Assembly: GCA_003550275.1 (NCBI GenBank)
Contig: QXCW01000002.1
Span: forward strand, 2,430,001 to 2,494,000
Direction of reading: 5' to 3'
Origin: Flavobacteriaceae bacterium MAR_2010_72
Lineage (GTDB): Bacteria; Bacteroidota; Bacteroidia; Flavobacteriales; Flavobacteriaceae
DNA: 64,000 bases
The notes under the pieces are model-generated. The model made no database searches. It worked only from the letters and a program-made list of their open reading frames with translations, and was not told the DNA's origin. A program made the translations under genes and the position numbers. Below, piece after piece: positions 1 to 64,000 of the stretch (position 1 is the stretch's first letter; each line of letters starts with the position of its first letter).

Positions 1-832
1 ACGTATTAATGATGTCTACACCTAAACTATCAGCACGTTCAGCCGCTTCAACCCAATAACTTTCTTCGACAGGGGTTTCGCTAAAAACATCTTCTGTTCT
101 AAATACATAGTAGGACGCATCTGGTGCCGTACCTACATATTGATCCTGAATAAACCCTGCCATAGTGCTCAACACATTAGTGCCATGACTATTGCCAGAA
201 AATGCATAAACATTCGGTGTTCGATCTACAAAATCATAACCTCCCAATAAATCCCCATTGTTTCTCAAACGCTGAAATGCGCCCATGGTATTCACGTTTG
301 GAAATCCAGCATCTAACACAGCAACGGTAACACCTTCACCCGTAAAGTCATCTAGGTGCAATTGATTGGCGCGTATCATTTCAACCTGATTTAGGGTACT
401 TCCATAATTAAAAACAACCTGAATATCCTCATCGGCAAATTTGTCGTTAGGTTGCGAAACCCTGTTGCTATTCAAACTTTTATCGGCAAAGTCAACCCTT
501 ATTACAAAACTCAAATTTTTAAGTGCATTGATATCGATTTCATTCCCTCTAACATGAACCGCGTTGAACCATTTGGATTTTGCCATAACCGTAATTCCGG
601 TTTGGGATTTGAGTTGTGAGATATAATTTTCATTGACAGGAACATCGCGCTCATCAATCGCTACGTTGTGTCTGCTTTTTCGGTTTAGAGCCTTTTGAGT
701 AAGAATGGAAATAGGATTAGTTAAAGCTGCTGAAACATTTTCCTTATCGCTTAAATATACCCAAGCATCTTGCTGGGAAAGCGCAGAAAATGAGGCTGCA
801 AAAAAAATAAAAACAACGCATAGATGTTTCAT
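1..832 (-). CDS. Subtilisin-like serine protease (peptidase S8), 3' end outside the window
   Basis: About 277 N-terminal residues are present; the gene runs off the left edge. It starts with a signal peptide (MKHLCVVFIFFAASFSALSQ), so it is exported. The catalytic Asp lies in VAVLDAGFP and the catalytic His in SHGTNVLSTMAG, both typical S8 signatures. The Ser region and any C-terminal sorting domain are not in view. It follows mnmA on the same strand after 33 bp, so it may be read from the same transcript. The family assignment is firm; the substrate is unknown. Confidence 0.88.
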   Translation of the reverse strand, partial: MKHLCVVFIFFAASFSALSQQDAWVYLSDKENVSAALTNPISILTQKALNRKSRHNVAIDERDVPVNENYISQLKSQTGITVMAKSKWFNAVHVRGNEIDINALKNLSFVIRVDFADKSLNSNRVSQPNDKFADEDIQVVFNYGSTLNQVEMIRANQLHLDDFTGEGVTVAVLDAGFPNVNTMGAFQRLRNNGDLLGGYDFVDRTPNVYAFSGNSHGTNVLSTMAGFIQDQYVGTAPDASYYVFRTEDVFSETPVEESYWVEAAERADSLGVDIINT

Positions 833-865
833 AGCACAACAATTTGGGAATAATTGTCATGCAAT

Positions 866-2053
866 TTAAGAAATAACTCCCGAACCCACTAATTCATCAT
901 TCAGATACCATGCAACGAACTGACCTTCGGTAATAGCAGATTGAGCGGTTTCGAATGCCACATAAAGACCTCCTTCAATTTTGTGAAGTGTTGCTTTTTG
1001 CAATGGTTGACGATATCTAATTCGTGCCATGACCTCCATGGTTTGATCAGGTTTCAAGGTTAGGTCCTCTCTTATCCAGTGCAATTCAGCATCAGTAACA
1101 AACAAGGCTTTTTTCAACAAACCTGGATGGCTTTTTCCTTGACCTGTATAAATAATATTCTCCTCCACGTCTGTCTCAATAACAAACAAGGGTTCAGTGG
1201 TGCCGCCAACGGCCAAGCCTTTACGCTGACCCTTGGTAAAATAATGCGCACCTTGATGCTTTCCTACCACTTTACCATCAGTTACTTGATAATTAATTTT
1301 ACGAGACAGGTAGGCTAGTTTTTCAGTTTCTGAATTAAATTTTGGCACGTCCTCCGAATATATTTCTTTTTCTTCTGGAATTTCTATGATTATCCCTTCT
1401 TTAGGTTTAAGCTTCTGCTGAAGAAATTCTGGTAATCGGACTTTCCCTATAAAACAAAGGCCTTGTGAATCCTTTTTCTCGGCAGTGACCAAATTCAATT
1501 TTGAAGCAATGTCCCTAACTTGAGGTTTTGTCAATTCACCGATAGGAAATAAGGATTTTGATAATTGTTCTTGGGACAACTGACATAAAAAATATGATTG
1601 ATCTTTATTAGTATCAACACCAGAAAGCAATTGGTAAATGTCTTTACCGTTTTTGTGTATCACTCCCTTTCTACAATAGTGACCCGTAGCTACAAAATCG
1701 GCACCAAGGTCCAAAGCAATTTTCATGAAGACATCAAACTTAATTTCTCGGTTACAGAGTACATCTGGGTTTGGTGTTCGCCCTTTTTGATACTCGTCAA
1801 ACATATAATCTACAATACGGGCTTTGTATTGCTCACTTAAGTCTACTGTTTGAAACGGAATACCTAATTTATCGGCAACGAGCATGGCATCATTACTATC
1901 ATCAAGCCACGGGCACTCATCAGAAATGGTCACAGAATCGTCATGCCAATTTTTCATAAATAAGCCTATCACTTCGTAGCCCTGCTCCTTTAACAAATAG
2001 GCCGCAACACTAGAATCTACACCTCCTGAAAGTCCTACAATAACGCGTTTCAA
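866..2053 (-). CDS. mnmA: tRNA-specific 2-thiouridylase MnmA
   Basis: 395 aa, normal length for the family. MnmA activates U34 of Lys, Glu and Gln tRNAs with ATP and inserts sulfur to give 2-thiouridine; it is cytoplasmic. The N-terminal PP-loop ATP site is [12 protein letters not shown] (about residues 7-18). The two catalytic cysteines are visible in [11 protein letters not shown] (about residue 100) and in [10 protein letters not shown] (about residue 200). The C-terminal part is the usual beta-barrel region with [10 protein letters not shown] TAnnTTTG box lies about 25 bp upstream of the ATG. The S8 protease gene follows downstream. Confidence 0.97.
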
Positions 2054-2077
2054 AATAATCTTGATGAATTAATTTTG

Positions 2078-2085
2078 CAAAATTA
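2078..2085 (-). promoter_or_regulatory. -7 promoter element of mnmA
   Basis: On the minus strand the sequence reads TAATTTTG, matching the Bacteroidota -7 consensus TAnnTTTG, 25 bp before the mnmA ATG. No good TTTG is seen at the expected -33 position, so the call is tentative. Confidence 0.4.
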
Positions 2086-2092
2086 CAAAATA

Positions 2093-2122
2093 AAAAATGG
2101 CAAGCTATTCAACTTACCATTT
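2093..2122 (-). terminator. Rho-independent terminator after the YwqK-like gene
   Basis: On the minus strand a 10-bp stem (AAATGGTAAG / CTTGCCATTT, one G-U pair) with an 8-nt loop is followed by a T run. It sits about 30 bp downstream of the YwqK-like stop codon and just upstream of the mnmA -7 box. Confidence 0.65.
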
Positions 2123-2151
2123 AAATTGGTTATGCTATATATTACTGTTTT

Positions 2152-2850
2152 CTATTGTTTGATTGGATTTTTACTGGTCACCGTAAAATCCTTTTCTTCG
2201 GTTAGTTTTCCGTTGGTATAATACTTCCAAACGCCATGCTTTTGGCCTCTTTTATAAGCACCTTCGGCAATGAGCTGTCCATTATTTTCATAGTATTTAG
2301 ACATCCCGTGAAGTTCATCATTTTCGTACATAAACTCCTTGATAACAACACCTTTCTCTGAATACCAAGTTGCCTTACCTTCCTGTTTTCCATTCACAAA
2401 ATTCGAGGTTTCCGCTATCTGGCCGAATTCATAGAACACGATCTTTTCACCATGCAATTGCCCCTTGTCATTGTAATTTTCAATGGACATGACTGTAGGT
2501 ATTTTATTGTGATAATAGGTCCATTTGCCAATAAACAATTTACCATCCATTTTACCCTCGCTGATTAATTTCCCTGTGGAAGAAAAAAACTTGACTAGGG
2601 CAATATCGTTGTCTGCATTAAACTCCTTGGTGGCACTCAAAACGCTTTTACCGTTCACTAATTTATAAAATTTGAAAAGCCCTATTTCCTTGCCATGAGC
2701 AAACTGCCCTTCATAACGTGGTTGGTTGGTTTTATCAAAATTCTTTGTCCAAGTTCCATGACGCTCACCATTCATGTCCATCTGGTTGATGGTTTGTGCG
2801 TTCACTGAAAACGTGACCAGAACTAAAAATAACAAACTAATAGTTTTCAT
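2152..2850 (-). CDS. Exported YwqK/MORN-like repeat protein
   Basis: 232 aa from the ATG at 2850. The open frame extends upstream to 2901, but those codons overlap the yidC terminator and precede a clear signal peptide (MKTISLLFLVLVTFSVNAQ), so the internal start is chosen. The rest is a chain of about 20-residue units with the G.xxG.W.yy..g pattern (for example KQEGKATWYSEKGVV, QKHGVWKYYTNGKL), as in YwqK-family and MORN-like proteins. Database names such as antitoxin component come from the Bacillus relative; nothing here supports a toxin partner. The function is unknown, probably periplasmic or surface. Confidence 0.75.
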   Translation of the reverse strand: MKTISLLFLVLVTFSVNAQTINQMDMNGERHGTWTKNFDKTNQPRYEGQFAHGKEIGLFKFYKLVNGKSVLSATKEFNADNDIALVKFFSSTGKLISEGKMDGKLFIGKWTYYHNKIPTVMSIENYNDKGQLHGEKIVFYEFGQIAETSNFVNGKQEGKATWYSEKGVVIKEFMYENDELHGMSKYYENNGQLIAEGAYKRGQKHGVWKYYTNGKLTEEKDFTVTSKNPIKQ

Positions 2851-2890
2851 AAATCCACTAACGTTAAATTTAATTTCAAATTGTATTATC

Positions 2891-2916
2891 AAAAAAGCCA
2901 CCCATAAGGCAGCTTT
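2891..2916 (-). terminator. Terminator of the pyrG-yidC unit
   Basis: Immediately after the yidC stop the minus strand reads AAAAGCTGCC, a short loop, GGTGGCTTTT and further T residues, giving a 10-bp stem with two wobble pairs and a T tract. It separates yidC from the YwqK-like gene. Confidence 0.7.
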
Positions 2917-2920
2917 TAAA

Positions 2921-4831
2921 TTATTTTCGTTTTTGTTGTGCTTTCTTATGTTGTTCGGCCTGCTCCATCATTTCCTGCATTTTCTTTTGAAAACGATTTT
3001 GCTTTTTAGGCTTCTTTTTGTTCTCTTGAATTCGTGCATGAATCTTGTCTTCATCAATAATATAATTTTTGATCACCAACATAATACCAATAGTAATAAG
3101 GTTGGATACAAAATAATATAAACTCAATCCAGATGCATAATTATTAAAGAAGAACAACATCATGATTGGTGAGAAATAAATCATGTATTTCATCATCTTG
3201 CCCATATCTGGCATACCTTCTTGGGTTGGTTGCGATGCCATTTGTTGTCCTGTGGTCATTTTCATATAAATAAAAATAGCTATGGATGCCAAAATTGGAA
3301 ATAAACTTACATGATCTCCATAAAACGGAATATGAAACGGAAGTTTGGCAATGGTGTCATAGGATGATAAATCTTCAGCCCATAAGAAGCTTTTTTGCCT
3401 TAAATCAAATGCTGAAGGGAAAAACTGAAAAAGGGCATAGAACACCGGAAGCTGCATCAGTGCTGGCAAACAACCTGCCATTGGACTAGCTCCAGCCTTG
3501 CTGTAAAGTGCCATAGTTTCCTGTTGCCTCTTCATTGGGTTGTCCTTATACTTCTCTGAAATCTCGGTTATTTCAGGTTTTAAAACCTTCATTTTGGCTT
3601 GAGATACATACGATTTATAAGTAACCGGCGACATGAGGATTCGCACCAAAATAGTCATGAAGACAATGGCCAATCCATAAGGTAAAAATGAGCTTAAAAA
3701 TCCAAATAGAGGAATAAAGACATAGCGATTAATCCAACCGAAAATACCCCAGCCTAACGGCACAATTTCATCTAAATTTCTGTTATAGGCATTAAGAATT
3801 TTATAATCACTTGGTCCATAGTACCAATCCATTGTCTTGTTTAACTCACCACCTTGGAGTTCCAATGGCAGTTTAGTTGCAAAGGTTTTGGTAAATACGG
3901 TATCAATCTCTTCATCTTCAACCAAATTTTTAGACTCTAAACTTGCTGTTTTAAAAGGCGTATCGGCTAATAAAATTGACGTAAAAAAGTGTTGTTTATA
4001 AGCTACATAGGTCACATCAATTGCTTGATCATCGGTTAAAGCTTGTTGACCTAAATAATCATCTTTTCCACCTTCATATTCAAAAACTACCTCGGTGTAT
4101 CTGTTTTCATAGGAAATACTTTTGGCATGGCGATAGGTTTTTAATCTCCAATCTAAAGTAACTTCTTGTGAACCGTTGATGACATCATTCAAACCTTGTG
4201 AACGAATGGTGAAATCGAACATATAATCATCTGGCTTAAGCTCATAACGGTATTCCAAAAACTTGGATTCTGACACTTTAAGTTTCATGGAAACTATGGT
4301 GAGGTCACCGTTTTTAGTTATTGTAGGCTGAAAATATAGATCTTGCGTGTTTAGAATTCTATTATCGGTAGTTGCAAAATTAATATTGAAAAGTGCATTA
4401 CCGTCTTTAATTAAATAAATAGGAATAGAATCAAAATTGACATAATTCTTCAGTTTTACTTCTGACAGATAACCTCCTTTGTTACTGAATTTTAGCGATA
4501 ATACGTCCGTTTCAACCAAGGTTTCCGTATCGGTTGCAGAAGGCAATGTCGAAGCATAGGCAAAAGCACCCAACTTGTTTTGCAAACTTAATAGTTGTGT
4601 AGAATCAGCAACAGATGCATTACTAAAATCCTCGCCAGAACTCTCAAATGTTTCCTCTTGTTTTTGATTGGTATCAGCCTTTTTCTCGGCTTCAACTTGC
4701 TCTTGCTTGGCTTTTTCCTGCTCTGCTAATTGTTCCGGCGTGGGTTGATTTTGCCAAAACATGTATAAAATAATTCCGAAAATAAGAACAAATCCTATTG
4801 TGGAGTTTAGGTCAAATTTTTTTTCTTCCAT
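2921..4831 (-). CDS. yidC: Membrane protein insertase YidC
   Basis: 636 aa. YidC inserts and folds inner-membrane proteins, alone or with SecYEG. Visible order: N-terminal membrane anchor (about residues 12-25, FVLIFGIILYMFW), a charged Gln/Glu/Lys linker, a large periplasmic beta domain (to about residue 350), then the conserved core with hydrophobic segments around IPLFGFLSSFLPYGLAIVFM, AGCLPALMQLPVFYALF and MMLFFFNNYASGLSLYYF. A strongly basic C-terminal tail (KKPKKQNRFQKK) fits ribosome contact. The length is usual for Bacteroidota, longer than in E. coli. It lies 59 bp downstream of pyrG, probably the same transcript. Confidence 0.97.
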   Translation of the reverse strand: MEEKKFDLNSTIGFVLIFGIILYMFWQNQPTPEQLAEQEKAKQEQVEAEKKADTNQKQEETFESSGEDFSNASVADSTQLLSLQNKLGAFAYASTLPSATDTETLVETDVLSLKFSNKGGYLSEVKLKNYVNFDSIPIYLIKDGNALFNINFATTDNRILNTQDLYFQPTITKNGDLTIVSMKLKVSESKFLEYRYELKPDDYMFDFTIRSQGLNDVINGSQEVTLDWRLKTYRHAKSISYENRYTEVVFEYEGGKDDYLGQQALTDDQAIDVTYVAYKQHFFTSILLADTPFKTASLESKNLVEDEEIDTVFTKTFATKLPLELQGGELNKTMDWYYGPSDYKILNAYNRNLDEIVPLGWGIFGWINRYVFIPLFGFLSSFLPYGLAIVFMTILVRILMSPVTYKSYVSQAKMKVLKPEITEISEKYKDNPMKRQQETMALYSKAGASPMAGCLPALMQLPVFYALFQFFPSAFDLRQKSFLWAEDLSSYDTIAKLPFHIPFYGDHVSLFPILASIAIFIYMKMTTGQQMASQPTQEGMPDMGKMMKYMIYFSPIMMLFFFNNYASGLSLYYFVSNLITIGIMLVIKNYIIDEDKIHARIQENKKKPKKQNRFQKKMQEMMEQAEQHKKAQQKRK

Positions 4832-4890
4832 GTGTATAAGTTTCCCAATTGTTTAGGGAGGCATTCGTTAGTTTATCAAAATGCTATCCA

Positions 4891-6543
<1,653 letters not shown>

Positions 6544-6554
6544 TTAAACGCAGG

Positions 6555-6562
6555 CAAATTTA
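6555..6562 (-). promoter_or_regulatory. -7 promoter element of pyrG
   Basis: The minus strand reads TAAATTTG, a match to TAnnTTTG, 20 bp upstream of the pyrG ATG. No clear TTTG is present at -33. Confidence 0.4.
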
Positions 6563-6651
6563 CAAAATTTAAATAGTTATCACGGTATTGTTTTAAGTTA
6601 ATTCGATTCCTTTTTTTAATACAGAATTAAATTCATCAAAACGCCATTCGT

Positions 6652-6683
6652 TTTGAATTTAAGATTGAAAAAGCCTAATTTCG
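6652..6683 (+). promoter_or_regulatory. Candidate promoter of the glycosidase gene
   Basis: TTTG at 6652-6655, 20 bp spacer, then TAATTTCG at 6676-6683, one mismatch from TAnnTTTG. It ends 33 bp upstream of the ATG at 6717, in the divergent gap with pyrG. Confidence 0.4.
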
Positions 6684-6716
6684 TTACCTATCATCTCATT
6701 TCAATTTTTATGCCTT

Positions 6717-9116
6717 ATGATAAAATGTCCTTTACCTAATGTAATCGTCTTGATTTTACTAATCGTCTTGGGTTGTAAGAGTGAAGTAACACAAAACTTC
6801 GGAACTTTAAGCCAGCAAAGCCCCACAATAGTAGGTAAGACCGAGTATTTGAATTCGCCCTATGTTACGGCTGGAAATAGAGTTTACATGGTTGGACATC
6901 AGGATGGTAGTTTTCCAGATTTAGGCTGGCATATAAAAGGCGAAATGGGTGGAATTTGGAATCACCCCATAAAACTCATGGATGGATTTGATATTGAATT
7001 GTTTGATGCTATAGACACGCTAAAACTTAATCAAGCCAAAGGTTTTACCAATTATCCCTTTGCAAACAAGCACAGTTTTTTATGGGACGAAAAGGGTATT
7101 GAAATCGAACGATGGCAATTTGTACCAGATAATGAACAAGGTATTGTGATTCAACTTATTATTAAAAACCATGGCGCCGAAAGAAAAGTACATCTTAAAT
7201 TTACTGGTTATTCCGATTTACGACCAACGTGGTTGGGCGAACGCACCCAAATGTTTGATAGTAAAGATATAGGCACCTATGATGAGGGTAAGCAAATCTG
7301 GAAAATCAAAGACAGTTTAAATCCTTGGTATACCGTTTTTGGAGGTGATTTAGAGTTTAGAGGTGAGCCAAAAACACAACAGTTAAAAACAGAAAACAAC
7401 ACTTCATCCAATAGTTTAGAGCATGTCATTTTACTACCTTCAGATGAAACCTATGTGGTTAATTACGTCATTGCAGGTTCATATACATCCGAATCTGATG
7501 CCTTAAATACCTATAAGACTATAAAGGATAATATCAATTCAAAATTTATTTCTAAACAAGAACGCTACAAAACTTTAGCAAATCGATCTAAATTAATTGT
7601 ACCTGATAAAAATATTCAGCAAGCCTATGAATGGCTTAAGTATAATTGCGATTGGCTTGTAAGAACTGTACCAGAAATTGGAATAGGTATTGGCGCCGGA
7701 ATACCTGACTACCCTTGGTGGTTTGGAGTGGACAGTGAGTATGCCTTAAAAGGATATATGGCTATTGGTCAAAAGGATATAGTGTACAGCACCATAAAAT
7801 TATTGGACAGCGTATCTAATGCGGTTAATGGCAACGGAAAAATTATTCATGAAATGTCAAGCAATGGCGCTGTTTTTAATCCTGGAAACATCAATGAAAC
7901 GCCCCAATTTGCTTCACTCATTTGGGACATCTACAAATGGAATGGAGACATCAATTTTTTAAACAACTATTTCCCAACGATTCAAAAAGGACTGGAATGG
8001 TTAATGAATGAAAATGACGAAAATCAAAATTTATTTCCAGACGGCTTTGGTATGATGGAAATTCACGGCATGGATTCTGAAATGATCGATGTAGCTGTTT
8101 ACACCCAGCGTGCTTTTGACGATGCTTCAAAAATGGCTTCTGAACTAGGCAAAACCGAACTTTCAAAAACTTATGAAGATTTAGCCAATCAGCTTAAAAC
8201 TAAAATCAATACCGAATTTTGGTCTGAAGACTTCAATTCTTATGCCGATTTTATAGGCACCGATACACAAGCACTTCACTTGATTGATGATGCAATCGTT
8301 AGAGCAGACACCTTAAATAAACCGTGGGCTGTTGAAGAATTGCAACAAACCAAACAACGTATTTTGGCCCAGCCTTCAAATGAATTAAAGCCTTTTGTAT
8401 TACACCATAATTGGGTAGTCAACACGCCCATGGAAATGGGAATTGCTGATCCCGAAAAAGCAAAAAAAGCACTTAAAACAGCCGAAACTTTTGTTAATCC
8501 CTTTGGTGTGTTTGTCACAGGAATTGACAGGGACGAATCTGCTGGTACAGATGAAGGTTCATTTAAAGGCAGCAAATCCTTTTCATATACTGGTGCCGTT
8601 ATGACCCTACCAACCAGTGTTTTGGCAATAGCAGAAAACAATTATGGCAACCCAGATAAAGCCTTAGAGTATTTAAAGCGTATGACCAAAAGCTTTAGTT
8701 ATGCGTTTCCTGGAAGCATGTACGAAGTCTCCCCAGATTACGGTATGATCACACAAGCCTGGACTATCTATGGTTATGCCATTCCAATCATTCAACAATT
8801 TTTCGGGATTCAACCTATGGCTTCCAAAAAATCAATAACCATACAACCGCAAATGCCAAGCACATGGAATACGGCTTCTATTGAAAACGTTAGCGTTGCC
8901 GACAATTCCGTTTCGATATTCTATAATCGTTCAGATCATACCACAGAATTAAAAGTAATACAAGAACATGCCGATTGGACGCTTAAGATTGTCATTCCAA
9001 AAACTGATTTTAAAACTTTTGAAATTGACAAAACTAAAGTCACAATTGAAGAAAATGACTCTTCTTTTACTTTTAAAACAAAATCCAAAGCGCTTGTTTT
9101 AAAGCTAAACAATTGA
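6717..9116 (+). CDS. Lipoprotein glycosidase, glycogen-debranching/amylo-alpha-1,6-glucosidase-like
   Basis: 799 aa. The N-terminus has a hydrophobic stretch and lipobox (VLILLIVLGCKSE), so it is a predicted lipoprotein. Residues about 50-290 resemble the N-terminal beta domain of debranching-type enzymes. Residues about 300-700 form an (alpha/alpha)6-type region with landmarks IGIGAGIPDYPWWFGVDSEYALKG, FPDGFGMMEIHGMDSEMIDVAVYTQRAF and a Trp/Tyr-rich C-terminal part (PDYGMITQAWTIYGYAIPI). The last 80 residues look like a beta domain. The exact GH family and substrate cannot be fixed by eye. nudK follows 16 bp downstream in the same direction. Confidence 0.72.
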   Translation: MIKCPLPNVIVLILLIVLGCKSEVTQNFGTLSQQSPTIVGKTEYLNSPYVTAGNRVYMVGHQDGSFPDLGWHIKGEMGGIWNHPIKLMDGFDIELFDAIDTLKLNQAKGFTNYPFANKHSFLWDEKGIEIERWQFVPDNEQGIVIQLIIKNHGAERKVHLKFTGYSDLRPTWLGERTQMFDSKDIGTYDEGKQIWKIKDSLNPWYTVFGGDLEFRGEPKTQQLKTENNTSSNSLEHVILLPSDETYVVNYVIAGSYTSESDALNTYKTIKDNINSKFISKQERYKTLANRSKLIVPDKNIQQAYEWLKYNCDWLVRTVPEIGIGIGAGIPDYPWWFGVDSEYALKGYMAIGQKDIVYSTIKLLDSVSNAVNGNGKIIHEMSSNGAVFNPGNINETPQFASLIWDIYKWNGDINFLNNYFPTIQKGLEWLMNENDENQNLFPDGFGMMEIHGMDSEMIDVAVYTQRAFDDASKMASELGKTELSKTYEDLANQLKTKINTEFWSEDFNSYADFIGTDTQALHLIDDAIVRADTLNKPWAVEELQQTKQRILAQPSNELKPFVLHHNWVVNTPMEMGIADPEKAKKALKTAETFVNPFGVFVTGIDRDESAGTDEGSFKGSKSFSYTGAVMTLPTSVLAIAENNYGNPDKALEYLKRMTKSFSYAFPGSMYEVSPDYGMITQAWTIYGYAIPIIQQFFGIQPMASKKSITIQPQMPSTWNTASIENVSVADNSVSIFYNRSDHTTELKVIQEHADWTLKIVIPKTDFKTFEIDKTKVTIEENDSSFTFKTKSKALVLKLNN

Positions 9117-9132
9117 AAGCACGACTCTACCA

Positions 9133-9714
9133 ATGGCAAATAATGTAAACGTATTAGAAACCGAAGTTTTATCAAATAATTGGTTTACACTTTTAAAAGT
9201 AACCTACAACTACCTAAAGCGTGATAACACCTGGCAAACGCAAGTCAGGGAGGCCTATGATCGTGGTAATGGAGCCGCAATTCTACTTTTCAATGCAAAA
9301 AATAAAACTGTAATTCTAACCAAACAATTTAGGTTACCCACGTTTATTAATGGAAATAAGGATGGAATGATGATTGAATGTTGTGCTGGTATGCTCGACA
9401 AGAACAACCCAGAAGAATGCATTAAAAAAGAAGCCTTGGAAGAAACTGGTTATCAGATCAAACATGTGAGCAAACTTTTTGAAGCTTATATGTCGCCTGG
9501 CGCTGTGACCGAAATTCTTCATTTTTTTGTGGCTGATTATGATGAAAGCATGAAACTAAACGAAGGTGGCGGATTAACTCAAGAACAAGAAGACATCGAA
9601 GTCGTAGAATTAAATTTCGAAGTTGCTTATGATATGATTGCTTCAGGCGAGATAAAAGATGCCAAAACGATCATGCTGTTGCAATACGCAAAAATACATA
9701 AGCTATTAACCTAG
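9133..9714 (+). CDS. nudK: GDP-mannose pyrophosphatase NudK-type Nudix hydrolase
   Basis: 193 aa, the length of E. coli NudK, which splits GDP-mannose to GMP and mannose-1-phosphate. The Nudix box is CCAGMLDKNNPEECIKKEA followed by LEETGYQI; its slightly extended Gly-to-Glu spacing is the one I recall from NudK. The preceding FRLPTFINGNKDG and the following EAYMSPGAVTEILHFFVADY also fit NudK. It lies 16 bp after the glycosidase, suggesting co-transcription and a role in sugar-nucleotide turnover. Cytoplasmic. Confidence 0.88.
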   Translation: MANNVNVLETEVLSNNWFTLLKVTYNYLKRDNTWQTQVREAYDRGNGAAILLFNAKNKTVILTKQFRLPTFINGNKDGMMIECCAGMLDKNNPEECIKKEALEETGYQIKHVSKLFEAYMSPGAVTEILHFFVADYDESMKLNEGGGLTQEQEDIEVVELNFEVAYDMIASGEIKDAKTIMLLQYAKIHKLLT

Positions 9715-9790
9715 CCATTGTGAGATTGTAAATACTCGAATTTTTCTATTTTTTGCTAAACTTGGTAAAAATAAAAATTTTAAAATCGGT

Positions 9791-11020
9791 TTATTTTTTT
9801 AACGAAAAGTAAAATTTAGAACCTAAACCTTCTGTACTTTCCAACCAAATTCGACCATTGTAAAAACCTACAAGTTTTTTAACTATTGATAAACCAACAC
9901 CAGAAGAAACTTTCTGTGTATTCAAGGATTGAAATATTTCAAATATTTTTTTGAAATATTTTTCGTTAATACCGATTCCGTTGTCAGCAACAGAAAATAT
10001 ATAATGTGTTTTATCCTCGTAATAATCAACATTAATTTCACCTTTGGGTTTATCAATATATTTGATAGCATTTTCTATCAAATTTTGAAATATTTGGGTA
10101 AATCTAGTTTTATCTCCGTAATAACTCGGTAATTTGGTGTTTACTTTAAAATTAATATGTTCAGGTATATAAATGGTCATAGCCAATTCGTGAACTAAAC
10201 TATTTAAATCAACCATTTCTTTGGTTGTATTTTCATGGTCTATTTTAGAATAGCTTAACGTGCGAGCAATTAAGTCGTCCATATGTATCAAAATCCCATC
10301 AATAAGGTTTAATTTATCTTCAGTTTCTTGATCCATATTGCCCTCATTGTCTTCTTTAATCCAGTGTACCAATGCATTTATAGAACGTAATGGCGATTTA
10401 AGATCATGGGAGACTATATGAACATATTCTTCTAGTTGAGTTTGATAGGCCGCGATTTTTTCTAAATTTCTAGTCTGTATAATTTTTGTGGCTGCAATAG
10501 AAGCAATCGTTGAAAGCGTTTTGGTATGTGCTTCTTGAAAGAAATTTTTAACAGGGTGCATAAAATACATAACTCCAATTACCTTATCATCGTGATAAAG
10601 CATTGGCACAGCAATTTCAGAATAACAAGTACCTACAATAACTTCTCCATCTTTATTTTTTAAAGCTTGACTAGAAATTTCAGGTTTTTTACCAAGGGCA
10701 ACACTCCCAATAATATCTTCTCCAAAATCTAGCTGTTTAGGAAGTTTTGTGTCTAAATTTACAGCTTGATTAATTGACGAATTATAGCGATTTAAATGGG
10801 TGCTTTCATTATTGGCTAAATATATTATACAGTCCCTAAAACCAAAATGAGATTCAAAATTTTTAATTAAATTAAAAACAACGTCTTCTGTAGTTTTACA
10901 TTCTTGTATAAGGTTTGCAAAAGTATTGACGAGCTTTAGTTCTCTGTTCGCGGAGGTTAACTCTTCAATTAGCCTATTTTGAATTTCAATGCTTAAGTGG
11001 TTATTATCAATCATAGTCAT
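9791..11020 (-). CDS. Cytoplasmic GAF-domain sensor histidine kinase
   Basis: 409 aa with no membrane segment or signal peptide. Order: short coiled coil (about 5-35), GAF domain (about 40-185), HisKA with the phospho-His in HIVSHDLKSPLRS (about residue 205), then HATPase_c with N box NLIENAIKY, G1 VADNGIGI and G2 GVGLSIVKKL. It is a complete soluble kinase that would sense an intracellular ligand or redox signal through GAF. No response regulator is adjacent. It starts 3 bp after the stop of the isochorismatase-like gene, so the two are almost certainly one transcript. Confidence 0.93.
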   Translation of the reverse strand: MTMIDNNHLSIEIQNRLIEELTSANRELKLVNTFANLIQECKTTEDVVFNLIKNFESHFGFRDCIIYLANNESTHLNRYNSSINQAVNLDTKLPKQLDFGEDIIGSVALGKKPEISSQALKNKDGEVIVGTCYSEIAVPMLYHDDKVIGVMYFMHPVKNFFQEAHTKTLSTIASIAATKIIQTRNLEKIAAYQTQLEEYVHIVSHDLKSPLRSINALVHWIKEDNEGNMDQETEDKLNLIDGILIHMDDLIARTLSYSKIDHENTTKEMVDLNSLVHELAMTIYIPEHINFKVNTKLPSYYGDKTRFTQIFQNLIENAIKYIDKPKGEINVDYYEDKTHYIFSVADNGIGINEKYFKKIFEIFQSLNTQKVSSGVGLSIVKKLVGFYNGRIWLESTEGLGSKFYFSLKK

Positions 11021-11023
11021 TTA

Positions 11024-11596
11024 TTAAGCTATAATTGAAGATATACAAGAATCAGAATATAAAGGAAATATGTTATCAAAAAAGAAATCCTTTTCAAATA
11101 CCGTACGACTTGATATACAATCAGAAAGCATTGTCACCTTAAAGCCCCGTTCAACAGCGGATCTACCTGTTGAATCTATACAAATTGAGGCCACCGTACC
11201 TGCCAAATAAATATGTTCTACTCCATGGCTCCTTAAGGTGTCTTCTAAAGTGGTATTTATAAATGCGTTTAATCCTAATTTACCAGGAATTTCTATAATT
11301 CGGTCACCGAATGCTTTAATTTCATCTATAGCCTCCGAGCCCTTACTCCCTTGCTTAAAAGCACCAACATCCTTTATCGTTTTTAAAATCCCCACTGGAT
11401 TGGACAATTCAGAATAGTTTTCGGAAAAAATAATTGGAGTTGAAATGATTAAAAAATCATCAGCCTTCTTGATGAGATTTACTGTGTTCTCTATAATGTT
11501 GGTAAATTTGGAGGACTCTTCGACTACATTTTTCAATATTCCATCATTAGAGAAATAGTCATTTTGGTACCCAATTAAAATTATTGCCTTTTTCAT
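11024..11596 (-). CDS. Isochorismatase-family cysteine hydrolase
   Basis: 190 aa. The family triad can be placed: Asp in LIGYQNDYF (about residue 13), Lys in IPGKLGLNAF, and the nucleophilic Cys in AGTVASICIDSTGRSA, followed by the usual AVERGFKVTMLSDC. Members hydrolyse amides, ureides or isochorismate; the substrate here is unknown. It is the promoter-proximal gene of a two-gene unit with the GAF histidine kinase. That pairing suggests the hydrolase acts on, or produces, the kinase signal; this is inference only. Confidence 0.87.
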   Translation of the reverse strand: MKKAIILIGYQNDYFSNDGILKNVVEESSKFTNIIENTVNLIKKADDFLIISTPIIFSENYSELSNPVGILKTIKDVGAFKQGSKGSEAIDEIKAFGDRIIEIPGKLGLNAFINTTLEDTLRSHGVEHIYLAGTVASICIDSTGRSAVERGFKVTMLSDCISSRTVFEKDFFFDNIFPLYSDSCISSIIA

Positions 11597-11769
11597 TTCA
11601 TTAAATTTTAAGCGATTAATAAATATAGCTGCAATATATCCCTAATATTTGCTTAAACTTTTGTAGATATTTGAATGGGCAATTACTGTCGATAAGTAAA
11701 CATTATCTATAGACCAAAGGTATTTAGTTTGTAATACAACAACGTTTATCACCTAACAGGTAAATAAAT

Positions 11770-12003
11770 TTAAGGCAATGGATATTTAACTTTAATTGTT
11801 CTAATTAACTCTTCCAATCCATTTACTTTAAGTTCGTAAACGGTTTGCAACATCATACCTAAAGCACCATTTGGAAAACCTTTGGTGTGATACCATACAA
11901 TGTAATATTCTGGTAAATCAATTAAATAGCGGTCCTTGTATTTGCCATAAGGCATTTTGGTATGGGCCAATTTTATAAGGAAATTTTTATCAGGCTGTAA
12001 CAA
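11770..12003 (-). CDS. DUF3820 family small protein
   Basis: 77 aa. The sequence TKMPYGKYKDRYLIDLPEYYIVWYHTKGFPNGALGMML is the hallmark of DUF3820 proteins. The domain resembles the small zinc-less fold found in some exonuclease C-termini (compare FSFGKHKGKRVEDVL in the exonuclease at 28585). The function is unknown. It starts 3 bp after the DUF922 gene, so they are probably translated from one mRNA. Confidence 0.8.
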   Translation of the reverse strand: MLQPDKNFLIKLAHTKMPYGKYKDRYLIDLPEYYIVWYHTKGFPNGALGMMLQTVYELKVNGLEELIRTIKVKYPLP

Positions 12004-12006
12004 GAA

Positions 12007-12552
12007 TTAATCTTTTGATTTATAAGGTTCATATTTTCGCAATTCGTCTGCTACAAAAGCCATCCATTTTGCCTGTGCAATTTTATTGATGGAATTATTG
12101 CTTTCGGTATCGTACCGATTTTGCATTTCTCCTAATTCCTTATTAATCTCAAGATGCAACTTGTTAAGTGTAGTATTGAGTTGATCTGAAACTCTTACAC
12201 TTCTAATGCGTTTTCTAAATTTTCTAACGTGCAATTCGGTAATATCAAAATGCAATTGTTCATGTGCTAAAATATAATCATCGGCCAATTCCTTTATCAC
12301 CCAAGATTTATCGGGATAAAAATGGGCTTCAACCTTGGCGCTAAAGTCAATGATTTTTGAATCGGTTCGTCTAACCGAATATCCAAATGTAATCCCAGAA
12401 GCTGTTACCGCTACCGCACCCGATTGGTCCTTGGCAGGACCTCTAAAATCATTCCAGCTTAATTTAAGATCATCTCGCCAGGAAATGGTGGCATCATTGT
12501 TGGGAACCAACAAAAAAAATATAAGACTATATATAAATATCTTTATCTGCAT
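12007..12552 (-). CDS. DUF922-like exported protein with HExxH motif
   Basis: 181 aa with an N-terminal hydrophobic signal (IKIFIYSLIFFLLVPNNDA). The mature part opens with ISWRDDLKLSWNDFRG, typical of DUF922, and contains AHEQLHFDI, an HExxH zinc-metalloprotease signature, near residue 95. It is therefore a candidate periplasmic zinc peptidase; DUF922 has been assigned to that fold class. It lies between the LysM/binding-protein gene (51 bp upstream) and the DUF3820 gene (3 bp downstream). Confidence 0.78.
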   Translation of the reverse strand: MQIKIFIYSLIFFLLVPNNDATISWRDDLKLSWNDFRGPAKDQSGAVAVTASGITFGYSVRRTDSKIIDFSAKVEAHFYPDKSWVIKELADDYILAHEQLHFDITELHVRKFRKRIRSVRVSDQLNTTLNKLHLEINKELGEMQNRYDTESNNSINKIAQAKWMAFVADELRKYEPYKSKD

Positions 12553-12603
12553 TAATTCTGTAACGCCCTACAAGTTGGAATAGTATATGGAATGGAAAAA
12601 GAC

Positions 12604-14541
12604 CTAACGTTTGGCCTCGACAATGGTTAGATCATCATATTTTACAACATAAACCGCTTCGTTGTAAAACCCACCAAACAATTTTTTGGCATATCTAAAC
12701 TTATTCTCTACATATTCGGTTTCAATATCGTTTGAAGACGCCTTATACAAATCTTCATTTGAAGCCAAACGTAGCAAAATATCCATCGTCAAATCAAATC
12801 CTCTTGTGGCATATTTACTAGGCTCTACATTGTAAATAGATTTGTATTTACTCACAAAACTATTGGGACTTGACGCATCAAAACTTTTATTAGCAGATGG
12901 ATAATGGAATTTTAGATTGGAGAGATGCATATTGGAGACATTAGCCTCATCATCAAACGCAGAAGACTTATTTGTAGTAAATAACACAATGTCATAAACC
13001 TGCGTTTGGTCATCGTTTACTTTTTGACCATTAAGGCCATTAAGCATACTGGTTGCATTAGAAATAAATCCACTGTTTTTTGTTTCAATAAACACCAAAT
13101 TTTGTCCAGGCCTGAAGACACGTTTTAATTCGTCAAGCACTAAATAATAAAGGTCCTTACCGTCTTTGTCTTTTTTTGAAAACAATTGTTTAGCTCCTGG
13201 AAATTCAGCCTTCAAGCGATTGCTTTTTGAACGATGTTTCTCATCAGCAATGATAATTATATTCTTTCTTACTGAATCTGCTTTTACATAATTAACAATT
13301 GCTTTTTCAAGCATTTCTTCAGTAGGAATGGTTTGAAACACATTATCATACAAATGTTCAGGCATTGTAAATGGCGAAACTACTGGGATATGATTCGTTT
13401 TTAATTGCGAAGCCACACGTTCAAAATTTGGCGCCATTAATGGTCCAATTACGGCATCATAATCAGAAAAATCATCAGAATTTAATATTTTACCTACTTC
13501 AGAGATTTGGTTTCTGGTATCAAACACTTTTAAATGTGTCGATATTCCTAATTGCTTGGCAGAATCTAAAGCTATCAAAACACCAGAATGAAAATCTAAT
13601 GACAAAGATAAATAGCCGTCATTTTTTATAGCGCTTTTAGCTTCGGCAACAGAGTCAATATCGATTCTGTTCAACCTAAACGGCAACATTAAGGCTAATT
13701 TTTTGGTGCCAAAGTTTTTAATGTTCTTGGATAAATTGGTATTAGCGACATCTTCAACCACATAATCCAATTTGGAATCTGAAGGAATTTTCAATATCAT
13801 ACCCAATTTCAAACCTGTTTCGGCCAAACCTGGATTTAAAGCCTCCAATTCTTGTTGGGTTACACCAAGTTTTCGGTTTAAAGCCATAAACCCTTCACTT
13901 TTCAAAACCGTATAGTAATTGAAGCGCTCGTCTATTTGGGTTTCTTCAACGTTAGACATATTAGGCACAATGAGTTCATCTCCAGGCTGCAGCACCTCGT
14001 TCATTTTAGGATTCAGAGCTTCCAGTTGCGGAATCGTCAATCCAAATTTGTAGGCCACACGCCATTTACCCTCTTTAGGTTGTACAATATAGGTTTTAAG
14101 TGTGTTGGCTAAAGTGACTTGTGAAACTATAGTCTTGTACCTTGGCAGTTTAAGCTTATCCCCTTTTTTTAGTGTTTCTGAATATAAAAATGAATTGTGT
14201 TTTTTAATGTCTTCAATAGGGATATCGTATTCCTTTGAAATATTATACAAAGTTTCCTTTCGACCTACTTTTATGGTTTTAAAACCAATCACTTCTTTTA
14301 TATCTCCAACAGGTCCTTTTGAGTCGATTTTAGTAATAGGAATAACTAAAGTCGTTCCTTGAGAAATGCCTTTTTTTGCATCTGGGTTAAGGGCATAAAT
14401 ATCAAAAGGTGTTACTAAATAAAGCTTTGAAATATCTTCTATGCTCTCACCTACTTGTACGTTATGTTTCACAAACGATTGAGCGTTTGCCACTATATTA
14501 AACATAAATGTAACCAGTGCTATTAAGACAATTTTTTTCAT
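12604..14541 (-). CDS. LysM-repeat protein fused to a periplasmic-binding (type 1) domain
   Basis: 645 aa from the ATG at 14541; the frame is open to 14610 but that overlaps guaA and precedes the signal peptide MKKIVLIALVTFMFNIVANAQ. Four LysM-type units occupy about residues 25-270 (for example VGESIEDISKLYLVTPFDIYAL, KEGKWRVAYKFGLTIPQLEALNP). Residues about 290-640 resemble the type 1 periplasmic-binding fold of amino-acid receptors (DYDAVIGPLMAPNFERVASQL, HIPVVSPFTM, GFDLTMDILLRLA). It would sit on peptidoglycan in the periplasm. It lies 25 bp downstream of guaA. The ligand is unknown. Confidence 0.82.
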   Translation of the reverse strand: MKKIVLIALVTFMFNIVANAQSFVKHNVQVGESIEDISKLYLVTPFDIYALNPDAKKGISQGTTLVIPITKIDSKGPVGDIKEVIGFKTIKVGRKETLYNISKEYDIPIEDIKKHNSFLYSETLKKGDKLKLPRYKTIVSQVTLANTLKTYIVQPKEGKWRVAYKFGLTIPQLEALNPKMNEVLQPGDELIVPNMSNVEETQIDERFNYYTVLKSEGFMALNRKLGVTQQELEALNPGLAETGLKLGMILKIPSDSKLDYVVEDVANTNLSKNIKNFGTKKLALMLPFRLNRIDIDSVAEAKSAIKNDGYLSLSLDFHSGVLIALDSAKQLGISTHLKVFDTRNQISEVGKILNSDDFSDYDAVIGPLMAPNFERVASQLKTNHIPVVSPFTMPEHLYDNVFQTIPTEEMLEKAIVNYVKADSVRKNIIIIADEKHRSKSNRLKAEFPGAKQLFSKKDKDGKDLYYLVLDELKRVFRPGQNLVFIETKNSGFISNATSMLNGLNGQKVNDDQTQVYDIVLFTTNKSSAFDDEANVSNMHLSNLKFHYPSANKSFDASSPNSFVSKYKSIYNVEPSKYATRGFDLTMDILLRLASNEDLYKASSNDIETEYVENKFRYAKKLFGGFYNEAVYVVKYDDLTIVEAKR

Positions 14542-14566
14542 TTCAAACCTATTTATATTAAAACCT

Positions 14567-16102
14567 TTACTCCCACTCAATAGTAGCTGGCGGTTTAGAG
14601 CTAATATCATATACTACTCTATTAACGCCTTTTACTTTATTTATTATTTCATTTGAAGTTTTTTGTAAAAATTCATAAGGCAAATTCACCCAATCAGCGG
14701 TCATGCCATCGGTGCTTTCTACCGCTCTTAAAGCCACACATTTTTCATACGTACGCTCATCACCCATGACACCTACGCTATTTACTGGCAATAAAATTGC
14801 TCCAGCCTGCCAAACTTTATCATACAAATTCCAAGATTTCAAGTTACCAATAAAAATAGCATCAACCTCTTGTAATATACGAACATTTTCTCTGGTTAGA
14901 CTACCTAAAATTCGAATTGCCAAACCAGGCCCTGGAAACGGATGGCGCCCTAAAATATTAGGATCCATTCCCATTGAAGCACCCACGCGTCGCACTTCAT
15001 CTTTAAACAAAGCTTTTAAGGGTTCAACAATTTTCAATTTCATAAAATCGGGCAAACCTCCAACATTATGGTGACTTTTAATCGTGGCGCTAGGACCTCC
15101 AGTAGCCGAAACACTCTCAATCACATCTGGATAAATAGTGCCCTGTGCTAACCATTTCACATCTTCAATTGCATGGGCTTCATCATCAAAAACTTCAATG
15201 AACACACGACCAATAGCTTTACGTTTTAACTCTGGATCGCTTATGCCTTCCAAAGCATCCAAAAAGCGTGCCGAAGCATCAACACCCTTTACATTTAGTC
15301 CCATGCCTTCGTATTGTTGAAGCACACTTTCAAACTCATTTTTTCGGAGCAATCCGTTATTCACAAAAATGCAATATAAATTCGTTCCTATGGCTTTGTG
15401 CAATAAAATCGCGGCTACAGACGAATCAACTCCACCTGATAATCCTAGGACCACGCGATCGTTACCAAGTTTTTCTTTTAACTCATCAACGGTTTCTTCA
15501 ACAAAGGATTGCGGCGTCCAATCTTGTTCAAGACCTGCAATATGGACCAAGAAATTTTCCAATAATTGTTTGCCATCTGTTGTATGATAAACTTCAGGAT
15601 GAAACTGAATGGCATAGGTAGATTCGCCTTCAATTTTATAAGCTGCATTTTCAACATCATGGGTGCTAGCCAATAACACCCCATTAGTTGGTAACTTTTT
15701 GATGGTATCACTATGGCTCATCCAAACTTGACTTCCTTTAGAGATTCCAGATAAAAACGCTTCCTTGTCTTTTACAAAACTTAAATTAGCCCTTCCGTAC
15801 TCACGTGTATTTGATGGCGCCACTTCCCCTCCCGAAAAATGGGCTAAATATTGAGCGCCATAACAAACCGCCAACATTGGTTTTTTACCTCGAATACGAG
15901 ACAAATCTGGATGTAGAACATCTTCTCCTCTCACCGAGTTAGGACTTCCTGATAAAATAACCGCATTAAAACTGTCCGGATCTGTTGGAATTTTGTTGAA
16001 TGGATGAATCTCGCAATAAATGTTGAGTTCCCTTACGCGGCGAGCAATTAACTGTGTGTATTGCGAGCCAAAATCTAAAATAAGTACCTTGTTGTGTTGC
16101 AT
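14567..16102 (-). CDS. guaA: GMP synthase (glutamine-hydrolysing)
   Basis: 511 aa from [12 protein letters not shown]; a start 15 bp upstream is possible but adds residues not expected in the family. It converts XMP to GMP. The N-terminal GATase has [13 protein letters not shown] (nucleophile Cys) and [10 protein letters not shown] (His/Glu). The ATP pyrophosphatase has the PP-loop [14 protein letters not shown], and the C-terminal dimerisation domain ends with the conserved [11 protein letters not shown]. It is the first gene of a possible unit with the LysM-binding protein, DUF922 and DUF3820 genes. Confidence 0.97.
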
Positions 16103-16213
16103 GCGCAAAAATAGCAATGATTTTAGAATTAGCTTTTAGGATTCAGGATTTTTTTAATCTTTTATCCACTACAAATTTTGAAAAGTCTTAATTGATTAAA
16201 AACTTAATTATTT

Positions 16214-17818
16214 TTAAACTTTTAATGCTAAAAACTCACCTTTTAGAGGGTCGAGATTTTGAATTAGGGTTGAAATTAATTCCTTCCCATGGTTTACATA
16301 AAATTCTGAAAAGTTGTGGTATCGTTCTTGCAAACTTTGGTTGGGAAACAATTCATTTTGAAGTTCAGTGGCGCGATCTAATACCTCATTCAACTTTCGT
16401 TTTTGTGCTTTAAGCAATCGCTTTTCAAGATGTACCAAACCTTTGATTTGTTTACGCTCTTGTGCCGCTACAGCACCTGTAAAGGATTTATCGGTTTGCT
16501 TTGCCAATTGATATAAACCTTCAAATTGCTGTTTTAAGTGCTTTTTTTGAGCTGAAAAATCAATATCAATTTCAGAATGTATTTCAGTCACTTTGGTTAA
16601 AAGTTGATCCTGATTTAAAAATAAGTCCTTGACTGAAAGTTGTAATTTTTGAAGTTTCTCTAATTGTTTTTCTGAAATCAACAACACCGAATTTCGTAAT
16701 AAAAGTATTGGAAAAGCTACTTTTTGTGCTTCAAAATTGGATTTCAACTGTAACCAGTAGGCCAATTCGCCTCCACCACCTATATAGCACAGATTTGGTA
16801 AAATTACCTCTTCGTACAAAGGCCGCAAAATCACATTTGGACTAAACCGCTCTGGATTGGAATTAACTTCTTTTAAAATCTCATCTTTTGACCATGATAT
16901 ATCGGTTCCAAGAACATTGTACATTCCATCAACCTCCACAATACGTTCCCTTAAGTTCTTGTGTAAGTAAAAAAGATTGATTTCTCTAGGATTGACCTGA
17001 ATTTTGTAGTGTTGATTCGTGGAATTGTTGATTTGTTGATTGGTTTCAGAAACCAACTCAAAAGCGGATTGATTAACCAATTCGTCCTCCATATAAGGGA
17101 CAAATAATTGTTTTAATTGTTTATCATTCCCGTCCAGGATCACCAATCCATAGTCCTTAAATAGTTCATTGACCAAAAAACGCATAGCATCAGTTAGATT
17201 TTGATGCTTCAAATAAGATGATTTGAATAATTCTTTTAACTCTTGGGCATTGTTAGTCGAGTTTAGTTGACCTGAAAACACTTCATATACTTGATCCAAA
17301 CCCTCTAAATCCAATTCGCCAACTGCACCGGCGGCTTCTCGATTCCACTGTATTTTTTTTCCATCAAAATTAAAATAGTTGATTTCATCAAAATCATGGT
17401 CTTCGCTAGCCATCCAATAAATTGGCACAAAATTATAGTTGGGATAAGTTGCCTTTAATTGCTTACATAAATTAATGGTCGAAACTATTTTGTAAAAAAA
17501 GTAAAGTGGGCCAGTAAACAGGTTTAATTGATGCCCTGTTGTAACCGTAAATGCGTTTGTGTTTTTTAATACTTCAATATTAATTGTTGTGCTTTCAGAA
17601 ACCGAAACACCTTTGTACTGCGACTGCAAACTAGATACTAAAACCTCTCGCGATGCTGTATTAAACGACGATTGTTTTTCATCGATTTGAAGCTTGAAAT
17701 TTTCAAGATTGGGGTATCTGTTATAGAAGGGTTTTAACTGTTCCTTTTCATCCAAATAGTCACAAATTAAAGACGAAAAGTAATTGGTATCTCTAAACGG
17801 AATACAGTCTGTTGGCAT
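16214..17818 (-). CDS. bshC: Bacillithiol biosynthesis cysteine-adding enzyme BshC
   Basis: 534 aa, the BshC length. BshC adds cysteine to glucosamine-malate in the last step of bacillithiol synthesis. Family marks are the N-terminus CIPFRDTNYFSSLICDYL, VTTGHQLNLFTGPLYFFYKI, IYWMASEDHDFDEI and the ALGDEVILPNLCYIGGGGELAYWLQ-like segment (here EEVILPNLCYIGGGGELAYW). A long coiled coil (about residues 390-480) near the C-terminus is normal. bshA and bshB are not in the window. It is divergent from the M14 peptidase gene. Confidence 0.94.
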   Translation of the reverse strand: MPTDCIPFRDTNYFSSLICDYLDEKEQLKPFYNRYPNLENFKLQIDEKQSSFNTASREVLVSSLQSQYKGVSVSESTTINIEVLKNTNAFTVTTGHQLNLFTGPLYFFYKIVSTINLCKQLKATYPNYNFVPIYWMASEDHDFDEINYFNFDGKKIQWNREAAGAVGELDLEGLDQVYEVFSGQLNSTNNAQELKELFKSSYLKHQNLTDAMRFLVNELFKDYGLVILDGNDKQLKQLFVPYMEDELVNQSAFELVSETNQQINNSTNQHYKIQVNPREINLFYLHKNLRERIVEVDGMYNVLGTDISWSKDEILKEVNSNPERFSPNVILRPLYEEVILPNLCYIGGGGELAYWLQLKSNFEAQKVAFPILLLRNSVLLISEKQLEKLQKLQLSVKDLFLNQDQLLTKVTEIHSEIDIDFSAQKKHLKQQFEGLYQLAKQTDKSFTGAVAAQERKQIKGLVHLEKRLLKAQKRKLNEVLDRATELQNELFPNQSLQERYHNFSEFYVNHGKELISTLIQNLDPLKGEFLALKV

Positions 17819-17934
17819 AGTGTCATTAAAAATCTGTTGTAAATATAAGGCTCTTAAATATTTTATCTCCTAAATTTTAGTTAATTCGTTTGCACTTACT
17901 ATCTTTATCCTCATTCATTTTTAAATCCATTTTA

Positions 17935-20436
17935 ATGCAAAAATTATATGCGTTTTGTGTTGTCGCAATCCTTTCAATTTCCTTATCATCTGCACAACAA
18001 ATTCAATCCCCAGATGCCTTTTTAGGTTATGAACTAGGCACTAAATTTTCAAGACACCATCAAGTAGTTGACTATTTTAAATACGTCTCATCACAAATGC
18101 CAAATCAGGTTCAATTGGAACACTATGGTAAAACCAATGAACGACGTCCACTCATGGTTGCTTATATTTCTTCGGAAGAGAACATGAAAAACCTAGAAAC
18201 TATTAGGGAGAATAATCTCAAAAACGCAGGTGTTCTCAATGGCGACTCTAACTCTAACGAAATTGCCATTGTTTGGTTGAGCTATAATGTACATGGAAAT
18301 GAAGCTTCAAGCACCGAAGCCTCCATGAAAACTTTATATACTTTGTTGACCCAAAAACAGGATTGGTTAAAAAACACTTTGGTTATTATTGATCCTTGTA
18401 TCAATCCCGATGGGCGCGACCGTTATGCCAATTGGTTTAATGAAACGGCAAGTACACCTTATGATATTGATCAACAGGCCAGCGAACACAATGAGCCTTG
18501 GCCTGGAGGACGACCTAATCATTATCTTTTTGACCTCAACAGGGATTGGGCTTGGGCAACACAAGTTGAATCGGCGTCTCGCCTAAAAATCTATAACAAA
18601 TGGTTACCACAAATCCATGTGGATTTTCACGAACAAGGCATTAACGAACCTTATTATTTTGCGCCAGCAGCAGAGCCTTTCCATGAAATTATTACGGACT
18701 GGCAACGGGATTTTCAAACGCAAATTGGTAAAAACCATGCCAAGTATTTTGATGCAGAAGGTTGGCTTTATTTTACCAGGGAGCGCTTTGATCTTTTTTA
18801 TCCAAGTTATGGTGATACTTATCCAACCTACATGGGAGCGATTGGAATGACTTATGAGCAAGCTGGCCATGGTAGAGGTGGTTTAGGGGTTTTAACTGAT
18901 GAAGGTGATGTTTTAACTTTAGTAGATAGAGTTGCCCATCATACAACTACAGGCCTTTCAACAGTTGAAATCGCTTCAAAAAATGCTGCAAAACTGAATA
19001 GTGAATTCAAAAAGTTTTTCGACAATTCAGGGTTAAAATATAAGAGCTACGTACTACACGGTCATGCAGATAAAATTGAAGCTGTAAAAGCTTTGCTAGA
19101 CAAACATGAAATTTCATATGGACACGCCTCAAATGGCAAGGCTTCAGGATTAAAATATTCTACATCAAGCCAAGGTAGTTTAAACACAACTCCTAACGAT
19201 TTGGTAGTGAATACAAATCAGCCTAAAGGGAAAATGGTAAAAGTGCTTTTTGAGCCTAATGCAAAATTAAGTGATTCGCTTACCTATGACATTACGGCAT
19301 GGAGTGTGCCTTATGCTTACGGACTTGAGGCCATTGCTAGTACTAGTACTGTTTCAACAGCTGTTGTTGGAAAAACGCCAAGTTTAAATACCCTTAGCCC
19401 AACCGCTACTGGTTATGTACTGCCCTGGAACACTCTAAACGATGCCCAGTTTTTGGCAGACCTTCTTAAACAAAATATAAAAGTGCGCTTTACTGAAAAG
19501 CCTTTTGTAACCGACGGCAAAACCTTTGATAGTGGTTCACTTATTATTGTAAGAGGTGATAATAAAAAAGTTAGTGATTTTGACAACAAGGTCATACAAA
19601 CAGCTAACGCCCATAAGCGTAGCCTGCATGCTGCGGCTTCTGGGTTTTCAACTTCGGGTCCCGACTTTGGATCACCAGACATTAAATTGGTCAATCCTCC
19701 AAAAATTGCGCTTGTTTCTGGCGATGCCACCTCTTCATTAAGCTATGGTGAATTATGGCACTTTTTTGAACAACAATTAAAGTACCCTGTGACGTCTATC
19801 AATTCGGAGCATTTTAGTTATATCAATTTAAGTAAATACAATGTACTTATTATGCCAAGTGGTAATTACCGAAGTATACTTAATGACAGTGGTATGAAAA
19901 AACTTCAAGACTGGGTGAAAAATGGTGGTAAAGTGATTGCTATTGACCGTGCCCTGAGTGCCTTTGCCGATAAGGACGGCTTTAGTTTGGCCTCTAAAAA
20001 AGAAGACAAAAAAGATGAGGACAAAGCCGATAAAAAAGACAATCTAACACCTTACGCCGATAGAGAGCGTGAATATGCTAAAAATCTAATTACCGGTGCC
20101 GTATTTGAAACAAAAATCGATGCGACGCATCCTATGGCTTTTGGTTATAACAACACTTATTTCACCTTAAAATTGGGCAGTTCGGCCTATAGTTTATTAG
20201 AGAGTGGTTACAATGTAGGCTATTTGGGTGAAAATCCTAAAAGTGTATCTGGATTTGCAGGTAGTGAGGCTGTTAAAACATTGGGTAAAACATTAGTATT
20301 TGGCGAAGAGCGCCAAGGCAGCGGCAGTATGATCTATATGGTTGACAATACCTTGTTTAGAAGTTTTTGGGAAAACGGGAAACTCTTTTTGGTCAATGCT
20401 ATCTTTTTTGTTAATAATAATGATGCGGAGTTGTAA
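17935..20436 (+). CDS. Exported M14-family zinc carboxypeptidase
   Basis: 833 aa from the ATG at 17935, which begins the signal peptide MQKLYAFCVVAILSISLSSA; 15 upstream in-frame codons are excluded for that reason. The M14 zinc ligands are in NVHGNEASS (His120 and Glu123) and HVDFHEQG (His near residue 226), with the substrate-binding NPDGRDRYANWF and DLNRDWAW between. The C-terminal half (about 580-830) resembles a glutamine-amidotransferase-like domain (VLIMPSGNYRSIL, VIAIDRAL) with a Lys/Asp-rich insertion (KKEDKKDEDKADKKD). This architecture is common in Bacteroidota periplasmic peptidases. Confidence 0.9.
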   Translation: MQKLYAFCVVAILSISLSSAQQIQSPDAFLGYELGTKFSRHHQVVDYFKYVSSQMPNQVQLEHYGKTNERRPLMVAYISSEENMKNLETIRENNLKNAGVLNGDSNSNEIAIVWLSYNVHGNEASSTEASMKTLYTLLTQKQDWLKNTLVIIDPCINPDGRDRYANWFNETASTPYDIDQQASEHNEPWPGGRPNHYLFDLNRDWAWATQVESASRLKIYNKWLPQIHVDFHEQGINEPYYFAPAAEPFHEIITDWQRDFQTQIGKNHAKYFDAEGWLYFTRERFDLFYPSYGDTYPTYMGAIGMTYEQAGHGRGGLGVLTDEGDVLTLVDRVAHHTTTGLSTVEIASKNAAKLNSEFKKFFDNSGLKYKSYVLHGHADKIEAVKALLDKHEISYGHASNGKASGLKYSTSSQGSLNTTPNDLVVNTNQPKGKMVKVLFEPNAKLSDSLTYDITAWSVPYAYGLEAIASTSTVSTAVVGKTPSLNTLSPTATGYVLPWNTLNDAQFLADLLKQNIKVRFTEKPFVTDGKTFDSGSLIIVRGDNKKVSDFDNKVIQTANAHKRSLHAAASGFSTSGPDFGSPDIKLVNPPKIALVSGDATSSLSYGELWHFFEQQLKYPVTSINSEHFSYINLSKYNVLIMPSGNYRSILNDSGMKKLQDWVKNGGKVIAIDRALSAFADKDGFSLASKKEDKKDEDKADKKDNLTPYADREREYAKNLITGAVFETKIDATHPMAFGYNNTYFTLKLGSSAYSLLESGYNVGYLGENPKSVSGFAGSEAVKTLGKTLVFGEERQGSGSMIYMVDNTLFRSFWENGKLFLVNAIFFVNNNDAEL

Positions 20437-20465
20437 AGTAAAGTTTGTTGTAATTTACTTTTTAA
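20435..20465. terminator. Possible terminator between convergent genes
   Basis: AAAGTAAA and TTTACTTT form an 8-bp stem with an 11-nt loop, followed by T residues on the plus strand. It overlaps the last base of the M14 stop codon and lies 20 bp before the end of the convergent GATase gene. The stem is AT-rich, so the call is weak. Confidence 0.4.
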
Positions 20466-20484
20466 AGTAATTTTCAAATTTTAT

Positions 20485-21180
20485 TTAACTACCTAAAAAA
20501 AACTCAAAAAACACTTTTGGAGAGTCAAAACTAGGGGTTTGTTGTACCAACATGTCCACATCAAAACCATTTGACTGTAATAAAGCTCTATCCTTTAAAA
20601 AATAGTTGTTGCCCTGTCTTAAATTGATTTCAGGATGAAACTGCGTACCCAATAAGCGTTTTTCGTAATTGATATACGCCTGAATATGGGAATGGGTATT
20701 CGAAGCTATAATCTGTGAAGCTTCAGGAAGTTCGGTCACCTCATCAAAATGGTGTTGCCAAATACATTCTACAGGATTAAGGTTTAAAATCTCTTGTCCA
20801 AGTTGATTAAACTTGACTTCTCCCCAACCAGCTTCCATTCCATTTGGGGTTGCTCTCACTGCACGCTCACCTACCAGAGCTAGCGCCATTAGTTGATGCC
20901 CATAACAAATACCAAACTGCCAAGTGCCTTTGTCAACTAAATCCTTTACATAGGTTACCGCTTTTTTTGTAAATGGTGCGAGTTCATTTATGGATAAGGT
21001 AGATCCTGTATGAACAACATGGGTAAAATCCTTTTCAATTAAATTGTTAGGAAAAGAGGCTTCAGTCGTTATATGCAAAGCCGTAACTTCAAAATCAAAA
21101 TGACGATTGAGAAACCCTTTGATGATTGGTGTTTCAAATCGATCAAATGAATAATCGAGGATGAGAATGTTGGGCTTCAA
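20485..21180 (-). CDS. Class I glutamine amidotransferase-like protein
   Basis: 231 aa, a stand-alone GATase domain of the GMP-synthase-like type. The nucleophile elbow is WQFGICYGHQLMALAL and the His/Glu pair is LGTQFHPEINLRQ. Such proteins hydrolyse gamma-glutamyl or glutamine amides, but the acceptor is not predictable. No membrane segment or signal is present. It is convergent with the M14 peptidase, and a tandem repeat region lies directly upstream of its start. Confidence 0.82.
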   Translation of the reverse strand: MKPNILILDYSFDRFETPIIKGFLNRHFDFEVTALHITTEASFPNNLIEKDFTHVVHTGSTLSINELAPFTKKAVTYVKDLVDKGTWQFGICYGHQLMALALVGERAVRATPNGMEAGWGEVKFNQLGQEILNLNPVECIWQHHFDEVTELPEASQIIASNTHSHIQAYINYEKRLLGTQFHPEINLRQGNNYFLKDRALLQSNGFDVDMLVQQTPSFDSPKVFFEFFLGS

Positions 21181-21216
21181 ATGAAAAAAAAATTAAACTT
21201 TCAACTTAAATATAGA

Positions 21217-21374
21217 CCCTTCGACAAGCTCAAGGTGACATTTTTGCTTCTTTCATACCCTTCGACAAGCTCAGGGTGACATTAGTACTTCTTTCATACC
21301 CTTCGACAGGCTCAGGGTGACATTAGTGCTTAAACCTAAATCCTTCAATACATTTCGACAGGCTCTGGGTGGCA
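21217..21374. repeat. 41-bp tandem repeat, three good copies and one degenerate copy
   Basis: A 24-bp core (containing TTCGACAAGCTCAGGGTGA) begins at 21217, 21258 and 21299, an exact 41-bp period. A fourth, degenerate core lies at about 21351-21374. Copies 1 and 2 also share the 17-bp linker almost completely (ending CTTCTTTCATA). The core has CCCT/AGGG ends and is a dispersed motif I recall from many bacterial genomes. It fills the 212-bp gap between the GATase gene and rimO. Confidence 0.9.
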
Positions 21375-21392
21375 ATTAGGCTAACAAAATTC

Positions 21393-22697
21393 TTATGCAA
21401 CAACTTCGGCATACAGGTCAAAATCGGCAGCCTCTGTAATTCTCACTTTGGCAAATTCACCGGTCTTTAAGTAGGTTTTAGAAGCATCAATTAACACTTC
21501 GTTATCCACATCAGGAGAGTCGAACTCGGTTCGACCTACAAAATAGTTTCCTTCCTTTCGGTCAATGACTACTTTAATCTCCCGTCCAATTTTTTCCTGG
21601 TTCAATTCCCATGAAATTTGGGATTGCAGTTCCATAATGTCATTGGCGCGTACTTGTTTTATCTCTTCTGGTACATCATCTTCCAAATTATAGGCATGGG
21701 TGTTTTCTTCATGACTATAGGTAAAACAACCCAAACGTTCAAAGCGCATGTCACGAACCCATTGTTTCAGTTCCTGAAAATCGGCTTCGGTTTCACCAGG
21801 GTATCCCACAATAAGTGTAGTACGAATCGTCATGTTAGGCACCGACTTCCTAAACTCATGAAGCAATTTGGTGGTTTTCTCTTTTGTGGTACCACGGCGC
21901 ATGCTTTTTAAAATGTGATCTGAAATATGCTGAAGCGGAATATCAATATAATTGCAGATTTTAGGTTCCCGATTCATCACCTCCAAAACATCCATTGGGA
22001 ATCCTGTTGGAAAAGCATAGTGCAGACGAATCCACTCAATACCTTCAACCTTCACAAGAGCTTCTAACAATTCAGCGAGGTTTCGTTTTTTATATAAGTC
22101 CAGACCGTAATATGTAAGATCTTGGGCAATTAAAATCAGTTCCTTTACCCCTTTTGCTGCTAACTTTTCGGCTTCAATAACAATGTCTTCGATAGGTGTG
22201 CTTTTATGCTTGCCACGCATCAAGGGAATGGCACAAAAACTACAAGGTCTATCACATCCTTCAGCAATTTTCAAATAGGCATAATTCTTTGGTGTTGTGG
22301 TTAATCGCTCTCCAATTAATTCATGCTTATAATCAGCACCTAAAGCCTTTAGTAATGCAGGTAATTCTGTAGTTCCAAAATATTGGTCTACATTGGGAAT
22401 TTCCTTTTGCAAATCGGGTTTATAGCGCTCGCTCAAACAACCTGTCACAAACACCTTATCTACTTCACCTGCTTCTTTCTTCTGCATGAATTCCAAAATG
22501 GTATTCACACTCTCTTCTTTGGCATTATTGATAAAACCACAGGTATTGATGACCACAACATTACCTTCTTCTTCATGAACAACATCCTTGCCACTGGCCT
22601 TAAGCTGCCCCATTAACACCTCACTGTCGTACACATTCTTGCTGCAGCCCAAAGTGACCACATTGATTTTATTCTTTTTAAGCGTCTTTGTTCTCAT
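21393..22697 (-). CDS. rimO: Ribosomal protein S12 methylthiotransferase RimO
   Basis: 434 aa. RimO is a radical-SAM enzyme that methylthiolates an Asp of ribosomal protein S12. The UPF0004 domain begins VVTLGCSKNVYDSEVLMGQL, where LGCSKN is diagnostic of RimO rather than MiaB, with further Cys in VINTCGF and VTGCLSERY. The radical-SAM cluster motif is EGCDRPCSFCAIP. The last 65 residues form a TRAM domain. A TATCTTTG box lies 18 bp upstream. The tandem repeat region follows its stop. Confidence 0.96.
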   Translation of the reverse strand: MRTKTLKKNKINVVTLGCSKNVYDSEVLMGQLKASGKDVVHEEEGNVVVINTCGFINNAKEESVNTILEFMQKKEAGEVDKVFVTGCLSERYKPDLQKEIPNVDQYFGTTELPALLKALGADYKHELIGERLTTTPKNYAYLKIAEGCDRPCSFCAIPLMRGKHKSTPIEDIVIEAEKLAAKGVKELILIAQDLTYYGLDLYKKRNLAELLEALVKVEGIEWIRLHYAFPTGFPMDVLEVMNREPKICNYIDIPLQHISDHILKSMRRGTTKEKTTKLLHEFRKSVPNMTIRTTLIVGYPGETEADFQELKQWVRDMRFERLGCFTYSHEENTHAYNLEDDVPEEIKQVRANDIMELQSQISWELNQEKIGREIKVVIDRKEGNYFVGRTEFDSPDVDNEVLIDASKTYLKTGEFAKVRITEAADFDLYAEVVA

Positions 22698-22714
22698 GCG
22701 AAAAATTAAGGCTG

Positions 22715-22722
22715 CAAAGATA
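22715..22722 (-). promoter_or_regulatory. -7 promoter element of rimO
   Basis: The minus strand reads TATCTTTG, a full match to TAnnTTTG, 18 bp upstream of the rimO ATG. A TTTG at the right distance was not found. Confidence 0.4.
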
Positions 22723-22779
22723 AGGAATGATTATCTATAAATGATTGGCATTTAGAACAAATCGCTTAAGCTTAATTGA

Positions 22780-24432
22780 TTATTCATAATCTTTTGGTAA
22801 GCGCCTTAATTTTGAAGCCTGTTCGAAATTATAAGCCCATTGCAACAGAAATTTTTCTTGCAAGGGTTTGGCAATAAAGGTCAATCCTTTTGGTTTACCT
22901 TCCTGATCATATCCCATCGGTACCGTTAGAGCCGGATATTCGGCAACGGCGGCAAAGCCCGCATGGTAATTATTAATAGATAAGATGCCGTCTAATTGAT
23001 GTGCTTTCATGGGAACATCGAAAAAAGATCGCCCAGCTGTTTTCAAAGCGGCTTTGATACTTTCAAATTCTGTGTCTGATGCATTATCAGCTACAATACC
23101 GTGGAAAAGTCGTTGACCATAAGGCATCATGTTTACAGAGTCTTTCTCATTAAATAGGATTACATCCTGAACAGAAGTAACTGCCACAGAAGTGTCTACC
23201 GCACTAGAAAGATAAGTAGGCAAATCCTTTTTCATATCCAAATTCAAGAGACGTCTAAAATCTTTTAATTCAATGGACTCCCCTTCAATTTCAACAATTT
23301 CCGCTCCTTGAGATTTTAAAACATTTACGGCATTGACATATAAGGAATCTTCCATTAAGCGTTTAATAGCTCCGAAACGTTTCCCTTTTAAGGAACTCTG
23401 TTTTAGGCCTTCAAGATAAAAACCTGCTTCCCATAGTGCAAAAATAGATTTAGGATCAGATATATCCTCTCCGAACATGGCATCTAAAAGAATAGCATTA
23501 TCCGTGACGTTTTTGGTCATTGGCCCAGGTGTATCCAAGGTAGATGAAATAGGTACAATCCCACTTCTACTTAACAATCCAATGGTTGGTTTCAACCCTA
23601 CAATTGAGTTTTGGCTCGAAGGCGATAAAATAGATCCTGAAGTTTCACTGCCAACAGCAGCAACGCAAAAATTGGCTGCTACGGCAACGCCACTTCCAGA
23701 ACTAGAGCCTCCTGTATCCATTATGCGTCTACCGTAGGGATTAAGCGTTTGCCCACCAATAGCGCTATAGCCACTCGGGCAATCTCCGCAGAAAAAGTAT
23801 GCCCACTCACTTAAGTTGGCCTTACCTAAAATAAGTGCGCCCTTATCCTTTAGCTGTTTGACAATAAATGCATCTTTGGCATTGTTATTTTGAAGCGCAA
23901 CAGCACCAGCCGTAGTTGGCATACCCGATGTGTTGATATTATCTTTTAAAAGAATGGGCATCCCAAAAATAGGATGCTTCATTTTTTTATTACGGAATTC
24001 TATATCCTTTTGCTTGGCTTCAGTTATAATATTAGGATTCAAGGATATCACCGAATTTAGAGATAAGGGATTTTCCCTATCAAAGGCCCTAATGCGATAC
24101 AAATAGAATTTTACAAGTGTTTCATAGGACAATTTCCCGTCACGAATATGGCTTTGAAGTGCAGGTATATCCTGTTCTAGAATCAGAGGTTTTAAATTAT
24201 TGTATTGGGATTCAGAAAAAGTCTCCAAGTCTTTATTGAAGGGTGCCCAAAGCATATCAACATCAATATACTTTGAATCCAAAACTTTGAATTCCCTGAA
24301 GTCTTTAACAGCTCCAGAATCTATTTGCGTTTCGCTTTCAACAGTTGTTGTGGTTTCGTTTTTGTTTGAATTAGTAGGACCTTTACAAGAATATATAAAG
24401 GCCGTAATACAGAATAAAAGGAAAAATCTCAT
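22780..24432 (-). CDS. Lipoprotein amidase (amidase signature family)
   Basis: 550 aa with signal and lipobox FLLFCITAFIYSCKGP, so it should be an envelope lipoprotein. The amidase signature is complete: Lys in MPILLKDNINTSG, and the Ser-Ser core in DTGGSSSGSGVAVAANF with the nucleophile region VGSETSGSILSPSSQNS. The C-terminal part (YPALTVPMGYDQEGKPKGLTFI) is also typical. Family members hydrolyse diverse amides, and many Bacteroidota carry lipid-anchored versions. It sits between rimO and ftsY on the same strand, 29 bp downstream of ftsY. Confidence 0.92.
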   Translation of the reverse strand: MRFFLLFCITAFIYSCKGPTNSNKNETTTTVESETQIDSGAVKDFREFKVLDSKYIDVDMLWAPFNKDLETFSESQYNNLKPLILEQDIPALQSHIRDGKLSYETLVKFYLYRIRAFDRENPLSLNSVISLNPNIITEAKQKDIEFRNKKMKHPIFGMPILLKDNINTSGMPTTAGAVALQNNNAKDAFIVKQLKDKGALILGKANLSEWAYFFCGDCPSGYSAIGGQTLNPYGRRIMDTGGSSSGSGVAVAANFCVAAVGSETSGSILSPSSQNSIVGLKPTIGLLSRSGIVPISSTLDTPGPMTKNVTDNAILLDAMFGEDISDPKSIFALWEAGFYLEGLKQSSLKGKRFGAIKRLMEDSLYVNAVNVLKSQGAEIVEIEGESIELKDFRRLLNLDMKKDLPTYLSSAVDTSVAVTSVQDVILFNEKDSVNMMPYGQRLFHGIVADNASDTEFESIKAALKTAGRSFFDVPMKAHQLDGILSINNYHAGFAAVAEYPALTVPMGYDQEGKPKGLTFIAKPLQEKFLLQWAYNFEQASKLRRLPKDYE

Positions 24433-24461
24433 AGATTAGTATTTTTCCTAAAAATACTCAT

Positions 24462-25415
24462 TTATTTAAAAAAAGAATCTACAAATTCGTATTTGTTGAA
24501 TACTTGAAGGTCTTCCATTTTTTCACCAACACCAATATATTTTACCGGAATTTGAAATTGGTCAGATATGCCTATTACAACACCTCCCTTTGCAGTACCA
24601 TCTAATTTGGTAACTGCTAATGAGGTTACCTCGGTTGCAGCGGTAAATTGTTTGGCCTGTTCAAATGCGTTTTGGCCTGTAGAGCCATCCAAAACCAATA
24701 ATACATCATGAGGCGCATGATCGACAACTTTTTGCATCACGCGTTTCACCTTGGTTAATTCGTTCATTAAATTCACCTTATTGTGTAAACGACCTGCCGT
24801 ATCGATAATAACCACATCGGCATTGGTAGTTACCGCACTTTGCAAAGTATCGAATGCTACCGAAGCGGGGTCGCTTCCCATGGATTGCTTTACAATAGGC
24901 ACTTCAACACGATCGGCCCAAACCTGTAATTGGTCAATGGCCGCTGCTCTAAATGTATCGGCAGCACCCAAAACAACATTCAGTCCTTGTTTTTTAAATT
25001 GATAGGCCATTTTGCCTATAGTAGTAGTTTTTCCAACGCCATTTACACCAACAACCATAATTACATGAGGTTTATGGGTTTTTGGAATGGTAAATTCGGT
25101 TTCTTCACCCACATTGGTTTCAGATAATAAGCCCGCAATTTCTTCCCTTAAAATTTCATTGAGTTCTGAAGTGCCTAAATATTTATCTTTAGTTACTCGT
25201 TCTTCAATACGTTCAATAACTTTTAAAGTTGTAGCTACCCCTACATCACTTGTGACCAGAACTTCTTCCAAATTATCGAGAACATCATCATCTACCTTTG
25301 ATTTACCTGCAACGGCTTTATTCAGTTTACTAAAAAACGACGTTTTTGATTTCTCTAGACCTTTGTCTAGGGTTTCTTTTTTTTCTGAAGAAAATATGTT
25401 TTTAAAAAAGCTCAT
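24462..25415 (-). CDS. ftsY: Signal recognition particle receptor FtsY
   Basis: 317 aa, short form with a reduced acidic N-terminus. FtsY is the SRP receptor GTPase at the inner membrane. NG-domain motifs in order: P-loop VVGVNGVGKTTTIGKMA, DTFRAAAIDQL, G3 VIIDTAGRLHN, G4 VTKLDGTAKGG, and GVGEKMEDLQVF at the end. A TTTG-N19-TATATTTG promoter lies about 145 bp upstream, and the leader between holds no recognisable gene. Confidence 0.97.
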   Translation of the reverse strand: MSFFKNIFSSEKKETLDKGLEKSKTSFFSKLNKAVAGKSKVDDDVLDNLEEVLVTSDVGVATTLKVIERIEERVTKDKYLGTSELNEILREEIAGLLSETNVGEETEFTIPKTHKPHVIMVVGVNGVGKTTTIGKMAYQFKKQGLNVVLGAADTFRAAAIDQLQVWADRVEVPIVKQSMGSDPASVAFDTLQSAVTTNADVVIIDTAGRLHNKVNLMNELTKVKRVMQKVVDHAPHDVLLVLDGSTGQNAFEQAKQFTAATEVTSLAVTKLDGTAKGGVVIGISDQFQIPVKYIGVGEKMEDLQVFNKYEFVDSFFK

Positions 25416-25558
25416 TGTTGTTTCTTGTTTGTTATTTACTGTAAAATATGATCCTGATTACCAGTTTTCAACCTTACAAAATTCCTTCAAGGAAGGAAAA
25501 GAACAATTACAAATATCCTGCCCTAACACTTGGCCTGTAATATTGGCAGGGAAAGGTT

Positions 25559-25589
25559 CAAATATAGATATAAAAAAACTGCTTTCAAA
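25559..25589 (-). promoter_or_regulatory. Promoter of ftsY
   Basis: On the minus strand TTTG (25589-25586), a 19-bp spacer and TATATTTG (25566-25559) match the Bacteroidota promoter at both elements. The -33 TTTG lies inside the loop and stem of the preceding operon's terminator. It implies a leader of about 140 nt before ftsY. Confidence 0.6.
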
Positions 25590-25600
25590 TGAAAGCAGTT
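25572..25600 (-). terminator. Terminator of the rpmB-rpmG-DUF4295 operon
   Basis: The minus strand forms a perfect 10-bp stem, AACTGCTTTC / GAAAGCAGTT, with a 4-nt loop and a T7 tail, 24 bp after the DUF4295 stop codon. Confidence 0.88.
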
Positions 25601-25624
25601 GTAATTAAATATGGTGATTTAATC

Positions 25625-25777
25625 TTATTTTTTGTTTAAAAAATCATTCACAAACTCTGGAGCCATAACTGATTCAACAAACATATACGCTCCTGTTTTA
25701 GGAGACTTTACCATCTTTATCGCTTTTGTTAAACGTTTTGATCCTGTTTGTAAGGATGCTACTGCTTTTTTTGCCAT
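25625..25777 (-). CDS. DUF4295 small ribosomal-operon protein
   Basis: 50 aa (MAKKAVASLQTGSKRLTKAI, then KMVKSPKTGAYMFVESVMAP, ending FLNKK), read directly from the sequence. It is a small basic protein of the DUF4295 family, found in Bacteroidota directly behind rpmG. The position in a ribosomal-protein operon and the basic charge suggest a ribosome-associated role, but none is established to my knowledge. It starts 6 bp after the rpmG stop, and a strong terminator follows. Confidence 0.88.
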   Translation of the reverse strand: MAKKAVASLQTGSKRLTKAIKMVKSPKTGAYMFVESVMAPEFVNDFLNKK

Positions 25778-25783
25778 GACTTA

Positions 25784-25966
25784 TTATTTTATCTCTTTAT
25801 GAACTGTCATACGCTTCAAAATTGGATTAAATTTTTTAATCTCCATTCTGTCAGGCGTATTCTTTTTATTTTTAGTAGTAATGTAACGTGAAGTTCCTGG
25901 CTGACCAGACTCTTTATGCTCTGTACATTCTAATATTACTTGTATTCTATTTCCTTTCTTTGCCAT
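25784..25966 (-). CDS. rpmG: 50S ribosomal protein L33
   Basis: 60 aa, the normal L33 length: [20 protein letters not shown], with [25 protein letters not shown] further on, a highly conserved L33 segment. Only one Cys is present, so this is the zinc-free type. L33 binds near the E site of the large subunit. It is the middle gene of rpmB-rpmG-DUF4295, 27 bp after rpmB. Confidence 0.97.
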
Positions 25967-25993
25967 TTTACGTGTCTTTAACGCGTGATGCTA

Positions 25994-26230
25994 TTATTTT
26001 ATAAATCCTTTAGCTTTAGCTTCTTTAAGCGCTGCAGTAATACCAATTTTATTGATAGTCTTCAACGTAGAAGTTGCTACTTTTAAAGTTACCCATTTAT
26101 CCTCTTCAGGAATATAAAAACGCTTTTTGATTAGGTTGGCGTCAAATTTACGCTTTGTTTTATTCATAGCGTGAGATACGTTGTTTCCAACCATCGCTTT
26201 TTTTCCAGTAAGTTCACAAACTCTTGACAT
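25994..26230 (-). CDS. rpmB: 50S ribosomal protein L28
   Basis: 78 aa from the ATG at 26230 ([20 protein letters not shown]). The frame is open for 25 more codons upstream, but those overlap the likely transcription start region and are not part of L28. [30 protein letters not shown] is typical L28 sequence (given here in part: [16 protein letters not shown]). First gene of the rpmB-rpmG-DUF4295 operon, preceded by a full promoter. Confidence 0.97.
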
Positions 26231-26302
26231 TCTTTCTAACTTTAAATATGTTATTTCCTTTATGCTTTTAAAAACCGAATATGGATATTTTAAAACAGGC
26301 TG

Positions 26303-26334
26303 CAAATTTAGTAAAAGTTTACAATATCAGCAAA
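26303..26334 (-). promoter_or_regulatory. Promoter of the rpmB operon
   Basis: On the minus strand TTTG (26334-26331), a 20-bp spacer and TAAATTTG (26310-26303) match both Bacteroidota promoter elements. The predicted leader to the rpmB ATG is about 65-70 nt, long enough for feedback control, though no structure was identified. Confidence 0.65.
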
Positions 26335-26343
26335 CTAATAATC

Positions 26344-27591
26344 TTACTTTTTTAAAATTTCTTTTTGTAGCATTTCAAACGACTTGTTTACGGCCTTTTG
26401 AATGACTTTAGTGCGGTGATTTCCCAGATTGAATTTTTCAGAATACACCTCGGTTTTAGTAGCGATAGCGATAAACACAGTCCCAACTTCGGCATCTCCA
26501 TCTCCTTTGGTTGGACCAGCATTTCCGGTTGTTGCAATAGCGAAATCGGTATCAAATAAGTTTAAAACCGACGTTGCCATGGCTTCAGCAACTTGTGAAC
26601 TGACAACAGAATAGCTATTAATCAATTCATCTGTTATATGAAGCACATCAATTTTTGCTTGAGTGGCATAGCTTACAACGCTTCCTTTATAGTAATTAGA
26701 TGCACCTGCAATGGCTGTTATAGATTCAGCGATTTTTCCTCCGGTACAACTTTCGGCAGTAGCCAATGTTTTCCCCAAAATAGTTAATTGCTTACCTATG
26801 ACAGCTTCAAGGGAATCATCTTCTTCAAACCCTACAAAAATATCTTTGATCTGCGGCAGTAACAGTTTGGTTTGTTTTTCGATTTCAGACTCAATCTCAT
26901 TTTTATTTAAGCCTTTTGCCGATAGGCGCAAACGTACACGGCCCAAACTTGGTAAATAGGCCAACTTAATAAACTTTGGAAGCGCATCTTCCCAGGCTTC
27001 AATTCTTGCAGCTAAACTACTTTCGCCCAAACCATAGGTTAATATGGTTTTATGGAGAATGAATGGAAATTTAAACGTGCTTTGAAGTTTTGGAATCACC
27101 TCATTTTCAATAAGAGACTTCATTTCAAAAGGCACTCCGGGAAGCGAAATAAATACTTTGTTCTCCTTACGAATCCACATACCTGGCGCACTTCCAAATC
27201 TATTCATCAGCACTTCGGCAGTTGAAGGCAGTAACGCTTGATCTAAATTTACTTGTGTAGGCGTTTGGTTAATATAGTTTTTCCATAGTGAAATAATATT
27301 GTTGGTAACTGCTTGATTACGTATGAGTGTATCGTTAAAATAATCGGCAATGGTTTTTTTGGTAATATCATCCTTTGTTGGACCTAATCCTCCTGTAAGA
27401 ATAATGATATCTGCATTGTCCTCTGCTTCCTTTAAGGCCTTTAAAATGTGCTCACGATCGTCTTGGATTGAAGTAATTTGATATACCGAAACACCAATCT
27501 TATTGAGTTCTTTAGCTATAAAAGCTGAATTAGTGTCAATAATTTGACCGATGAGAATCTCATCGCCAATGGTAATGATTTCGGCTTGCAT
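26344..27591 (-). CDS. cinA: CinA-family nicotinamide-nucleotide amidohydrolase / competence-damage protein
   Basis: 415 aa, full two-domain CinA. The N-terminal MoCF/COG1058 domain starts AEIITIGDEILIGQIIDTNSAF with ILTGGLGPTKDDITKK; the C-terminal PncC domain has LATAESCTGGKIAESITAIAGASNYY, where Ser/Cys of AESCTGG is the catalytic region, and IATTGNAGPTKGD. It deamidates nicotinamide mononucleotide in pyridine-nucleotide salvage. The start codon is 2 bp after the Hpt-gene stop, and it is the last gene of the exonuclease-FAH-Hpt-cinA string. Confidence 0.95.
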   Translation of the reverse strand: MQAEIITIGDEILIGQIIDTNSAFIAKELNKIGVSVYQITSIQDDREHILKALKEAEDNADIIILTGGLGPTKDDITKKTIADYFNDTLIRNQAVTNNIISLWKNYINQTPTQVNLDQALLPSTAEVLMNRFGSAPGMWIRKENKVFISLPGVPFEMKSLIENEVIPKLQSTFKFPFILHKTILTYGLGESSLAARIEAWEDALPKFIKLAYLPSLGRVRLRLSAKGLNKNEIESEIEKQTKLLLPQIKDIFVGFEEDDSLEAVIGKQLTILGKTLATAESCTGGKIAESITAIAGASNYYKGSVVSYATQAKIDVLHITDELINSYSVVSSQVAEAMATSVLNLFDTDFAIATTGNAGPTKGDGDAEVGTVFIAIATKTEVYSEKFNLGNHRTKVIQKAVNKSFEMLQKEILKK

Positions 27592-27593
27592 TA

Positions 27594-27935
27594 TTATAAA
27601 TTGAAATCAGACTTTATTTCGGCAGTTGCTTGTTCTACAGCTGAAAGGACAAGTTGAAGTTTATCTGAAACATCTTCATCGCTTTTTTCAAATTTACCCC
27701 AATCCTGAACTTCTATCAAGTCATCGAGTACCCCGAGTTCAAACAAGTCAATAGTAGGCTTCATTTTGTGCGCGGCTTGGTAGGTCGTGAAAAAATCTTT
27801 TTCTGCAACTGCGCTTTTTAATCGTTGGGCATCTTCTGGGACTTCTTCCAAAAACGCCTCGGCAAGTGCTTTCACAAAATCATCATCACCACCAGCTAAT
27901 TCTCTAACCCGATCTAATTTATAATGCTGCTCCAT
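27594..27935 (-). CDS. Stand-alone Hpt-domain phosphotransfer protein
   Basis: 113 aa, a single Hpt four-helix domain. The phospho-acceptor His is in YQAAHKMKPTIDLFELG (about residue 57), matching the HPt pattern AHKLKG..... The N-terminus YKLDRVRELAGGDDDFVKALAEAFLEEVP is typical. It would relay phosphate between a histidine kinase and a response regulator, but neither is adjacent. It is packed between the FAH gene (no gap) and cinA (2 bp), so it is co-transcribed with metabolic genes. Confidence 0.9.
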   Translation of the reverse strand: MEQHYKLDRVRELAGGDDDFVKALAEAFLEEVPEDAQRLKSAVAEKDFFTTYQAAHKMKPTIDLFELGVLDDLIEVQDWGKFEKSDEDVSDKLQLVLSAVEQATAEIKSDFNL

Positions 27936-28547
27936 TTATCTTATTTTAATCGAAAACATCCGTTTGTCTTCTAAATATCCTGTTAACTCGTCACCTGCAC
28001 TTACTTTGCCAACTCCTGCTGGCGTCCCCGTAAATATAATGTCTCCAATCTTTAAAGTAAAATATTTTGAGATATATTCGATAATCTCATCAATTTTCCA
28101 CAACATTAAGCTTGTATTTCCTTCTTGCACAAGAGTTGTATTTTTTTTCAAGGAAAAATTAATGTCATCAACATTGGCAATATCCTTTACTTTAACCCAA
28201 TCCCCTATCACAGCTGCTCCATCAAAGCCTTTTGCCTTTTCCCAAGGCAATCCTTTATCTTTCAGTTGTGCTTGTAAATCTCGTGCAGTAAAGTCAATTC
28301 CTAATCCTATTTCGTTATAGTATTTGTGCGCAAATTTTTTATCGATATATTTTCCAACCTTATTGATTCTTACCAAAACTTCTACTTCATGGTGAATATC
28401 ATCAGAAAAATCAGGAATAAAAAATGGCTGCTTTTTAGCCAAAATTGACGAATCTGGTTTTAAAAATACCACAGGATCTGTTGGTTTTTCATTTTCCAGT
28501 TCTTTTATATGATCTGCGTAATTACGACCGATACAAATGAGTTTCAT
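27936..28547 (-). CDS. Fumarylacetoacetate hydrolase family protein
   Basis: 203 aa, the short single-domain FAH type. Marks: MKLICIGRNYADHIKEL at the start, the metal-binding IHHEVEVLVRINKVGK, GLGIDFTARDLQ and the ending FTGTPAGVGKVSAGDEL. These enzymes hydrolyse acylpyruvates or decarboxylate oxaloacetate; the substrate is not visible. It sits 37 bp after the exonuclease gene and abuts the Hpt gene. Confidence 0.93.
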   Translation of the reverse strand: MKLICIGRNYADHIKELENEKPTDPVVFLKPDSSILAKKQPFFIPDFSDDIHHEVEVLVRINKVGKYIDKKFAHKYYNEIGLGIDFTARDLQAQLKDKGLPWEKAKGFDGAAVIGDWVKVKDIANVDDINFSLKKNTTLVQEGNTSLMLWKIDEIIEYISKYFTLKIGDIIFTGTPAGVGKVSAGDELTGYLEDKRMFSIKIR

Positions 28548-28584
28548 ATTAAAATATGGTTTTCCGTTAAAATCTAACTAAAGA

Positions 28585-29361
28585 CTAATTGAATTTATTA
28601 TTTAAGGCTCTTAATTTAATTGCTGTCAACACCTTTTTTGTGTACAACGGAAAATCTGCATTGAGCAACCAACCAAAATAACCAGGTTCATCATTCAACA
28701 CATCTTCCACACGTTTTCCTTTATGCTTTCCAAATGAAAAACATTCTTCTCCTTTTTTATTGAAGGCAATAAACCCTGCAAAATCAGCAAATTGTTTTCT
28801 TGAACTGAATTGCGCCAAAAATTTCGTGTCATTTTCCAACTCGTCATACTTTGCAAGCTGCGCTTTTAACACTTCATACGTTGCTTTGGTGTCTGCTTCA
28901 GCACTATGGGCATCATCAAGGTTTTTATCGCAATAAAACTTATAAGCGGCACTTAAGGTACGTTGTTCCATTTTATGGAAAATGGTCTGAACATCAATGG
29001 CCACTCTATTTTTCATATCAAAATCGATTTCTGCACGAAGCATTTCTTCAGCCAATAAAGGAATATCGAACCGATTGGAATTGAATCCGCCCAAGTCGGA
29101 ATCTTTGATCATATTAAAAATATCTTTTGCAACTTCTTTGAATGTAGGTTGATTTGCCACATCGGCATCAGATATACCGTGAATCGCTGTCACCTCTTTT
29201 GGGATTGGCATTTCAGGATTTATTAACCATGTTTTCGAATCTTCAGTTCCTTCTGGATGCACTTTTAATATCGAAATCTCAACAATTCTGTCTGTTGTGA
29301 TATTGATTCCTGTGGTTTCTAAATCGAAAAAGCAAATGGGTTTATTGAGTTGTAATTGCAT
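28585..29361 (-). CDS. DEDDh 3'-5' exonuclease (DnaQ/epsilon-like)
   Basis: 258 aa. Exo I is CFFDLETTGINITTDRI (Asp and Glu), Exo II is GGFNSNRFDIPLLAEE, and Exo III is DAHSAEADTKATYEVL (His and Asp), so all catalytic residues of the DEDDh class are present. The C-terminal 60 residues contain FSFGKHKGKRVEDVLNDEPGYFGWLL, a DUF3820-like module. It degrades single-stranded DNA or RNA 3' ends; whether it serves replication or repair is open. First gene of the exonuclease-FAH-Hpt-cinA string. Confidence 0.92.
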   Translation of the reverse strand: MQLQLNKPICFFDLETTGINITTDRIVEISILKVHPEGTEDSKTWLINPEMPIPKEVTAIHGISDADVANQPTFKEVAKDIFNMIKDSDLGGFNSNRFDIPLLAEEMLRAEIDFDMKNRVAIDVQTIFHKMEQRTLSAAYKFYCDKNLDDAHSAEADTKATYEVLKAQLAKYDELENDTKFLAQFSSRKQFADFAGFIAFNKKGEECFSFGKHKGKRVEDVLNDEPGYFGWLLNADFPLYTKKVLTAIKLRALNNKFN

Positions 29362-29422
29362 TATTTGTACAGTTAAGTCGTTTGCCGTTTGGGCATTCTA
29401 CAACATAGAGAACAAAAATATA

Positions 29423-29451
29423 AAAACCCAACCGTTTATAGGTTAGGTTTT
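29423..29451 (-). terminator. Terminator of the E2 gene
   Basis: On the minus strand an 11-bp stem AAAACCTAACC / GGTTGGGTTTT (one G-U pair) with a 7-nt loop is followed by a T-rich stretch, about 22 bp after the E2 stop codon. Confidence 0.75.
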
Positions 29452-29472
29452 AGTAAGGAATATAGAGTATTA

Positions 29473-30813
29473 TTAAATTTCTCTTTTAGGATCCCAAGCT
29501 TCCAAATAATCTTTAACAGCTTTTACGAATTGTCCTCCCAGTGCGCCATTAACTACCCTATGGTCATACGAATGTGATAAGAACATACGATAGCGAATTC
29601 CGATGAAATCGCCTTCAACCGTCTCTACCACTGCTGGCACTTTACGGATGGCGCCCAAAGCCAAAATCCCTACTTGGGGCTGATTAATTATAGGAGTACC
29701 CATGATACTTCCAAAAGTACCAACATTGGTAACTGTATAGGTTCCACCTTGAATGTCATCTGGTTTTAATTGATTCAAACGAGCACGATTGGCCAAGTCA
29801 TTGACCTTTTTTGTCATCCCAACAAGATTGAGTTGATCGGCATCTTTGATAACTGGGACAATTAAATTGCCATCACCTAAAGCCGTAGCCATCCCTAAAT
29901 TGATGTGTTTCTTTTTTATTACGGTATCGCCTTGAACAGAAATATTCATCATTGGAAAATCCCGAAGTGATTTTGCAACGGCTTCCATAAATATTGGTGT
30001 GAAGGTTAAATTTTCACCTTCCCGTTTTAAAAACTCATCTTTGACCTTATTACGCCAATTCCAAATTTTAGTAACATCCGCCTCTATGAAACTTTGAACA
30101 TGAGCTGATGTTTTAACCGATTCAACCATATGGTGCGCGATGAGTTTACCCATTCTGGTCATTTCAATAATTTCATCATCACCACTCGCTACTGGAGTTG
30201 GTTTTGGAGTTTCAGTTATTTTAGGCTCTATATTTGAAAGCTGAATAGTTTTAACTTCTTGGGCTGGAGCAGCTTGAACTTGCGGTTGTGCAGATCTATT
30301 TTCGATATAACTCAAAATATCATCTTTAGTCACGCGACCATCTTTTCCAGTACCTGGAATAGCATCTAATTCAGTTTGTGAAACACCTTCCTGCTTGGCT
30401 ATGTTTCTTACCAATGGTGAATAAAAGCGCTCCCCGCTTGACACCACAGGAGCTACCGTATCTTTTGCGACTTCAATAGTTTTGGTGATTTCGGTAACGG
30501 ATTGGGATTCTTCTACTGCTTCGATTGGTTCGTTTTGTACTTGAGGTTTTTCGACAGGTACGGAAACTTCTGAATCGGTTTCGATAATCGCTATGGTTTG
30601 ACCAACTTGAACGACATCATCAACTTCAAATAATTTTTCAATCAAAACACCATCAACCTCACTTGGCACTTCACTGTCTACCTTGTCTGTCGCTATTTCA
30701 AAAACTGCTTCATCGGCTTCAATAGTGTCGCCTACATTTTTCAACCAAGAAGTAATTGTTGCCTCTGCAACACTTTCTCCCATTTTAGGAAGCTTAAGTT
30801 CAAATTTTGCCAT
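29473..30813 (-). CDS. Dihydrolipoamide acyltransferase E2 of a 2-oxoacid dehydrogenase complex
   Basis: 446 aa. Lipoyl domain (about 1-80) with the lipoyl-lysine in EIATDKVDSEVPSEV; peripheral-subunit-binding domain (about 133-170, FYSPLVRNIAKQEGVSQTEL); catalytic domain (about 215-446) ending with the active-site SHSYDHRVVNGALGGQFV. Linkers are Pro/Glu-rich. The EIATDKVDSEVPSE pattern is closer to branched-chain or 2-oxoglutarate type E2 than to PDH E2. E1 and E3 genes are not adjacent. Cytoplasmic. The next gene upstream is a glycosyltransferase 80 bp away. Confidence 0.92.
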   Translation of the reverse strand: MAKFELKLPKMGESVAEATITSWLKNVGDTIEADEAVFEIATDKVDSEVPSEVDGVLIEKLFEVDDVVQVGQTIAIIETDSEVSVPVEKPQVQNEPIEAVEESQSVTEITKTIEVAKDTVAPVVSSGERFYSPLVRNIAKQEGVSQTELDAIPGTGKDGRVTKDDILSYIENRSAQPQVQAAPAQEVKTIQLSNIEPKITETPKPTPVASGDDEIIEMTRMGKLIAHHMVESVKTSAHVQSFIEADVTKIWNWRNKVKDEFLKREGENLTFTPIFMEAVAKSLRDFPMMNISVQGDTVIKKKHINLGMATALGDGNLIVPVIKDADQLNLVGMTKKVNDLANRARLNQLKPDDIQGGTYTVTNVGTFGSIMGTPIINQPQVGILALGAIRKVPAVVETVEGDFIGIRYRMFLSHSYDHRVVNGALGGQFVKAVKDYLEAWDPKREI

Positions 30814-30893
30814 ATCTCTAGTACAAAGGTGTTTTTTAGGTTTTCGTTTGCAAAATTAATAAATAATCATCTATTTATTTATCATTTTAATAA

Positions 30894-32000
30894 TTATTTA
30901 CCGTTGAAAATAATTACATCTCCTCTTGTTTTGGAGCTATTACTTCCTAGGATAAAGTTAGAATTTTTTGGAAGAATCTTAAATCTCGCCGATTTATTAA
31001 TTTCTTCATCATTATAATGCGCAATTATTGATTTATAATCCAGCATATTACCATCTAAAATTACTTCGGTATTAGTTTTAAGCGCATCTATGGTTTTACA
31101 CAAATGAACAGGCCTTTTCAACACTTTTTCTAAATTCAGTGGGACTTGATTTGAAATCATTAGGTAATTTTCAACTTGCACAATGGGTTCTTTGGGGTTT
31201 TGACGAAATAGATAGGCAAACTTTACTCCCAACAACACGAAAACATTAATCAAATAATTACTTTTAAAATGCTTTTTGTAAAAAAGTTCCATCGCACCAT
31301 AAAATCGTTTGGCATAATTTTTATCTCGTAATGTACTTTCACCCTTAAAATGAATGACTGTAGTAGTACCGTTATAAAAGTTGTCATAACCCAATTGGTG
31401 TACCCGATAAGAAAGATCTATGTCTTCTCCATACATAAAATAATCTTCATCGAAGCCTCCAACCAAATCAAAGAGCTCTTTCTTCATCATCATAAAAGCT
31501 CCCACTAAAATTGGAGTTTTTGCAATATTTAACTGATCAACTTGATTGGCATAATAGTATTTCGAATTCCCAATCATTTTTTGAAATGCTACCCTTGGAG
31601 TCGGCACATTGCGCTTGCTTTCAGGTAAAAATTGTCCGCAACCATCAATTAGTCTACATCCTAAAATACCGAGGTTACTTTGCAACTTTGCAAAGTTCAA
31701 AAGAATGGTGAAGGTGTCTTCGGCAACAACCGTATCAGGGTTTAGAATACAAATAATTTTGCCCTTTGCAATTTTAACACCTTTATTATTTGCTTTAGAA
31801 AACCCATCGTTGATATCACCTTCTAATAGTATAACTTCAGGGAATAAAGATTTAACCATATCACAACTCCCGTCTGAAGACGCATTATCCACTACAATAA
31901 TTTCTGAGTCAATGGTTTTTGTGGCTGCTATTACGCTTTTTAAACAGAGCTCTAAAAAATAGCGAACATTATAATTTACTATGACGATGGATAACTTCAA
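30894..32000 (-). CDS. Family 2 glycosyltransferase
   Basis: 368 aa. The GT-A fold begins KLSIVIVNYNVRYFLELCL and continues with the nucleotide-sugar motifs VVDNASSDGSCDMV and CILNPDTVV; GGFDEDYFMYGEDIDLSYRV holds the acceptor-site ED. This is the rhamnosyltransferase-like subgroup, likely acting at the cytoplasmic face in cell-surface glycan assembly. The C-terminal 100 residues include a hydrophobic patch (YLINVFVLLGVKFAYLF) and a segment with no recognised domain. It is 7 bp after recR, so it may share its transcript. Confidence 0.92.
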   Translation of the reverse strand: MKLSIVIVNYNVRYFLELCLKSVIAATKTIDSEIIVVDNASSDGSCDMVKSLFPEVILLEGDINDGFSKANNKGVKIAKGKIICILNPDTVVAEDTFTILLNFAKLQSNLGILGCRLIDGCGQFLPESKRNVPTPRVAFQKMIGNSKYYYANQVDQLNIAKTPILVGAFMMMKKELFDLVGGFDEDYFMYGEDIDLSYRVHQLGYDNFYNGTTTVIHFKGESTLRDKNYAKRFYGAMELFYKKHFKSNYLINVFVLLGVKFAYLFRQNPKEPIVQVENYLMISNQVPLNLEKVLKRPVHLCKTIDALKTNTEVILDGNMLDYKSIIAHYNDEEINKSARFKILPKNSNFILGSNSSKTRGDVIIFNGK

Positions 32001-32007
32001 AAAACTA

Positions 32008-32625
32008 TTAAGATTTTAAGGAGACTTCAAAAGGAATCCTGTTTATAATACTTCGGCCTAAAGTAACCTCATCGGTATATTCCAATTCATTTCCAACAGA
32101 TATTCCTCTGGCGATGGTTGATGTAGTTATATCGAATTCCTGAATTTGTTTGTAAATATAAAAGTTGGTCGTATCACCTTCCATAGTAGATCCTAGGGCA
32201 AAAATAAGTTCCTTGACTTTACCTTGCTTTACCTTTTCAACCAATGGTTGTATATTCAAATCATTCGGGCCAATACCATCCATTGGAGAAATTTTTCCTC
32301 CTAAAACGTGGTACAACCCTTTAAATGAACTCGTGTTTTCAATGGCCATAACGTCCCTAATATCTTCAACAACGCAAATCAGTTCCTCATTTCTATGTGG
32401 ATTTTTGCAAATTTCACAAAGCTCGGAATCGCTTATATTATTACAACTTTTACAAAACTTAATTTCACTACGCATGTTTCGTAAAGCATCTGCCAACTCT
32501 ATGGTTTGGTTACCTGGCTGTCTCAATAAATGCAATACCAAACGTAAAGCCGTACGCTTTCCAATCCCTGGAAGTTGGGACATTTCATTAACTGCCTTTT
32601 CCAATAATTTTGATGAAAACTCCAT
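32008..32625 (-). CDS. recR: Recombination mediator RecR
   Basis: 205 aa, normal length. RecR works with RecO and RecF to load RecA on gapped DNA. Visible parts: helix-hairpin-helix [20 protein letters not shown], the zinc-binding [16 protein letters not shown], Toprim segment [21 protein letters not shown] and [16 protein letters not shown], then [20 protein letters not shown]. The glycosyltransferase follows 7 bp downstream and the symporter gene diverges upstream. Confidence 0.97.
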
Positions 32626-32704
32626 GCTGCGAATTTACGATTTTACAATTAAGAATTGATTATACAATTGTAATTTGTATTTTGCTCATTATTTTTAATT
32701 CTGT

Positions 32705-34141
32705 ATGAATTCTACTCAAATCATTCTTCTTATTGCCTCTTATTTTGGAGTGCTTATTTTAATCTCATATTTCACAGGAAAAAAATCGACCAACGCCACT
32801 TTTTTTAGTGCAGATAAACAATCGCCTTGGTATTTAGTTGCTTTTGGAATGATTGGAGCTTCGCTTTCTGGCGTTACCTTTATTTCGGTTCCAGGTTGGA
32901 TTGAAGCATCACAGTTTAGCTACATGCAGGTGGTACTTGGTTATATTATTGGTTACTTGGTTATCGGGACTGTTCTTTTGCCCCTATATTACAAGCTCAA
33001 CCTTACTTCAATTTATACCTATTTAGAAGAGCGTTTTGGAACTTATTCATACAAAACTGGAGCTTCATTTTTTTTAATTTCAAGAATTGTAGGCGCAAGT
33101 TTTAGATTGTATTTAGTTGCCAATGTGTTGCAGATTATTTTATTTGATGATTTAGGGATTCAATTCTGGCAAACCGTTACTATTACGGTATTACTCATTT
33201 GGCTTTACACTTTCAAGTCAGGAATTAAAACCATTGTGTGGACCGATACACTGCAAACCTTATTCATGCTCATTGCCGTTGGAGCGACCATTTATTTTGT
33301 TAGCAACGATTTAGGCATTAGTGGTGGAAATCTTTTAGGTTATATCCTTGATAGCGATTTGTCAAAAACCTTTTTCTTTGACGATGTTAAATCTGGAAAT
33401 TATTTTTGGAAACAGTTTATTTCTGGAGCGTTTATAGCTATTGTAATGACTGGGCTTGACCAAGATATGATGCAAAAAAATCTGACCTGTAAAACCCTTA
33501 AAGATGCACAAAAAAATATGTTTTGGTTTACTATTGTGTTAACTATAGTCAACTTTGTGTTTTTAAGTTTAGGCTTGCTACTCACCGTTTATGCCCAACA
33601 AAACGGGATTGATGCCCATAAAGATGACCTCTTCCCTATTCTGGCCAAAAATCATTTAGGCGTAGGTGTTTTTGTATTGTTCTTATTAGGACTTATTGCA
33701 GCAGCTTACAGTAGTGCCGATAGTGCCTTAACTGCATTAACAACATCCTTAAGTATTGATATTTTAAATATTGAAAAAAGGTATGATGATAAGAAACAAG
33801 TAAAAGTTAGAAAACAGATTCATATTTTAATATCCTTTCTCTTAATACTGGTCATTATTGCCTTTAAGTATGTAATAAAAGACGAAAGCGTTATTGCAAA
33901 ACTCTTTGTGTTTGCAGGCTATACCTATGGCCCATTATTGGGCTTATATGCCTTTGGCTTATTTACCAAATTAAAGGTGAAGGATAAACTTGTTCCTATT
34001 ATTGCGATTCTCTCACCGATTTTATCTTACATTATTAGTTTAAACAGCTTAAAATGGCTAGGTTTTGAATTTGGATTCTTTATCCTCATCCTTAATGGCC
34101 TTCTTACTTTTTTGGGGTTAATACTGATTCGTAGACAATAA
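32705..34141 (+). CDS. Sodium:solute symporter (SSS family)
   Basis: 478 aa, polytopic with about 13 hydrophobic helices. SSS-type features: the N-terminal TGKKSTNATFFSADKQSPWYLVAFGMIGASLSG region (in part FFSADKQSPWYLVAFG), GVTFISVPGWI, LYLVANVLQIILF, and AAYSSADSALTALTTS, the conserved Na+-site helix. It imports an unknown organic solute with Na+. Its last 24 bp overlap the convergent CoA-binding gene. Confidence 0.93.
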   Translation: MNSTQIILLIASYFGVLILISYFTGKKSTNATFFSADKQSPWYLVAFGMIGASLSGVTFISVPGWIEASQFSYMQVVLGYIIGYLVIGTVLLPLYYKLNLTSIYTYLEERFGTYSYKTGASFFLISRIVGASFRLYLVANVLQIILFDDLGIQFWQTVTITVLLIWLYTFKSGIKTIVWTDTLQTLFMLIAVGATIYFVSNDLGISGGNLLGYILDSDLSKTFFFDDVKSGNYFWKQFISGAFIAIVMTGLDQDMMQKNLTCKTLKDAQKNMFWFTIVLTIVNFVFLSLGLLLTVYAQQNGIDAHKDDLFPILAKNHLGVGVFVLFLLGLIAAAYSSADSALTALTTSLSIDILNIEKRYDDKKQVKVRKQIHILISFLLILVIIAFKYVIKDESVIAKLFVFAGYTYGPLLGLYAFGLFTKLKVKDKLVPIIAILSPILSYIISLNSLKWLGFEFGFFILILNGLLTFLGLILIRRQ

Positions 34142-34480
34142 TACGAGCGTGCAAGCAATCTCATATTGGATGTTTTTTTCGTCTAGAATTTTATAAAATT
34201 CTGGATTCTCTGCCCCTGGATTAAAGATTATTCGATCCGGGTTTAGTGCTATTAAATAGGAATAAAAAGTATTTTGGTTTTTAGCATTCATATAGATGGT
34301 TACGGTATCTATATTAGCATAAGGTCTTAATTCTGTATCTATTGAAACACCAAAAATCTCTCCAGCACTTTTACCAAACGCTTTAACTTCATAACCAGAA
34401 TCTACCAATTTTTGAATCGCAAAATAGCTATATCGCGCAGGATTTAGTGAGGCCCCAAAGACCAAAGTTTTTTTCTTCAT
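34118..34480 (-). CDS. CoA-binding domain protein (YccU-like)
   Basis: 120 aa, a single Rossmann-like CoA-binding domain: TLVFGASLNPARYSYFAIQKLVDSGYEVKAFG (key part VFGASLNPARYSY) and ALNPDRIIFNPGAENPEFY. Such small proteins resemble the CoA-binding half of succinyl-CoA synthetase; the role is unknown. The 3' end overlaps the symporter gene tail-to-tail by 24 bp. Confidence 0.9.
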   Translation of the reverse strand: MKKKTLVFGASLNPARYSYFAIQKLVDSGYEVKAFGKSAGEIFGVSIDTELRPYANIDTVTIYMNAKNQNTFYSYLIALNPDRIIFNPGAENPEFYKILDEKNIQYEIACTLVLLSTNQY

Positions 34481-34513
34481 ATGTTAAAATAATGTTAACC
34501 CCTGTTAAAATCG

Positions 34514-34538
34514 GTAACACAATTTAAAAGCAGGCGTC
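34514..34538 (+). promoter_or_regulatory. Candidate ECF-type promoter of the OMP receptor gene
   Basis: GTAACA (34514-34519) and CGTC (34535-34538), 21 bp start to start. This is close to the GTAACC...GTCGTC modules beside the ECF sigma gene (22 bp start to start) and to the site before the serine hydrolase (21 bp). The ATG is at 34587. Confidence 0.4.
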
Positions 34539-34586
34539 TATGTAGTAACAATCAAATTTACAATTCATCAATCAATCAATCAAAAA

Positions 34587-37058
34587 ATGAAGAAACTATT
34601 CTTTTTGTGTATGCTATTCTCATTATACACATTTAACACCCAAGCAACAATCTACAATGATGAGCGCGAAGGTACAATTTCAGGACAAGTAATTGATATC
34701 AACCTGAACACGCCTTTACCTTATGTGAATGTAGTCATTAAAAATGAAACTGGAGACATCGTTACTGGTGGAATTACGGACGACGAAGGTCAATTCAAAA
34801 TAGGAGATATTCCTGACGGAAAAGTGTTGGTAAACATTCAATATATTGGTTATAAAACCGTAATAAAAGAGGTCACTATTGGTAGAGGTAATTATAAAGT
34901 AGAACTTGGCGCTATACCTCTAGAGGAAGAAGCCGCAGGTCTGGATGAAGTTACCGTAGTTGCCGAAGTCTCAACCATTCAACAAAAAGTAGATCGAAAA
35001 GTGATTACCATTGGCAAAGATTTAGCTGCTAGCGGGACGGCCTCTGATATCATGGTGGGTATACCTTCAGTTAGCGTTGACGCTCAATCTGGAGATATTA
35101 GTTTACGTGGCAATCAAAATGTACGCGTTATGGTAGACGGCAAGATTTCCAACATACCAACTGCCCAACTCCTAAAACAAATTCCTTCAACTGCAATTAA
35201 ATCCATCGAGCTGATTACCAATCCTTCAGCAAAACACAACCCTGAAGGGATGAGTGGCATCATTAATATTGTGTTACACAAAAACACCATGATTGGATTT
35301 AACGGTAATGTTAGTGTTGGATTAAGTCATGAAAGAAACCCTAAATTCAACAGTTCAATAAACACAAATTATCGCAACGGTAAATTCAACTTTTATGCGA
35401 ATTACAGCAACAACATTTCAAAAAGCAGAAATGTAGGTAATGTGTTTAGACCTGATGATAATTCAGAGCAATTCTTTAGATTTCTTGACAAGAGACAATC
35501 TCATTTGTATAAGGTAGGTGTAGATTTTTACTTAAACGAAAAAAATACCTTCTCGTTATTTACTACGCAAAATGCTTCTGATAGCAGTAATGAAGGACAG
35601 ACCCTTGCCCTTTTTTACAATAATCCATCAGCCGATCAAAGCCAATTGCTTTTAGCTCAAAGTGATAATTTATCCTCTCAATATAATTTTGATTATAAAT
35701 TGCTTTTCGACAAAGAAGGTCACAATATTGAGTTAGAAGTTGACTACAACAGATTTGATGACACTACACCTGTAGATTACATTTTTTTACTAGGCTCAAA
35801 TCAAGATTATAAAGACAGAAATTTCACCGACCGAACCAGTTCAAGCGTAAATTTAGATTATGTAAATCCTTTATCTGAAAATGTGAAATTAGAATTTGGC
35901 CTTGAAGCACGTTTGTTCAATTCTGATATTAATTTTTCTTCAACAGGAGAAACCTACAATAGCGAAGGAAATTTAAGACCAACACCAGACACTAATTTTG
36001 ATTATACACGAGACATTTACTCGGCATACGGGACTTACAGCAAAAAATTTGAGAAATGGACAATGCAAATAGGAGTCCGTTTAGAAAATGTAAATGAAGA
36101 TGCATTTGCTTTAGAAACTGAAATTGGAAGCAATGAAACCAATGTTATCGAATTCACTAATGACTATTTTGAAGTTTATCCTTCAGCCTTCTTTACCTAT
36201 AGTCCATCTGAAAAAAATTCGTATCAATTGAGCTATAGCCGAAGAGTTGATCGACCAGGGATAGGGCAAATTAATCCAATCAAAGAATGGAGTACGCCAT
36301 TAGTATCGTCTTTCGGAAATATCAATTTGGTGCCGCAGTTTACTAATTCTATTGAAGTTAACTATACGCGTCAATTAGAAAAAGGAAGCGTCACAGCAGG
36401 TGTATTTTACAGAGCCATTTCAGACGAAATCAATAGAGCAATTTTTGTGGACCGAAGTGATATCAACTCTGGCCGTGTCATTATAACGCACGATAATTTT
36501 GATGATACTTCGGCTTATGGTGTTGAATTGTCTACAAATTACAAACCCACCAAATGGTGGAATATCAATTCTAGTTTCGACTTATATTCACAAACCCAAA
36601 AAGGTATTGCCGAGCGATTAAATGCACCAATTGAAACTGCAACCGTCAATGATATTGTAACTGAAGTAAGGGAAGTTGATAACGTCGCATGGAATTTTAG
36701 AATGTTCAATAACTTTTCTGTAAATAAAGCCTTAACACTTACTGCTTTTGGTTTTTACCGTGGGCAAAACAAGAGTTTACAATTTGATGTTGAACCTATG
36801 TATTTTGTGAATGTTGGAGCACGGGTTAATTTCCTTGAAGGCAAAGGCACCTTCAGTTTTAACTACAATGACATTTTTAACACTATGAAATTTCAAGGTA
36901 CAGGTACTGCACCCTACAGACAAGATGTGGAATTTAATTGGGAGAGTAATACCTGGAATATTGGATTATCATACCGTTTTGGAGGAGGAAAATACCGTGC
37001 AAAATCACGTAAAGATCGAGATGATGGTGTCAAATCTGATGGTGGCGGATTTATTTAA
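34587..37058 (+). CDS. TonB-dependent receptor-like outer membrane protein (OMP_b-brl_3 family)
   Basis: 823 aa with signal peptide MKKLFFLCMLFSLYTFNTQA. Residues about 30-120 are a carboxypeptidase-regulatory-like (CarbopepD_reg) domain (TISGQVIDINLNTPLPYVNV). Residues about 135-230 are a plug domain (SGDISLRGNQNVRVMVDGK, STAIKSIELITNPSAKHNPEGMSGI in part). The remainder is a beta-barrel with alternating aromatic strands and ends in NIGLSYRFGGGKYRAKSRKDRDDG, a basic tail. No SusD partner follows, so this is a stand-alone receptor of unknown ligand. Preceded by an ECF-like promoter and an (ATCA)4 leader; followed by three terminators. Confidence 0.9.
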   Translation: MKKLFFLCMLFSLYTFNTQATIYNDEREGTISGQVIDINLNTPLPYVNVVIKNETGDIVTGGITDDEGQFKIGDIPDGKVLVNIQYIGYKTVIKEVTIGRGNYKVELGAIPLEEEAAGLDEVTVVAEVSTIQQKVDRKVITIGKDLAASGTASDIMVGIPSVSVDAQSGDISLRGNQNVRVMVDGKISNIPTAQLLKQIPSTAIKSIELITNPSAKHNPEGMSGIINIVLHKNTMIGFNGNVSVGLSHERNPKFNSSINTNYRNGKFNFYANYSNNISKSRNVGNVFRPDDNSEQFFRFLDKRQSHLYKVGVDFYLNEKNTFSLFTTQNASDSSNEGQTLALFYNNPSADQSQLLLAQSDNLSSQYNFDYKLLFDKEGHNIELEVDYNRFDDTTPVDYIFLLGSNQDYKDRNFTDRTSSSVNLDYVNPLSENVKLEFGLEARLFNSDINFSSTGETYNSEGNLRPTPDTNFDYTRDIYSAYGTYSKKFEKWTMQIGVRLENVNEDAFALETEIGSNETNVIEFTNDYFEVYPSAFFTYSPSEKNSYQLSYSRRVDRPGIGQINPIKEWSTPLVSSFGNINLVPQFTNSIEVNYTRQLEKGSVTAGVFYRAISDEINRAIFVDRSDINSGRVIITHDNFDDTSAYGVELSTNYKPTKWWNINSSFDLYSQTQKGIAERLNAPIETATVNDIVTEVREVDNVAWNFRMFNNFSVNKALTLTAFGFYRGQNKSLQFDVEPMYFVNVGARVNFLEGKGTFSFNYNDIFNTMKFQGTGTAPYRQDVEFNWESNTWNIGLSYRFGGGKYRAKSRKDRDDGVKSDGGGFI

Positions 37059-37121
37059 ACTAAAATTTAATGACCTGCATAATAGTTGATGGTTAGTGTT
37101 AATGTCTGGTTATTAAATAAG

Positions 37122-37152
37122 AAAACCCGAAGCAAGATTGTTTCGGGTTTTT
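37122..37152 (+). terminator. Terminator 1 behind the OMP receptor
   Basis: Stem AAAACCCGAA / TTCGGGTTTT with a 10-nt loop, then T-rich sequence, 64 bp after the receptor stop codon. Confidence 0.85.
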
Positions 37153-37290
37153 GTTTTAATTAGCTTTTTTAAAAAGGAGTTGTAATATTTTGGATTTTTA
37201 CTCGTCTAATTGTTAAACACATACCGTATTTATAATAATTTGAATTAGTCTTTAAATTATTTTTAAAAACCGATGTGAACCCATTATATA

Positions 37291-37320
37291 AAAAACCCAA
37301 GGTGTTTCACTTTGGGTTTT
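37291..37320 (+). terminator. Terminator 2 in the OMP-fabH gap
   Basis: AAAACCCAAGGTG, TTT, CACTTTGGGTTTT: a long stem with one G-U pair and a 3-nt loop, followed by ACTTTTAT. No gene lies between this and terminator 1. Confidence 0.75.
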
Positions 37321-37420
37321 ACTTTTATATGTTAATTGATAGTTAAAATTGTTAATTAATGAAATAAAAAAGAAGTTTTAACGTCTATAAGTAAGTGATA
37401 AGTTTTAAAAGTTAATCAGG

Positions 37421-37445
37421 ACTATAAAATTAACCGTTTTATAGT
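37421..37445 (+). repeat. Perfect 9-bp inverted repeat
   Basis: ACTATAAAA, 7-nt loop TTAACCG, TTTTATAGT. It has no T tail and lies 30 bp before terminator 3, so it may be an internal hairpin of a small RNA or a protein-binding site. Confidence 0.75.
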
Positions 37446-37475
37446 TTAGTGTTAGTTAGGTTGGTTAATAGCAGG

Positions 37476-37510
37476 AAAACCCAGAACAATGTTCTGGGTT
37501 TTCTTTTTTT
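37476..37510. terminator. Terminator 3, bidirectional, before the fabH end
   Basis: Perfect 12-bp stem AAAACCCAGAAC / GTTCTGGGTTTT with a 3-nt loop and CTTTTTTT on the plus strand. Its A/T flanks let it serve the convergent fabH gene too (stop codon 23 bp away). Confidence 0.88.
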
Positions 37511-37532
37511 ATCAAAATTGTATAATTTTATC

Positions 37533-38537
37533 TTACCATTTTATAATAACACTACCCCAAGTAAAGCCACTACCAAAAGCTGCTAATACTACTGTGTCAC
37601 CTTCTTTAATCTTTCCAGTTTCCCAGGCTTCTGTGAGTGCTATTATAACCGAAGCCGCTGTAGTATTACCATATTTCATGATATTATTAAAAACTTGGTC
37701 ATCTCGTAACCCAAACTTCTTTTGAATAAACTGGGCAATACGTAAATTGGCTTGATGTGGTATCAACATATCAATGTCTTCTCGCTTTAAATTATTCTTC
37801 TTTAAGCCTTCCATAATTACTTCACTAAACCTTACCACCGCATGTTTAAATACAAAGGTTCCATCCATGTATGGAAAATAGGATAAATCTTCTTCTTTAG
37901 CATCAAGTATTTCTGGTACCCAATGCGCAATGCTTGGAGATTCAACAATCAGTTTATCTGCATATTTTCCTTCACTATGTAAATGGCTGGATAAAATTCC
38001 TTTGGTTGTATCTTCTTCTCTTGAAAGTACACAAGCACCTGCACCATCTCCAAAGATAACAGTTACACCACGTCCTCGGGTTGTTTTATCCAATCCGTTA
38101 CTGTGGTATTCGGCCCCAATCACCAAGATGTTTTTATACATTCCTGTTTTTATAAATTGGTCCGCAACAGAAAGCCCATACACAAAACCTGAACACTGAT
38201 TCCGTACATCTAAAGCCCCAACAGTTTTCATGTCCAACATATCCTGAATTTGAACACCACATCCTGGAAAATAATAGTCCGGACTCAAGGTCGCAAATAC
38301 AATAAAATCAATATCTTCTTTAGTCAATCCTGAACGCTCTATCGCTATTCTTGCTGCCTTTGCTCCCATGACAGCCGATGTATCATTAGTGCCCTCTTTG
38401 ATCCAACGTCGTTCTTTTATACCAGTACGCTCTTGAATCCATTCGTCACTGGTGTCCATAAATTTTGATAAGTCATCATTTGTTACAACATTATCAGGAA
38501 CATAATACCCTAATCCTATTATTCTGGAATTATACAT
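37533..38537 (-). CDS. fabH: 3-oxoacyl-ACP synthase III family protein (FabH-like)
   Basis: 334 aa. FabH condenses acetyl-CoA with malonyl-ACP to start fatty acid synthesis. The Cys-His-Asn triad is visible: VRNQCSGFVYGL, LIPHQANLRIAQF and KYGNTTAASVIIAL. The N-terminus IIGLGYYVPDNVVTNDDLSKF and DEWIQERTGIKERRW are typical. It is slightly longer than E. coli FabH and could be a second, specialised KAS III. It is monocistronic between terminator 3 and a divergent promoter region shared with the S9 peptidase. Confidence 0.88.
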   Translation of the reverse strand: MYNSRIIGLGYYVPDNVVTNDDLSKFMDTSDEWIQERTGIKERRWIKEGTNDTSAVMGAKAARIAIERSGLTKEDIDFIVFATLSPDYYFPGCGVQIQDMLDMKTVGALDVRNQCSGFVYGLSVADQFIKTGMYKNILVIGAEYHSNGLDKTTRGRGVTVIFGDGAGACVLSREEDTTKGILSSHLHSEGKYADKLIVESPSIAHWVPEILDAKEEDLSYFPYMDGTFVFKHAVVRFSEVIMEGLKKNNLKREDIDMLIPHQANLRIAQFIQKKFGLRDDQVFNNIMKYGNTTAASVIIALTEAWETGKIKEGDTVVLAAFGSGFTWGSVIIKW

Positions 38538-38707
38538 AGTCTTTTTCTTTGTTTCAATATACAGTTTAAAAATTAAAATTAATCAATAATTAAATCTAAA
38601 GGTTTAACATGTTCTCTAATTTGATAATTACAACATAATTTTAACATACTACTATACCGATAAAACCTTATTTTAGTACTTCTTTATTTAAACTTAAATC
38701 ACTTCTA

Positions 38708-41152
38708 ATGAAATCAAAGTTATTTATCCTCTTTTTGTTGCTTTTCCAATTCAATTTTGGACAAGAAAACCTAACCTATCAAAAGCCTCCCCAAAGCATT
38801 CTGGAATTAGCTGAAGCGCCTTTAGCACCAAGTATACGAATGGACAGTAAAGGCGAAAATATTGTCTTTTTATACAGAAGTAATTATAAAACCATTGACG
38901 AACTTTCAGAAGAAGAGTTACGTTTAGGTGGATTACGAATTAATCCCGTAACAAATATAGGTAGCCGAACAAGATATAATACAGACATTAAAGTTCGTGT
39001 AGGTGTGAAAGGTGACATACAAGACGTGCAAGGTTTACCTGAAAATGGGCGTTATGCCAATTTTTCGTATGCACCTAATGAGCAGCTTATGGCATTTACC
39101 AATACCACAAACAAAGGCGTTGAACTTTGGATTTTAGATATTCCATCAGCTAAAGCTTCAAAAATAAGTAATGCCAATTTAAATGCCAATATCGGAAGAC
39201 CATTTACCTGGTTCAAGGATAGTAGTGCGCTAATTGCAGAATTTCTTCCAGATAATAGACAAGTCCTAATCAACACTAAAGAAGCTGTCCCAACTGGACC
39301 AACAATCTCTGTTAGTGAAGCTGGAGTCAAAGCACAAAATAGAACGTATCAGGATTTATTAAAAAATCCAAATGACGAGTACAATTTTGAACAACTCACC
39401 TTATCCGAACTTCGAAAAGTGACCATTGATGGCAAAACGTCACTTTGGAAACCAAGTGCTATGTATCGTAGCGTTGATTTTTCACCAGACGGTAATTATG
39501 TTATGATTACAACTATTGAAAAACCCTTTTCATATTTAGTGCCTTATTACCGTTTTCCGTCAAAAACGGCGATCTATAAAAGCAATGGTGATTTAGTCAA
39601 AACCGTTTTAGAAGTTCCGCTTATCGAAGATTTACCAAAAGGATTTATGGCTGAACGAACAGGTAAACGTGACCTTGCATGGCGAAATGATAAGCCCGCA
39701 ACATTAATTTGGGTTGAAGCTTTAGATAGCGGTGACCCAGAAAACGACGTCCCTTTTAGAGATGAAGTGTTTCAGCAAAATGCTCCATTCAATGGGCCAG
39801 TTACGTCGCTTCTAAAAACAAAGGATCGCTTTGCTGGCATCCTTTGGGGCAACAGTAGCACTGCTATTGCATACGACCGTTGGTGGAATACACGAAACAC
39901 ACGCACCTACGTATTCAATCCTTCTAACCCAAAACAACAACCAGAAATTCTTTTTGATCGCAACTACCAAGATGTTTATAGTGATCCTGGAAATTTTGTG
40001 ACCAAGGATAACGAATTTGGAGAACGTGTTTTAGAATTGGATGGTACCAACGCATTTTTATTAGGAGATGGCTATAGCCCAGAAGGTAAGTTTCCATTTG
40101 TGGATGAGCTTGATTTGAGTACCAAAAAGAAAAATCGTCTTTATGAATCTAAACTAACTGACAAAGTTGAAACGCTCTCCTTTGCACTTGATGCAAAAGC
40201 TGGAGAAATTGTTGTTCAAATTGAATCAAAGAATGAGTTTCCCAATTACTATATCAGAAACATTAAAAAGCGTATTGGATTAATTCCATTAACTCAATTT
40301 GAAAATCCGTTTAAAAGTATTCAAAATGTACATAAAGAAGTAATTAAATATAAACGTGACGATGGTTTAGATCTCAACGCAACACTATATTTACCGACCA
40401 ACTACGAAGAAGGAAAAAAATATCCCATGATTATGTGGGCCTATCCTCGTGAATACAAAGATAAAAATAGTGCTTCACAAAGCACTTCAAATTCAAACGA
40501 ATTTACTTACCCATCTTATGGCTCCCCACTTTATTGGGTTACCAGAGGTTATGTGGTTTTAGACGATGCGTCGTTCCCTATCGTCGGTGAAGGTGACGAA
40601 GAACCAAATGACAGTTTTATAAACCAGTTAGTCGCTAATGGAAAAGCAGGAATTGATGCCGTAGATGCTTTAGGCTATATCGACAGAGAGCGTGTGGCTG
40701 TTGGAGGGCATTCGTATGGTGCATTTATGACCGCTAATTTGTTATCACATTCTAACTTATTTGCTGCAGGAATTGCCAGAAGTGGTGCTTACAATAGAAC
40801 ATTGACACCTTTTGGCTTTCAAAGTGAAGAGCGCAGTTATTGGGAAGCACCCGAAATTTATTACAATATGTCACCTTTTATGCATGCCGATACCATGAAA
40901 ACACCACTGCTGCTTATTCATGGTGAAGCTGATAATAATTCAGGCACCTATCCCCTACAGAGTGAGCGCTACTTTAATGCTCTAAAAGGATTGGGAGCTC
41001 CAGTAAGATTGGTTATGCTACCAAAGGAAAGTCATGGCTATGCTGCGAAAGAATCCATAATGCACATGCTTTGGGAACAAGATCAGTGGCTTGAACAGTA
41101 TCTGAAAAAGAAAGAAGACATTGCACTTCCTGAAGAATCAATGAAAGACTAA
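38708..41152 (+). CDS. Exported S9-family (prolyl oligopeptidase-like) peptidase
   Basis: 814 aa with signal peptide MKSKLFILFLLLFQFNFG. An N-terminal beta-propeller-like region (about 40-560) contains repeats such as YANFSYAPNEQLMAFTN and RSVDFSPDGNYVMITT. The C-terminal alpha/beta hydrolase has the nucleophile in VAVGGHSYGAFMTANL, the Asp in LLIHGEADNNSGTYPLQ and the His in LPKESHGYAAKES. The sequence resembles glutamyl-endopeptidase-type S9 enzymes of Bacteroidota and plants. Periplasmic. Followed by a strong terminator. Confidence 0.93.
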   Translation: MKSKLFILFLLLFQFNFGQENLTYQKPPQSILELAEAPLAPSIRMDSKGENIVFLYRSNYKTIDELSEEELRLGGLRINPVTNIGSRTRYNTDIKVRVGVKGDIQDVQGLPENGRYANFSYAPNEQLMAFTNTTNKGVELWILDIPSAKASKISNANLNANIGRPFTWFKDSSALIAEFLPDNRQVLINTKEAVPTGPTISVSEAGVKAQNRTYQDLLKNPNDEYNFEQLTLSELRKVTIDGKTSLWKPSAMYRSVDFSPDGNYVMITTIEKPFSYLVPYYRFPSKTAIYKSNGDLVKTVLEVPLIEDLPKGFMAERTGKRDLAWRNDKPATLIWVEALDSGDPENDVPFRDEVFQQNAPFNGPVTSLLKTKDRFAGILWGNSSTAIAYDRWWNTRNTRTYVFNPSNPKQQPEILFDRNYQDVYSDPGNFVTKDNEFGERVLELDGTNAFLLGDGYSPEGKFPFVDELDLSTKKKNRLYESKLTDKVETLSFALDAKAGEIVVQIESKNEFPNYYIRNIKKRIGLIPLTQFENPFKSIQNVHKEVIKYKRDDGLDLNATLYLPTNYEEGKKYPMIMWAYPREYKDKNSASQSTSNSNEFTYPSYGSPLYWVTRGYVVLDDASFPIVGEGDEEPNDSFINQLVANGKAGIDAVDALGYIDRERVAVGGHSYGAFMTANLLSHSNLFAAGIARSGAYNRTLTPFGFQSEERSYWEAPEIYYNMSPFMHADTMKTPLLLIHGEADNNSGTYPLQSERYFNALKGLGAPVRLVMLPKESHGYAAKESIMHMLWEQDQWLEQYLKKKEDIALPEESMKD

Positions 41153-41173
41153 TTAATAACTAAATTTCCTTTT

Positions 41174-41205
41174 AAAAAGGCCATTCATTCCCGAATGGCT
41201 TTTTT
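41174..41205 (+). terminator. Terminator of the S9 peptidase gene
   Basis: Stem AAAAAGGCCATTC / GAATGGCTTTTTT with a short loop, then T residues, 22 bp after the stop codon. Confidence 0.88.
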
Positions 41206-41210
41206 AATGG

Positions 41211-41250
41211 TGTCAGTTTGTCACATTTATACTATTGGCATTTTTGTTGC
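41211..41250 (+). promoter_or_regulatory. Sigma-54-like promoter and upstream direct repeat before htpG
   Basis: TGGCATTTTTGTTGC at 41236-41250 fits the sigma-54 -24/-12 consensus TGGCAC-N5-TTGC with GG and GC at the exact spacing. Thirteen bp upstream lies TGTCAGTTTGTCA (41211-41223), a direct repeat of TGTCA. The start site would fall near 41262, about 30 nt before the htpG ATG. The -24/-12 part also forms an imperfect inverted repeat (TTGGCA / TTGCCAA), so a repressor site is an alternative. Confidence 0.5.
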
Positions 41251-41293
41251 CAAATAAAGAAGTATAACTAATAATTGAAAAAAATCACATATC

Positions 41294-43180
41294 ATGACAA
41301 AAGGAAATATTAATGTTTCGGTAGAGAATATCTTTCCTCTCATTAAAAAATTCTTATACAGCGATCACGAAATCTTTTTACGTGAGTTGATTAGCAATGC
41401 AACAGATGCTACCTTAAAACTAAAGCATTTAACAAGTGTAGGTGATGCTAAAGTTGAATACGGCAATCCAATCATAGAGGTTAAGGTTGACAAAAAAGGA
41501 AAAAAACTACATATTATTGACCAAGGCTTGGGAATGACTGCCGACGAAGTTGAAAAGTACATCAACGAAGTCGCATTTTCTGGTGCTGAAGAATTTTTAG
41601 ATAAATACAAAGACTCGGCGAAGGACACAGGTATCATCGGGCATTTTGGATTAGGGTTTTATTCAGCATTTATGGTTGCCGAAAAAGTGGAGATCATCAC
41701 TAAGTCGTATAAAGATGAACCCGCAGCACATTGGACCTGTGACGGTTCGCCAGAGTTCACTTTAGAACCGCATGATAAAACCGAAAGAGGGACAGAAATC
41801 ATCCTTCATATTGCAGATGATTCCAAAGAATTTTTAGAAGATTCAAGGATTAGCACACTTTTAAAGAAGTACAACAAGTTTATGCCAATTCCAATCAAAT
41901 TTGGAACTAAAGAAGAAACTTTACCACTTCCAGAGGATGCAAAAAAAGATGCAAAACCTGAAAAAGTAACGGTTGACAATATCATAAACAACCCAAACCC
42001 TGCGTGGACCAAGCAACCCACAGATTTGGAAGATCAGGACTACAAAGACTTTTACAGAGAGCTTTACCCAATGCAATTTGAAGAGCCTTTATTCCATATT
42101 CATCTTAATGTAGATTATCCGTTCAATTTAACAGGGATTTTGTATTTCCCTAAAATGACCAACGATCTTAACATTCAAAAGGATAAAATTCAGTTGTACC
42201 AAAATCAAGTATTTGTAACTGATAATGTAGAAGGTATTGTTCCTGAATTTTTGACTATGTTGCGAGGTGTTATTGACTCTCCAGACATTCCGTTAAACGT
42301 ATCACGTTCGTACTTACAGGCTGATGGAGCCGTGAAGAAAATTTCTTCCTATATCACGCGTAAAGTTGCCGATAAATTGAAATCACTGTTTACTAACAAT
42401 CGTGAAGATTTCGAGAAAAAATGGGATGATATTAAAATCGTTATTGAGTACGGGATGCTTTCTGAAGAAAAATTCTTTGAAAAAGCAGATGCCTTTGCGC
42501 TTTACCCAACAGTAGATGGTAAATATTATACATATGAGGAGCTCTATAATAAAATCAAGGCAAATCAAACTGATAAGGACGACAAACTAGTGATTTTATA
42601 TGCCGCTGATAAAGATGCACAACACAGTTATATTGAAGCGGCCAAAGCAAAAGGTTACGAGGTATTACTAATGGATTCTCCAATTGTAAGTCATTTAATG
42701 CAAAAATTGGAAACTTCAAAAGAGAACATCTCATTTAGTCGTGTCGATGCCGACCATATTGATAACCTCATCAAAAAAGAAGATACCAAAATCTCTAAAC
42801 TGACCGTAGAGCAAAAAACAGAGCTTGATACTTTATTAAAAGAAGTTATCCCTTCTGAAAAATTCATGGTTCAGTTAGAATCTATGGACAGTGACGCTGC
42901 TCCATTCATGATTACCCAGCCAGAATTTATGCGCAGAATGAAAGAAATGCAACAAACTGGTGGAGGCGGTATGTTTGGCATGGGGAATATGCCAGAGATG
43001 TATAATCTAGTGGTTAATACCAATTCAGAATTGGTTGGTGAGATTATGAATACCAAAACCAAAAAGAAACAAGAGCGACTAATCAACCAAAGTTTAGATT
43101 TAGCGCGACTTTCTCAAGGTCTATTAAAAGGTGAAGAACTCACTAAATTTATTAAACGCAGTTACGAAATGATAAAATAG
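41294..43180 (+). CDS. htpG: Molecular chaperone HtpG (Hsp90)
   Basis: 628 aa, the usual bacterial Hsp90 length. N-terminal GHKL ATPase: FLRELISNATDATLKLK, IIDQGLGMTADEV and DTGIIGHFGLGFYSAFMVA. The middle domain has LPLNVSRSYLQAD-type sequence (here IPLNVSRSYLQADGAVKKI). The C-terminal part carries an unusual Gly/Met-rich stretch (QQTGGGGMFGMGNMPEMYN), common in Bacteroidota. It is a cytoplasmic ATP-dependent chaperone, monocistronic between two terminators, with a sigma-54-like site upstream. Confidence 0.97.
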   Translation: MTKGNINVSVENIFPLIKKFLYSDHEIFLRELISNATDATLKLKHLTSVGDAKVEYGNPIIEVKVDKKGKKLHIIDQGLGMTADEVEKYINEVAFSGAEEFLDKYKDSAKDTGIIGHFGLGFYSAFMVAEKVEIITKSYKDEPAAHWTCDGSPEFTLEPHDKTERGTEIILHIADDSKEFLEDSRISTLLKKYNKFMPIPIKFGTKEETLPLPEDAKKDAKPEKVTVDNIINNPNPAWTKQPTDLEDQDYKDFYRELYPMQFEEPLFHIHLNVDYPFNLTGILYFPKMTNDLNIQKDKIQLYQNQVFVTDNVEGIVPEFLTMLRGVIDSPDIPLNVSRSYLQADGAVKKISSYITRKVADKLKSLFTNNREDFEKKWDDIKIVIEYGMLSEEKFFEKADAFALYPTVDGKYYTYEELYNKIKANQTDKDDKLVILYAADKDAQHSYIEAAKAKGYEVLLMDSPIVSHLMQKLETSKENISFSRVDADHIDNLIKKEDTKISKLTVEQKTELDTLLKEVIPSEKFMVQLESMDSDAAPFMITQPEFMRRMKEMQQTGGGGMFGMGNMPEMYNLVVNTNSELVGEIMNTKTKKKQERLINQSLDLARLSQGLLKGEELTKFIKRSYEMIK

Positions 43181-43211
43181 GCTTTAAGTCTTTTAAAAAT
43201 AGATTAGTTAT

Positions 43212-43244
43212 AAGCCACTTTGTTCATGCAAAGTGGCTTTTTTT
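43212..43244 (+). terminator. Terminator of htpG
   Basis: Perfect 11-bp stem AAGCCACTTTG / CAAAGTGGCTT, 6-nt loop, T7 tail, about 30 bp after the htpG stop. Confidence 0.92.
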
Positions 43245-43307
43245 CGACTATACTAATCCAATAAAAAACTGTAACTTCGTTAAAGCAGCCCTTAACAACT
43301 ATTAAAA

Positions 43308-44381
43308 ATGACAAAATACGTATTACTCAAGTTTATAATTATATCTGGTTTAGGTTTGTTTTTTCAAGGTAATTCATTTGTAAAAACAAATGTTTTCTCT
43401 GATTACGGCAACCCTAAAACAGCAGATACTTTAGATTTTGACGATGGCCCATACTTATTTATTTATAATGATAGTTTGGTAAAAAAAACCATAATTAATG
43501 GTAAAGTCGAGACCAAAGTTTTGCAACCTGAAGCAGCAAAAACCGAATTTGCTCCAGAAAATTCAACCTTTACAAACGTTACCAAAATTGCAACATTAAG
43601 TGACATTCATGGGCAATATGATTTGTTGATTACACTATTGAAAAACAACAAAATCATAGACGAAAATTTAAATTGGGCATTTGGCAATGGACATTTTGTT
43701 ATTGTTGGGGATATTTTTGATCGCGGGTCTGAAGTAACCGAAGTACTCTGGTTAGTTTATAATTTAGAACAGCAAGCCTTAAAAAGCGGTGGAAAAGTAC
43801 ATTATATTTTGGGCAATCATGAGTATATGGTTCTTCAAAATGATTTAAGGTACATCCATAAAAAATATTGGCAGACGTCAAAAGCACTTCAAACCAATTA
43901 TGATGAGCTTTTCAACACTGAAACTTTATTAGGGAGATGGCTTCGTTCTAAACCAACCATGGTCAAAATCAATGATATTCTATTTGTGCATGGAGGAATT
44001 TCAGAAGAATTTATAGCTCAGGGGTTTAATTTGGAAGCTACTAATGAGATAATGCGTAAATCACTTTATATGGACAAACGCGACATGCAATGGGACTCTA
44101 TTTATGGTGGTTATTTTGATAGTAACGGGCCAATTTGGTACCGTGGTTATTTTAGTGAAGATTTTAAAAAAGCCTGTTTAAACAAACTATTGCGTAAGCT
44201 TGATGTTAAACATATTGTTGTTGGCCACACCTCTCAGACACAAGTAAAAAGTTTGTTTAATAACAAACTGTTTGCTGTAGATTCGAGTATAAAAAATGGG
44301 AGTTATGGCGAAATTCTAATCGTTGAAAACAAAACTTATTATCGAGGTACTCTTGAAGGCGAAAAAATTCAGTTGGATTAA
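43308..44381 (+). CDS. Exported PPP-type metallophosphoesterase (Shewanella-like phosphatase)
   Basis: 357 aa with a hydrophobic N-terminus (YVLLKFIIISGLGLFFQG). All PPP-family metal motifs appear: LSDIHGQYD (GDxHG), IVGDIFDRGSEV (GDxxDRG), YILGNHEYM (GNHE), LFVHGGISEEF and HIVVGHTSQ. The layout resembles Shewanella-like phosphatases, related to eukaryotic PP1/PP2A-type enzymes. An exported location suggests a periplasmic phosphoprotein or small-molecule phosphate substrate. It lies between two terminator-bounded genes, apparently alone. Confidence 0.9.
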   Translation: MTKYVLLKFIIISGLGLFFQGNSFVKTNVFSDYGNPKTADTLDFDDGPYLFIYNDSLVKKTIINGKVETKVLQPEAAKTEFAPENSTFTNVTKIATLSDIHGQYDLLITLLKNNKIIDENLNWAFGNGHFVIVGDIFDRGSEVTEVLWLVYNLEQQALKSGGKVHYILGNHEYMVLQNDLRYIHKKYWQTSKALQTNYDELFNTETLLGRWLRSKPTMVKINDILFVHGGISEEFIAQGFNLEATNEIMRKSLYMDKRDMQWDSIYGGYFDSNGPIWYRGYFSEDFKKACLNKLLRKLDVKHIVVGHTSQTQVKSLFNNKLFAVDSSIKNGSYGEILIVENKTYYRGTLEGEKIQLD

Positions 44382-44391
44382 ATCGGTAAGA

Positions 44392-45450
44392 CTATTCTTT
44401 TCTGGCCGAATTTACAATTTCGGTTTTAAATTTTTCGTTATTTACCATAACCTCAAAAAAGCTGGATAAATACTCTCTCGCTATTGAAAATTCATCTGCA
44501 TTCTCAAACATGTGCTCATGTGAATCTAAAAGAGAAAACATTTCCTTCTTGTTTTTTATAAATTCCTGACGCACTTGTTCAAATAAGGCCTCATCTCTAA
44601 CAAACCCCCTGTATTTACGTTGGGTTACCGATTCTAAGGAAACACGCTCTCCAGGGATTACAGAAACTACGGCATAACTGGTATTCACAAAACCCGACAT
44701 GTCAAAATCATAGGGAATTGGAACCATCTCTTTATCAATATAAATCACTTTTACGTTATGTTGATAGGCTTGTGAAAAGTCTGTATTACCTATCATGTAT
44801 TGAAAAAGTGCATTTCTTATTGAAGCTACGGGCTCTTGACTTAAAGGATGCATTTTACGTTCATAAACTTTGCCTTCAAGGCGTTTTGCCACTGTTTTAT
44901 CATCCTCGATGAAAAACCCTTTTAAATTGTACGATTTTGAAGAATTTCTTTTTACGTTTTCCAGATCAACATCCAATAATCGTGTTTTGAAATGATAGGG
45001 TGAAATAAGTTCAAATAATTTATAGGCCAAGTATTCCTTAACTACATTATCGTTATTATCTCTCTGTACCAAACAAGGTAAAACAATCTTCAGACTTTTA
45101 TTTCCTTCAAAAGGTGAGTCTTTTGAATCCGATTTTTTAATTTTCACTTTTAAAGGTGGAAAATAACAGTTTTTTAATCGGTAATTTCCTCTTGCCCTCA
45201 ATTCGATCTCCAACGATTTCCAAGTATCATCAGTTAACTTATAGGATAGTTTAGAATCTATATAAGTGGAGTCATTCGTTTCTTTTTTAAGGTCTTTTAT
45301 GGAATATGATAATTTAATAGGCATTGTTTGCACTCCCAAAAATAGTTCAGAAACTTGAACATTATTCGCAGACTCTGGCTTTTGGGAATAACCTGAATAG
45401 TAAAATAAAACTGAAAGGGTGAAGATAAAAACCCCTATTGGCTTATTCAT
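44392..45450 (-). CDS. Exported CotH-kinase-like hypothetical protein
   Basis: 352 aa with signal sequence IGVFIFTLSVLFYYSGYSQ. No named domain is certain, but several features recall CotH kinase-fold proteins: IELRARGNYRLKNCYFPPLKVKI early on, a mid-protein Lys in KGFFIEDDKTVAKRL, LFQYMIGNTDFSQAYQHNV (Asp and Asn of a catalytic-loop type) and VPIPYDFDMSGFV (DFD, metal-binding type). If correct it would phosphorylate an exported partner; this is inference. It is convergent with the phosphatase gene 10 bp away. Confidence 0.6.
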   Translation of the reverse strand: MNKPIGVFIFTLSVLFYYSGYSQKPESANNVQVSELFLGVQTMPIKLSYSIKDLKKETNDSTYIDSKLSYKLTDDTWKSLEIELRARGNYRLKNCYFPPLKVKIKKSDSKDSPFEGNKSLKIVLPCLVQRDNNDNVVKEYLAYKLFELISPYHFKTRLLDVDLENVKRNSSKSYNLKGFFIEDDKTVAKRLEGKVYERKMHPLSQEPVASIRNALFQYMIGNTDFSQAYQHNVKVIYIDKEMVPIPYDFDMSGFVNTSYAVVSVIPGERVSLESVTQRKYRGFVRDEALFEQVRQEFIKNKKEMFSLLDSHEHMFENADEFSIAREYLSSFFEVMVNNEKFKTEIVNSARKE

Positions 45451-45556
45451 TATAAAACATTAACTTTATCAAATATAACACATTTATAATCAGCCTATCA
45501 AACCATACTTTACTATAATAAACTTTAGGACATTTTTCGCTTTAGCAATTGCTTTA

Positions 45557-46234
45557 GTGGCCACCTATATGTTTTATCAATTCGAAATTAATTTTGAATT
45601 GAACTTAACCCTATTGAGTATCGCGATTATCTTCCCATTGGTATTTACAATCCGTGGGTCTTTTAGAAGACGTGAAAAAGCACTTGAGCATCTAAGTGAA
45701 TTTAGGAGTTCCATTAAGACCGTGAACTATTTTTTTATGAGTCACGATAGCCTTTCAGAGAAACATAAGTCTGAAATTCAAAATATATTACTCGAAATTA
45801 ATATTAAAACTTTAGTAAATCTTAAATCTAAAGATTGCGATATTAAAGATATTGATAGCCTTGTTCACAAGGTGTATCAATTTACTTTAGATAATAAATC
45901 AACTATGCCTAAAAGTTTGAGGGAAAAAGTATTCAGGTTTATGAAAGATTTGCATGAATCCATTGAAAATGTATACGCAATCCATACGCATAGAACTCCC
46001 ATAAGTCTAAAAGCCTATTGTGAAATTTTCATCTATATCTTCCCATTTATATATGCCCCGACTATTATATTCAGTATAGGCGGTAATAATCCGCATTGGG
46101 TCACTTATTTTATTGTTTTGCTAACCGAATATATCTTGATATCTCTTTATAATATCCAAAATCAGTTAGAATATCCTTTCGATAGTATAGGTTTAGATGA
46201 TATTAAACTGGATAATTTTAAAATCGAGCGATAG
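45557..46234 (+). CDS. Membrane protein of unknown function, start codon uncertain
   Basis: 225 aa counted from the GTG at 45557. Hydrophobic segments at the N-terminus (ATYMFYQFEI and LTLLSIAIIFPLVFTI) are followed by RGSFRRREKALEHLSEF, a charged helical region, then two C-terminal membrane segments (IFIYIFPFIYAPTIIFSI and VTYFIVLLTEYILISLY). The open frame continues upstream to 45479 with INFRTFFALAIALVATYMFYQ, which would complete the first membrane helix, yet no ATG, GTG or TTG occurs there. An ATA or ATT start is therefore possible. I do not recognise a named family. Confidence 0.7.
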   Translation: MATYMFYQFEINFELNLTLLSIAIIFPLVFTIRGSFRRREKALEHLSEFRSSIKTVNYFFMSHDSLSEKHKSEIQNILLEINIKTLVNLKSKDCDIKDIDSLVHKVYQFTLDNKSTMPKSLREKVFRFMKDLHESIENVYAIHTHRTPISLKAYCEIFIYIFPFIYAPTIIFSIGGNNPHWVTYFIVLLTEYILISLYNIQNQLEYPFDSIGLDDIKLDNFKIER

Positions 46235-46265
46235 CCATAAAAATTGTTCGAATACCTTAAAAGTT

Positions 46266-46290
46266 GTAACCAAACCAGATTCAAATCGTC
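46266..46290 (+). promoter_or_regulatory. Candidate ECF-type promoter of the serine hydrolase gene
   Basis: TTGTAACC (GTAACC at 46266-46271) followed by CGTC at 46287-46290, 21 bp start to start. It matches the -35/-10 modules seen on both sides of the ECF sigma/DUF6249 gap to within 1 bp of spacing. The ATG is 45 bp further on. Confidence 0.5.
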
Positions 46291-46335
46291 AAACCATTAA
46301 CATTAAATCTATTCACAATCAAAAACACAAAATTC

Positions 46336-47991
46336 ATGAAACTAATTAGTACCAAAAATTTCTTTACTGTTGTATTACTAACTTTTTTAACTTCTTTTAT
46401 TGGTATCAGTCAAAATCTGGAAAAAGAAGTAGATGCATATTTAAGTACCATGTATCCAGCGGATGAGCCTGGGGTTTCCTTTTTAATTGCGAAAGAAGGA
46501 AAACCTATTTACCAAAAAGCTTTCGGTATGGCCAATTTAGAATTGGATGTTCCTATGAATACCAATAATGTGTTCGAAATTGGCTCTATTACAAAACAGT
46601 TTACTGCCATAGCTATTTTAATGTTGGAAGAACAAGGTAAATTAAAAGTAGAGGATGAAATAACAAAATTCATCCCTGACTACCCTACAATGGGAAATTC
46701 CATTACCATCCATCATTTATTAAATCATACTTCAGGAATTAAAAGTTATACTGGCATGCAAAGTTTTATGAAACATGCCAGAACCGATATGACCCCAACC
46801 GAAATCATTGATATTTTTAAAAATGAACCTATGGATTTTAAAACTGGTGAACAGTTTTTATATAATAATTCAGGTTATATTATTCTCGGTCATATTATTG
46901 AAGTGGTTTCAGGCGAATCTTATGCAGACTTTATCAAAACGCATATTTTTGATAAGTTGGGGATGGACTCTTCCTATTATGGTAGCATGAAACGACTCAT
47001 TCCTAACAGAGCTACAGGGTATTCATCCACTCAAAACGGTTATGAAAATTCAGATTATTTAAGTTTGACTTTGCCTTATGCCGCTGGTTCATTAATGTCT
47101 ACCACGACTGACTTATTAAAATGGCAAATGGCTCTTAATACCTATCAACTTATTTCTAAAAGTAGCTATGAAAAAGCAATTCATGGTTCAACTTTAAACA
47201 ATGGTGAACACATACCCTATGGATACGGGCTTGGGGAAAATAACATAAATGGCTCCCCAAGTATTCAACATGGTGGTGGTATTTTTGGCTATACAACTAT
47301 GGGGATTTATTTGCCACAGGAAAAAGTGTATGTAATTGGACTTACTAATTGTGATTGTAAAAACATTACAGGTTCCACTACAAAAATTGCCGCTATGGCA
47401 ATTGGCAAGCCTTTTCCAGACATTAAAGATGCGATTGAGCTGCCTGAAACCGATCTAAAAAAATGGATTGGAGCTTACCAGTTTGATGAAAGCACTATTA
47501 GACATATTACTTTTGAAAATGGACAGCTCTTCAGTCAGCGCGAAGGCAGCACAAAGCTTCCAATCTATCCAATGTCCAATTCAAAATTTATTTTTGAAGG
47601 TGGTGATACTAGCTATGAATTTAGCTCAAAAGACGGAAAAAAATTGGCCAACTTTAGCAATGGAGGAAATACAATTGTTGGAAAAGAAATAGATAAAGCA
47701 GCTCCTGCTGACAAAGTGGCTATTACGCTAGCTCCAGAAATTCTGAAACAATATATAGGCAAATATGAAATTATGCCACAATTTATAATTGAAATTACAG
47801 TAAACGAAAACCAGATATTTGCACAAGCTACAGGGCAGCCACAATTTGAAATCTTTGCTGAAAAAGAAGATTCCTTTTTCCTGAAGGTCGTACCCGCCGA
47901 ACTTATTTTCAACAAAGATGATAAAGGAAAGGTCGTAAGTGCAACTTTAAATCAAGGTGGCCAACAAATGACTGGCTCTAAACTCGACTAG
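46336..47991 (+). CDS. Exported serine hydrolase (class C beta-lactamase-like)
   Basis: 551 aa with signal peptide FFTVVLLTFLTSFIGISQ. The catalytic SxxK is in EIGSITKQFTA, the YxN in FLYNNSGYIILG and the third box in IQHGGGIFGYTTMG. The family includes D-amino-acid peptidases and esterases; beta-lactam hydrolysis cannot be claimed. Residues about 380-550 form a beta-rich C-terminal region (LKKWIGAYQFDESTIRHI, LKQYIGKYEIMPQFIIEI) with two similar units, as in many Bacteroidota homologs. It is alone, preceded by an ECF-like promoter. Confidence 0.92.
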   Translation: MKLISTKNFFTVVLLTFLTSFIGISQNLEKEVDAYLSTMYPADEPGVSFLIAKEGKPIYQKAFGMANLELDVPMNTNNVFEIGSITKQFTAIAILMLEEQGKLKVEDEITKFIPDYPTMGNSITIHHLLNHTSGIKSYTGMQSFMKHARTDMTPTEIIDIFKNEPMDFKTGEQFLYNNSGYIILGHIIEVVSGESYADFIKTHIFDKLGMDSSYYGSMKRLIPNRATGYSSTQNGYENSDYLSLTLPYAAGSLMSTTTDLLKWQMALNTYQLISKSSYEKAIHGSTLNNGEHIPYGYGLGENNINGSPSIQHGGGIFGYTTMGIYLPQEKVYVIGLTNCDCKNITGSTTKIAAMAIGKPFPDIKDAIELPETDLKKWIGAYQFDESTIRHITFENGQLFSQREGSTKLPIYPMSNSKFIFEGGDTSYEFSSKDGKKLANFSNGGNTIVGKEIDKAAPADKVAITLAPEILKQYIGKYEIMPQFIIEITVNENQIFAQATGQPQFEIFAEKEDSFFLKVVPAELIFNKDDKGKVVSATLNQGGQQMTGSKLD

Positions 47992-48124
47992 ATTACCAAC
48001 TGTTTAACTATAAGCTTGCTTACTTTGTATCACAACTTTAATTAAAGCATACAATTACGGTTGTTATACCATTCACGAAAATAGCATTAGCGAAAAAGAA
48101 TTTGTTGCTAATCATAGGTTATTT

Positions 48125-48763
48125 ATGAAAATACTTTCAACAAACACTGCCGAACCAAAAACAATAGAATGGAATGGCAGAACTGTGACCACCGGAATTT
48201 TTAAAATTCCAACAAACACCCCAATATATTTGGATGTTGAATCTGTTAAAAATGATGAAATATCAGATCGAAAGGTCCACGGTGGTGAATTTAAAGCCTG
48301 CTATCTTTTTTCAGCCGATCAATATCCGTATTGGAAAAATTTATATCCAAACCTAAAATGGAACTATGGTATGTTTGGGGAAAACTTGACCGTTAAGGGT
48401 TTGAATGAAAAGCATATTCATATAGGCGATATTTATAAAATAGGGACAGCGATTGTGCAAGTGACACAACCCAGAGAACCATGTTATAAACTTGGAGTGA
48501 AATTTGGAAATCAGGCCGTACTCAAAGAATTTATTTCACACGGTTATCCTGGAACTTATGTCAGGATTCTAGAAAAAGGTTTTGTTTCTGTTGGTGATCG
48601 CATCGATTTAATTCAGAAAGCATCAGAGCGCGTAAGCACTTATGATTTCTTCAATTTACTTTATTCAAAAGAAAAAGACCTAGCTTTATTAACTTCAATA
48701 GTTAGCAATGAAGCCCTTCCAATTAAAAAGCGTTTAAAATTAAGTGCCTTTCTTAAAACCTAA
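48125..48763 (+). CDS. MOSC-domain protein
   Basis: 212 aa. MOSC features: RTVTTGIFKIPTN, SDRKVHGGEFKACYLFSADQYPYW, WNYGMFGENLTVKGLNE, and the conserved Cys in VTQPREPCYKLGVKFG. The YiiM-like subgroup carries out N-hydroxylated-compound reduction with a molybdenum cofactor; activity here is inferred only. The last 50 residues form a helical tail. It lies 39 bp upstream of the DEAD-box helicase gene, which seems to have its own promoter. Confidence 0.9.
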   Translation: MKILSTNTAEPKTIEWNGRTVTTGIFKIPTNTPIYLDVESVKNDEISDRKVHGGEFKACYLFSADQYPYWKNLYPNLKWNYGMFGENLTVKGLNEKHIHIGDIYKIGTAIVQVTQPREPCYKLGVKFGNQAVLKEFISHGYPGTYVRILEKGFVSVGDRIDLIQKASERVSTYDFFNLLYSKEKDLALLTSIVSNEALPIKKRLKLSAFLKT

Positions 48764-48778
48764 TGTAACACTTTAACA

Positions 48779-48786
48779 TATCTTTG
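48779..48786 (+). promoter_or_regulatory. -7 promoter element of the DEAD-box helicase gene
   Basis: TATCTTTG matches TAnnTTTG, 16 bp before the helicase ATG. The -33 region has no clear TTTG. Confidence 0.45.
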
Positions 48787-48802
48787 CCTCAAATTTCAAT
48801 GC

Positions 48803-50038
48803 ATGCAATTTAAAGATCTTAATCTTAACAAACCTATTGTAAAAGGCCTCGAAGAGGCTGGATATCATGAACCTACATTAGTTCAAGAGAAAACGATTCC
48901 ATTAGTACTTGAGAAAAAAGACGTCCTGACAACGGCACAAACAGGCACTGGAAAAACGGCAGCCTTTGCCTTGCCCATTTTACAATTGTTGTTTGATAAA
49001 CAAGATGCTCCTAAAAAAGGAAAAAAATTGCGAGCTCTCATAGTAAGTCCGACAAGGGAATTGGCAGTACAAATTGGAGACAGTTTTAAAACCTACGGCA
49101 AACATACTAACTTAAGATCAACAGTAATTTTCGGTGGCACAAGTATAGAGCCCCAAATTGATATATTAAGAAAAGGGGTTGATATTTTAATTGCCACTCC
49201 TGGCCGCTTATTGGACCTACACAAACAAGACATCATAAATCTCGATTATATTGAAATCTTGGTTTTAGATGAAGCCGATTTAATGTTAGACATGGGGTTT
49301 ATTGACGATGTCAAAAAAATTGAGCGACTTTGCCCGGAGCAAAAGCAAATACTATTGTTTTCGGCCACAATGCCTTACAAAGTGGAACAACTGGCAAACA
49401 GCATTTTAAAATCACCTGAACGTATAGAAGTGACTCCAACTTCTTCAGCCGCAAAGGATGTGAGCCAAATATTATATTATGTTCCTAAACGGAATAAAAT
49501 TGAGCTCTGTTTGCATCTTTTAAGAAATACAATTAAAGGGAGCATTCTCATATTTAGACGTACCAAGTTTGGTGTTGATAAACTTGAACAAACCTTAATT
49601 AAAAATGGTTACAAAGTTGAAACCTTACATGGAGATAAAACTCAAAGTGATCGACAAACCGCTTTAAATAAATTTAAGAACGGCTATGTTTCTATTTTGA
49701 TTGCTACCGATGTAGCCGCTCGTGGTATTGATATTAACGAGTTAGATGCGGTTATAAATTTTGATATGCCTAACGTTCCTGAAACCTATGTGCATCGAAT
49801 TGGTAGAACTGGTCGTGCAGGAAATATTGGGACAGCCTATTCACTATGTTCGGCAGATGAGAAGGCTTATATTAAAACCATTCAACAGCTCATCAATGTA
49901 CAGATTCCTGTTGAAGATGAGCATCCTTATCCATTAGACCCTAAGGCAAAACCGATTGTGCACAAAAAGAAAGGAAGCAAACACAAAAAGGGTCGAAAAA
50001 GTGAAGCATCCAAAAAGAAGAAAAAGCGCTGGTATTAA
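48803..50038 (+). CDS. DEAD-box RNA helicase (RhlE-like)
   Basis: 411 aa. Motifs in order: Q motif (HEPTLVQEKTIP), I AQTGTGKTAAFALP, Ia VSPTRELAVQI, II VLDEADLMLDMGF, III LLFSATMP, IV SILIFRRTKFGVD, V ATDVAARGIDI and VI YVHRIGRTGRAG. The C-terminal 40 residues are very Lys-rich (KKGSKHKKGRKSEASKKKKK), typical of RhlE-type helicases binding RNA non-specifically. Likely roles are ribosome assembly or mRNA turnover. Convergent with the anti-sigma gene 13 bp away. Confidence 0.95.
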   Translation: MQFKDLNLNKPIVKGLEEAGYHEPTLVQEKTIPLVLEKKDVLTTAQTGTGKTAAFALPILQLLFDKQDAPKKGKKLRALIVSPTRELAVQIGDSFKTYGKHTNLRSTVIFGGTSIEPQIDILRKGVDILIATPGRLLDLHKQDIINLDYIEILVLDEADLMLDMGFIDDVKKIERLCPEQKQILLFSATMPYKVEQLANSILKSPERIEVTPTSSAAKDVSQILYYVPKRNKIELCLHLLRNTIKGSILIFRRTKFGVDKLEQTLIKNGYKVETLHGDKTQSDRQTALNKFKNGYVSILIATDVAARGIDINELDAVINFDMPNVPETYVHRIGRTGRAGNIGTAYSLCSADEKAYIKTIQQLINVQIPVEDEHPYPLDPKAKPIVHKKKGSKHKKGRKSEASKKKKKRWY

Positions 50039-50051
50039 TATTTTGTTCCGT

Positions 50052-50441
50052 TTAACGCTTATCTAGATAACGTTTCAAGATTGGTGTTTGAATACCGAGC
50101 ATCACTGCAAACATAAGTAAGGTATACATTGTGGTTTGAGAGATTTTAATTCCTGAAAAAAGACTAGAAACTTTATTGAAATTAAGTTTTTCTAACCAGT
50201 TAATTTCAATAGTCTCCCCTATAAACATACTATAACCAATCCAACCAAGTGTTAAGGCGAATAGTGCAATTAATATATTTTTTGGAATCAGAGGCTTATA
50301 CACGGTTACATTAGATTTTGAAGTAACCGATACCTGATGCATTACTTTTGATGTAAAATCGACTGAAGGTGACTCTAAAGATGCATCCTTCATCAATTTA
50401 TCCACAACATGTTCGATATCCTTATTTGTGTTCTTTTTCAT
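50052..50441 (-). CDS. Probable membrane anti-sigma factor
   Basis: 129 aa from the ATG at 50441; an upstream in-frame start at 50465 lies deeper in the sigma gene and is less likely. About 70 cytoplasmic residues (KDIEHVVDKLMKDASLESPS, then FTSKVMHQV) precede two hydrophobic segments (ILIALFALTLGWIGYSMF and MYTLLMFAVMLGIQTPI). Small size, position directly behind an ECF sigma gene with a 20-bp overlap, and a membrane-anchored form suggest an anti-sigma factor. No zinc-binding HxxxCxxC is present. Confidence 0.72.
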   Translation of the reverse strand: MKKNTNKDIEHVVDKLMKDASLESPSVDFTSKVMHQVSVTSKSNVTVYKPLIPKNILIALFALTLGWIGYSMFIGETIEINWLEKLNFNKVSSLFSGIKISQTTMYTLLMFAVMLGIQTPILKRYLDKR

Positions 50442-51009
50442 AATACTCAATAAGTTCTGGTTCAATTCGTTCTTTTAAAATACCTGCCAACTTTTTTCTG
50501 GCTCTAAACAGTTTCACTTTAACATTGTTAGGAGTTAAACCTATAATTGATGAAATTTCTTCTAAAGACTGATCTTCGAAATAAAATAATGTCAGTAAAA
50601 AACTATCATCACTTGGCAATTGATTTAAACACTCCTGAATGGCTTGTTTACGTTCTTCTTCAACCAAATCATCAAAGGCATTGTTGCTTGTTTTTATATA
50701 ATTTGATGTGTGATTGTTGATTTCAACTTCATTATATTTTCGTTTATTGCTTTTAATTTTATCCAAACATGAATTGTAAGCCACTTTATAAATCCAGGTT
50801 GAAAATTTTGAACCTCCTTTGAATTTATCCAACGATTTAAAAACCTTTATAAAGGTGTCTTGTGCAACTTCTTCAGCCTCTTCTCTATGCTTCATCATGC
50901 GCAGCGCCAATGTAAACACTAAATCTTTATAACGGTCAACTAACACTGCAAAAGCATTAGTATTGCCGTCAATTACTTGATTGATGATTATTTGGTCGTT
51001 GCTGGTCAT
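50422..51009 (-). CDS. ECF-family RNA polymerase sigma factor
   Basis: 195 aa. Region 2 is VDRYKDLVFTLALRMMKHREEAEEVAQDTFIKVF (key part AEEVAQDTFIKVFKSLDKF), with STWIYKVAYNSCLDKIK for region 2.4. Region 4.2 is LEEISSIIGLTPNNVKVKLFRARKKL. It would direct polymerase to GTAAC/CGTC-type promoters. The upstream gap holds two such facing modules, one reading into this gene (autoregulation) and one into the DUF6249 gene. The next gene, a likely anti-sigma factor, overlaps it by 20 bp. Confidence 0.95.
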   Translation of the reverse strand: MTSNDQIIINQVIDGNTNAFAVLVDRYKDLVFTLALRMMKHREEAEEVAQDTFIKVFKSLDKFKGGSKFSTWIYKVAYNSCLDKIKSNKRKYNEVEINNHTSNYIKTSNNAFDDLVEEERKQAIQECLNQLPSDDSFLLTLFYFEDQSLEEISSIIGLTPNNVKVKLFRARKKLAGILKERIEPELIEYYEKEHK

Positions 51010-51020
51010 TTTAAAAGTAA

Positions 51021-51046
51021 GACGACCATTTTGTAATTAGGGTTAC
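51021..51046 (-). promoter_or_regulatory. ECF-type promoter reading into the sigma gene
   Basis: On the minus strand TTTGTAACC (GTAACC at 51046-51041), 14 bp, GTCGTC (51026-51021). The predicted start of transcription is within about 10 bp of the sigma ATG at 51009, giving a very short leader. It is a near mirror copy of the module at 51080-51105. Confidence 0.65.
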
Positions 51047-51079
51047 AAACTTTTAAAAGAAAAATAATCAAGTCATTTT

Positions 51080-51105
51080 GTAACCTAATTTCAAAAGCTG
51101 TCGTC
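51080..51105 (+). promoter_or_regulatory. ECF-type promoter reading into the DUF6249 gene
   Basis: TTTTGTAACC (GTAACC at 51080-51085), 14 bp, GTCGTC (51100-51105), 47 bp before the ATG at 51152. Spacing is identical to the facing module, and the spacers also share TAATT and CAAAA. Confidence 0.65.
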
Positions 51106-51151
51106 ATAAGCAATAAACACATTAAAATTAATCAATTAAAAACAAACAGTT

Positions 51152-51496
51152 ATGGAAGCATTAATAGTTTTTATCATCTTTGGTTCAATATTCGCTATTG
51201 CCTACTTGTACTTTTCAACACGTAATAAAGAACGTCTGGCCTTAATAGAAAAAGGTGCCGATGCCAGTATTTTTGTCAAAGGAAAGCGCGAACACACCGC
51301 TCCTATTTGGAAAGTACTTATTTTAAATCTTGCCCTTTTACTTATGGGTATTGGTTTGGGTACTTTTATCGCTTCATTGCTAGACACCTACTCTACTTTA
51401 GATAATGATGCGGTTTATCCTGCAATTATTTTCTTTATGGCTGGTATAGGCTTGTTTATTGGTTTCCATATGACTAAAAATTTAGATAAGGAATAA
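51152..51496 (+). CDS. DUF6249-type small membrane protein
   Basis: 114 aa. A membrane helix at the start (LIVFIIFGSIFAIAYLYF) is followed by STRNKERLALIEKGADASIFVKG, the family mark, then two further helices (VLILNLALLLMGIGLGTFIA and AIIFFMAGIGLFIGFHM). It diverges from an ECF sigma gene and carries a matching ECF-type promoter, so it is a likely member of that regulon, perhaps an envelope-stress effector. The function is unknown. Followed by a strong terminator. Confidence 0.82.
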   Translation: MEALIVFIIFGSIFAIAYLYFSTRNKERLALIEKGADASIFVKGKREHTAPIWKVLILNLALLLMGIGLGTFIASLLDTYSTLDNDAVYPAIIFFMAGIGLFIGFHMTKNLDKE

Positions 51497-51514
51497 CATT
51501 TAGCAACCAACCAG

Positions 51515-51547
51515 AAAAACTGCTATCTTAATTGATAGCAGTTTTTT
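51515..51547 (+). terminator. Terminator of the DUF6249 gene
   Basis: Perfect stem AAAAACTGCTATC / GATAGCAGTTTTT with a 6-nt loop and further T residues, about 20 bp after the stop. Confidence 0.92.
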
Positions 51548-51603
51548 TATGCTTACACATTTAGTAAAGAATTGTATCTTTAAAGCAATAAATAATTGAA
51601 CAC

Positions 51604-52581
51604 ATTAAACTACACGGCCTCATATGTTATTTATGGTTTGTTGGTACAGCTGTTGCCCAAACCTCTATTCTTGAACAACAAACCCAAAAACCTGTATCCT
51701 ATGCTACGGTGTCGTTTGGCAATGGTTATGGGACTTTTGCTGATGATGATGGGGTATTCTTCTATTCAAAAAAACTTTATCCAGATGTTGATTCTTTACA
51801 TATTTCCGCTTTAGGATATAAAGATTTAACGATAAGTACGGACAATTTACCTTCTATTCTTTATTTGGAAACCCAAGCTGATGAACTCGATGAGATTTTA
51901 ATTAGTGTGAAAGTGGATAGAAAATTTAGCGAAGAAACACTCAAACCTTATTTAGATGATGATTACTACCATTGTTGGTTGCCTACCATAGAATCTGAAA
52001 TTGCAGTGTTCTTTCCAAACACTAATGAGCAACTCACTAAAATTACCAACATCCATTTTCCAATTACTTTAGAATCCAAAGATTGGGAAAAACGCAAGCG
52101 AAAAAACGCCGATAAAAAACCTTTTTCAACACTGTTTAAGGTTAAGTTTTACAAAAACAATAATGGAATTCCAGGAGAATCATTGACATATGATAATATT
52201 GTGTTTAGGGCTACAGAAAAAAATGGCGATAATTTTAATCTAGATGTGACCAATAATAATTTATTTGTTCCTGCAAATGGTTTTTTTGTCTCCATTCAGG
52301 TATTAGGATATACTGACAAAGTTGGAAAACTGCTTCCGAATAAAAAATACAAAGAAATTAAGTCAGGTAATGGCGTAGTTAAAATCCCTACCAACTTTAG
52401 ACCGCTTTTACCCTTTACCAACAAGATTACTGCCAATCGTACTTTTATAAAACGGGTGTTTTTAAATGATAACAAATGGATTCAATTTATGACCGGAAAC
52501 ATTAATGATTCCAGTCTTTTACGAGCCGGGCTTAACAATTATGGTGTTGGTGTCACCTATAGAATTTATAAAGATGACTAA
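51604..52581 (+). CDS. Exported carboxypeptidase-regulatory-like domain protein, probable ATT start
   Basis: 325 aa if translation starts at the ATT at 51604. The first conventional in-frame start is a GTG at 51709, which would remove a convincing signal peptide (KLHGLICYLWFVGTAVAQT) and the first strand of the CarbopepD_reg domain (ILEQQTQKPVSYATVSFGNG). The stop before the ATT is at 51589, and no ATG, GTG or TTG lies in frame between. Residues about 20-100 form the beta-sandwich domain; the rest has no recognised family. The DoxX-like gene overlaps its end by 8 bp. Confidence 0.72.
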   Translation: MKLHGLICYLWFVGTAVAQTSILEQQTQKPVSYATVSFGNGYGTFADDDGVFFYSKKLYPDVDSLHISALGYKDLTISTDNLPSILYLETQADELDEILISVKVDRKFSEETLKPYLDDDYYHCWLPTIESEIAVFFPNTNEQLTKITNIHFPITLESKDWEKRKRKNADKKPFSTLFKVKFYKNNNGIPGESLTYDNIVFRATEKNGDNFNLDVTNNNLFVPANGFFVSIQVLGYTDKVGKLLPNKKYKEIKSGNGVVKIPTNFRPLLPFTNKITANRTFIKRVFLNDNKWIQFMTGNINDSSLLRAGLNNYGVGVTYRIYKDD

Positions 52582-52927
52582 CCCTTGGCATTTGTATTTA
52601 ATGGCGTCACTTTATGTGTTTGCTGGTATAATGCATTTTATAAAACCCAAATTATATTTACGCATCATGCCGAGGTACTTGCCTAACCATAAGTTGTTGG
52701 TTATTTTAAGTGGTTTAGCTGAAGTGATTCTTGGGATTGGCCTTTGTTTCGAGGCCACTAAATTACTTGCCATTTATGGAATTATGGCGATGCTTATACT
52801 ATTTTTACTGGTTCACTTTTATATGCTATCCAGTAAAAAAGCAGGTGCCGGAATACCAAGATGGATTTTGATTTTACGCATTCCTCTACAATTTGCTTTA
52901 ATGTATTGGGCCTATACCTATTTATAA
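52574..52927 (+). CDS. DoxX-like small membrane protein
   Basis: 117 aa from the ATG at 52574, chosen over an earlier in-frame ATG that lies inside the preceding gene. Four membrane segments are visible (HLYLMASLYVFAGIMHF, LLVILSGLAEVILGIGLCF, LLAIYGIMAMLILFLLVHF, ILILRIPLQFALMYWAYTYL), with the DoxX-type YVFAGIMHFIKPKLYLRIMP at the start. The role is unknown. Its ATG overlaps the upstream stop, so translation is probably coupled. Confidence 0.82.
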   Translation: MTNPWHLYLMASLYVFAGIMHFIKPKLYLRIMPRYLPNHKLLVILSGLAEVILGIGLCFEATKLLAIYGIMAMLILFLLVHFYMLSSKKAGAGIPRWILILRIPLQFALMYWAYTYL

Positions 52928-52936
52928 AAAGCTCAA

Positions 52937-53617
52937 CTACTCTACTTCAAAATCAAAATATGTGTCTGGAAATGGTTCATCGCGCAATGTAAAATGCCAC
53001 CATTCTTGAGGATAATTTCTAAATCCATGTTTTAGCATTATACTTTGTAATAACTGTCTGTTTTGTTTTTGGGCTTCGGTAATCTGCTCATATGCAACCC
53101 AAGACTGTTCACCAAAAAAATCGTAAGGACTTCCCATATCTAAAGGTTCGCTTGTTATACCGTCAATAATAGTCAAATCCAAAGTACTACCTCTACTATG
53201 TCCAGATCGAGATGCGATGTAACCATCCCGAAATAAAAAACGCTTATCAACATCTGGATAAAACTCTTGTTTGTTAATGGTATCGGCTAAATCTTTGGCC
53301 CATTCAATAAAATGATTTACCGCTCGCTGTGGTCGGTAACCATCATAAACCTTTAAACATAAATTTTGCTGCTGAAGTTCATTCTGCACTTTTTTAAGGG
53401 CATTCGCTGTTTCAAAAGTAACAATCAATTTGTTGGCTTTGTAACCTTCAATGGTATCCCCTACGAAATTATGACTGGAAAAATACCTCAATTCCACATC
53501 CAAATCCGCAATCACATCTTTAGCATAAACAAATCCTTCTGGAAGTTGAGCCTCATTAAGACTGTTGAATGCAAAAGTGAACGCTACTAAAAGACATATG
53601 ACAATTTTGTGCTTCAT
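52937..53617 (-). CDS. D-alanyl-D-alanine dipeptidase (M15 family, VanX/DdpX-like)
   Basis: 226 aa with a signal peptide (IVICLLVAFTFAFNSLNEA), so periplasmic. Zinc and catalytic motifs are SGHSRGSTLDLTII (SxHxxGxxxD), PQEWWHFTL (ExxWH) and the arginine in YDGYRPQRAV. These match D-Ala-D-Ala dipeptidases. It stands alone without vanHA or a VanRS system, so cell-wall peptide recycling is more likely than antibiotic resistance. It is divergent from alkB across a 33-bp gap that holds a perfect inverted repeat. Confidence 0.93.
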   Translation of the reverse strand: MKHKIVICLLVAFTFAFNSLNEAQLPEGFVYAKDVIADLDVELRYFSSHNFVGDTIEGYKANKLIVTFETANALKKVQNELQQQNLCLKVYDGYRPQRAVNHFIEWAKDLADTINKQEFYPDVDKRFLFRDGYIASRSGHSRGSTLDLTIIDGITSEPLDMGSPYDFFGEQSWVAYEQITEAQKQNRQLLQSIMLKHGFRNYPQEWWHFTLRDEPFPDTYFDFEVE

Positions 53618-53625
53618 TTTATATA

Positions 53626-53650
53626 GGCTAATTTAGATAAAAAATTAGCC
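53626..53650. promoter_or_regulatory. Perfect inverted repeat in the dipeptidase-alkB gap
   Basis: GGCTAATTT, 7-bp spacer, AAATTAGCC, a perfect 9-bp inverted repeat ending exactly at the alkB ATG. It fills 25 of the 33 bp between the divergent genes, as an operator would. Confidence 0.6.
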
Positions 53651-54256
53651 ATGAACTTGATTTCAAATGAAAAAAAGCATTTAATTCTCCCTGATGCTGA
53701 AGTCATTTACATTCCTGGATTTTATTCTTCTGAAAAGGCACGGCACTATTTCAACATTTTAAAAACTTCTGTAAACTGGCAACAGGATGATATTAAAATT
53801 TTTGGAAAAACTTACAAGCAACCTCGATTAACCGCATTGCATAGCAATAATGGCCAAACCTACTCCTACTCTAATATTGTGATGACACCTGAAGTATTTA
53901 CCACAGAACTCATCGAAATCAAGAAAGATGTTGAAGCCGTTTCCAAACAGAACTTTACAACAGTACTTCTAAATCTGTATAGAGACGGGAATGATAGTAA
54001 TGGCTGGCATGCTGATAATGAAAAGGAATTAGGTAAAAATCCCGTCATCGCTTCATTAAGTCTTGGTGAAGCCAGATGGTTTCATTTTAAACACAGAACA
54101 ATTTCTGATCAAAAATACAAGCTACTATTGGAGTCTGGTAGTTTACTTATCATGAAAGGCAGTATGCAACATCATTGGTTACACCAAATACCGAAAACTA
54201 AAAAAGTGGTTGGGGAGCGAATGAATTTAACTTTCAGGACAATTGAAATTGTATAA
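53651..54256 (+). CDS. alkB: AlkB-type Fe(II)/2-oxoglutarate dioxygenase
   Basis: 201 aa. The Fe ligands are in GWHADNEKEL (HxD) and QHHWLHQIPK (second His), and the 2-oxoglutarate Arg in RMNLTFRTI. PRLTALHSNNGQTYSYS is the substrate-lid region of the AlkB2/3-like subgroup. It removes alkyl groups from damaged DNA or RNA bases. Cytoplasmic. The start codon abuts a perfect inverted repeat, and a strong terminator follows. Confidence 0.93.
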   Translation: MNLISNEKKHLILPDAEVIYIPGFYSSEKARHYFNILKTSVNWQQDDIKIFGKTYKQPRLTALHSNNGQTYSYSNIVMTPEVFTTELIEIKKDVEAVSKQNFTTVLLNLYRDGNDSNGWHADNEKELGKNPVIASLSLGEARWFHFKHRTISDQKYKLLLESGSLLIMKGSMQHHWLHQIPKTKKVVGERMNLTFRTIEIV

Positions 54257-54262
54257 AAAGAA

Positions 54263-54290
54263 AAAACCGAGATCCCTCAATCTCGGTTTT
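54263..54290 (+). terminator. Terminator of alkB
   Basis: Perfect 11-bp stem AAAACCGAGAT / ATCTCGGTTTT with a 6-nt loop, just after the stop codon. The T run is only four long before CC. Confidence 0.82.
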
Positions 54291-54427
54291 CCTAATTTGC
54301 TTTTTCTATGTGTAGATTTAGGGTCTCTAATTCCATCAACATAATGCAAATATTAATTAATTAATCCATTGAACTAAAAACTAAATTTTAGTACACTTCA
54401 AATGTAGAATTATATTTCAATAAATCT

Positions 54428-54511
54428 GTTTAAATACATTATTAATCGATGAAATACATTAAATTTTAACATTTACTGATGAAATTTACGATATTATCGA
54501 CGAAATGCACT
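54428..54511 (+). promoter_or_regulatory. Four phased direct repeats, candidate activator sites
   Basis: GTTTAAATACATT at 54428, GATGAAATACATT at 54448, GATGAAATTTACG at 54478 and GACGAAATGCACT at 54499. Distances are 20, 30 and 21 bp, near multiples of the helical turn. The last three share GAYGAAAT. They end 60 bp upstream of the promoter-like elements. Direct repeats about 21 bp apart are typical of LytTR-type regulators; the regulator is not identified. Confidence 0.5.
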
Positions 54512-54570
54512 TGTTTCGAATGCTAATTTTATATTGACAAGCAAATATTTTTACAACTCAATCGTTACTA

Positions 54571-54603
54571 TTGCAACTTAAAAGTTCCTTTTAATTAACT
54601 TTG
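54571..54603 (+). promoter_or_regulatory. Candidate promoter of the alpha/beta hydrolase gene
   Basis: TTG at 54571-54573, 22-bp spacer, TAACTTTG at 54596-54603, a full match to TAnnTTTG. The ATG is 22 bp downstream. Confidence 0.5.
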
Positions 54604-54625
54604 ATCAAAATAGAGATTTGCCTGT

Positions 54626-55567
54626 ATGAAAGTGTTTAGATATTATTTAATAGTTATCCTTCTTGGAATCACTTGGGCTGGATTAGCTCAAGAATTAAAC
54701 TACTCAAGTCAGGACCTTAGTGTGAATACGTTTATAGATGGCACCTTGTTGACTCCAAATGATAAAGAACAGCCTGCACTAGCAATCTTAATAGCTGGAT
54801 CTGGACCAACCGACCGCGATGGAAATCAAAATTTCCTAAAAAACAATACACTTAAAAAATTAGCGCAGAATCTTTCAAACAACGGCATTGCCACTTTTAG
54901 ATATGATAAACGTATTGTAAAACAAATTAGAAAAGGCAATGTGAGTAAAACCATCATGTTTGATGACTTTGTAACCGATGCAATTTCAGTTATTGAGTAT
55001 TTCAAGAATACAAACAGCTATTCTAAAATAGTCGTCATTGGGCATAGTCAAGGAAGTTTGGTTGGGATGCTTGCCGCAAAAGATAAAGCTGACGGATTTA
55101 TTTCTTTAGCTGGCGCTGGGCAACCCATTGATCAAGTTATTATTGAGCAAATTGATAAAACGGCATACATCTATACTGAAGATGCAAAAAAAGCATTCAA
55201 CATTATGCGAAGTGGAAAAACAACGAGTGAATATCCTCCACAGTTAAGTTCAATTTTTGACATATCCATTCAACCTTTTATGATGAATTGGATGAAATAC
55301 AATCCTAAAGATGAAATAGCCACACTTGATATGCCGATTTTAATTATAAATGGTACAAAAGATTTACAGGTAAGCACTGAAGAAGCTCAAAGTTTAAAAA
55401 ATGCATCTCCAAATGCCCAATTTAAACTGATTACCAACATGAATCATGTGTTGTTTATCATTGAAGGAGACGATTTAGAAAACTCTAAATCCTACAATGA
55501 ATCGTTCAGGGCAATATCTCCAGAATTGGTATCAAGTATTACAGATTTCATAGAATCAAATAATTAA
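54626..55567 (+). CDS. Exported alpha/beta hydrolase
   Basis: 313 aa with signal peptide FRYYLIVILLGITWAGLA. Hydrolase features: oxyanion-type ILIAGSGPTDRDGNQNFL, nucleophile elbow VVIGHSQGSLVGML, the acid in LIINGTKDLQVSTEEA and the His in TNMNHVLFIIEG. The GSGPTDRDGN pattern resembles acyl-CoA thioester or serine aminopeptidase-like exported hydrolases of Bacteroidota. The substrate is unknown. It has a dedicated promoter region with phased repeats. Confidence 0.9.
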   Translation: MKVFRYYLIVILLGITWAGLAQELNYSSQDLSVNTFIDGTLLTPNDKEQPALAILIAGSGPTDRDGNQNFLKNNTLKKLAQNLSNNGIATFRYDKRIVKQIRKGNVSKTIMFDDFVTDAISVIEYFKNTNSYSKIVVIGHSQGSLVGMLAAKDKADGFISLAGAGQPIDQVIIEQIDKTAYIYTEDAKKAFNIMRSGKTTSEYPPQLSSIFDISIQPFMMNWMKYNPKDEIATLDMPILIINGTKDLQVSTEEAQSLKNASPNAQFKLITNMNHVLFIIEGDDLENSKSYNESFRAISPELVSSITDFIESNN

Positions 55568-55633
55568 ATCCCATACTTTTTAACATGTTTTTTTATCGGT
55601 AAAAGGAGACGATTTATCTATTGAATTCATGTT

Positions 55634-55669
55634 TTATCGAAAAAAAGAAGGGCATTAGCGAATAAATGA
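55634..55669 (+). promoter_or_regulatory. 21-bp-spaced direct repeat before the beta-barrel gene
   Basis: TTATCGAAAAAAAGA (55634-55648) and TTAGCGAATAAATGA (55655-55669) match at 12 of 15 positions with a 21-bp period. A further TTTTATCGG occurs at 55591, 41 bp before its counterpart. The TATCGA core recalls the ATCGAnGAAAT repeats about 1.1 kb upstream. Confidence 0.45.
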
Positions 55670-55725
55670 GACATTTTAAGGAGTAGTTTATAGATTTAAG
55701 CTCATTATACCCAACTACTTAACTT

Positions 55726-56460
55726 ATGAAAAAACATGTCCTACTTATCGTTTTCTCGCTAATTTCTATGGCCTTTATCCAAGCACAAGAATTTGGCTTT
55801 GGGGTTAGAGGCGGATTGAACACCTATACTATTGGAGACATAATCACTGTTGGTTCGAATGGTCCACAAGGTCCAGATGCTGGTATAAACTTCGAGCCAG
55901 TTAAAGATATAGGATTTCAAGCTGGGGGTTATTTTTTCGCTCAATTTGGCAACTTTTTCGTTCGTCCGGAACTTAATTATGTATCCTCTCAAAACCATTA
56001 TGATTTTCCTGATCGTCAATCTAAATGGACCACATCTAAAATTGATTTTCCCATATTGCTTGGATATGAACTTTTTGGGCCAGTTTCCGTTTATGCTGGA
56101 CCAGGATTTAATTTCTTTGGAGACACCGAAATAGAGGGTGTCCAGGAAACGAGTTTCACAACAGGTTCGCCAGGACCGGACCTAAAAAAATCCACTTTCA
56201 ATATTAATGTTGGTATCATGCTTCGTTATAAACGATTAGGAATAGATTTAAGATATGAAATGGGGCAAGGCGAAACAGATCAAGAACGCGAAGATTTTAT
56301 TCGATCGGCTTATGGTGTAAATTTAGCTGATCTTAAACCCTACAAACCAAATGTATTAAGTTTAAGTGTGTTTTTTGATATTTTCAGAACAGATGCCCAA
56401 AGTATAGGCGGTATGTTCGATGGTCTTTTCAAAGGCAATAGTTGTTATTGTCCATTTTAA
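55726..56460 (+). CDS. Outer membrane beta-barrel protein (PorT-like family)
   Basis: 244 aa with signal peptide HVLLIVFSLISMAFIQAQ. The mature protein starts EFGFGVRGGLNTYTIGD and continues as short amphipathic strands ending in Tyr or Phe (FFVRPELNYVSSQNHYDF, FPILLGYELFGPVSVYAGPGF), the pattern of small PorT/outer-membrane beta-barrel (8-strand type) proteins. GPGPDLKKS-type loops separate strands. The C-terminus ends with Cys-containing NSCYCPF, which is unusual for a barrel. Function unknown. A terminator follows. Confidence 0.85.
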   Translation: MKKHVLLIVFSLISMAFIQAQEFGFGVRGGLNTYTIGDIITVGSNGPQGPDAGINFEPVKDIGFQAGGYFFAQFGNFFVRPELNYVSSQNHYDFPDRQSKWTTSKIDFPILLGYELFGPVSVYAGPGFNFFGDTEIEGVQETSFTTGSPGPDLKKSTFNINVGIMLRYKRLGIDLRYEMGQGETDQEREDFIRSAYGVNLADLKPYKPNVLSLSVFFDIFRTDAQSIGGMFDGLFKGNSCYCPF

Positions 56461-56488
56461 CAAAATCTACATACTTAATAGTATATAA

Positions 56489-56515
56489 AAAAAGCACCTC
56501 AACGAGGTGCTTTTT
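56489..56515 (+). terminator. Terminator of the beta-barrel gene
   Basis: Perfect 12-bp stem AAAAAGCACCTC / GAGGTGCTTTTT with a 3-nt loop, about 30 bp after the stop. Confidence 0.92.
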
Positions 56516-56651
56516 CACTAACTAACCAACCAAATGTAATTTTAACTTTAATTAAGAACTAGCGCTCTTAAGCTATTATCAATTACAATAAGTATTGAGC
56601 AAATGCCATGCCAAAAACAAATTTGGAAATATAAAATTTAAGTTATATCTT

Positions 56652-56674
56652 TATGATATCATTTTAATATCATA
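56652..56674 (+). promoter_or_regulatory. Candidate operator of the SPFH/DUF4177/RHH operon
   Basis: TATGATAT, 7-bp spacer, ATATCATA, a perfect 8-bp inverted repeat 15 bp before the SPFH ATG. A third half-site ATATCAT overlaps that ATG (56685-56691). A site of this type suits the ribbon-helix-helix protein encoded at the end of the operon. Confidence 0.5.
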
Positions 56675-56689
56675 TTAAATTTATATATC

Positions 56690-57550
56690 ATGAAAGAAGA
56701 GAGAATTATTGTCCCAGCCAACGGTTACCTTATGTTATTAGTATTCCTTCTGCTATTTATAGGAGGCATAGTAACGATTATCATTTTAAAAAACCCTTGG
56801 TTTGCCTTTGCTGTTCTAACTGCAATACTAATTGCGCCCGGTTTCATTATGGTTCAACCCAATGGTTCTAGAGTATTACTTTTATTTGGGAAGTATGTAG
56901 GGACCGTTAAACAAAATGGCTTTTATTGGGTTAATCCTTTTTACACCAAAAAGAAAATATCACTTCGTGCTAGTAACTTTGATAGCGAGCGTTTAAAGGT
57001 CAATGATAAACTCGGAAATCCAGTAATGATTAGTACAATCCTAGTTTGGCGGGTACAAAATACTTATAAAGCCGCCTTTGATGTTGACAACTATGAAAAT
57101 TTTGTCCGCGTACAAACCGATGCAGCTGTAAGAAAACTGGCAAGTATGTATCCATACGACAATTTTGCAGATGAAGGACATGATGAAGACATTACGCTAC
57201 GCTCAAGCGTAAATGAAGTTAGTGCCGCCCTCGAAAAAGAAATTGACGAACGCCTTTCCATTGCAGGAATAGAAGTTCTTGAAGCCCGAATTGGCTATTT
57301 GGCATACGCACAAGAAATCGCAAATGCCATGCTTAAACGTCAGCAAGCTACAGCAATAGTGGCAGCTAGACATAAAATTGTTGAAGGTGCCGTGAGTATG
57401 GTCGAAATGGCCTTGGAAGAATTAAGTAAAAAACAAATCGTTGATTTGGATGAGGAACGCAAGGCTGCCATGGTAAGCAACCTTATGGTAATACTTTGTG
57501 GAGATAAGGATGCCTCACCCGTTCTTAATACAGGAACATTAAACCATTAA
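56690..57550 (+). CDS. SPFH-domain membrane protein
   Basis: 286 aa. Two N-terminal hydrophobic segments (YLMLLVFLLLFIGGIVTIII and FAFAVLTAILIAPGFIMV) anchor a band-7/SPFH domain (about 60-230: LLFGKYVGTVKQNGFYWVNPF, VWRVQNTYKAAFDVDNYENFV, IDERLSIAGIEVLEARIGYL). A helical C-terminus follows. SPFH proteins form oligomeric membrane scaffolds. It heads a three-gene unit with a DUF4177-like peptide gene (2 bp gap) and an RHH regulator gene. Confidence 0.93.
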   Translation: MKEERIIVPANGYLMLLVFLLLFIGGIVTIIILKNPWFAFAVLTAILIAPGFIMVQPNGSRVLLLFGKYVGTVKQNGFYWVNPFYTKKKISLRASNFDSERLKVNDKLGNPVMISTILVWRVQNTYKAAFDVDNYENFVRVQTDAAVRKLASMYPYDNFADEGHDEDITLRSSVNEVSAALEKEIDERLSIAGIEVLEARIGYLAYAQEIANAMLKRQQATAIVAARHKIVEGAVSMVEMALEELSKKQIVDLDEERKAAMVSNLMVILCGDKDASPVLNTGTLNH

Positions 57551-57552
57551 TC

Positions 57553-57723
57553 ATGAAAGAATACAAAGTCATAAAACCCGCATTAGGGTTTAGAAAGCGA
57601 CACGAAAAATTAGAAGACCTTATAAATAAATTTGCCAAAGAAGGTTGGACTTTAAAAACGATAACCGATAACCAACATGGCGGAATTTCTTATATTGTCT
57701 TTGAACGTGAGAAAAATAGATAA
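57553..57723 (+). CDS. DUF4177-like small protein
   Basis: 56 aa, read from the sequence: MKEYKVIKPALGFRKRHEKL, then EDLINKFAKEGWTLKTI and ISYIVFEREKNR. The pattern EYKV...LEDLINKFAKEGW is that of DUF4177 proteins. It begins 2 bp after the SPFH stop and 20 bp before the RHH gene, so it is the middle gene of the operon. The function is unknown. Confidence 0.82.
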   Translation: MKEYKVIKPALGFRKRHEKLEDLINKFAKEGWTLKTITDNQHGGISYIVFEREKNR

Positions 57724-57743
57724 TTGAATAAACCGTTGAATTT

Positions 57744-57929
57744 ATGCCGAAGAAAAAAGCATTTGCCTTACGAATAAATGAAGATATGCTCAAATCCATT
57801 GAAAAATGGGCTTCTGATGAGTTTAGAAGTACAAATGGCCAAATTGAATGGATGCTCATGCAATATCTAAAAGAAAAAAATAGGTTGATAAAAAGTAAAA
57901 ATGATACCAACGAAAAAAGCGACTCTTAA
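57744..57929 (+). CDS. Arc-type ribbon-helix-helix DNA-binding protein
   Basis: 61 aa. KKKAFALRINEDMLKSIEKWA forms the beta-strand and first helix of an RHH fold, and RSTNGQIEWMLMQYLKEKNR the second helix, both typical of Arc-family repressors. It probably binds the palindromic site upstream of the SPFH gene and autoregulates the operon (inference). The terminator hairpin overlaps its last codons and stop. Confidence 0.88.
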   Translation: MPKKKAFALRINEDMLKSIEKWASDEFRSTNGQIEWMLMQYLKEKNRLIKSKNDTNEKSDS

Positions 57930-57942
57930 AGTCGCTTTTTTT
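57913..57942 (+). terminator. Terminator overlapping the end of the RHH gene
   Basis: Stem AAAAAAGCGACT / AGTCGCTTTTTT with a 5-nt loop. The stop codon at 57927-57929 lies inside the hairpin, so terminating ribosomes would cover its 5' half. Confidence 0.85.
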
Positions 57943-57989
57943 ATACTCTTTATTTTGGTATTTTGCAGCTCATAAATAAAAACTCAACT

Positions 57990-59255
57990 ATGGAACATCC
58001 ACCATTATTTACTAACGACGCAATTGTTTTTGGATTATTAATGCTCGCTCTTGGTTTTGTATTCTATACCGAATCTAAGACGGAAGGCTTCTGGGCCAAA
58101 TTCTATAAATACATCCCAGGATTGTTGATGTGTTACATGATTCCCGCTATTTTTAATTCGTTCGGGTGGATTTCAGCTGATGTTACACAAACCTATTTCG
58201 TAGCAAGTAGATATCTTTTACCAGCGTCATTAGTATTATTGACCATAAGTATCGACCTAAAGGCGGTTTTTAATTTAGGCTGGAAAGCATTGGTAATGTT
58301 CTTTACTGGAACCGTTGGAATAATCATAGGTGGTCCAATTGCTATTTTGTTGATATCAACATTTTCTCCTGAAACTGTTGGTGGCGCTGGCTTTGATGCC
58401 GTTTGGAGAGGACTGGCCACACTAGCTGGAAGTTGGATTGGTGGTGGCGCCAATCAAGCAGCAATGTTGGAAATTTATGAATACAACCAAGAGCTCTACG
58501 GTGGAATGGTACTTGTTGATATTGTGGTCGCCAATATTTGGATGGCATTTTTACTATTAGGTATTGGTAAGAAAACAAAAATTGATAAATGGTTAAAAGC
58601 TGATAATTCTGCCATAGACGAACTAAAGCAAAAAGTACAAGCCTTTACAGAAAAAATTACTAGAAACCCAACACTCACCGACTATATGATGATTTTGATG
58701 TTTGCATTTGTCGCAGTGGGCATCGCACATTTTGGAGCGGATCACATCTCTAGTTATCTAAACGCCAATTTTGAAGCTGTAAGCGATCCCAAAAGCCCTT
58801 TATCCTCGTTTGGAAGTCAATTTTTCTGGTTAATTTCAATTGCAACTTTAATTGGCATTTTACTTTCCTTCACTAAAGCCAAAAACTATGAAGGCGCCGG
58901 CGCCAGTAAAATAGGTAGTGTATTCATCTATGTGCTTGTGGCTACCATTGGTATGAAAATGGATCTAGGAAAAATTTTCGAGAACCCAGGACTCATATTG
59001 ATTGGTTTGGTTTGGATGGTGATTCATGCTGGTCTTTTGATTTTAGTTGCAAAACTTATAAAGGCACCCTATTTCTTTTTAGCAGTAGGTAGTCAAGCCA
59101 ACGTTGGTGGTGCAGCATCGGCACCTGTAGTTGCAGCGGCCTTCCACCCATCTCTGGCGACCGTAGGCGCACTTTTGGCCGTATTTGGTTACGTGGTTGG
59201 CACCTATGGCGCCATACTTTGTGCAGAGTTAATGAGAATAGCCGCAGCAGGTTAG
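57990..59255 (+). CDS. DUF819-family membrane transporter-like protein
   Basis: 421 aa from the ATG at 57990; an in-frame TTG 27 bp upstream is less likely. About 11 membrane helices are visible, with DUF819 marks LAGSWIGGGANQAAMLEIY and GSQANVGGAASAPVVAAAFHP in the two repeat halves, plus a charged central loop (about residues 210-230). The pseudo-twofold GG(A)N motifs resemble sodium-dependent transporters. The substrate is unknown. The 48-bp gap to the lipoprotein gene downstream suggests co-transcription. Confidence 0.88.
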   Translation: MEHPPLFTNDAIVFGLLMLALGFVFYTESKTEGFWAKFYKYIPGLLMCYMIPAIFNSFGWISADVTQTYFVASRYLLPASLVLLTISIDLKAVFNLGWKALVMFFTGTVGIIIGGPIAILLISTFSPETVGGAGFDAVWRGLATLAGSWIGGGANQAAMLEIYEYNQELYGGMVLVDIVVANIWMAFLLLGIGKKTKIDKWLKADNSAIDELKQKVQAFTEKITRNPTLTDYMMILMFAFVAVGIAHFGADHISSYLNANFEAVSDPKSPLSSFGSQFFWLISIATLIGILLSFTKAKNYEGAGASKIGSVFIYVLVATIGMKMDLGKIFENPGLILIGLVWMVIHAGLLILVAKLIKAPYFFLAVGSQANVGGAASAPVVAAAFHPSLATVGALLAVFGYVVGTYGAILCAELMRIAAAG

Positions 59256-59303
59256 TTTTTAAAAAATATTTATAAGATATTTGCGCTCAAATTATAAAAA
59301 CGA

Positions 59304-60011
59304 ATGAAAAGAATACTTTTTCTAATTACTATTGTAACACTGGTTTCTTGTACTACAGAAACACATAATTTCACACTTAAAGCAAATATTAAAGGCTTAA
59401 AAAAGGGAACTGTTTATCTTGAACGATCCTTGGATTCAACCTTTTCAATCATAGATTCCCTAGTGATTAATGGTAATTCAGAATTTGAGCTGCATGGTAC
59501 TTTAGAAGAGCCCGAAGTACTATATATTCGTTTGAATAAGAATGACGATGAGCAAGTTGCCGCCGCATTTTTCGCAGACCAAGGTGTTACTGAATTTAAT
59601 TCAACATTGAAGAACTTTAATTTTGATGCCAAATTTAACGGTACCGAACAACACAAATTATTAGAAGACTATATGACTACGATTTCAAAACTTAACAATC
59701 GTAATCTCGACCAAATCAAAGAAAGTTTTCAAAATCGAAAAAGTAATGATTCCATTGGAAACATGTCATTTCAGGATTTCCAAAACAACCTTGTCAAACG
59801 AAAATATTCGTACACTATAAACTTTGCATTGAATAATAAAACAAGTGAAATCGCTCCTTATTTGGCTGTATATGAAATTCCTAATACGTCAATTCGTTAT
59901 TTAGACACCATATACAACTCCCTTCAAGACCCTATAAAATCGTCGCTTTATGGCAAAAAGCTAAAAGTAATCATCGACGAAAGAAAAGCTGCTCAAACAA
60001 ATTTGGAATAA
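59304..60011 (+). CDS. DUF4369-domain lipoprotein
   Basis: 235 aa with lipobox FLITIVTLVSCTTE. Residues about 22-115 match DUF4369 (FTLKANIKGLKKGTVYLE, IIDSLVINGNSEFELHG). In many Bacteroidota this domain is the N-terminus of thioredoxin-like proteins, but here the C-terminus is helical with no CxxC, so the redox domain is absent. Probably envelope-associated. Function unknown. Confidence 0.85.
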   Translation: MKRILFLITIVTLVSCTTETHNFTLKANIKGLKKGTVYLERSLDSTFSIIDSLVINGNSEFELHGTLEEPEVLYIRLNKNDDEQVAAAFFADQGVTEFNSTLKNFNFDAKFNGTEQHKLLEDYMTTISKLNNRNLDQIKESFQNRKSNDSIGNMSFQDFQNNLVKRKYSYTINFALNNKTSEIAPYLAVYEIPNTSIRYLDTIYNSLQDPIKSSLYGKKLKVIIDERKAAQTNLE

Positions 60012-60105
60012 AAGTCATCCACGAAGGCATACAATTCGTACTTATACTAAACGTTCTATAATCGTACACAACTCAACCGATGCTATATAGAACCTTATTA
60101 AGTAC

Positions 60106-62421
60106 ATGAAACTACCAAAGCTTTTTAATAAAAAATGGCCCAAACGCATCGGTTTGCTTTTTTTGGGCTTAATCGTTCTTTTTATTGGTTTTTATTTCAG
60201 CATCTATTTTGGAATTTGGGGTAAAATTCCAACTTCAAAAGACTTATCCAATTTAAATCAAAGTCAGGCGACCGTAGTTTTAGATCGTAATGAAGCACTT
60301 ATAGGCAAGCTTTACATCTACGATCGTCAGCTTATTGATTACAACCAATTCCCCCAACACCTTATTGATGCCTTAATTGCTACTGAAGATACGAGGTTTT
60401 ACGAGCACAACGGTATTGACAATAAAAGTTTGGCACGTGTGTTTTTTAAAACCCTGTTAATGTCTGATGAAGCTTCAGGAGGCGGGAGCACCATAACACT
60501 TCAATTGGCGAAAAATTTATTTGGAAGAAGAAATTATGGCTCATTTGGGATAGTTGTAAATAAAATTAAGGAGAGTATTGTTGCCAAACGTTTGGAAGAT
60601 TTGTATTCAAAAAAAGAAATTCTCAATCTCTATCTCAATACCGTCCCATTTCCAGACAATACTTACGGTATTGAAAGCGCAGCAAAAAAATTCTTTAATG
60701 TAACTACGAGTCAATTAACAATTTCTCAGTCGGCAACTTTAATTGGCACTCTTAAAGCCAACCATAGTTATAATCCCAGATTATATCCAGAGCGTTCCAA
60801 AGCTAGGAGAGATTTGGTAATTGACCTCATGAACAAACAAGGTTTTATAAGTGATGAGGACGCTTCAACTGCTCTTAAATCAGAATTAGAATTAGACTAC
60901 CATCAATACGCACCAAATCAAGGTTTGGCTCCCTATTTTAGGGCGGAAATAAAAAAACAATTAGATAGCATTTTAAAAAGTGACTCTTATAAAAAACCAG
61001 ATGGTGAAGCTTATAATGTTTTTCGTGATGGTTTAAAAGTTTATACAACCTTAGACAATTCAATGCAGCGCTATGCTGAAGAAGCCATGCAAGAACATAT
61101 GGCCAAACTACAAACCACTTATGAAAACGCTTATGGCAAACGTTCCCCTTGGTTAAAAAATAAAAGTGTTTATGAAGCTTCAAAAAAACGTTTGAAAACC
61201 TATAAAAATTTAAAGGCATCAGGCATTTCGGATAAGGCAATAACCGATTCGTTAAGTAAGCCCAAATCTCTTGAATTATTTGCTTGGGATGGCACTGTTG
61301 TCGAATCTATATCCACATTAGACAGCCTCGAACACTACTTAAAATTTTTAAATGCTGGTTTACTATCCATTGAACCTTCTAGTGGAGCAATTAGAGCCTA
61401 TGTTGGAGGAATTGACTATCGTTTTTTTCAGTATGATCATGTTTCGCAAAGCAAACGGCAAGTAGGTTCAACTTTTAAGCCTTTTGTATATACAGCTGCG
61501 CTTGAGAATGGCATGGATCCGTGTTCCTATTTTTCAGTTAAATCGGTGACCTATACTGATGTTGATGATTGGACACCAACAAATGCAACAGAAATTGATG
61601 ATGAAGACATCAACTACTCTCTAGAATATGCCCTAAGCAATTCTATAAATACTATTGCTGTCAAAGTGCTTTACGAAACGGGTATTGATAAAACTATAGA
61701 ACAAGCTCATAAAATGGGCATCAAAAGCAAAATTGAAAGTGTTCCCTCCATTGCCCTGGGATCGGCAAACCTATCATTACTTGAAATGGGAATAGCCTAT
61801 TCCAGTTTTGTCAATAACAGTGTACCCACTACCCCAATTTTTATCAGTAAAATTGAAGATAAGAATGGTAATGTAATTGCCTCGTTTGAAGACCTAAACC
61901 CTAAAATTAACCAAGAAAAAGCCTTTAGTGATGAAACGAGACAAACCATGCTGGAATTTATGAAAGCTACAGTAAACAGTGGTACTGCACAACGTTTAAG
62001 AACAACCTATAAGCTTAATAACAATATCGCAGGAAAAACGGGTACAACACAGGATAATAAGGACGGCTGGTTTGTTGGGCTAATGCCTAATTTGGTGACT
62101 GTAACTTGGGTAGGCAACGACAACCAACAAATAGGGTTTAGCAGTACATCAATAGGCCAAGGAGCCAATTCGGCCTTGCCTATCTTTGCAAAATATCTCC
62201 AACGGCTAAATAATGATCCTAAATTTAGAACCCTAACTCATGTGCCATTTGAAGCACCTTCAGAAGAGGTTCTAAACATGCTGGATTGCGAACCTACTAA
62301 AGAAGAAAGTTTTTTTGAGCGATTATTCAGAACCGATCCAGACAAAAAAGAATTCAAAAAAAAACGAAAGGGCATCTTTGATTGGTTAAAAAAGAAGAAT
62401 GAAGATAATTCTGATAGCTGA
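60106..62421 (+). CDS. Bifunctional penicillin-binding protein (class A PBP, PBP1A-like)
   Basis: 771 aa. One N-terminal membrane anchor (IGLLFLGLIVLFIGFYFSIYF). The glycosyltransferase GT51 domain shows LIATEDTRFYEHNGID (catalytic Glu) and GGGSTITLQLAKNLF. The transpeptidase shows the nucleophile box QVGSTFKPFVYTAAL, SxN box LSNSINTIAVK and KTGTTQDNKDGW. It polymerises and cross-links peptidoglycan in the periplasm. A basic C-terminal tail follows (KKRKGIFDWLKKKNE). The length suits PBP1A-like proteins of Bacteroidota. Confidence 0.95.
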   Translation: MKLPKLFNKKWPKRIGLLFLGLIVLFIGFYFSIYFGIWGKIPTSKDLSNLNQSQATVVLDRNEALIGKLYIYDRQLIDYNQFPQHLIDALIATEDTRFYEHNGIDNKSLARVFFKTLLMSDEASGGGSTITLQLAKNLFGRRNYGSFGIVVNKIKESIVAKRLEDLYSKKEILNLYLNTVPFPDNTYGIESAAKKFFNVTTSQLTISQSATLIGTLKANHSYNPRLYPERSKARRDLVIDLMNKQGFISDEDASTALKSELELDYHQYAPNQGLAPYFRAEIKKQLDSILKSDSYKKPDGEAYNVFRDGLKVYTTLDNSMQRYAEEAMQEHMAKLQTTYENAYGKRSPWLKNKSVYEASKKRLKTYKNLKASGISDKAITDSLSKPKSLELFAWDGTVVESISTLDSLEHYLKFLNAGLLSIEPSSGAIRAYVGGIDYRFFQYDHVSQSKRQVGSTFKPFVYTAALENGMDPCSYFSVKSVTYTDVDDWTPTNATEIDDEDINYSLEYALSNSINTIAVKVLYETGIDKTIEQAHKMGIKSKIESVPSIALGSANLSLLEMGIAYSSFVNNSVPTTPIFISKIEDKNGNVIASFEDLNPKINQEKAFSDETRQTMLEFMKATVNSGTAQRLRTTYKLNNNIAGKTGTTQDNKDGWFVGLMPNLVTVTWVGNDNQQIGFSSTSIGQGANSALPIFAKYLQRLNNDPKFRTLTHVPFEAPSEEVLNMLDCEPTKEESFFERLFRTDPDKKEFKKKRKGIFDWLKKKNEDNSDS

Positions 62422-62435
62422 TTAAATCCATAAAA

Positions 62436-62460
62436 AAAGTTCAGTGTGTTACTGAACTTT
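62436..62460 (-). terminator. Terminator of tRNA-Thr (and possibly the PBP gene)
   Basis: Perfect 10-bp stem AAAGTTCAGT / ACTGAACTTT with a 5-nt loop. The T7 tail is on the minus strand, so it mainly serves the tRNA, whose 3' end is 9 bp away. Confidence 0.85.
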
Positions 62461-62468
62461 AATTTGAG

Positions 62469-62542
62469 AGCCGATAGAGGGGCTCGAACCCACGACCTGC
62501 TGATTACAAATCAGCTGCTCTAGCCAACTGAGCTACATCGGC
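62469..62542 (-). tRNA. tRNA-Thr (anticodon UGU)
   Basis: The minus strand folds as a standard tRNA: acceptor GCCGATG pairing with TATCGGC, D-arm GCTCAGTTGGCTAGAGC, anticodon stem CTGAT/ATCAG with loop TTTGTAA (anticodon TGT), and T-arm GTGGGTTCGAGCCCC. CCA is not encoded. No other tRNA lies nearby, and its own terminator follows. Confidence 0.95.
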
Positions 62543-62598
62543 AAAACAAGATGCAAATATAATCTAGCAGACGATATTTGCAACTATTTTTTTAGATT

Positions 62599-62868
62599 TT
62601 AGCCTAACTTGTTGATTTTTTCAATCAAAGCTCTTCCTTTAGTTTCTAATTCTTGATTGATACTTTTAAAATGTGCTTTTTTATTTTCAACACTTTTATC
62701 GTTAACTTTTGCAATCAGGTCATCAAAAACTTCAATAGCTTCGTCAATAATTGCCTCGCTTTTTTTAGTGTCTTTATCGGTATTAGAATATTCCCAGACA
62801 TAGACCGCTTCTATAATATCACCTAAAACGTAGTTAATGTCTTTTTTTAGGTCTCTAACATTTGCCAT
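62599..62868 (-). CDS. Small hypothetical helical protein
   Basis: 89 aa, largely helical and charged: MANVRDLKKDINYVLGDIIE, then EAIEVFDDLIAKVNDKSVEN and ALIEKINKL at the end. No signal peptide or membrane segment. I recognise it as a conserved type in Bacteroidota but no function is known to me. It lies 32 bp after manA, with a -7-like box overlapping the manA stop. Confidence 0.75.
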   Translation of the reverse strand: MANVRDLKKDINYVLGDIIEAVYVWEYSNTDKDTKKSEAIIDEAIEVFDDLIAKVNDKSVENKKAHFKSINQELETKGRALIEKINKLG

Positions 62869-62895
62869 AATATAAAATTGTAATTATTAAGTGCA

Positions 62896-62903
62896 CAAAA
62901 TTA
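62896..62903 (-). promoter_or_regulatory. -7-like element before the small helical protein gene
   Basis: The minus strand reads TAATTTTG, matching TAnnTTTG, across the manA stop codon and 28 bp before the next ATG. No -33 TTTG was found; it may be coincidental. Confidence 0.3.
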
Positions 62904-63872
62904 AACATAAACTTCCAATAGTGTTGCATTTTCGGCACTAATTTCAAAGGATTCAATTGCCGCCGGAAGTAGAACTGTTTCCCCTTTTTTTATAGAGGTA
63001 AGTGAATTATTGCAGTTAATGGTCGCTTCTCCTTCAGTACAGATATAAATCATAAACGAATCGTGATGATTATCTCTTTTAAACAGCCCATTTAAACTTA
63101 AATAATTAGTGGTGAAATAAGTACAGCTCACCATTTGATTTGGCTTATTTTTTAAGGTTTCATAGTCAACTTTAAAATCATTTTTCATTTCAAAATCAAT
63201 AGCATCAATGGCCAAATCGTTATGAAGTTCTCGCGCATTACCTTGGTCATCAACACGGTCCCAGTCATACACGCGATACGTAATATCACTTGTTTGTTGT
63301 ATTTCGGCCAACAGCACTCCTGCACCAATGGCATGTACTCGGCCTACTTCGATAAAGTAAGTATCTCCAGCTTTAACCTGATCAAAATTTAAGATTTTTG
63401 TTAAGGTTTTTTCATTTAGGTGCTTCAAATATAAGTCTGGAGTTACTTTTTGATTAAATCCTACGATTAAATTAGAATTCGGATCAGCTTGCATCACGTA
63501 CCACATTTCAGTTTTTCCGAAGGAATTATGACGTTTGGCTGCCAATTCATCATTAGGGTGTAGTTGTATGGAAAGATCCTCTCTTGCATCAATAAACTTG
63601 ATTAGCAAAGGAAACTTGTCACCAAATACCTTGTAGTTTTTGCGACCAATTAGTTTTTCTTTTTGGGTAAGTAATACTTGTTTTAAGGATTGGCCTTTTA
63701 GGCTTCCGTTACTGACCACGGATATGTCTCCGTCGACATCGCTAATTTCCCAGCTCTCTCCTACTTTAGCAGAGTCACTATTTTTGTTTAAATAGTTTTT
63801 TAACTTTTTTCCACCCCAAATCCGTTCTTTTAAAATAGGGTTGAATTTATAAGGATATAAAAACTCTGTCAT
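62901..63872 (-). CDS. manA: Class I mannose-6-phosphate isomerase
   Basis: 323 aa, the short type I form. It interconverts mannose-6-phosphate and fructose-6-phosphate, feeding GDP-mannose and glycan synthesis. Cupin-type zinc motifs: LSIQLHPNDELAAKRHNS, KTEMWYVMQ and YFIEVGRVHAIGAG. The N-terminus YKFNPILKERIWGGKKLKNYL (part) is typical. Its ATG shares one base with the stop codon of the upstream QueD/PTPS-like gene, so translation is coupled. Confidence 0.94.
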   Translation of the reverse strand: MTEFLYPYKFNPILKERIWGGKKLKNYLNKNSDSAKVGESWEISDVDGDISVVSNGSLKGQSLKQVLLTQKEKLIGRKNYKVFGDKFPLLIKFIDAREDLSIQLHPNDELAAKRHNSFGKTEMWYVMQADPNSNLIVGFNQKVTPDLYLKHLNEKTLTKILNFDQVKAGDTYFIEVGRVHAIGAGVLLAEIQQTSDITYRVYDWDRVDDQGNARELHNDLAIDAIDFEMKNDFKVDYETLKNKPNQMVSCTYFTTNYLSLNGLFKRDNHHDSFMIYICTEGEATINCNNSLTSIKKGETVLLPAAIESFEISAENATLLEVYV

Positions 63873-64000
63873 TATCTTCCGGAATAGGAAACAAAATTCC
63901 TTGGTGTTTCATAAAGGGTGACCTCCAAATCTAATAATGAATCTAAACGAGGTTTAATTTTATTGTAAATGACTACAACAATGTTTTCAGCTGTTGGGTT
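63872..64000 (-). CDS. C-terminal part of a 6-pyruvoyl/6-carboxytetrahydropterin synthase-like protein
   Basis: The last 42 residues of a gene entering from the right: NPTAENIVVVIYNKIKPRLD, then LLDLEVTLYETPRNFVSYSG and R. NPTAEN followed by VTLYETPRN is the conserved C-terminal signature of PTPS/QueD enzymes, where the Glu is part of the active site. These act in queuosine or pterin synthesis. The stop overlaps the manA start by one base. Confidence 0.78.
   Translation of the reverse strand, partial: NPTAENIVVVIYNKIKPRLDSLLDLEVTLYETPRNFVSYSGR

Follow-up and report, generated by a model that had tools for sequence, protein, structure and literature searches.

In the window, as we call the whole stretch of 64,000 nucleotides analysed here, a gene for an ECF sigma factor and a gene for a small membrane protein of the DUF6249 family diverge from a gap of 142 bp, measured from the sigma ATG (51009, minus strand) to the DUF6249 ATG (51152, plus strand). 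The pattern GTAACC-N14-GTCGTC is present twice in this gap, at 51046–51021 on the minus strand and at 51080–51105 on the plus strand. Are these two copies promoters by which the sigma factor could raise both its own synthesis and that of the DUF6249 protein, and what part might the latter play?

The genes on either side of the gap

The sigma factor gene (50422–51009, minus strand) encodes a protein of 195 amino acids. Pfam models Sigma70_r2 (67.9 bits, residues 23–90) and Sigma70_r4_2 (57.3 bits, residues 122–174) both match above cut-off, and with regions 2 and 4 only the protein is classed as an ECF (group 4 sigma-70) factor. It scored 113.5 bits against the NCBIfam superfamily model TIGR02937 (cut-off 42.9); among the 25 of 99 NCBIfam matches listed, no equivalog or subfamily model was above cut-off. 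The nearest solved chain is SigW (5wuq, E 1.2e-24).

Overlapping the sigma gene by 20 nt is a gene for a protein of 129 amino acids (50052–50441, minus strand), with N-terminal helices followed by two hydrophobic helices (peaks at residues 56 and 104). This protein had no match in Pfam or NCBIfam, and a profile search against solved structures gave no relative at E up to 1. Relatives with a complete reading frame were found at 89 of 104 sigma loci. Pairwise distances among the sigma factors and among these neighbours co-vary (r 0.79, and 0.70 after removing the DUF6249 distances; 87 loci, species kinship being ignored). Position and co-variation with the sigma factor together make the 129-residue protein a probable anti-sigma factor. 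Its position, its two N-terminal helices and its two hydrophobic helices would suit one of class I. Class I anti-sigma factors are described as rare beside Bacteroidetes ECF factors, at 6%, in passages of PMC7406223.

The DUF6249 gene (51152–51496, plus strand) encodes 114 amino acids and matches PF19762 with 60.1 bits (cut-off 33). Its three hydrophobic helices have peaks at residues 3, 55 and 87, and the first is followed by a motif, RNKER.ALIEKG, whose residues are invariant or nearly so in 38 aligned sequences. A fold search with this protein gave a best E of 1.6. AlphaFold2 models of the two membrane proteins are of low to middling confidence; they place helices tentatively at residues 4–20, 27–42, 54–74 and 102–128 of the probable anti-sigma factor (pLDDT 69.8, pTM 0.34, low confidence), and at 2–38, 52–80 and 85–113 of the DUF6249 protein (pLDDT 76, pTM 0.45). 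The gene is followed by a strong terminator-like hairpin (51513–51548, plus strand) with a 15-bp stem, −19.2 kcal/mol, z −8.1 and a run of T. A consensus terminator scan did not report this hairpin, perhaps because its A and T runs pair.

Two promoter-like units and their conservation

With their flanking bases, the two copies of the pattern form predicted promoters reading into the sigma gene (51018–51047, minus strand; TGTAACC at 51041–51047, N14, GTCGTC at 51021–51026, then TTA) and into the DUF6249 gene (51079–51108, plus strand; TGTAACC at 51079–51085, N14, GTCGTC at 51100–51105, then ATA). Both sites are exactly as written in the original prediction, which had the promoters facing one another; in fact they stand back to back, with the −35 boxes inside, the −10 boxes outside, and both pointing outwards. 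The 31 bp between the −35 boxes (51048–51078) are rich in A and T and might act as a shared upstream (UP) element. This stretch measures 22–34 bp in 82 of 86 gaps (drawn from the 94 with both sites, longer ones being omitted), and its mean G+C content in these 86 is 15%, against 35% for the window. Bipartite AAC and CGT cores, fixed spacing and a position upstream of a sigma gene are the marks of a positively autoregulated ECF promoter, and all are found here; the best explanation of the gap sites is a putative ECF promoter consensus, TGTAACC-N14-RTCGTC-WTA.

Conservation was scored in loci chosen by similarity to the sigma protein, 104 in number, comprising 94 from the 100 genomes of one search and 10 loci of another. 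Four loci in which tblastn found no DUF6249 were dropped (L037, L042, L043 and L044, the last of which has DUF6249 by Pfam), leaving 100, the window included. Scoring demanded TGTAAC and then a −10 box at one of three spacings, and TGTAAC is hence invariant by construction. The DUF6249-side site was kept in 99 of the 100 gaps, always at the exact spacing, and the sigma-side site in 95, of which 94 were at the exact spacing. Spacing was thus the same in 193 of 194 sites, the sole exception being the sigma-side site of L034, which is one base shorter. Five loci were scored without a sigma-side site: in L063, L109, L121 and L125 the first T is replaced, and in L085 the site extends beyond the scored stretch. 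The base after TGTAAC is C in 99 of 99 DUF6249-side sites and in 98% of sigma-side sites. At the common spacing every −10 box ends in GTC, preceded by C in 93% (DUF6249 side) and 81% (sigma side); the sigma-side spacer shows little base preference beyond A/T. The −10 box is altered in some lineages, L118 and L120 among them, which have AAGTC. Loss of the −10 box C among 94 loci affected both arms in 5, one arm in 13 and neither in 76, so that the arms tend to change together (kinship ignored). A supplement of the six remaining genomes, in which GTC was counted as the −10 core, gave a divergent DUF6249 gene and a DUF6249-side site in 6/6 and a sigma-side site in 5/6, the sixth again being without the first T. 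The original prediction staked itself on the modules being kept in orthologous gaps, and they are kept.

The search was also made from the side of the DUF6249 protein, taking the best 80 of 564 loci (named genomes), a set that says little on distant DUF6249 proteins. A divergent sigma gene was found at 78 of these 80, being absent in L381 and L391; 61 of the 78 pairs had both strict sites, 10 had one and 7 had none. The genera represented include Psychroserpens, Winogradskyella, Polaribacter, Tenacibaculum, Lacinutrix and Flagellimonas, which most likely places the window in the Flavobacteriaceae. Among close relatives, therefore, the pairing of the two genes is constant. Three paralogous sigma genes (L044, L335 and L336) likewise have a divergent DUF6249 gene, at 44–70 bits, and mirrored boxes: TGGTCAC/GTGACCA with GTCTAA in L044 and L335, and GTAAC-N18-CGTC on both arms in L336. 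The sigma–DUF6249 layout seems, from these copies, to have been duplicated as a unit. The three pairs are natural specificity variants, with GTGACC/GTCTAA boxes or N18.

Patterns of this kind are common at one or two mismatches, which might speak for a chance similarity of two 12-base patterns. Allowing up to two mismatches, GTAACC-N14-GTCGTC has 4 matches in the window against 1.26 expected, and 4 of 100 shuffles reach 4; near matches to the looser GTAAC-N15-GTCGTC are not enriched across the genome of 3.41 Mb, with 27 in total at up to one mismatch against 63 in a backward-read control. The exact pattern, however, occurs in the window only as the gap pair, and the looser one has two perfect matches in the genome, which are again the gap pair. 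A position matrix built from relatives likewise found only the gap pair in the window (37.5 and 31.8 bits), its next match of 8.8 bits lying inside the random range (20 random sequences, maxima up to 14.7). The pair is thus unique in the genome in its exact form and is kept in about a hundred genomes, and chance is refuted by this conservation to the point where it can practically be set aside. Across 45 related genomes TGTAACC-N15-TCGTC has 99 matches. Of these, 81 fall in the sigma–DUF6249 gap, and the 18 outside it show no excess over a backward control (25). For TGTAAC-N17-CGTC-NTA, 71 of 93 matches are in the gap and 22 outside, against 29 in the control; a spacing one base longer gives 7 matches, all outside the gap.

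The two sites had also been described as the arms of a long imperfect inverted repeat. Such arms do exist here (51018–51049 and 51077–51108, 27 nt apart), but beyond the boxes they are not conserved in relatives: the spacers of the two arms are about as alike within a locus (mean 0.38) as between loci (0.36). The window's own spacers are unusually alike when shifted by 1 nt (0.77, a value that 0.5% of cross-locus pairs reach). Arms of 32 nt with 72% complementarity would suit an operator for a dimeric regulator, or a stem, in place of two promoters. We consider this very improbable, as the distance between the sites varies from 54 to 312 (most often 64) and the spacers are not palindromic in relatives; what stays fixed is how far the −35 box lies from the −10 box within each arm, and the sigma ATG stands at a fixed distance from its own arm. 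The inverted repeat is a consequence of the two predicted boxes themselves.

On the sigma side, 11 nt (51010–51020, minus strand) separate the −10 box from the start codon. In 90 of 95 loci the first in-frame ATG lies 9–12 nt past the −10 box, which is what a real promoter would lead one to expect, and three more loci have a second ATG at 11. ECF transcripts start some 5–10 nt after the −10 box, so that the sigma message would carry few or no leader bases; the start originally proposed, at 51013, leaves about 4 nt before the ATG. The sigma mRNA is thus probably leaderless or nearly so. Leaderless messages make up 5.5% of those mapped in Flavobacterium psychrophilum, according to passages of PMC9723704.

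On the other side, the predicted leader between the −10 box and the DUF6249 ATG (51106–51151, plus strand; 46 nt) is A-rich, conserved and unfolded (MFE 0). Its length is 46 nt in 43 of 99 loci and 40–48 nt in 82 of 99. A 22-mer from the leader occurs exactly once in this genome; at up to three mismatches in five genomes it has 24 matches, 5 of them DUF6249 leaders, against 7 in the control, and it is not wholly specific. A leader mini-ORF was considered and rejected. In 50 of 99 loci a short peptide (MNTLKLIN and the like) could start at an ATG 7 nt past the DUF6249-side −10 box, but the window has ATA there, 38 of 99 loci are without an ATG over the first 14 nt, and the differences look like A/T drift, not codon constraint.

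A second ECF system and candidate targets

A search of this genome for TGTAAC-N16/17-CGTC gave 17 matches, and the backward control gave 7. The exact N17 form accounts for four, namely the gap pair and two sites inside genes. At N16, promoter-like sites lie upstream of a second ECF sigma gene (L258, G000:C2 near 2188421), where TGTAACA and CGTC are one base closer than in the gap, and upstream of genes which by Pfam names encode a MacB-type permease (L238), an ABC ATPase (L260), DUF4870 (L252), DUF456 (L233) and rhodanese (L261) proteins. By resemblance, all of this group except the rhodanese recur in one or both of two other genomes searched. The N16 spacing is common to a group of envelope-type genes in three genomes. 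The ECF-type SM6 promoters of F. psychrophilum have a CGT −10 box, as here, and those mapped precede an ECF sigma/anti-sigma pair, a rhodanese-related protein and an ABC ATPase (passages of PMC9723704); these targets resemble the N16 group of this genome, compared with which the spacer of the gap promoters is one base longer.

Two ECF systems thus appear to share their predicted boxes and to differ by one spacer base and by the base after GTAAC, which is C in one and mostly A in the other. Cross-reading between them is possible on these grounds. The gap promoters could even be read mainly, or also, by another ECF factor such as the product of L258, since all the promoters of the second system, its own included, share both boxes, and overlapping ECF regulons have been suggested for F. 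psychrophilum in passages of PMC9723704. We think this unlikely: the second system has GTAAC-N16-CGTC, mostly with A as the base next to GTAAC, whereas the gap has N17 and C; exact N17 sites in the genome outside the gap are confined to the two intragenic ones, and N17 is kept in the gaps of relatives with the single exception noted above. A one-base spacer difference within one cell would allow a clean test of what keeps apart sigma factors that share their boxes.

Candidate targets beyond the gap were sought among the remaining matches. The motif alone shows no regulon, there being no genome-wide excess outside the gap. Of 35 distinct outside-gap matches, 20 were fetched, picked by eye as promoter-like and hence a biased sample; 16 of them start 48–82 nt before an ATG and the other 4 are inside reading frames. 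By resemblance, 9 of the 16 precede serine hydrolases and 4 precede DUF4440-like proteins. One protein of each kind was compared with Pfam. PF00144, the beta-lactamase fold, and DUF3471 match the window's hydrolase; the L185 protein has DUF4440, its DUF3471 score of 24.0 bits being below the cut-off of 29.3. The window's hydrolase gene (46336–47991, plus strand) is a candidate member of an ECF regulon. Upstream of it lies TGTAACC-N13-ATCGTC (46265–46290, plus strand), with the same boxes and a spacer one base shorter (k=16), owing to which the position matrix misses it.

An unbiased set of hydrolases was collected by protein similarity to that of the window, giving 68 loci in 60 genomes. GTAAC-N(k)-CGTC lies within 150 nt upstream in 44 of the 68, at k=16 in 15 and at k=17 in 29, and 24 loci are without the exact motif. 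Fifteen spacings from 10 to 24 were tested and none of the 13 others gave a match; the motif was also absent from the opposite strand of the first 55 loci. At the search cut-offs 29 genomes have both this hydrolase and the sigma gene, and in 12 of them the two are no more than 10 kb apart; in G410 the hydrolase directly follows DUF6249 on the same strand.

In a first control, with hydrolases taken at E 1e-55, the motif was about as frequent without the gap sigma factor (10 of 15 loci) as with it (28 of 40). Ten of the 14 genomes counted as being without this factor had a diverged gap sigma gene (in one case split) beside a divergent DUF6249 gene. After this correction and the addition of 13 more loci, 29 of 29 spacing-17 hydrolases and 13 of 15 spacing-16 hydrolases were in genomes with the gap sigma factor, a weak control in that most hydrolase-bearing genomes have this factor. 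The two spacing-16 exceptions are in G246 (80% complete, doubtful) and G136 (99% complete, real); G136 stands against a simple link between hydrolase and gap sigma factor. The window's hydrolase may belong to either sigma factor. At G306:C12 the sigma gene (L329/L334) is split over two reading frames, by assembly error or decay, and the adjoining serine hydrolase (L281) is without the motif.

For the DUF4440-like proteins, the spacing-17 motif was found before only the 4 closest of 19 loci. These four are L182, L185, L194 and L195 (the same genes as L300, L297, L299 and L298). The recurrence of DUF3471 serine hydrolases and some DUF4440 proteins as candidate targets would suggest an envelope- or wall-related response in the Flavobacteriaceae.

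Proposed circuit and the role of the DUF6249 protein

We propose that a membrane-tethered ECF sigma factor raises its own operon and the divergent DUF6249 gene through two back-to-back ECF promoters, and consider this highly probable from the sequence comparisons. That the sigma factor activates both had been predicted at the outset, and the conservation of both modules makes it a strong inference. At rest, the two-helix membrane protein encoded together with the sigma factor would hold it at the membrane. On an envelope signal, the anti-sigma factor would release it, and sigma factor with RNA polymerase would fire both divergent promoters. One promoter would yield more sigma and anti-sigma factor from a nearly leaderless message, and the other the DUF6249 protein from a one-gene message with a conserved leader. 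An envelope signal is plausible, with two hydrophobic segments in the probable anti-sigma factor and three in the DUF6249 protein. Autoregulation is a common principle; the form seen here is unusual and very constant.

The DUF6249 protein is most likely a feedback partner of the anti-sigma factor in the same membrane, acting as a second brake or a sensor, a role to which we give about an even chance. Its distances follow those of the sigma factor weakly (partial r 0.16 with the anti-sigma distances removed, 87 loci, against 0.70 for sigma and anti-sigma factor). This weak coupling argues against a tightly fitted sigma partner, and the constant pairing argues for one. The protein might instead be an effector that protects or reshapes the membrane and has no regulatory part, the mirrored promoters merely co-inducing it. 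This is a somewhat doubtful but substantial alternative, to which the weak tracking of sigma distances lends support, as do the better conservation of the DUF6249 protein (mean pairwise distance 0.365, against 0.648 for the anti-sigma factor) and the enzymes encoded by the other likely regulon genes. It accords poorly with the pairing with this one sigma family at nearly all of the best-scoring DUF6249 loci, with the DUF6249 copies that the three paralogous sigma genes have of their own, and with the variation between genomes of the genes beyond DUF6249. Pfam assigns DUF6249 no function; that it pairs so constantly with one sigma family among close relatives offers a direct route to a test.

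The feedback role can be extended, tentatively, to a widespread ECF module of the Flavobacteriaceae. In it the DUF6249 protein would be an obligate second membrane regulator, coupled to the sigma factor by mirrored promoters and by opposite translation modes (leaderless and leadered), and one spacer base would separate the nearly private regulon of the module from a second ECF regulon that uses the same boxes. If so, the paralogous copies would extend this scale of spacings, as L336 does with N18.

In Bacillus subtilis, yhdK sits in the sigM operon; the DUF6249 gene, unlike yhdK, is divergent from its sigma gene. The possible likeness lies in restraint by two proteins, the ECF factor SigM being held in check by the anti-sigma pair YhdL and YhdK, which form a complex (passages of PMC6827917). 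The nearest published layout that we found is that of phyR and nepR-ecfG in the general stress response of the Alphaproteobacteria, where, according to passages of PMC8103513, there are likewise two units, with phyR divergent from nepR-ecfG, promoters of the same response and self-amplification. The likeness is one of layout; the divergent partner there is the response regulator PhyR and here a small membrane protein. EcfO-Reo, Das1-Dma1 and CirY-CirZ of Bacteroides and Phocaeicola are also sigma/anti-sigma pairs of Bacteroidota ECF factors; when cirZ is deleted, cirY and its neighbours go up. The passages on these pairs (PMC13114119, PMC13088901) make no mention of DUF6249. Reo and Dma1 are described there as reaching across both membranes. 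The probable anti-sigma factor here, with 129 amino acids and two hydrophobic segments, does not by length and hydropathy belong with such dual membrane-spanning proteins (Dma/Reo). Searches of the open-licence PubMed Central literature gave no description of a sigma–DUF6249 system, and the single paper they gave that names DUF6249 deals with plant kinases.

Further along the window, a gene for a D-Ala-D-Ala dipeptidase (Peptidase_M15; 52937–53617) is convergent to the module, and in many relatives a similar-looking gene directly follows DUF6249.
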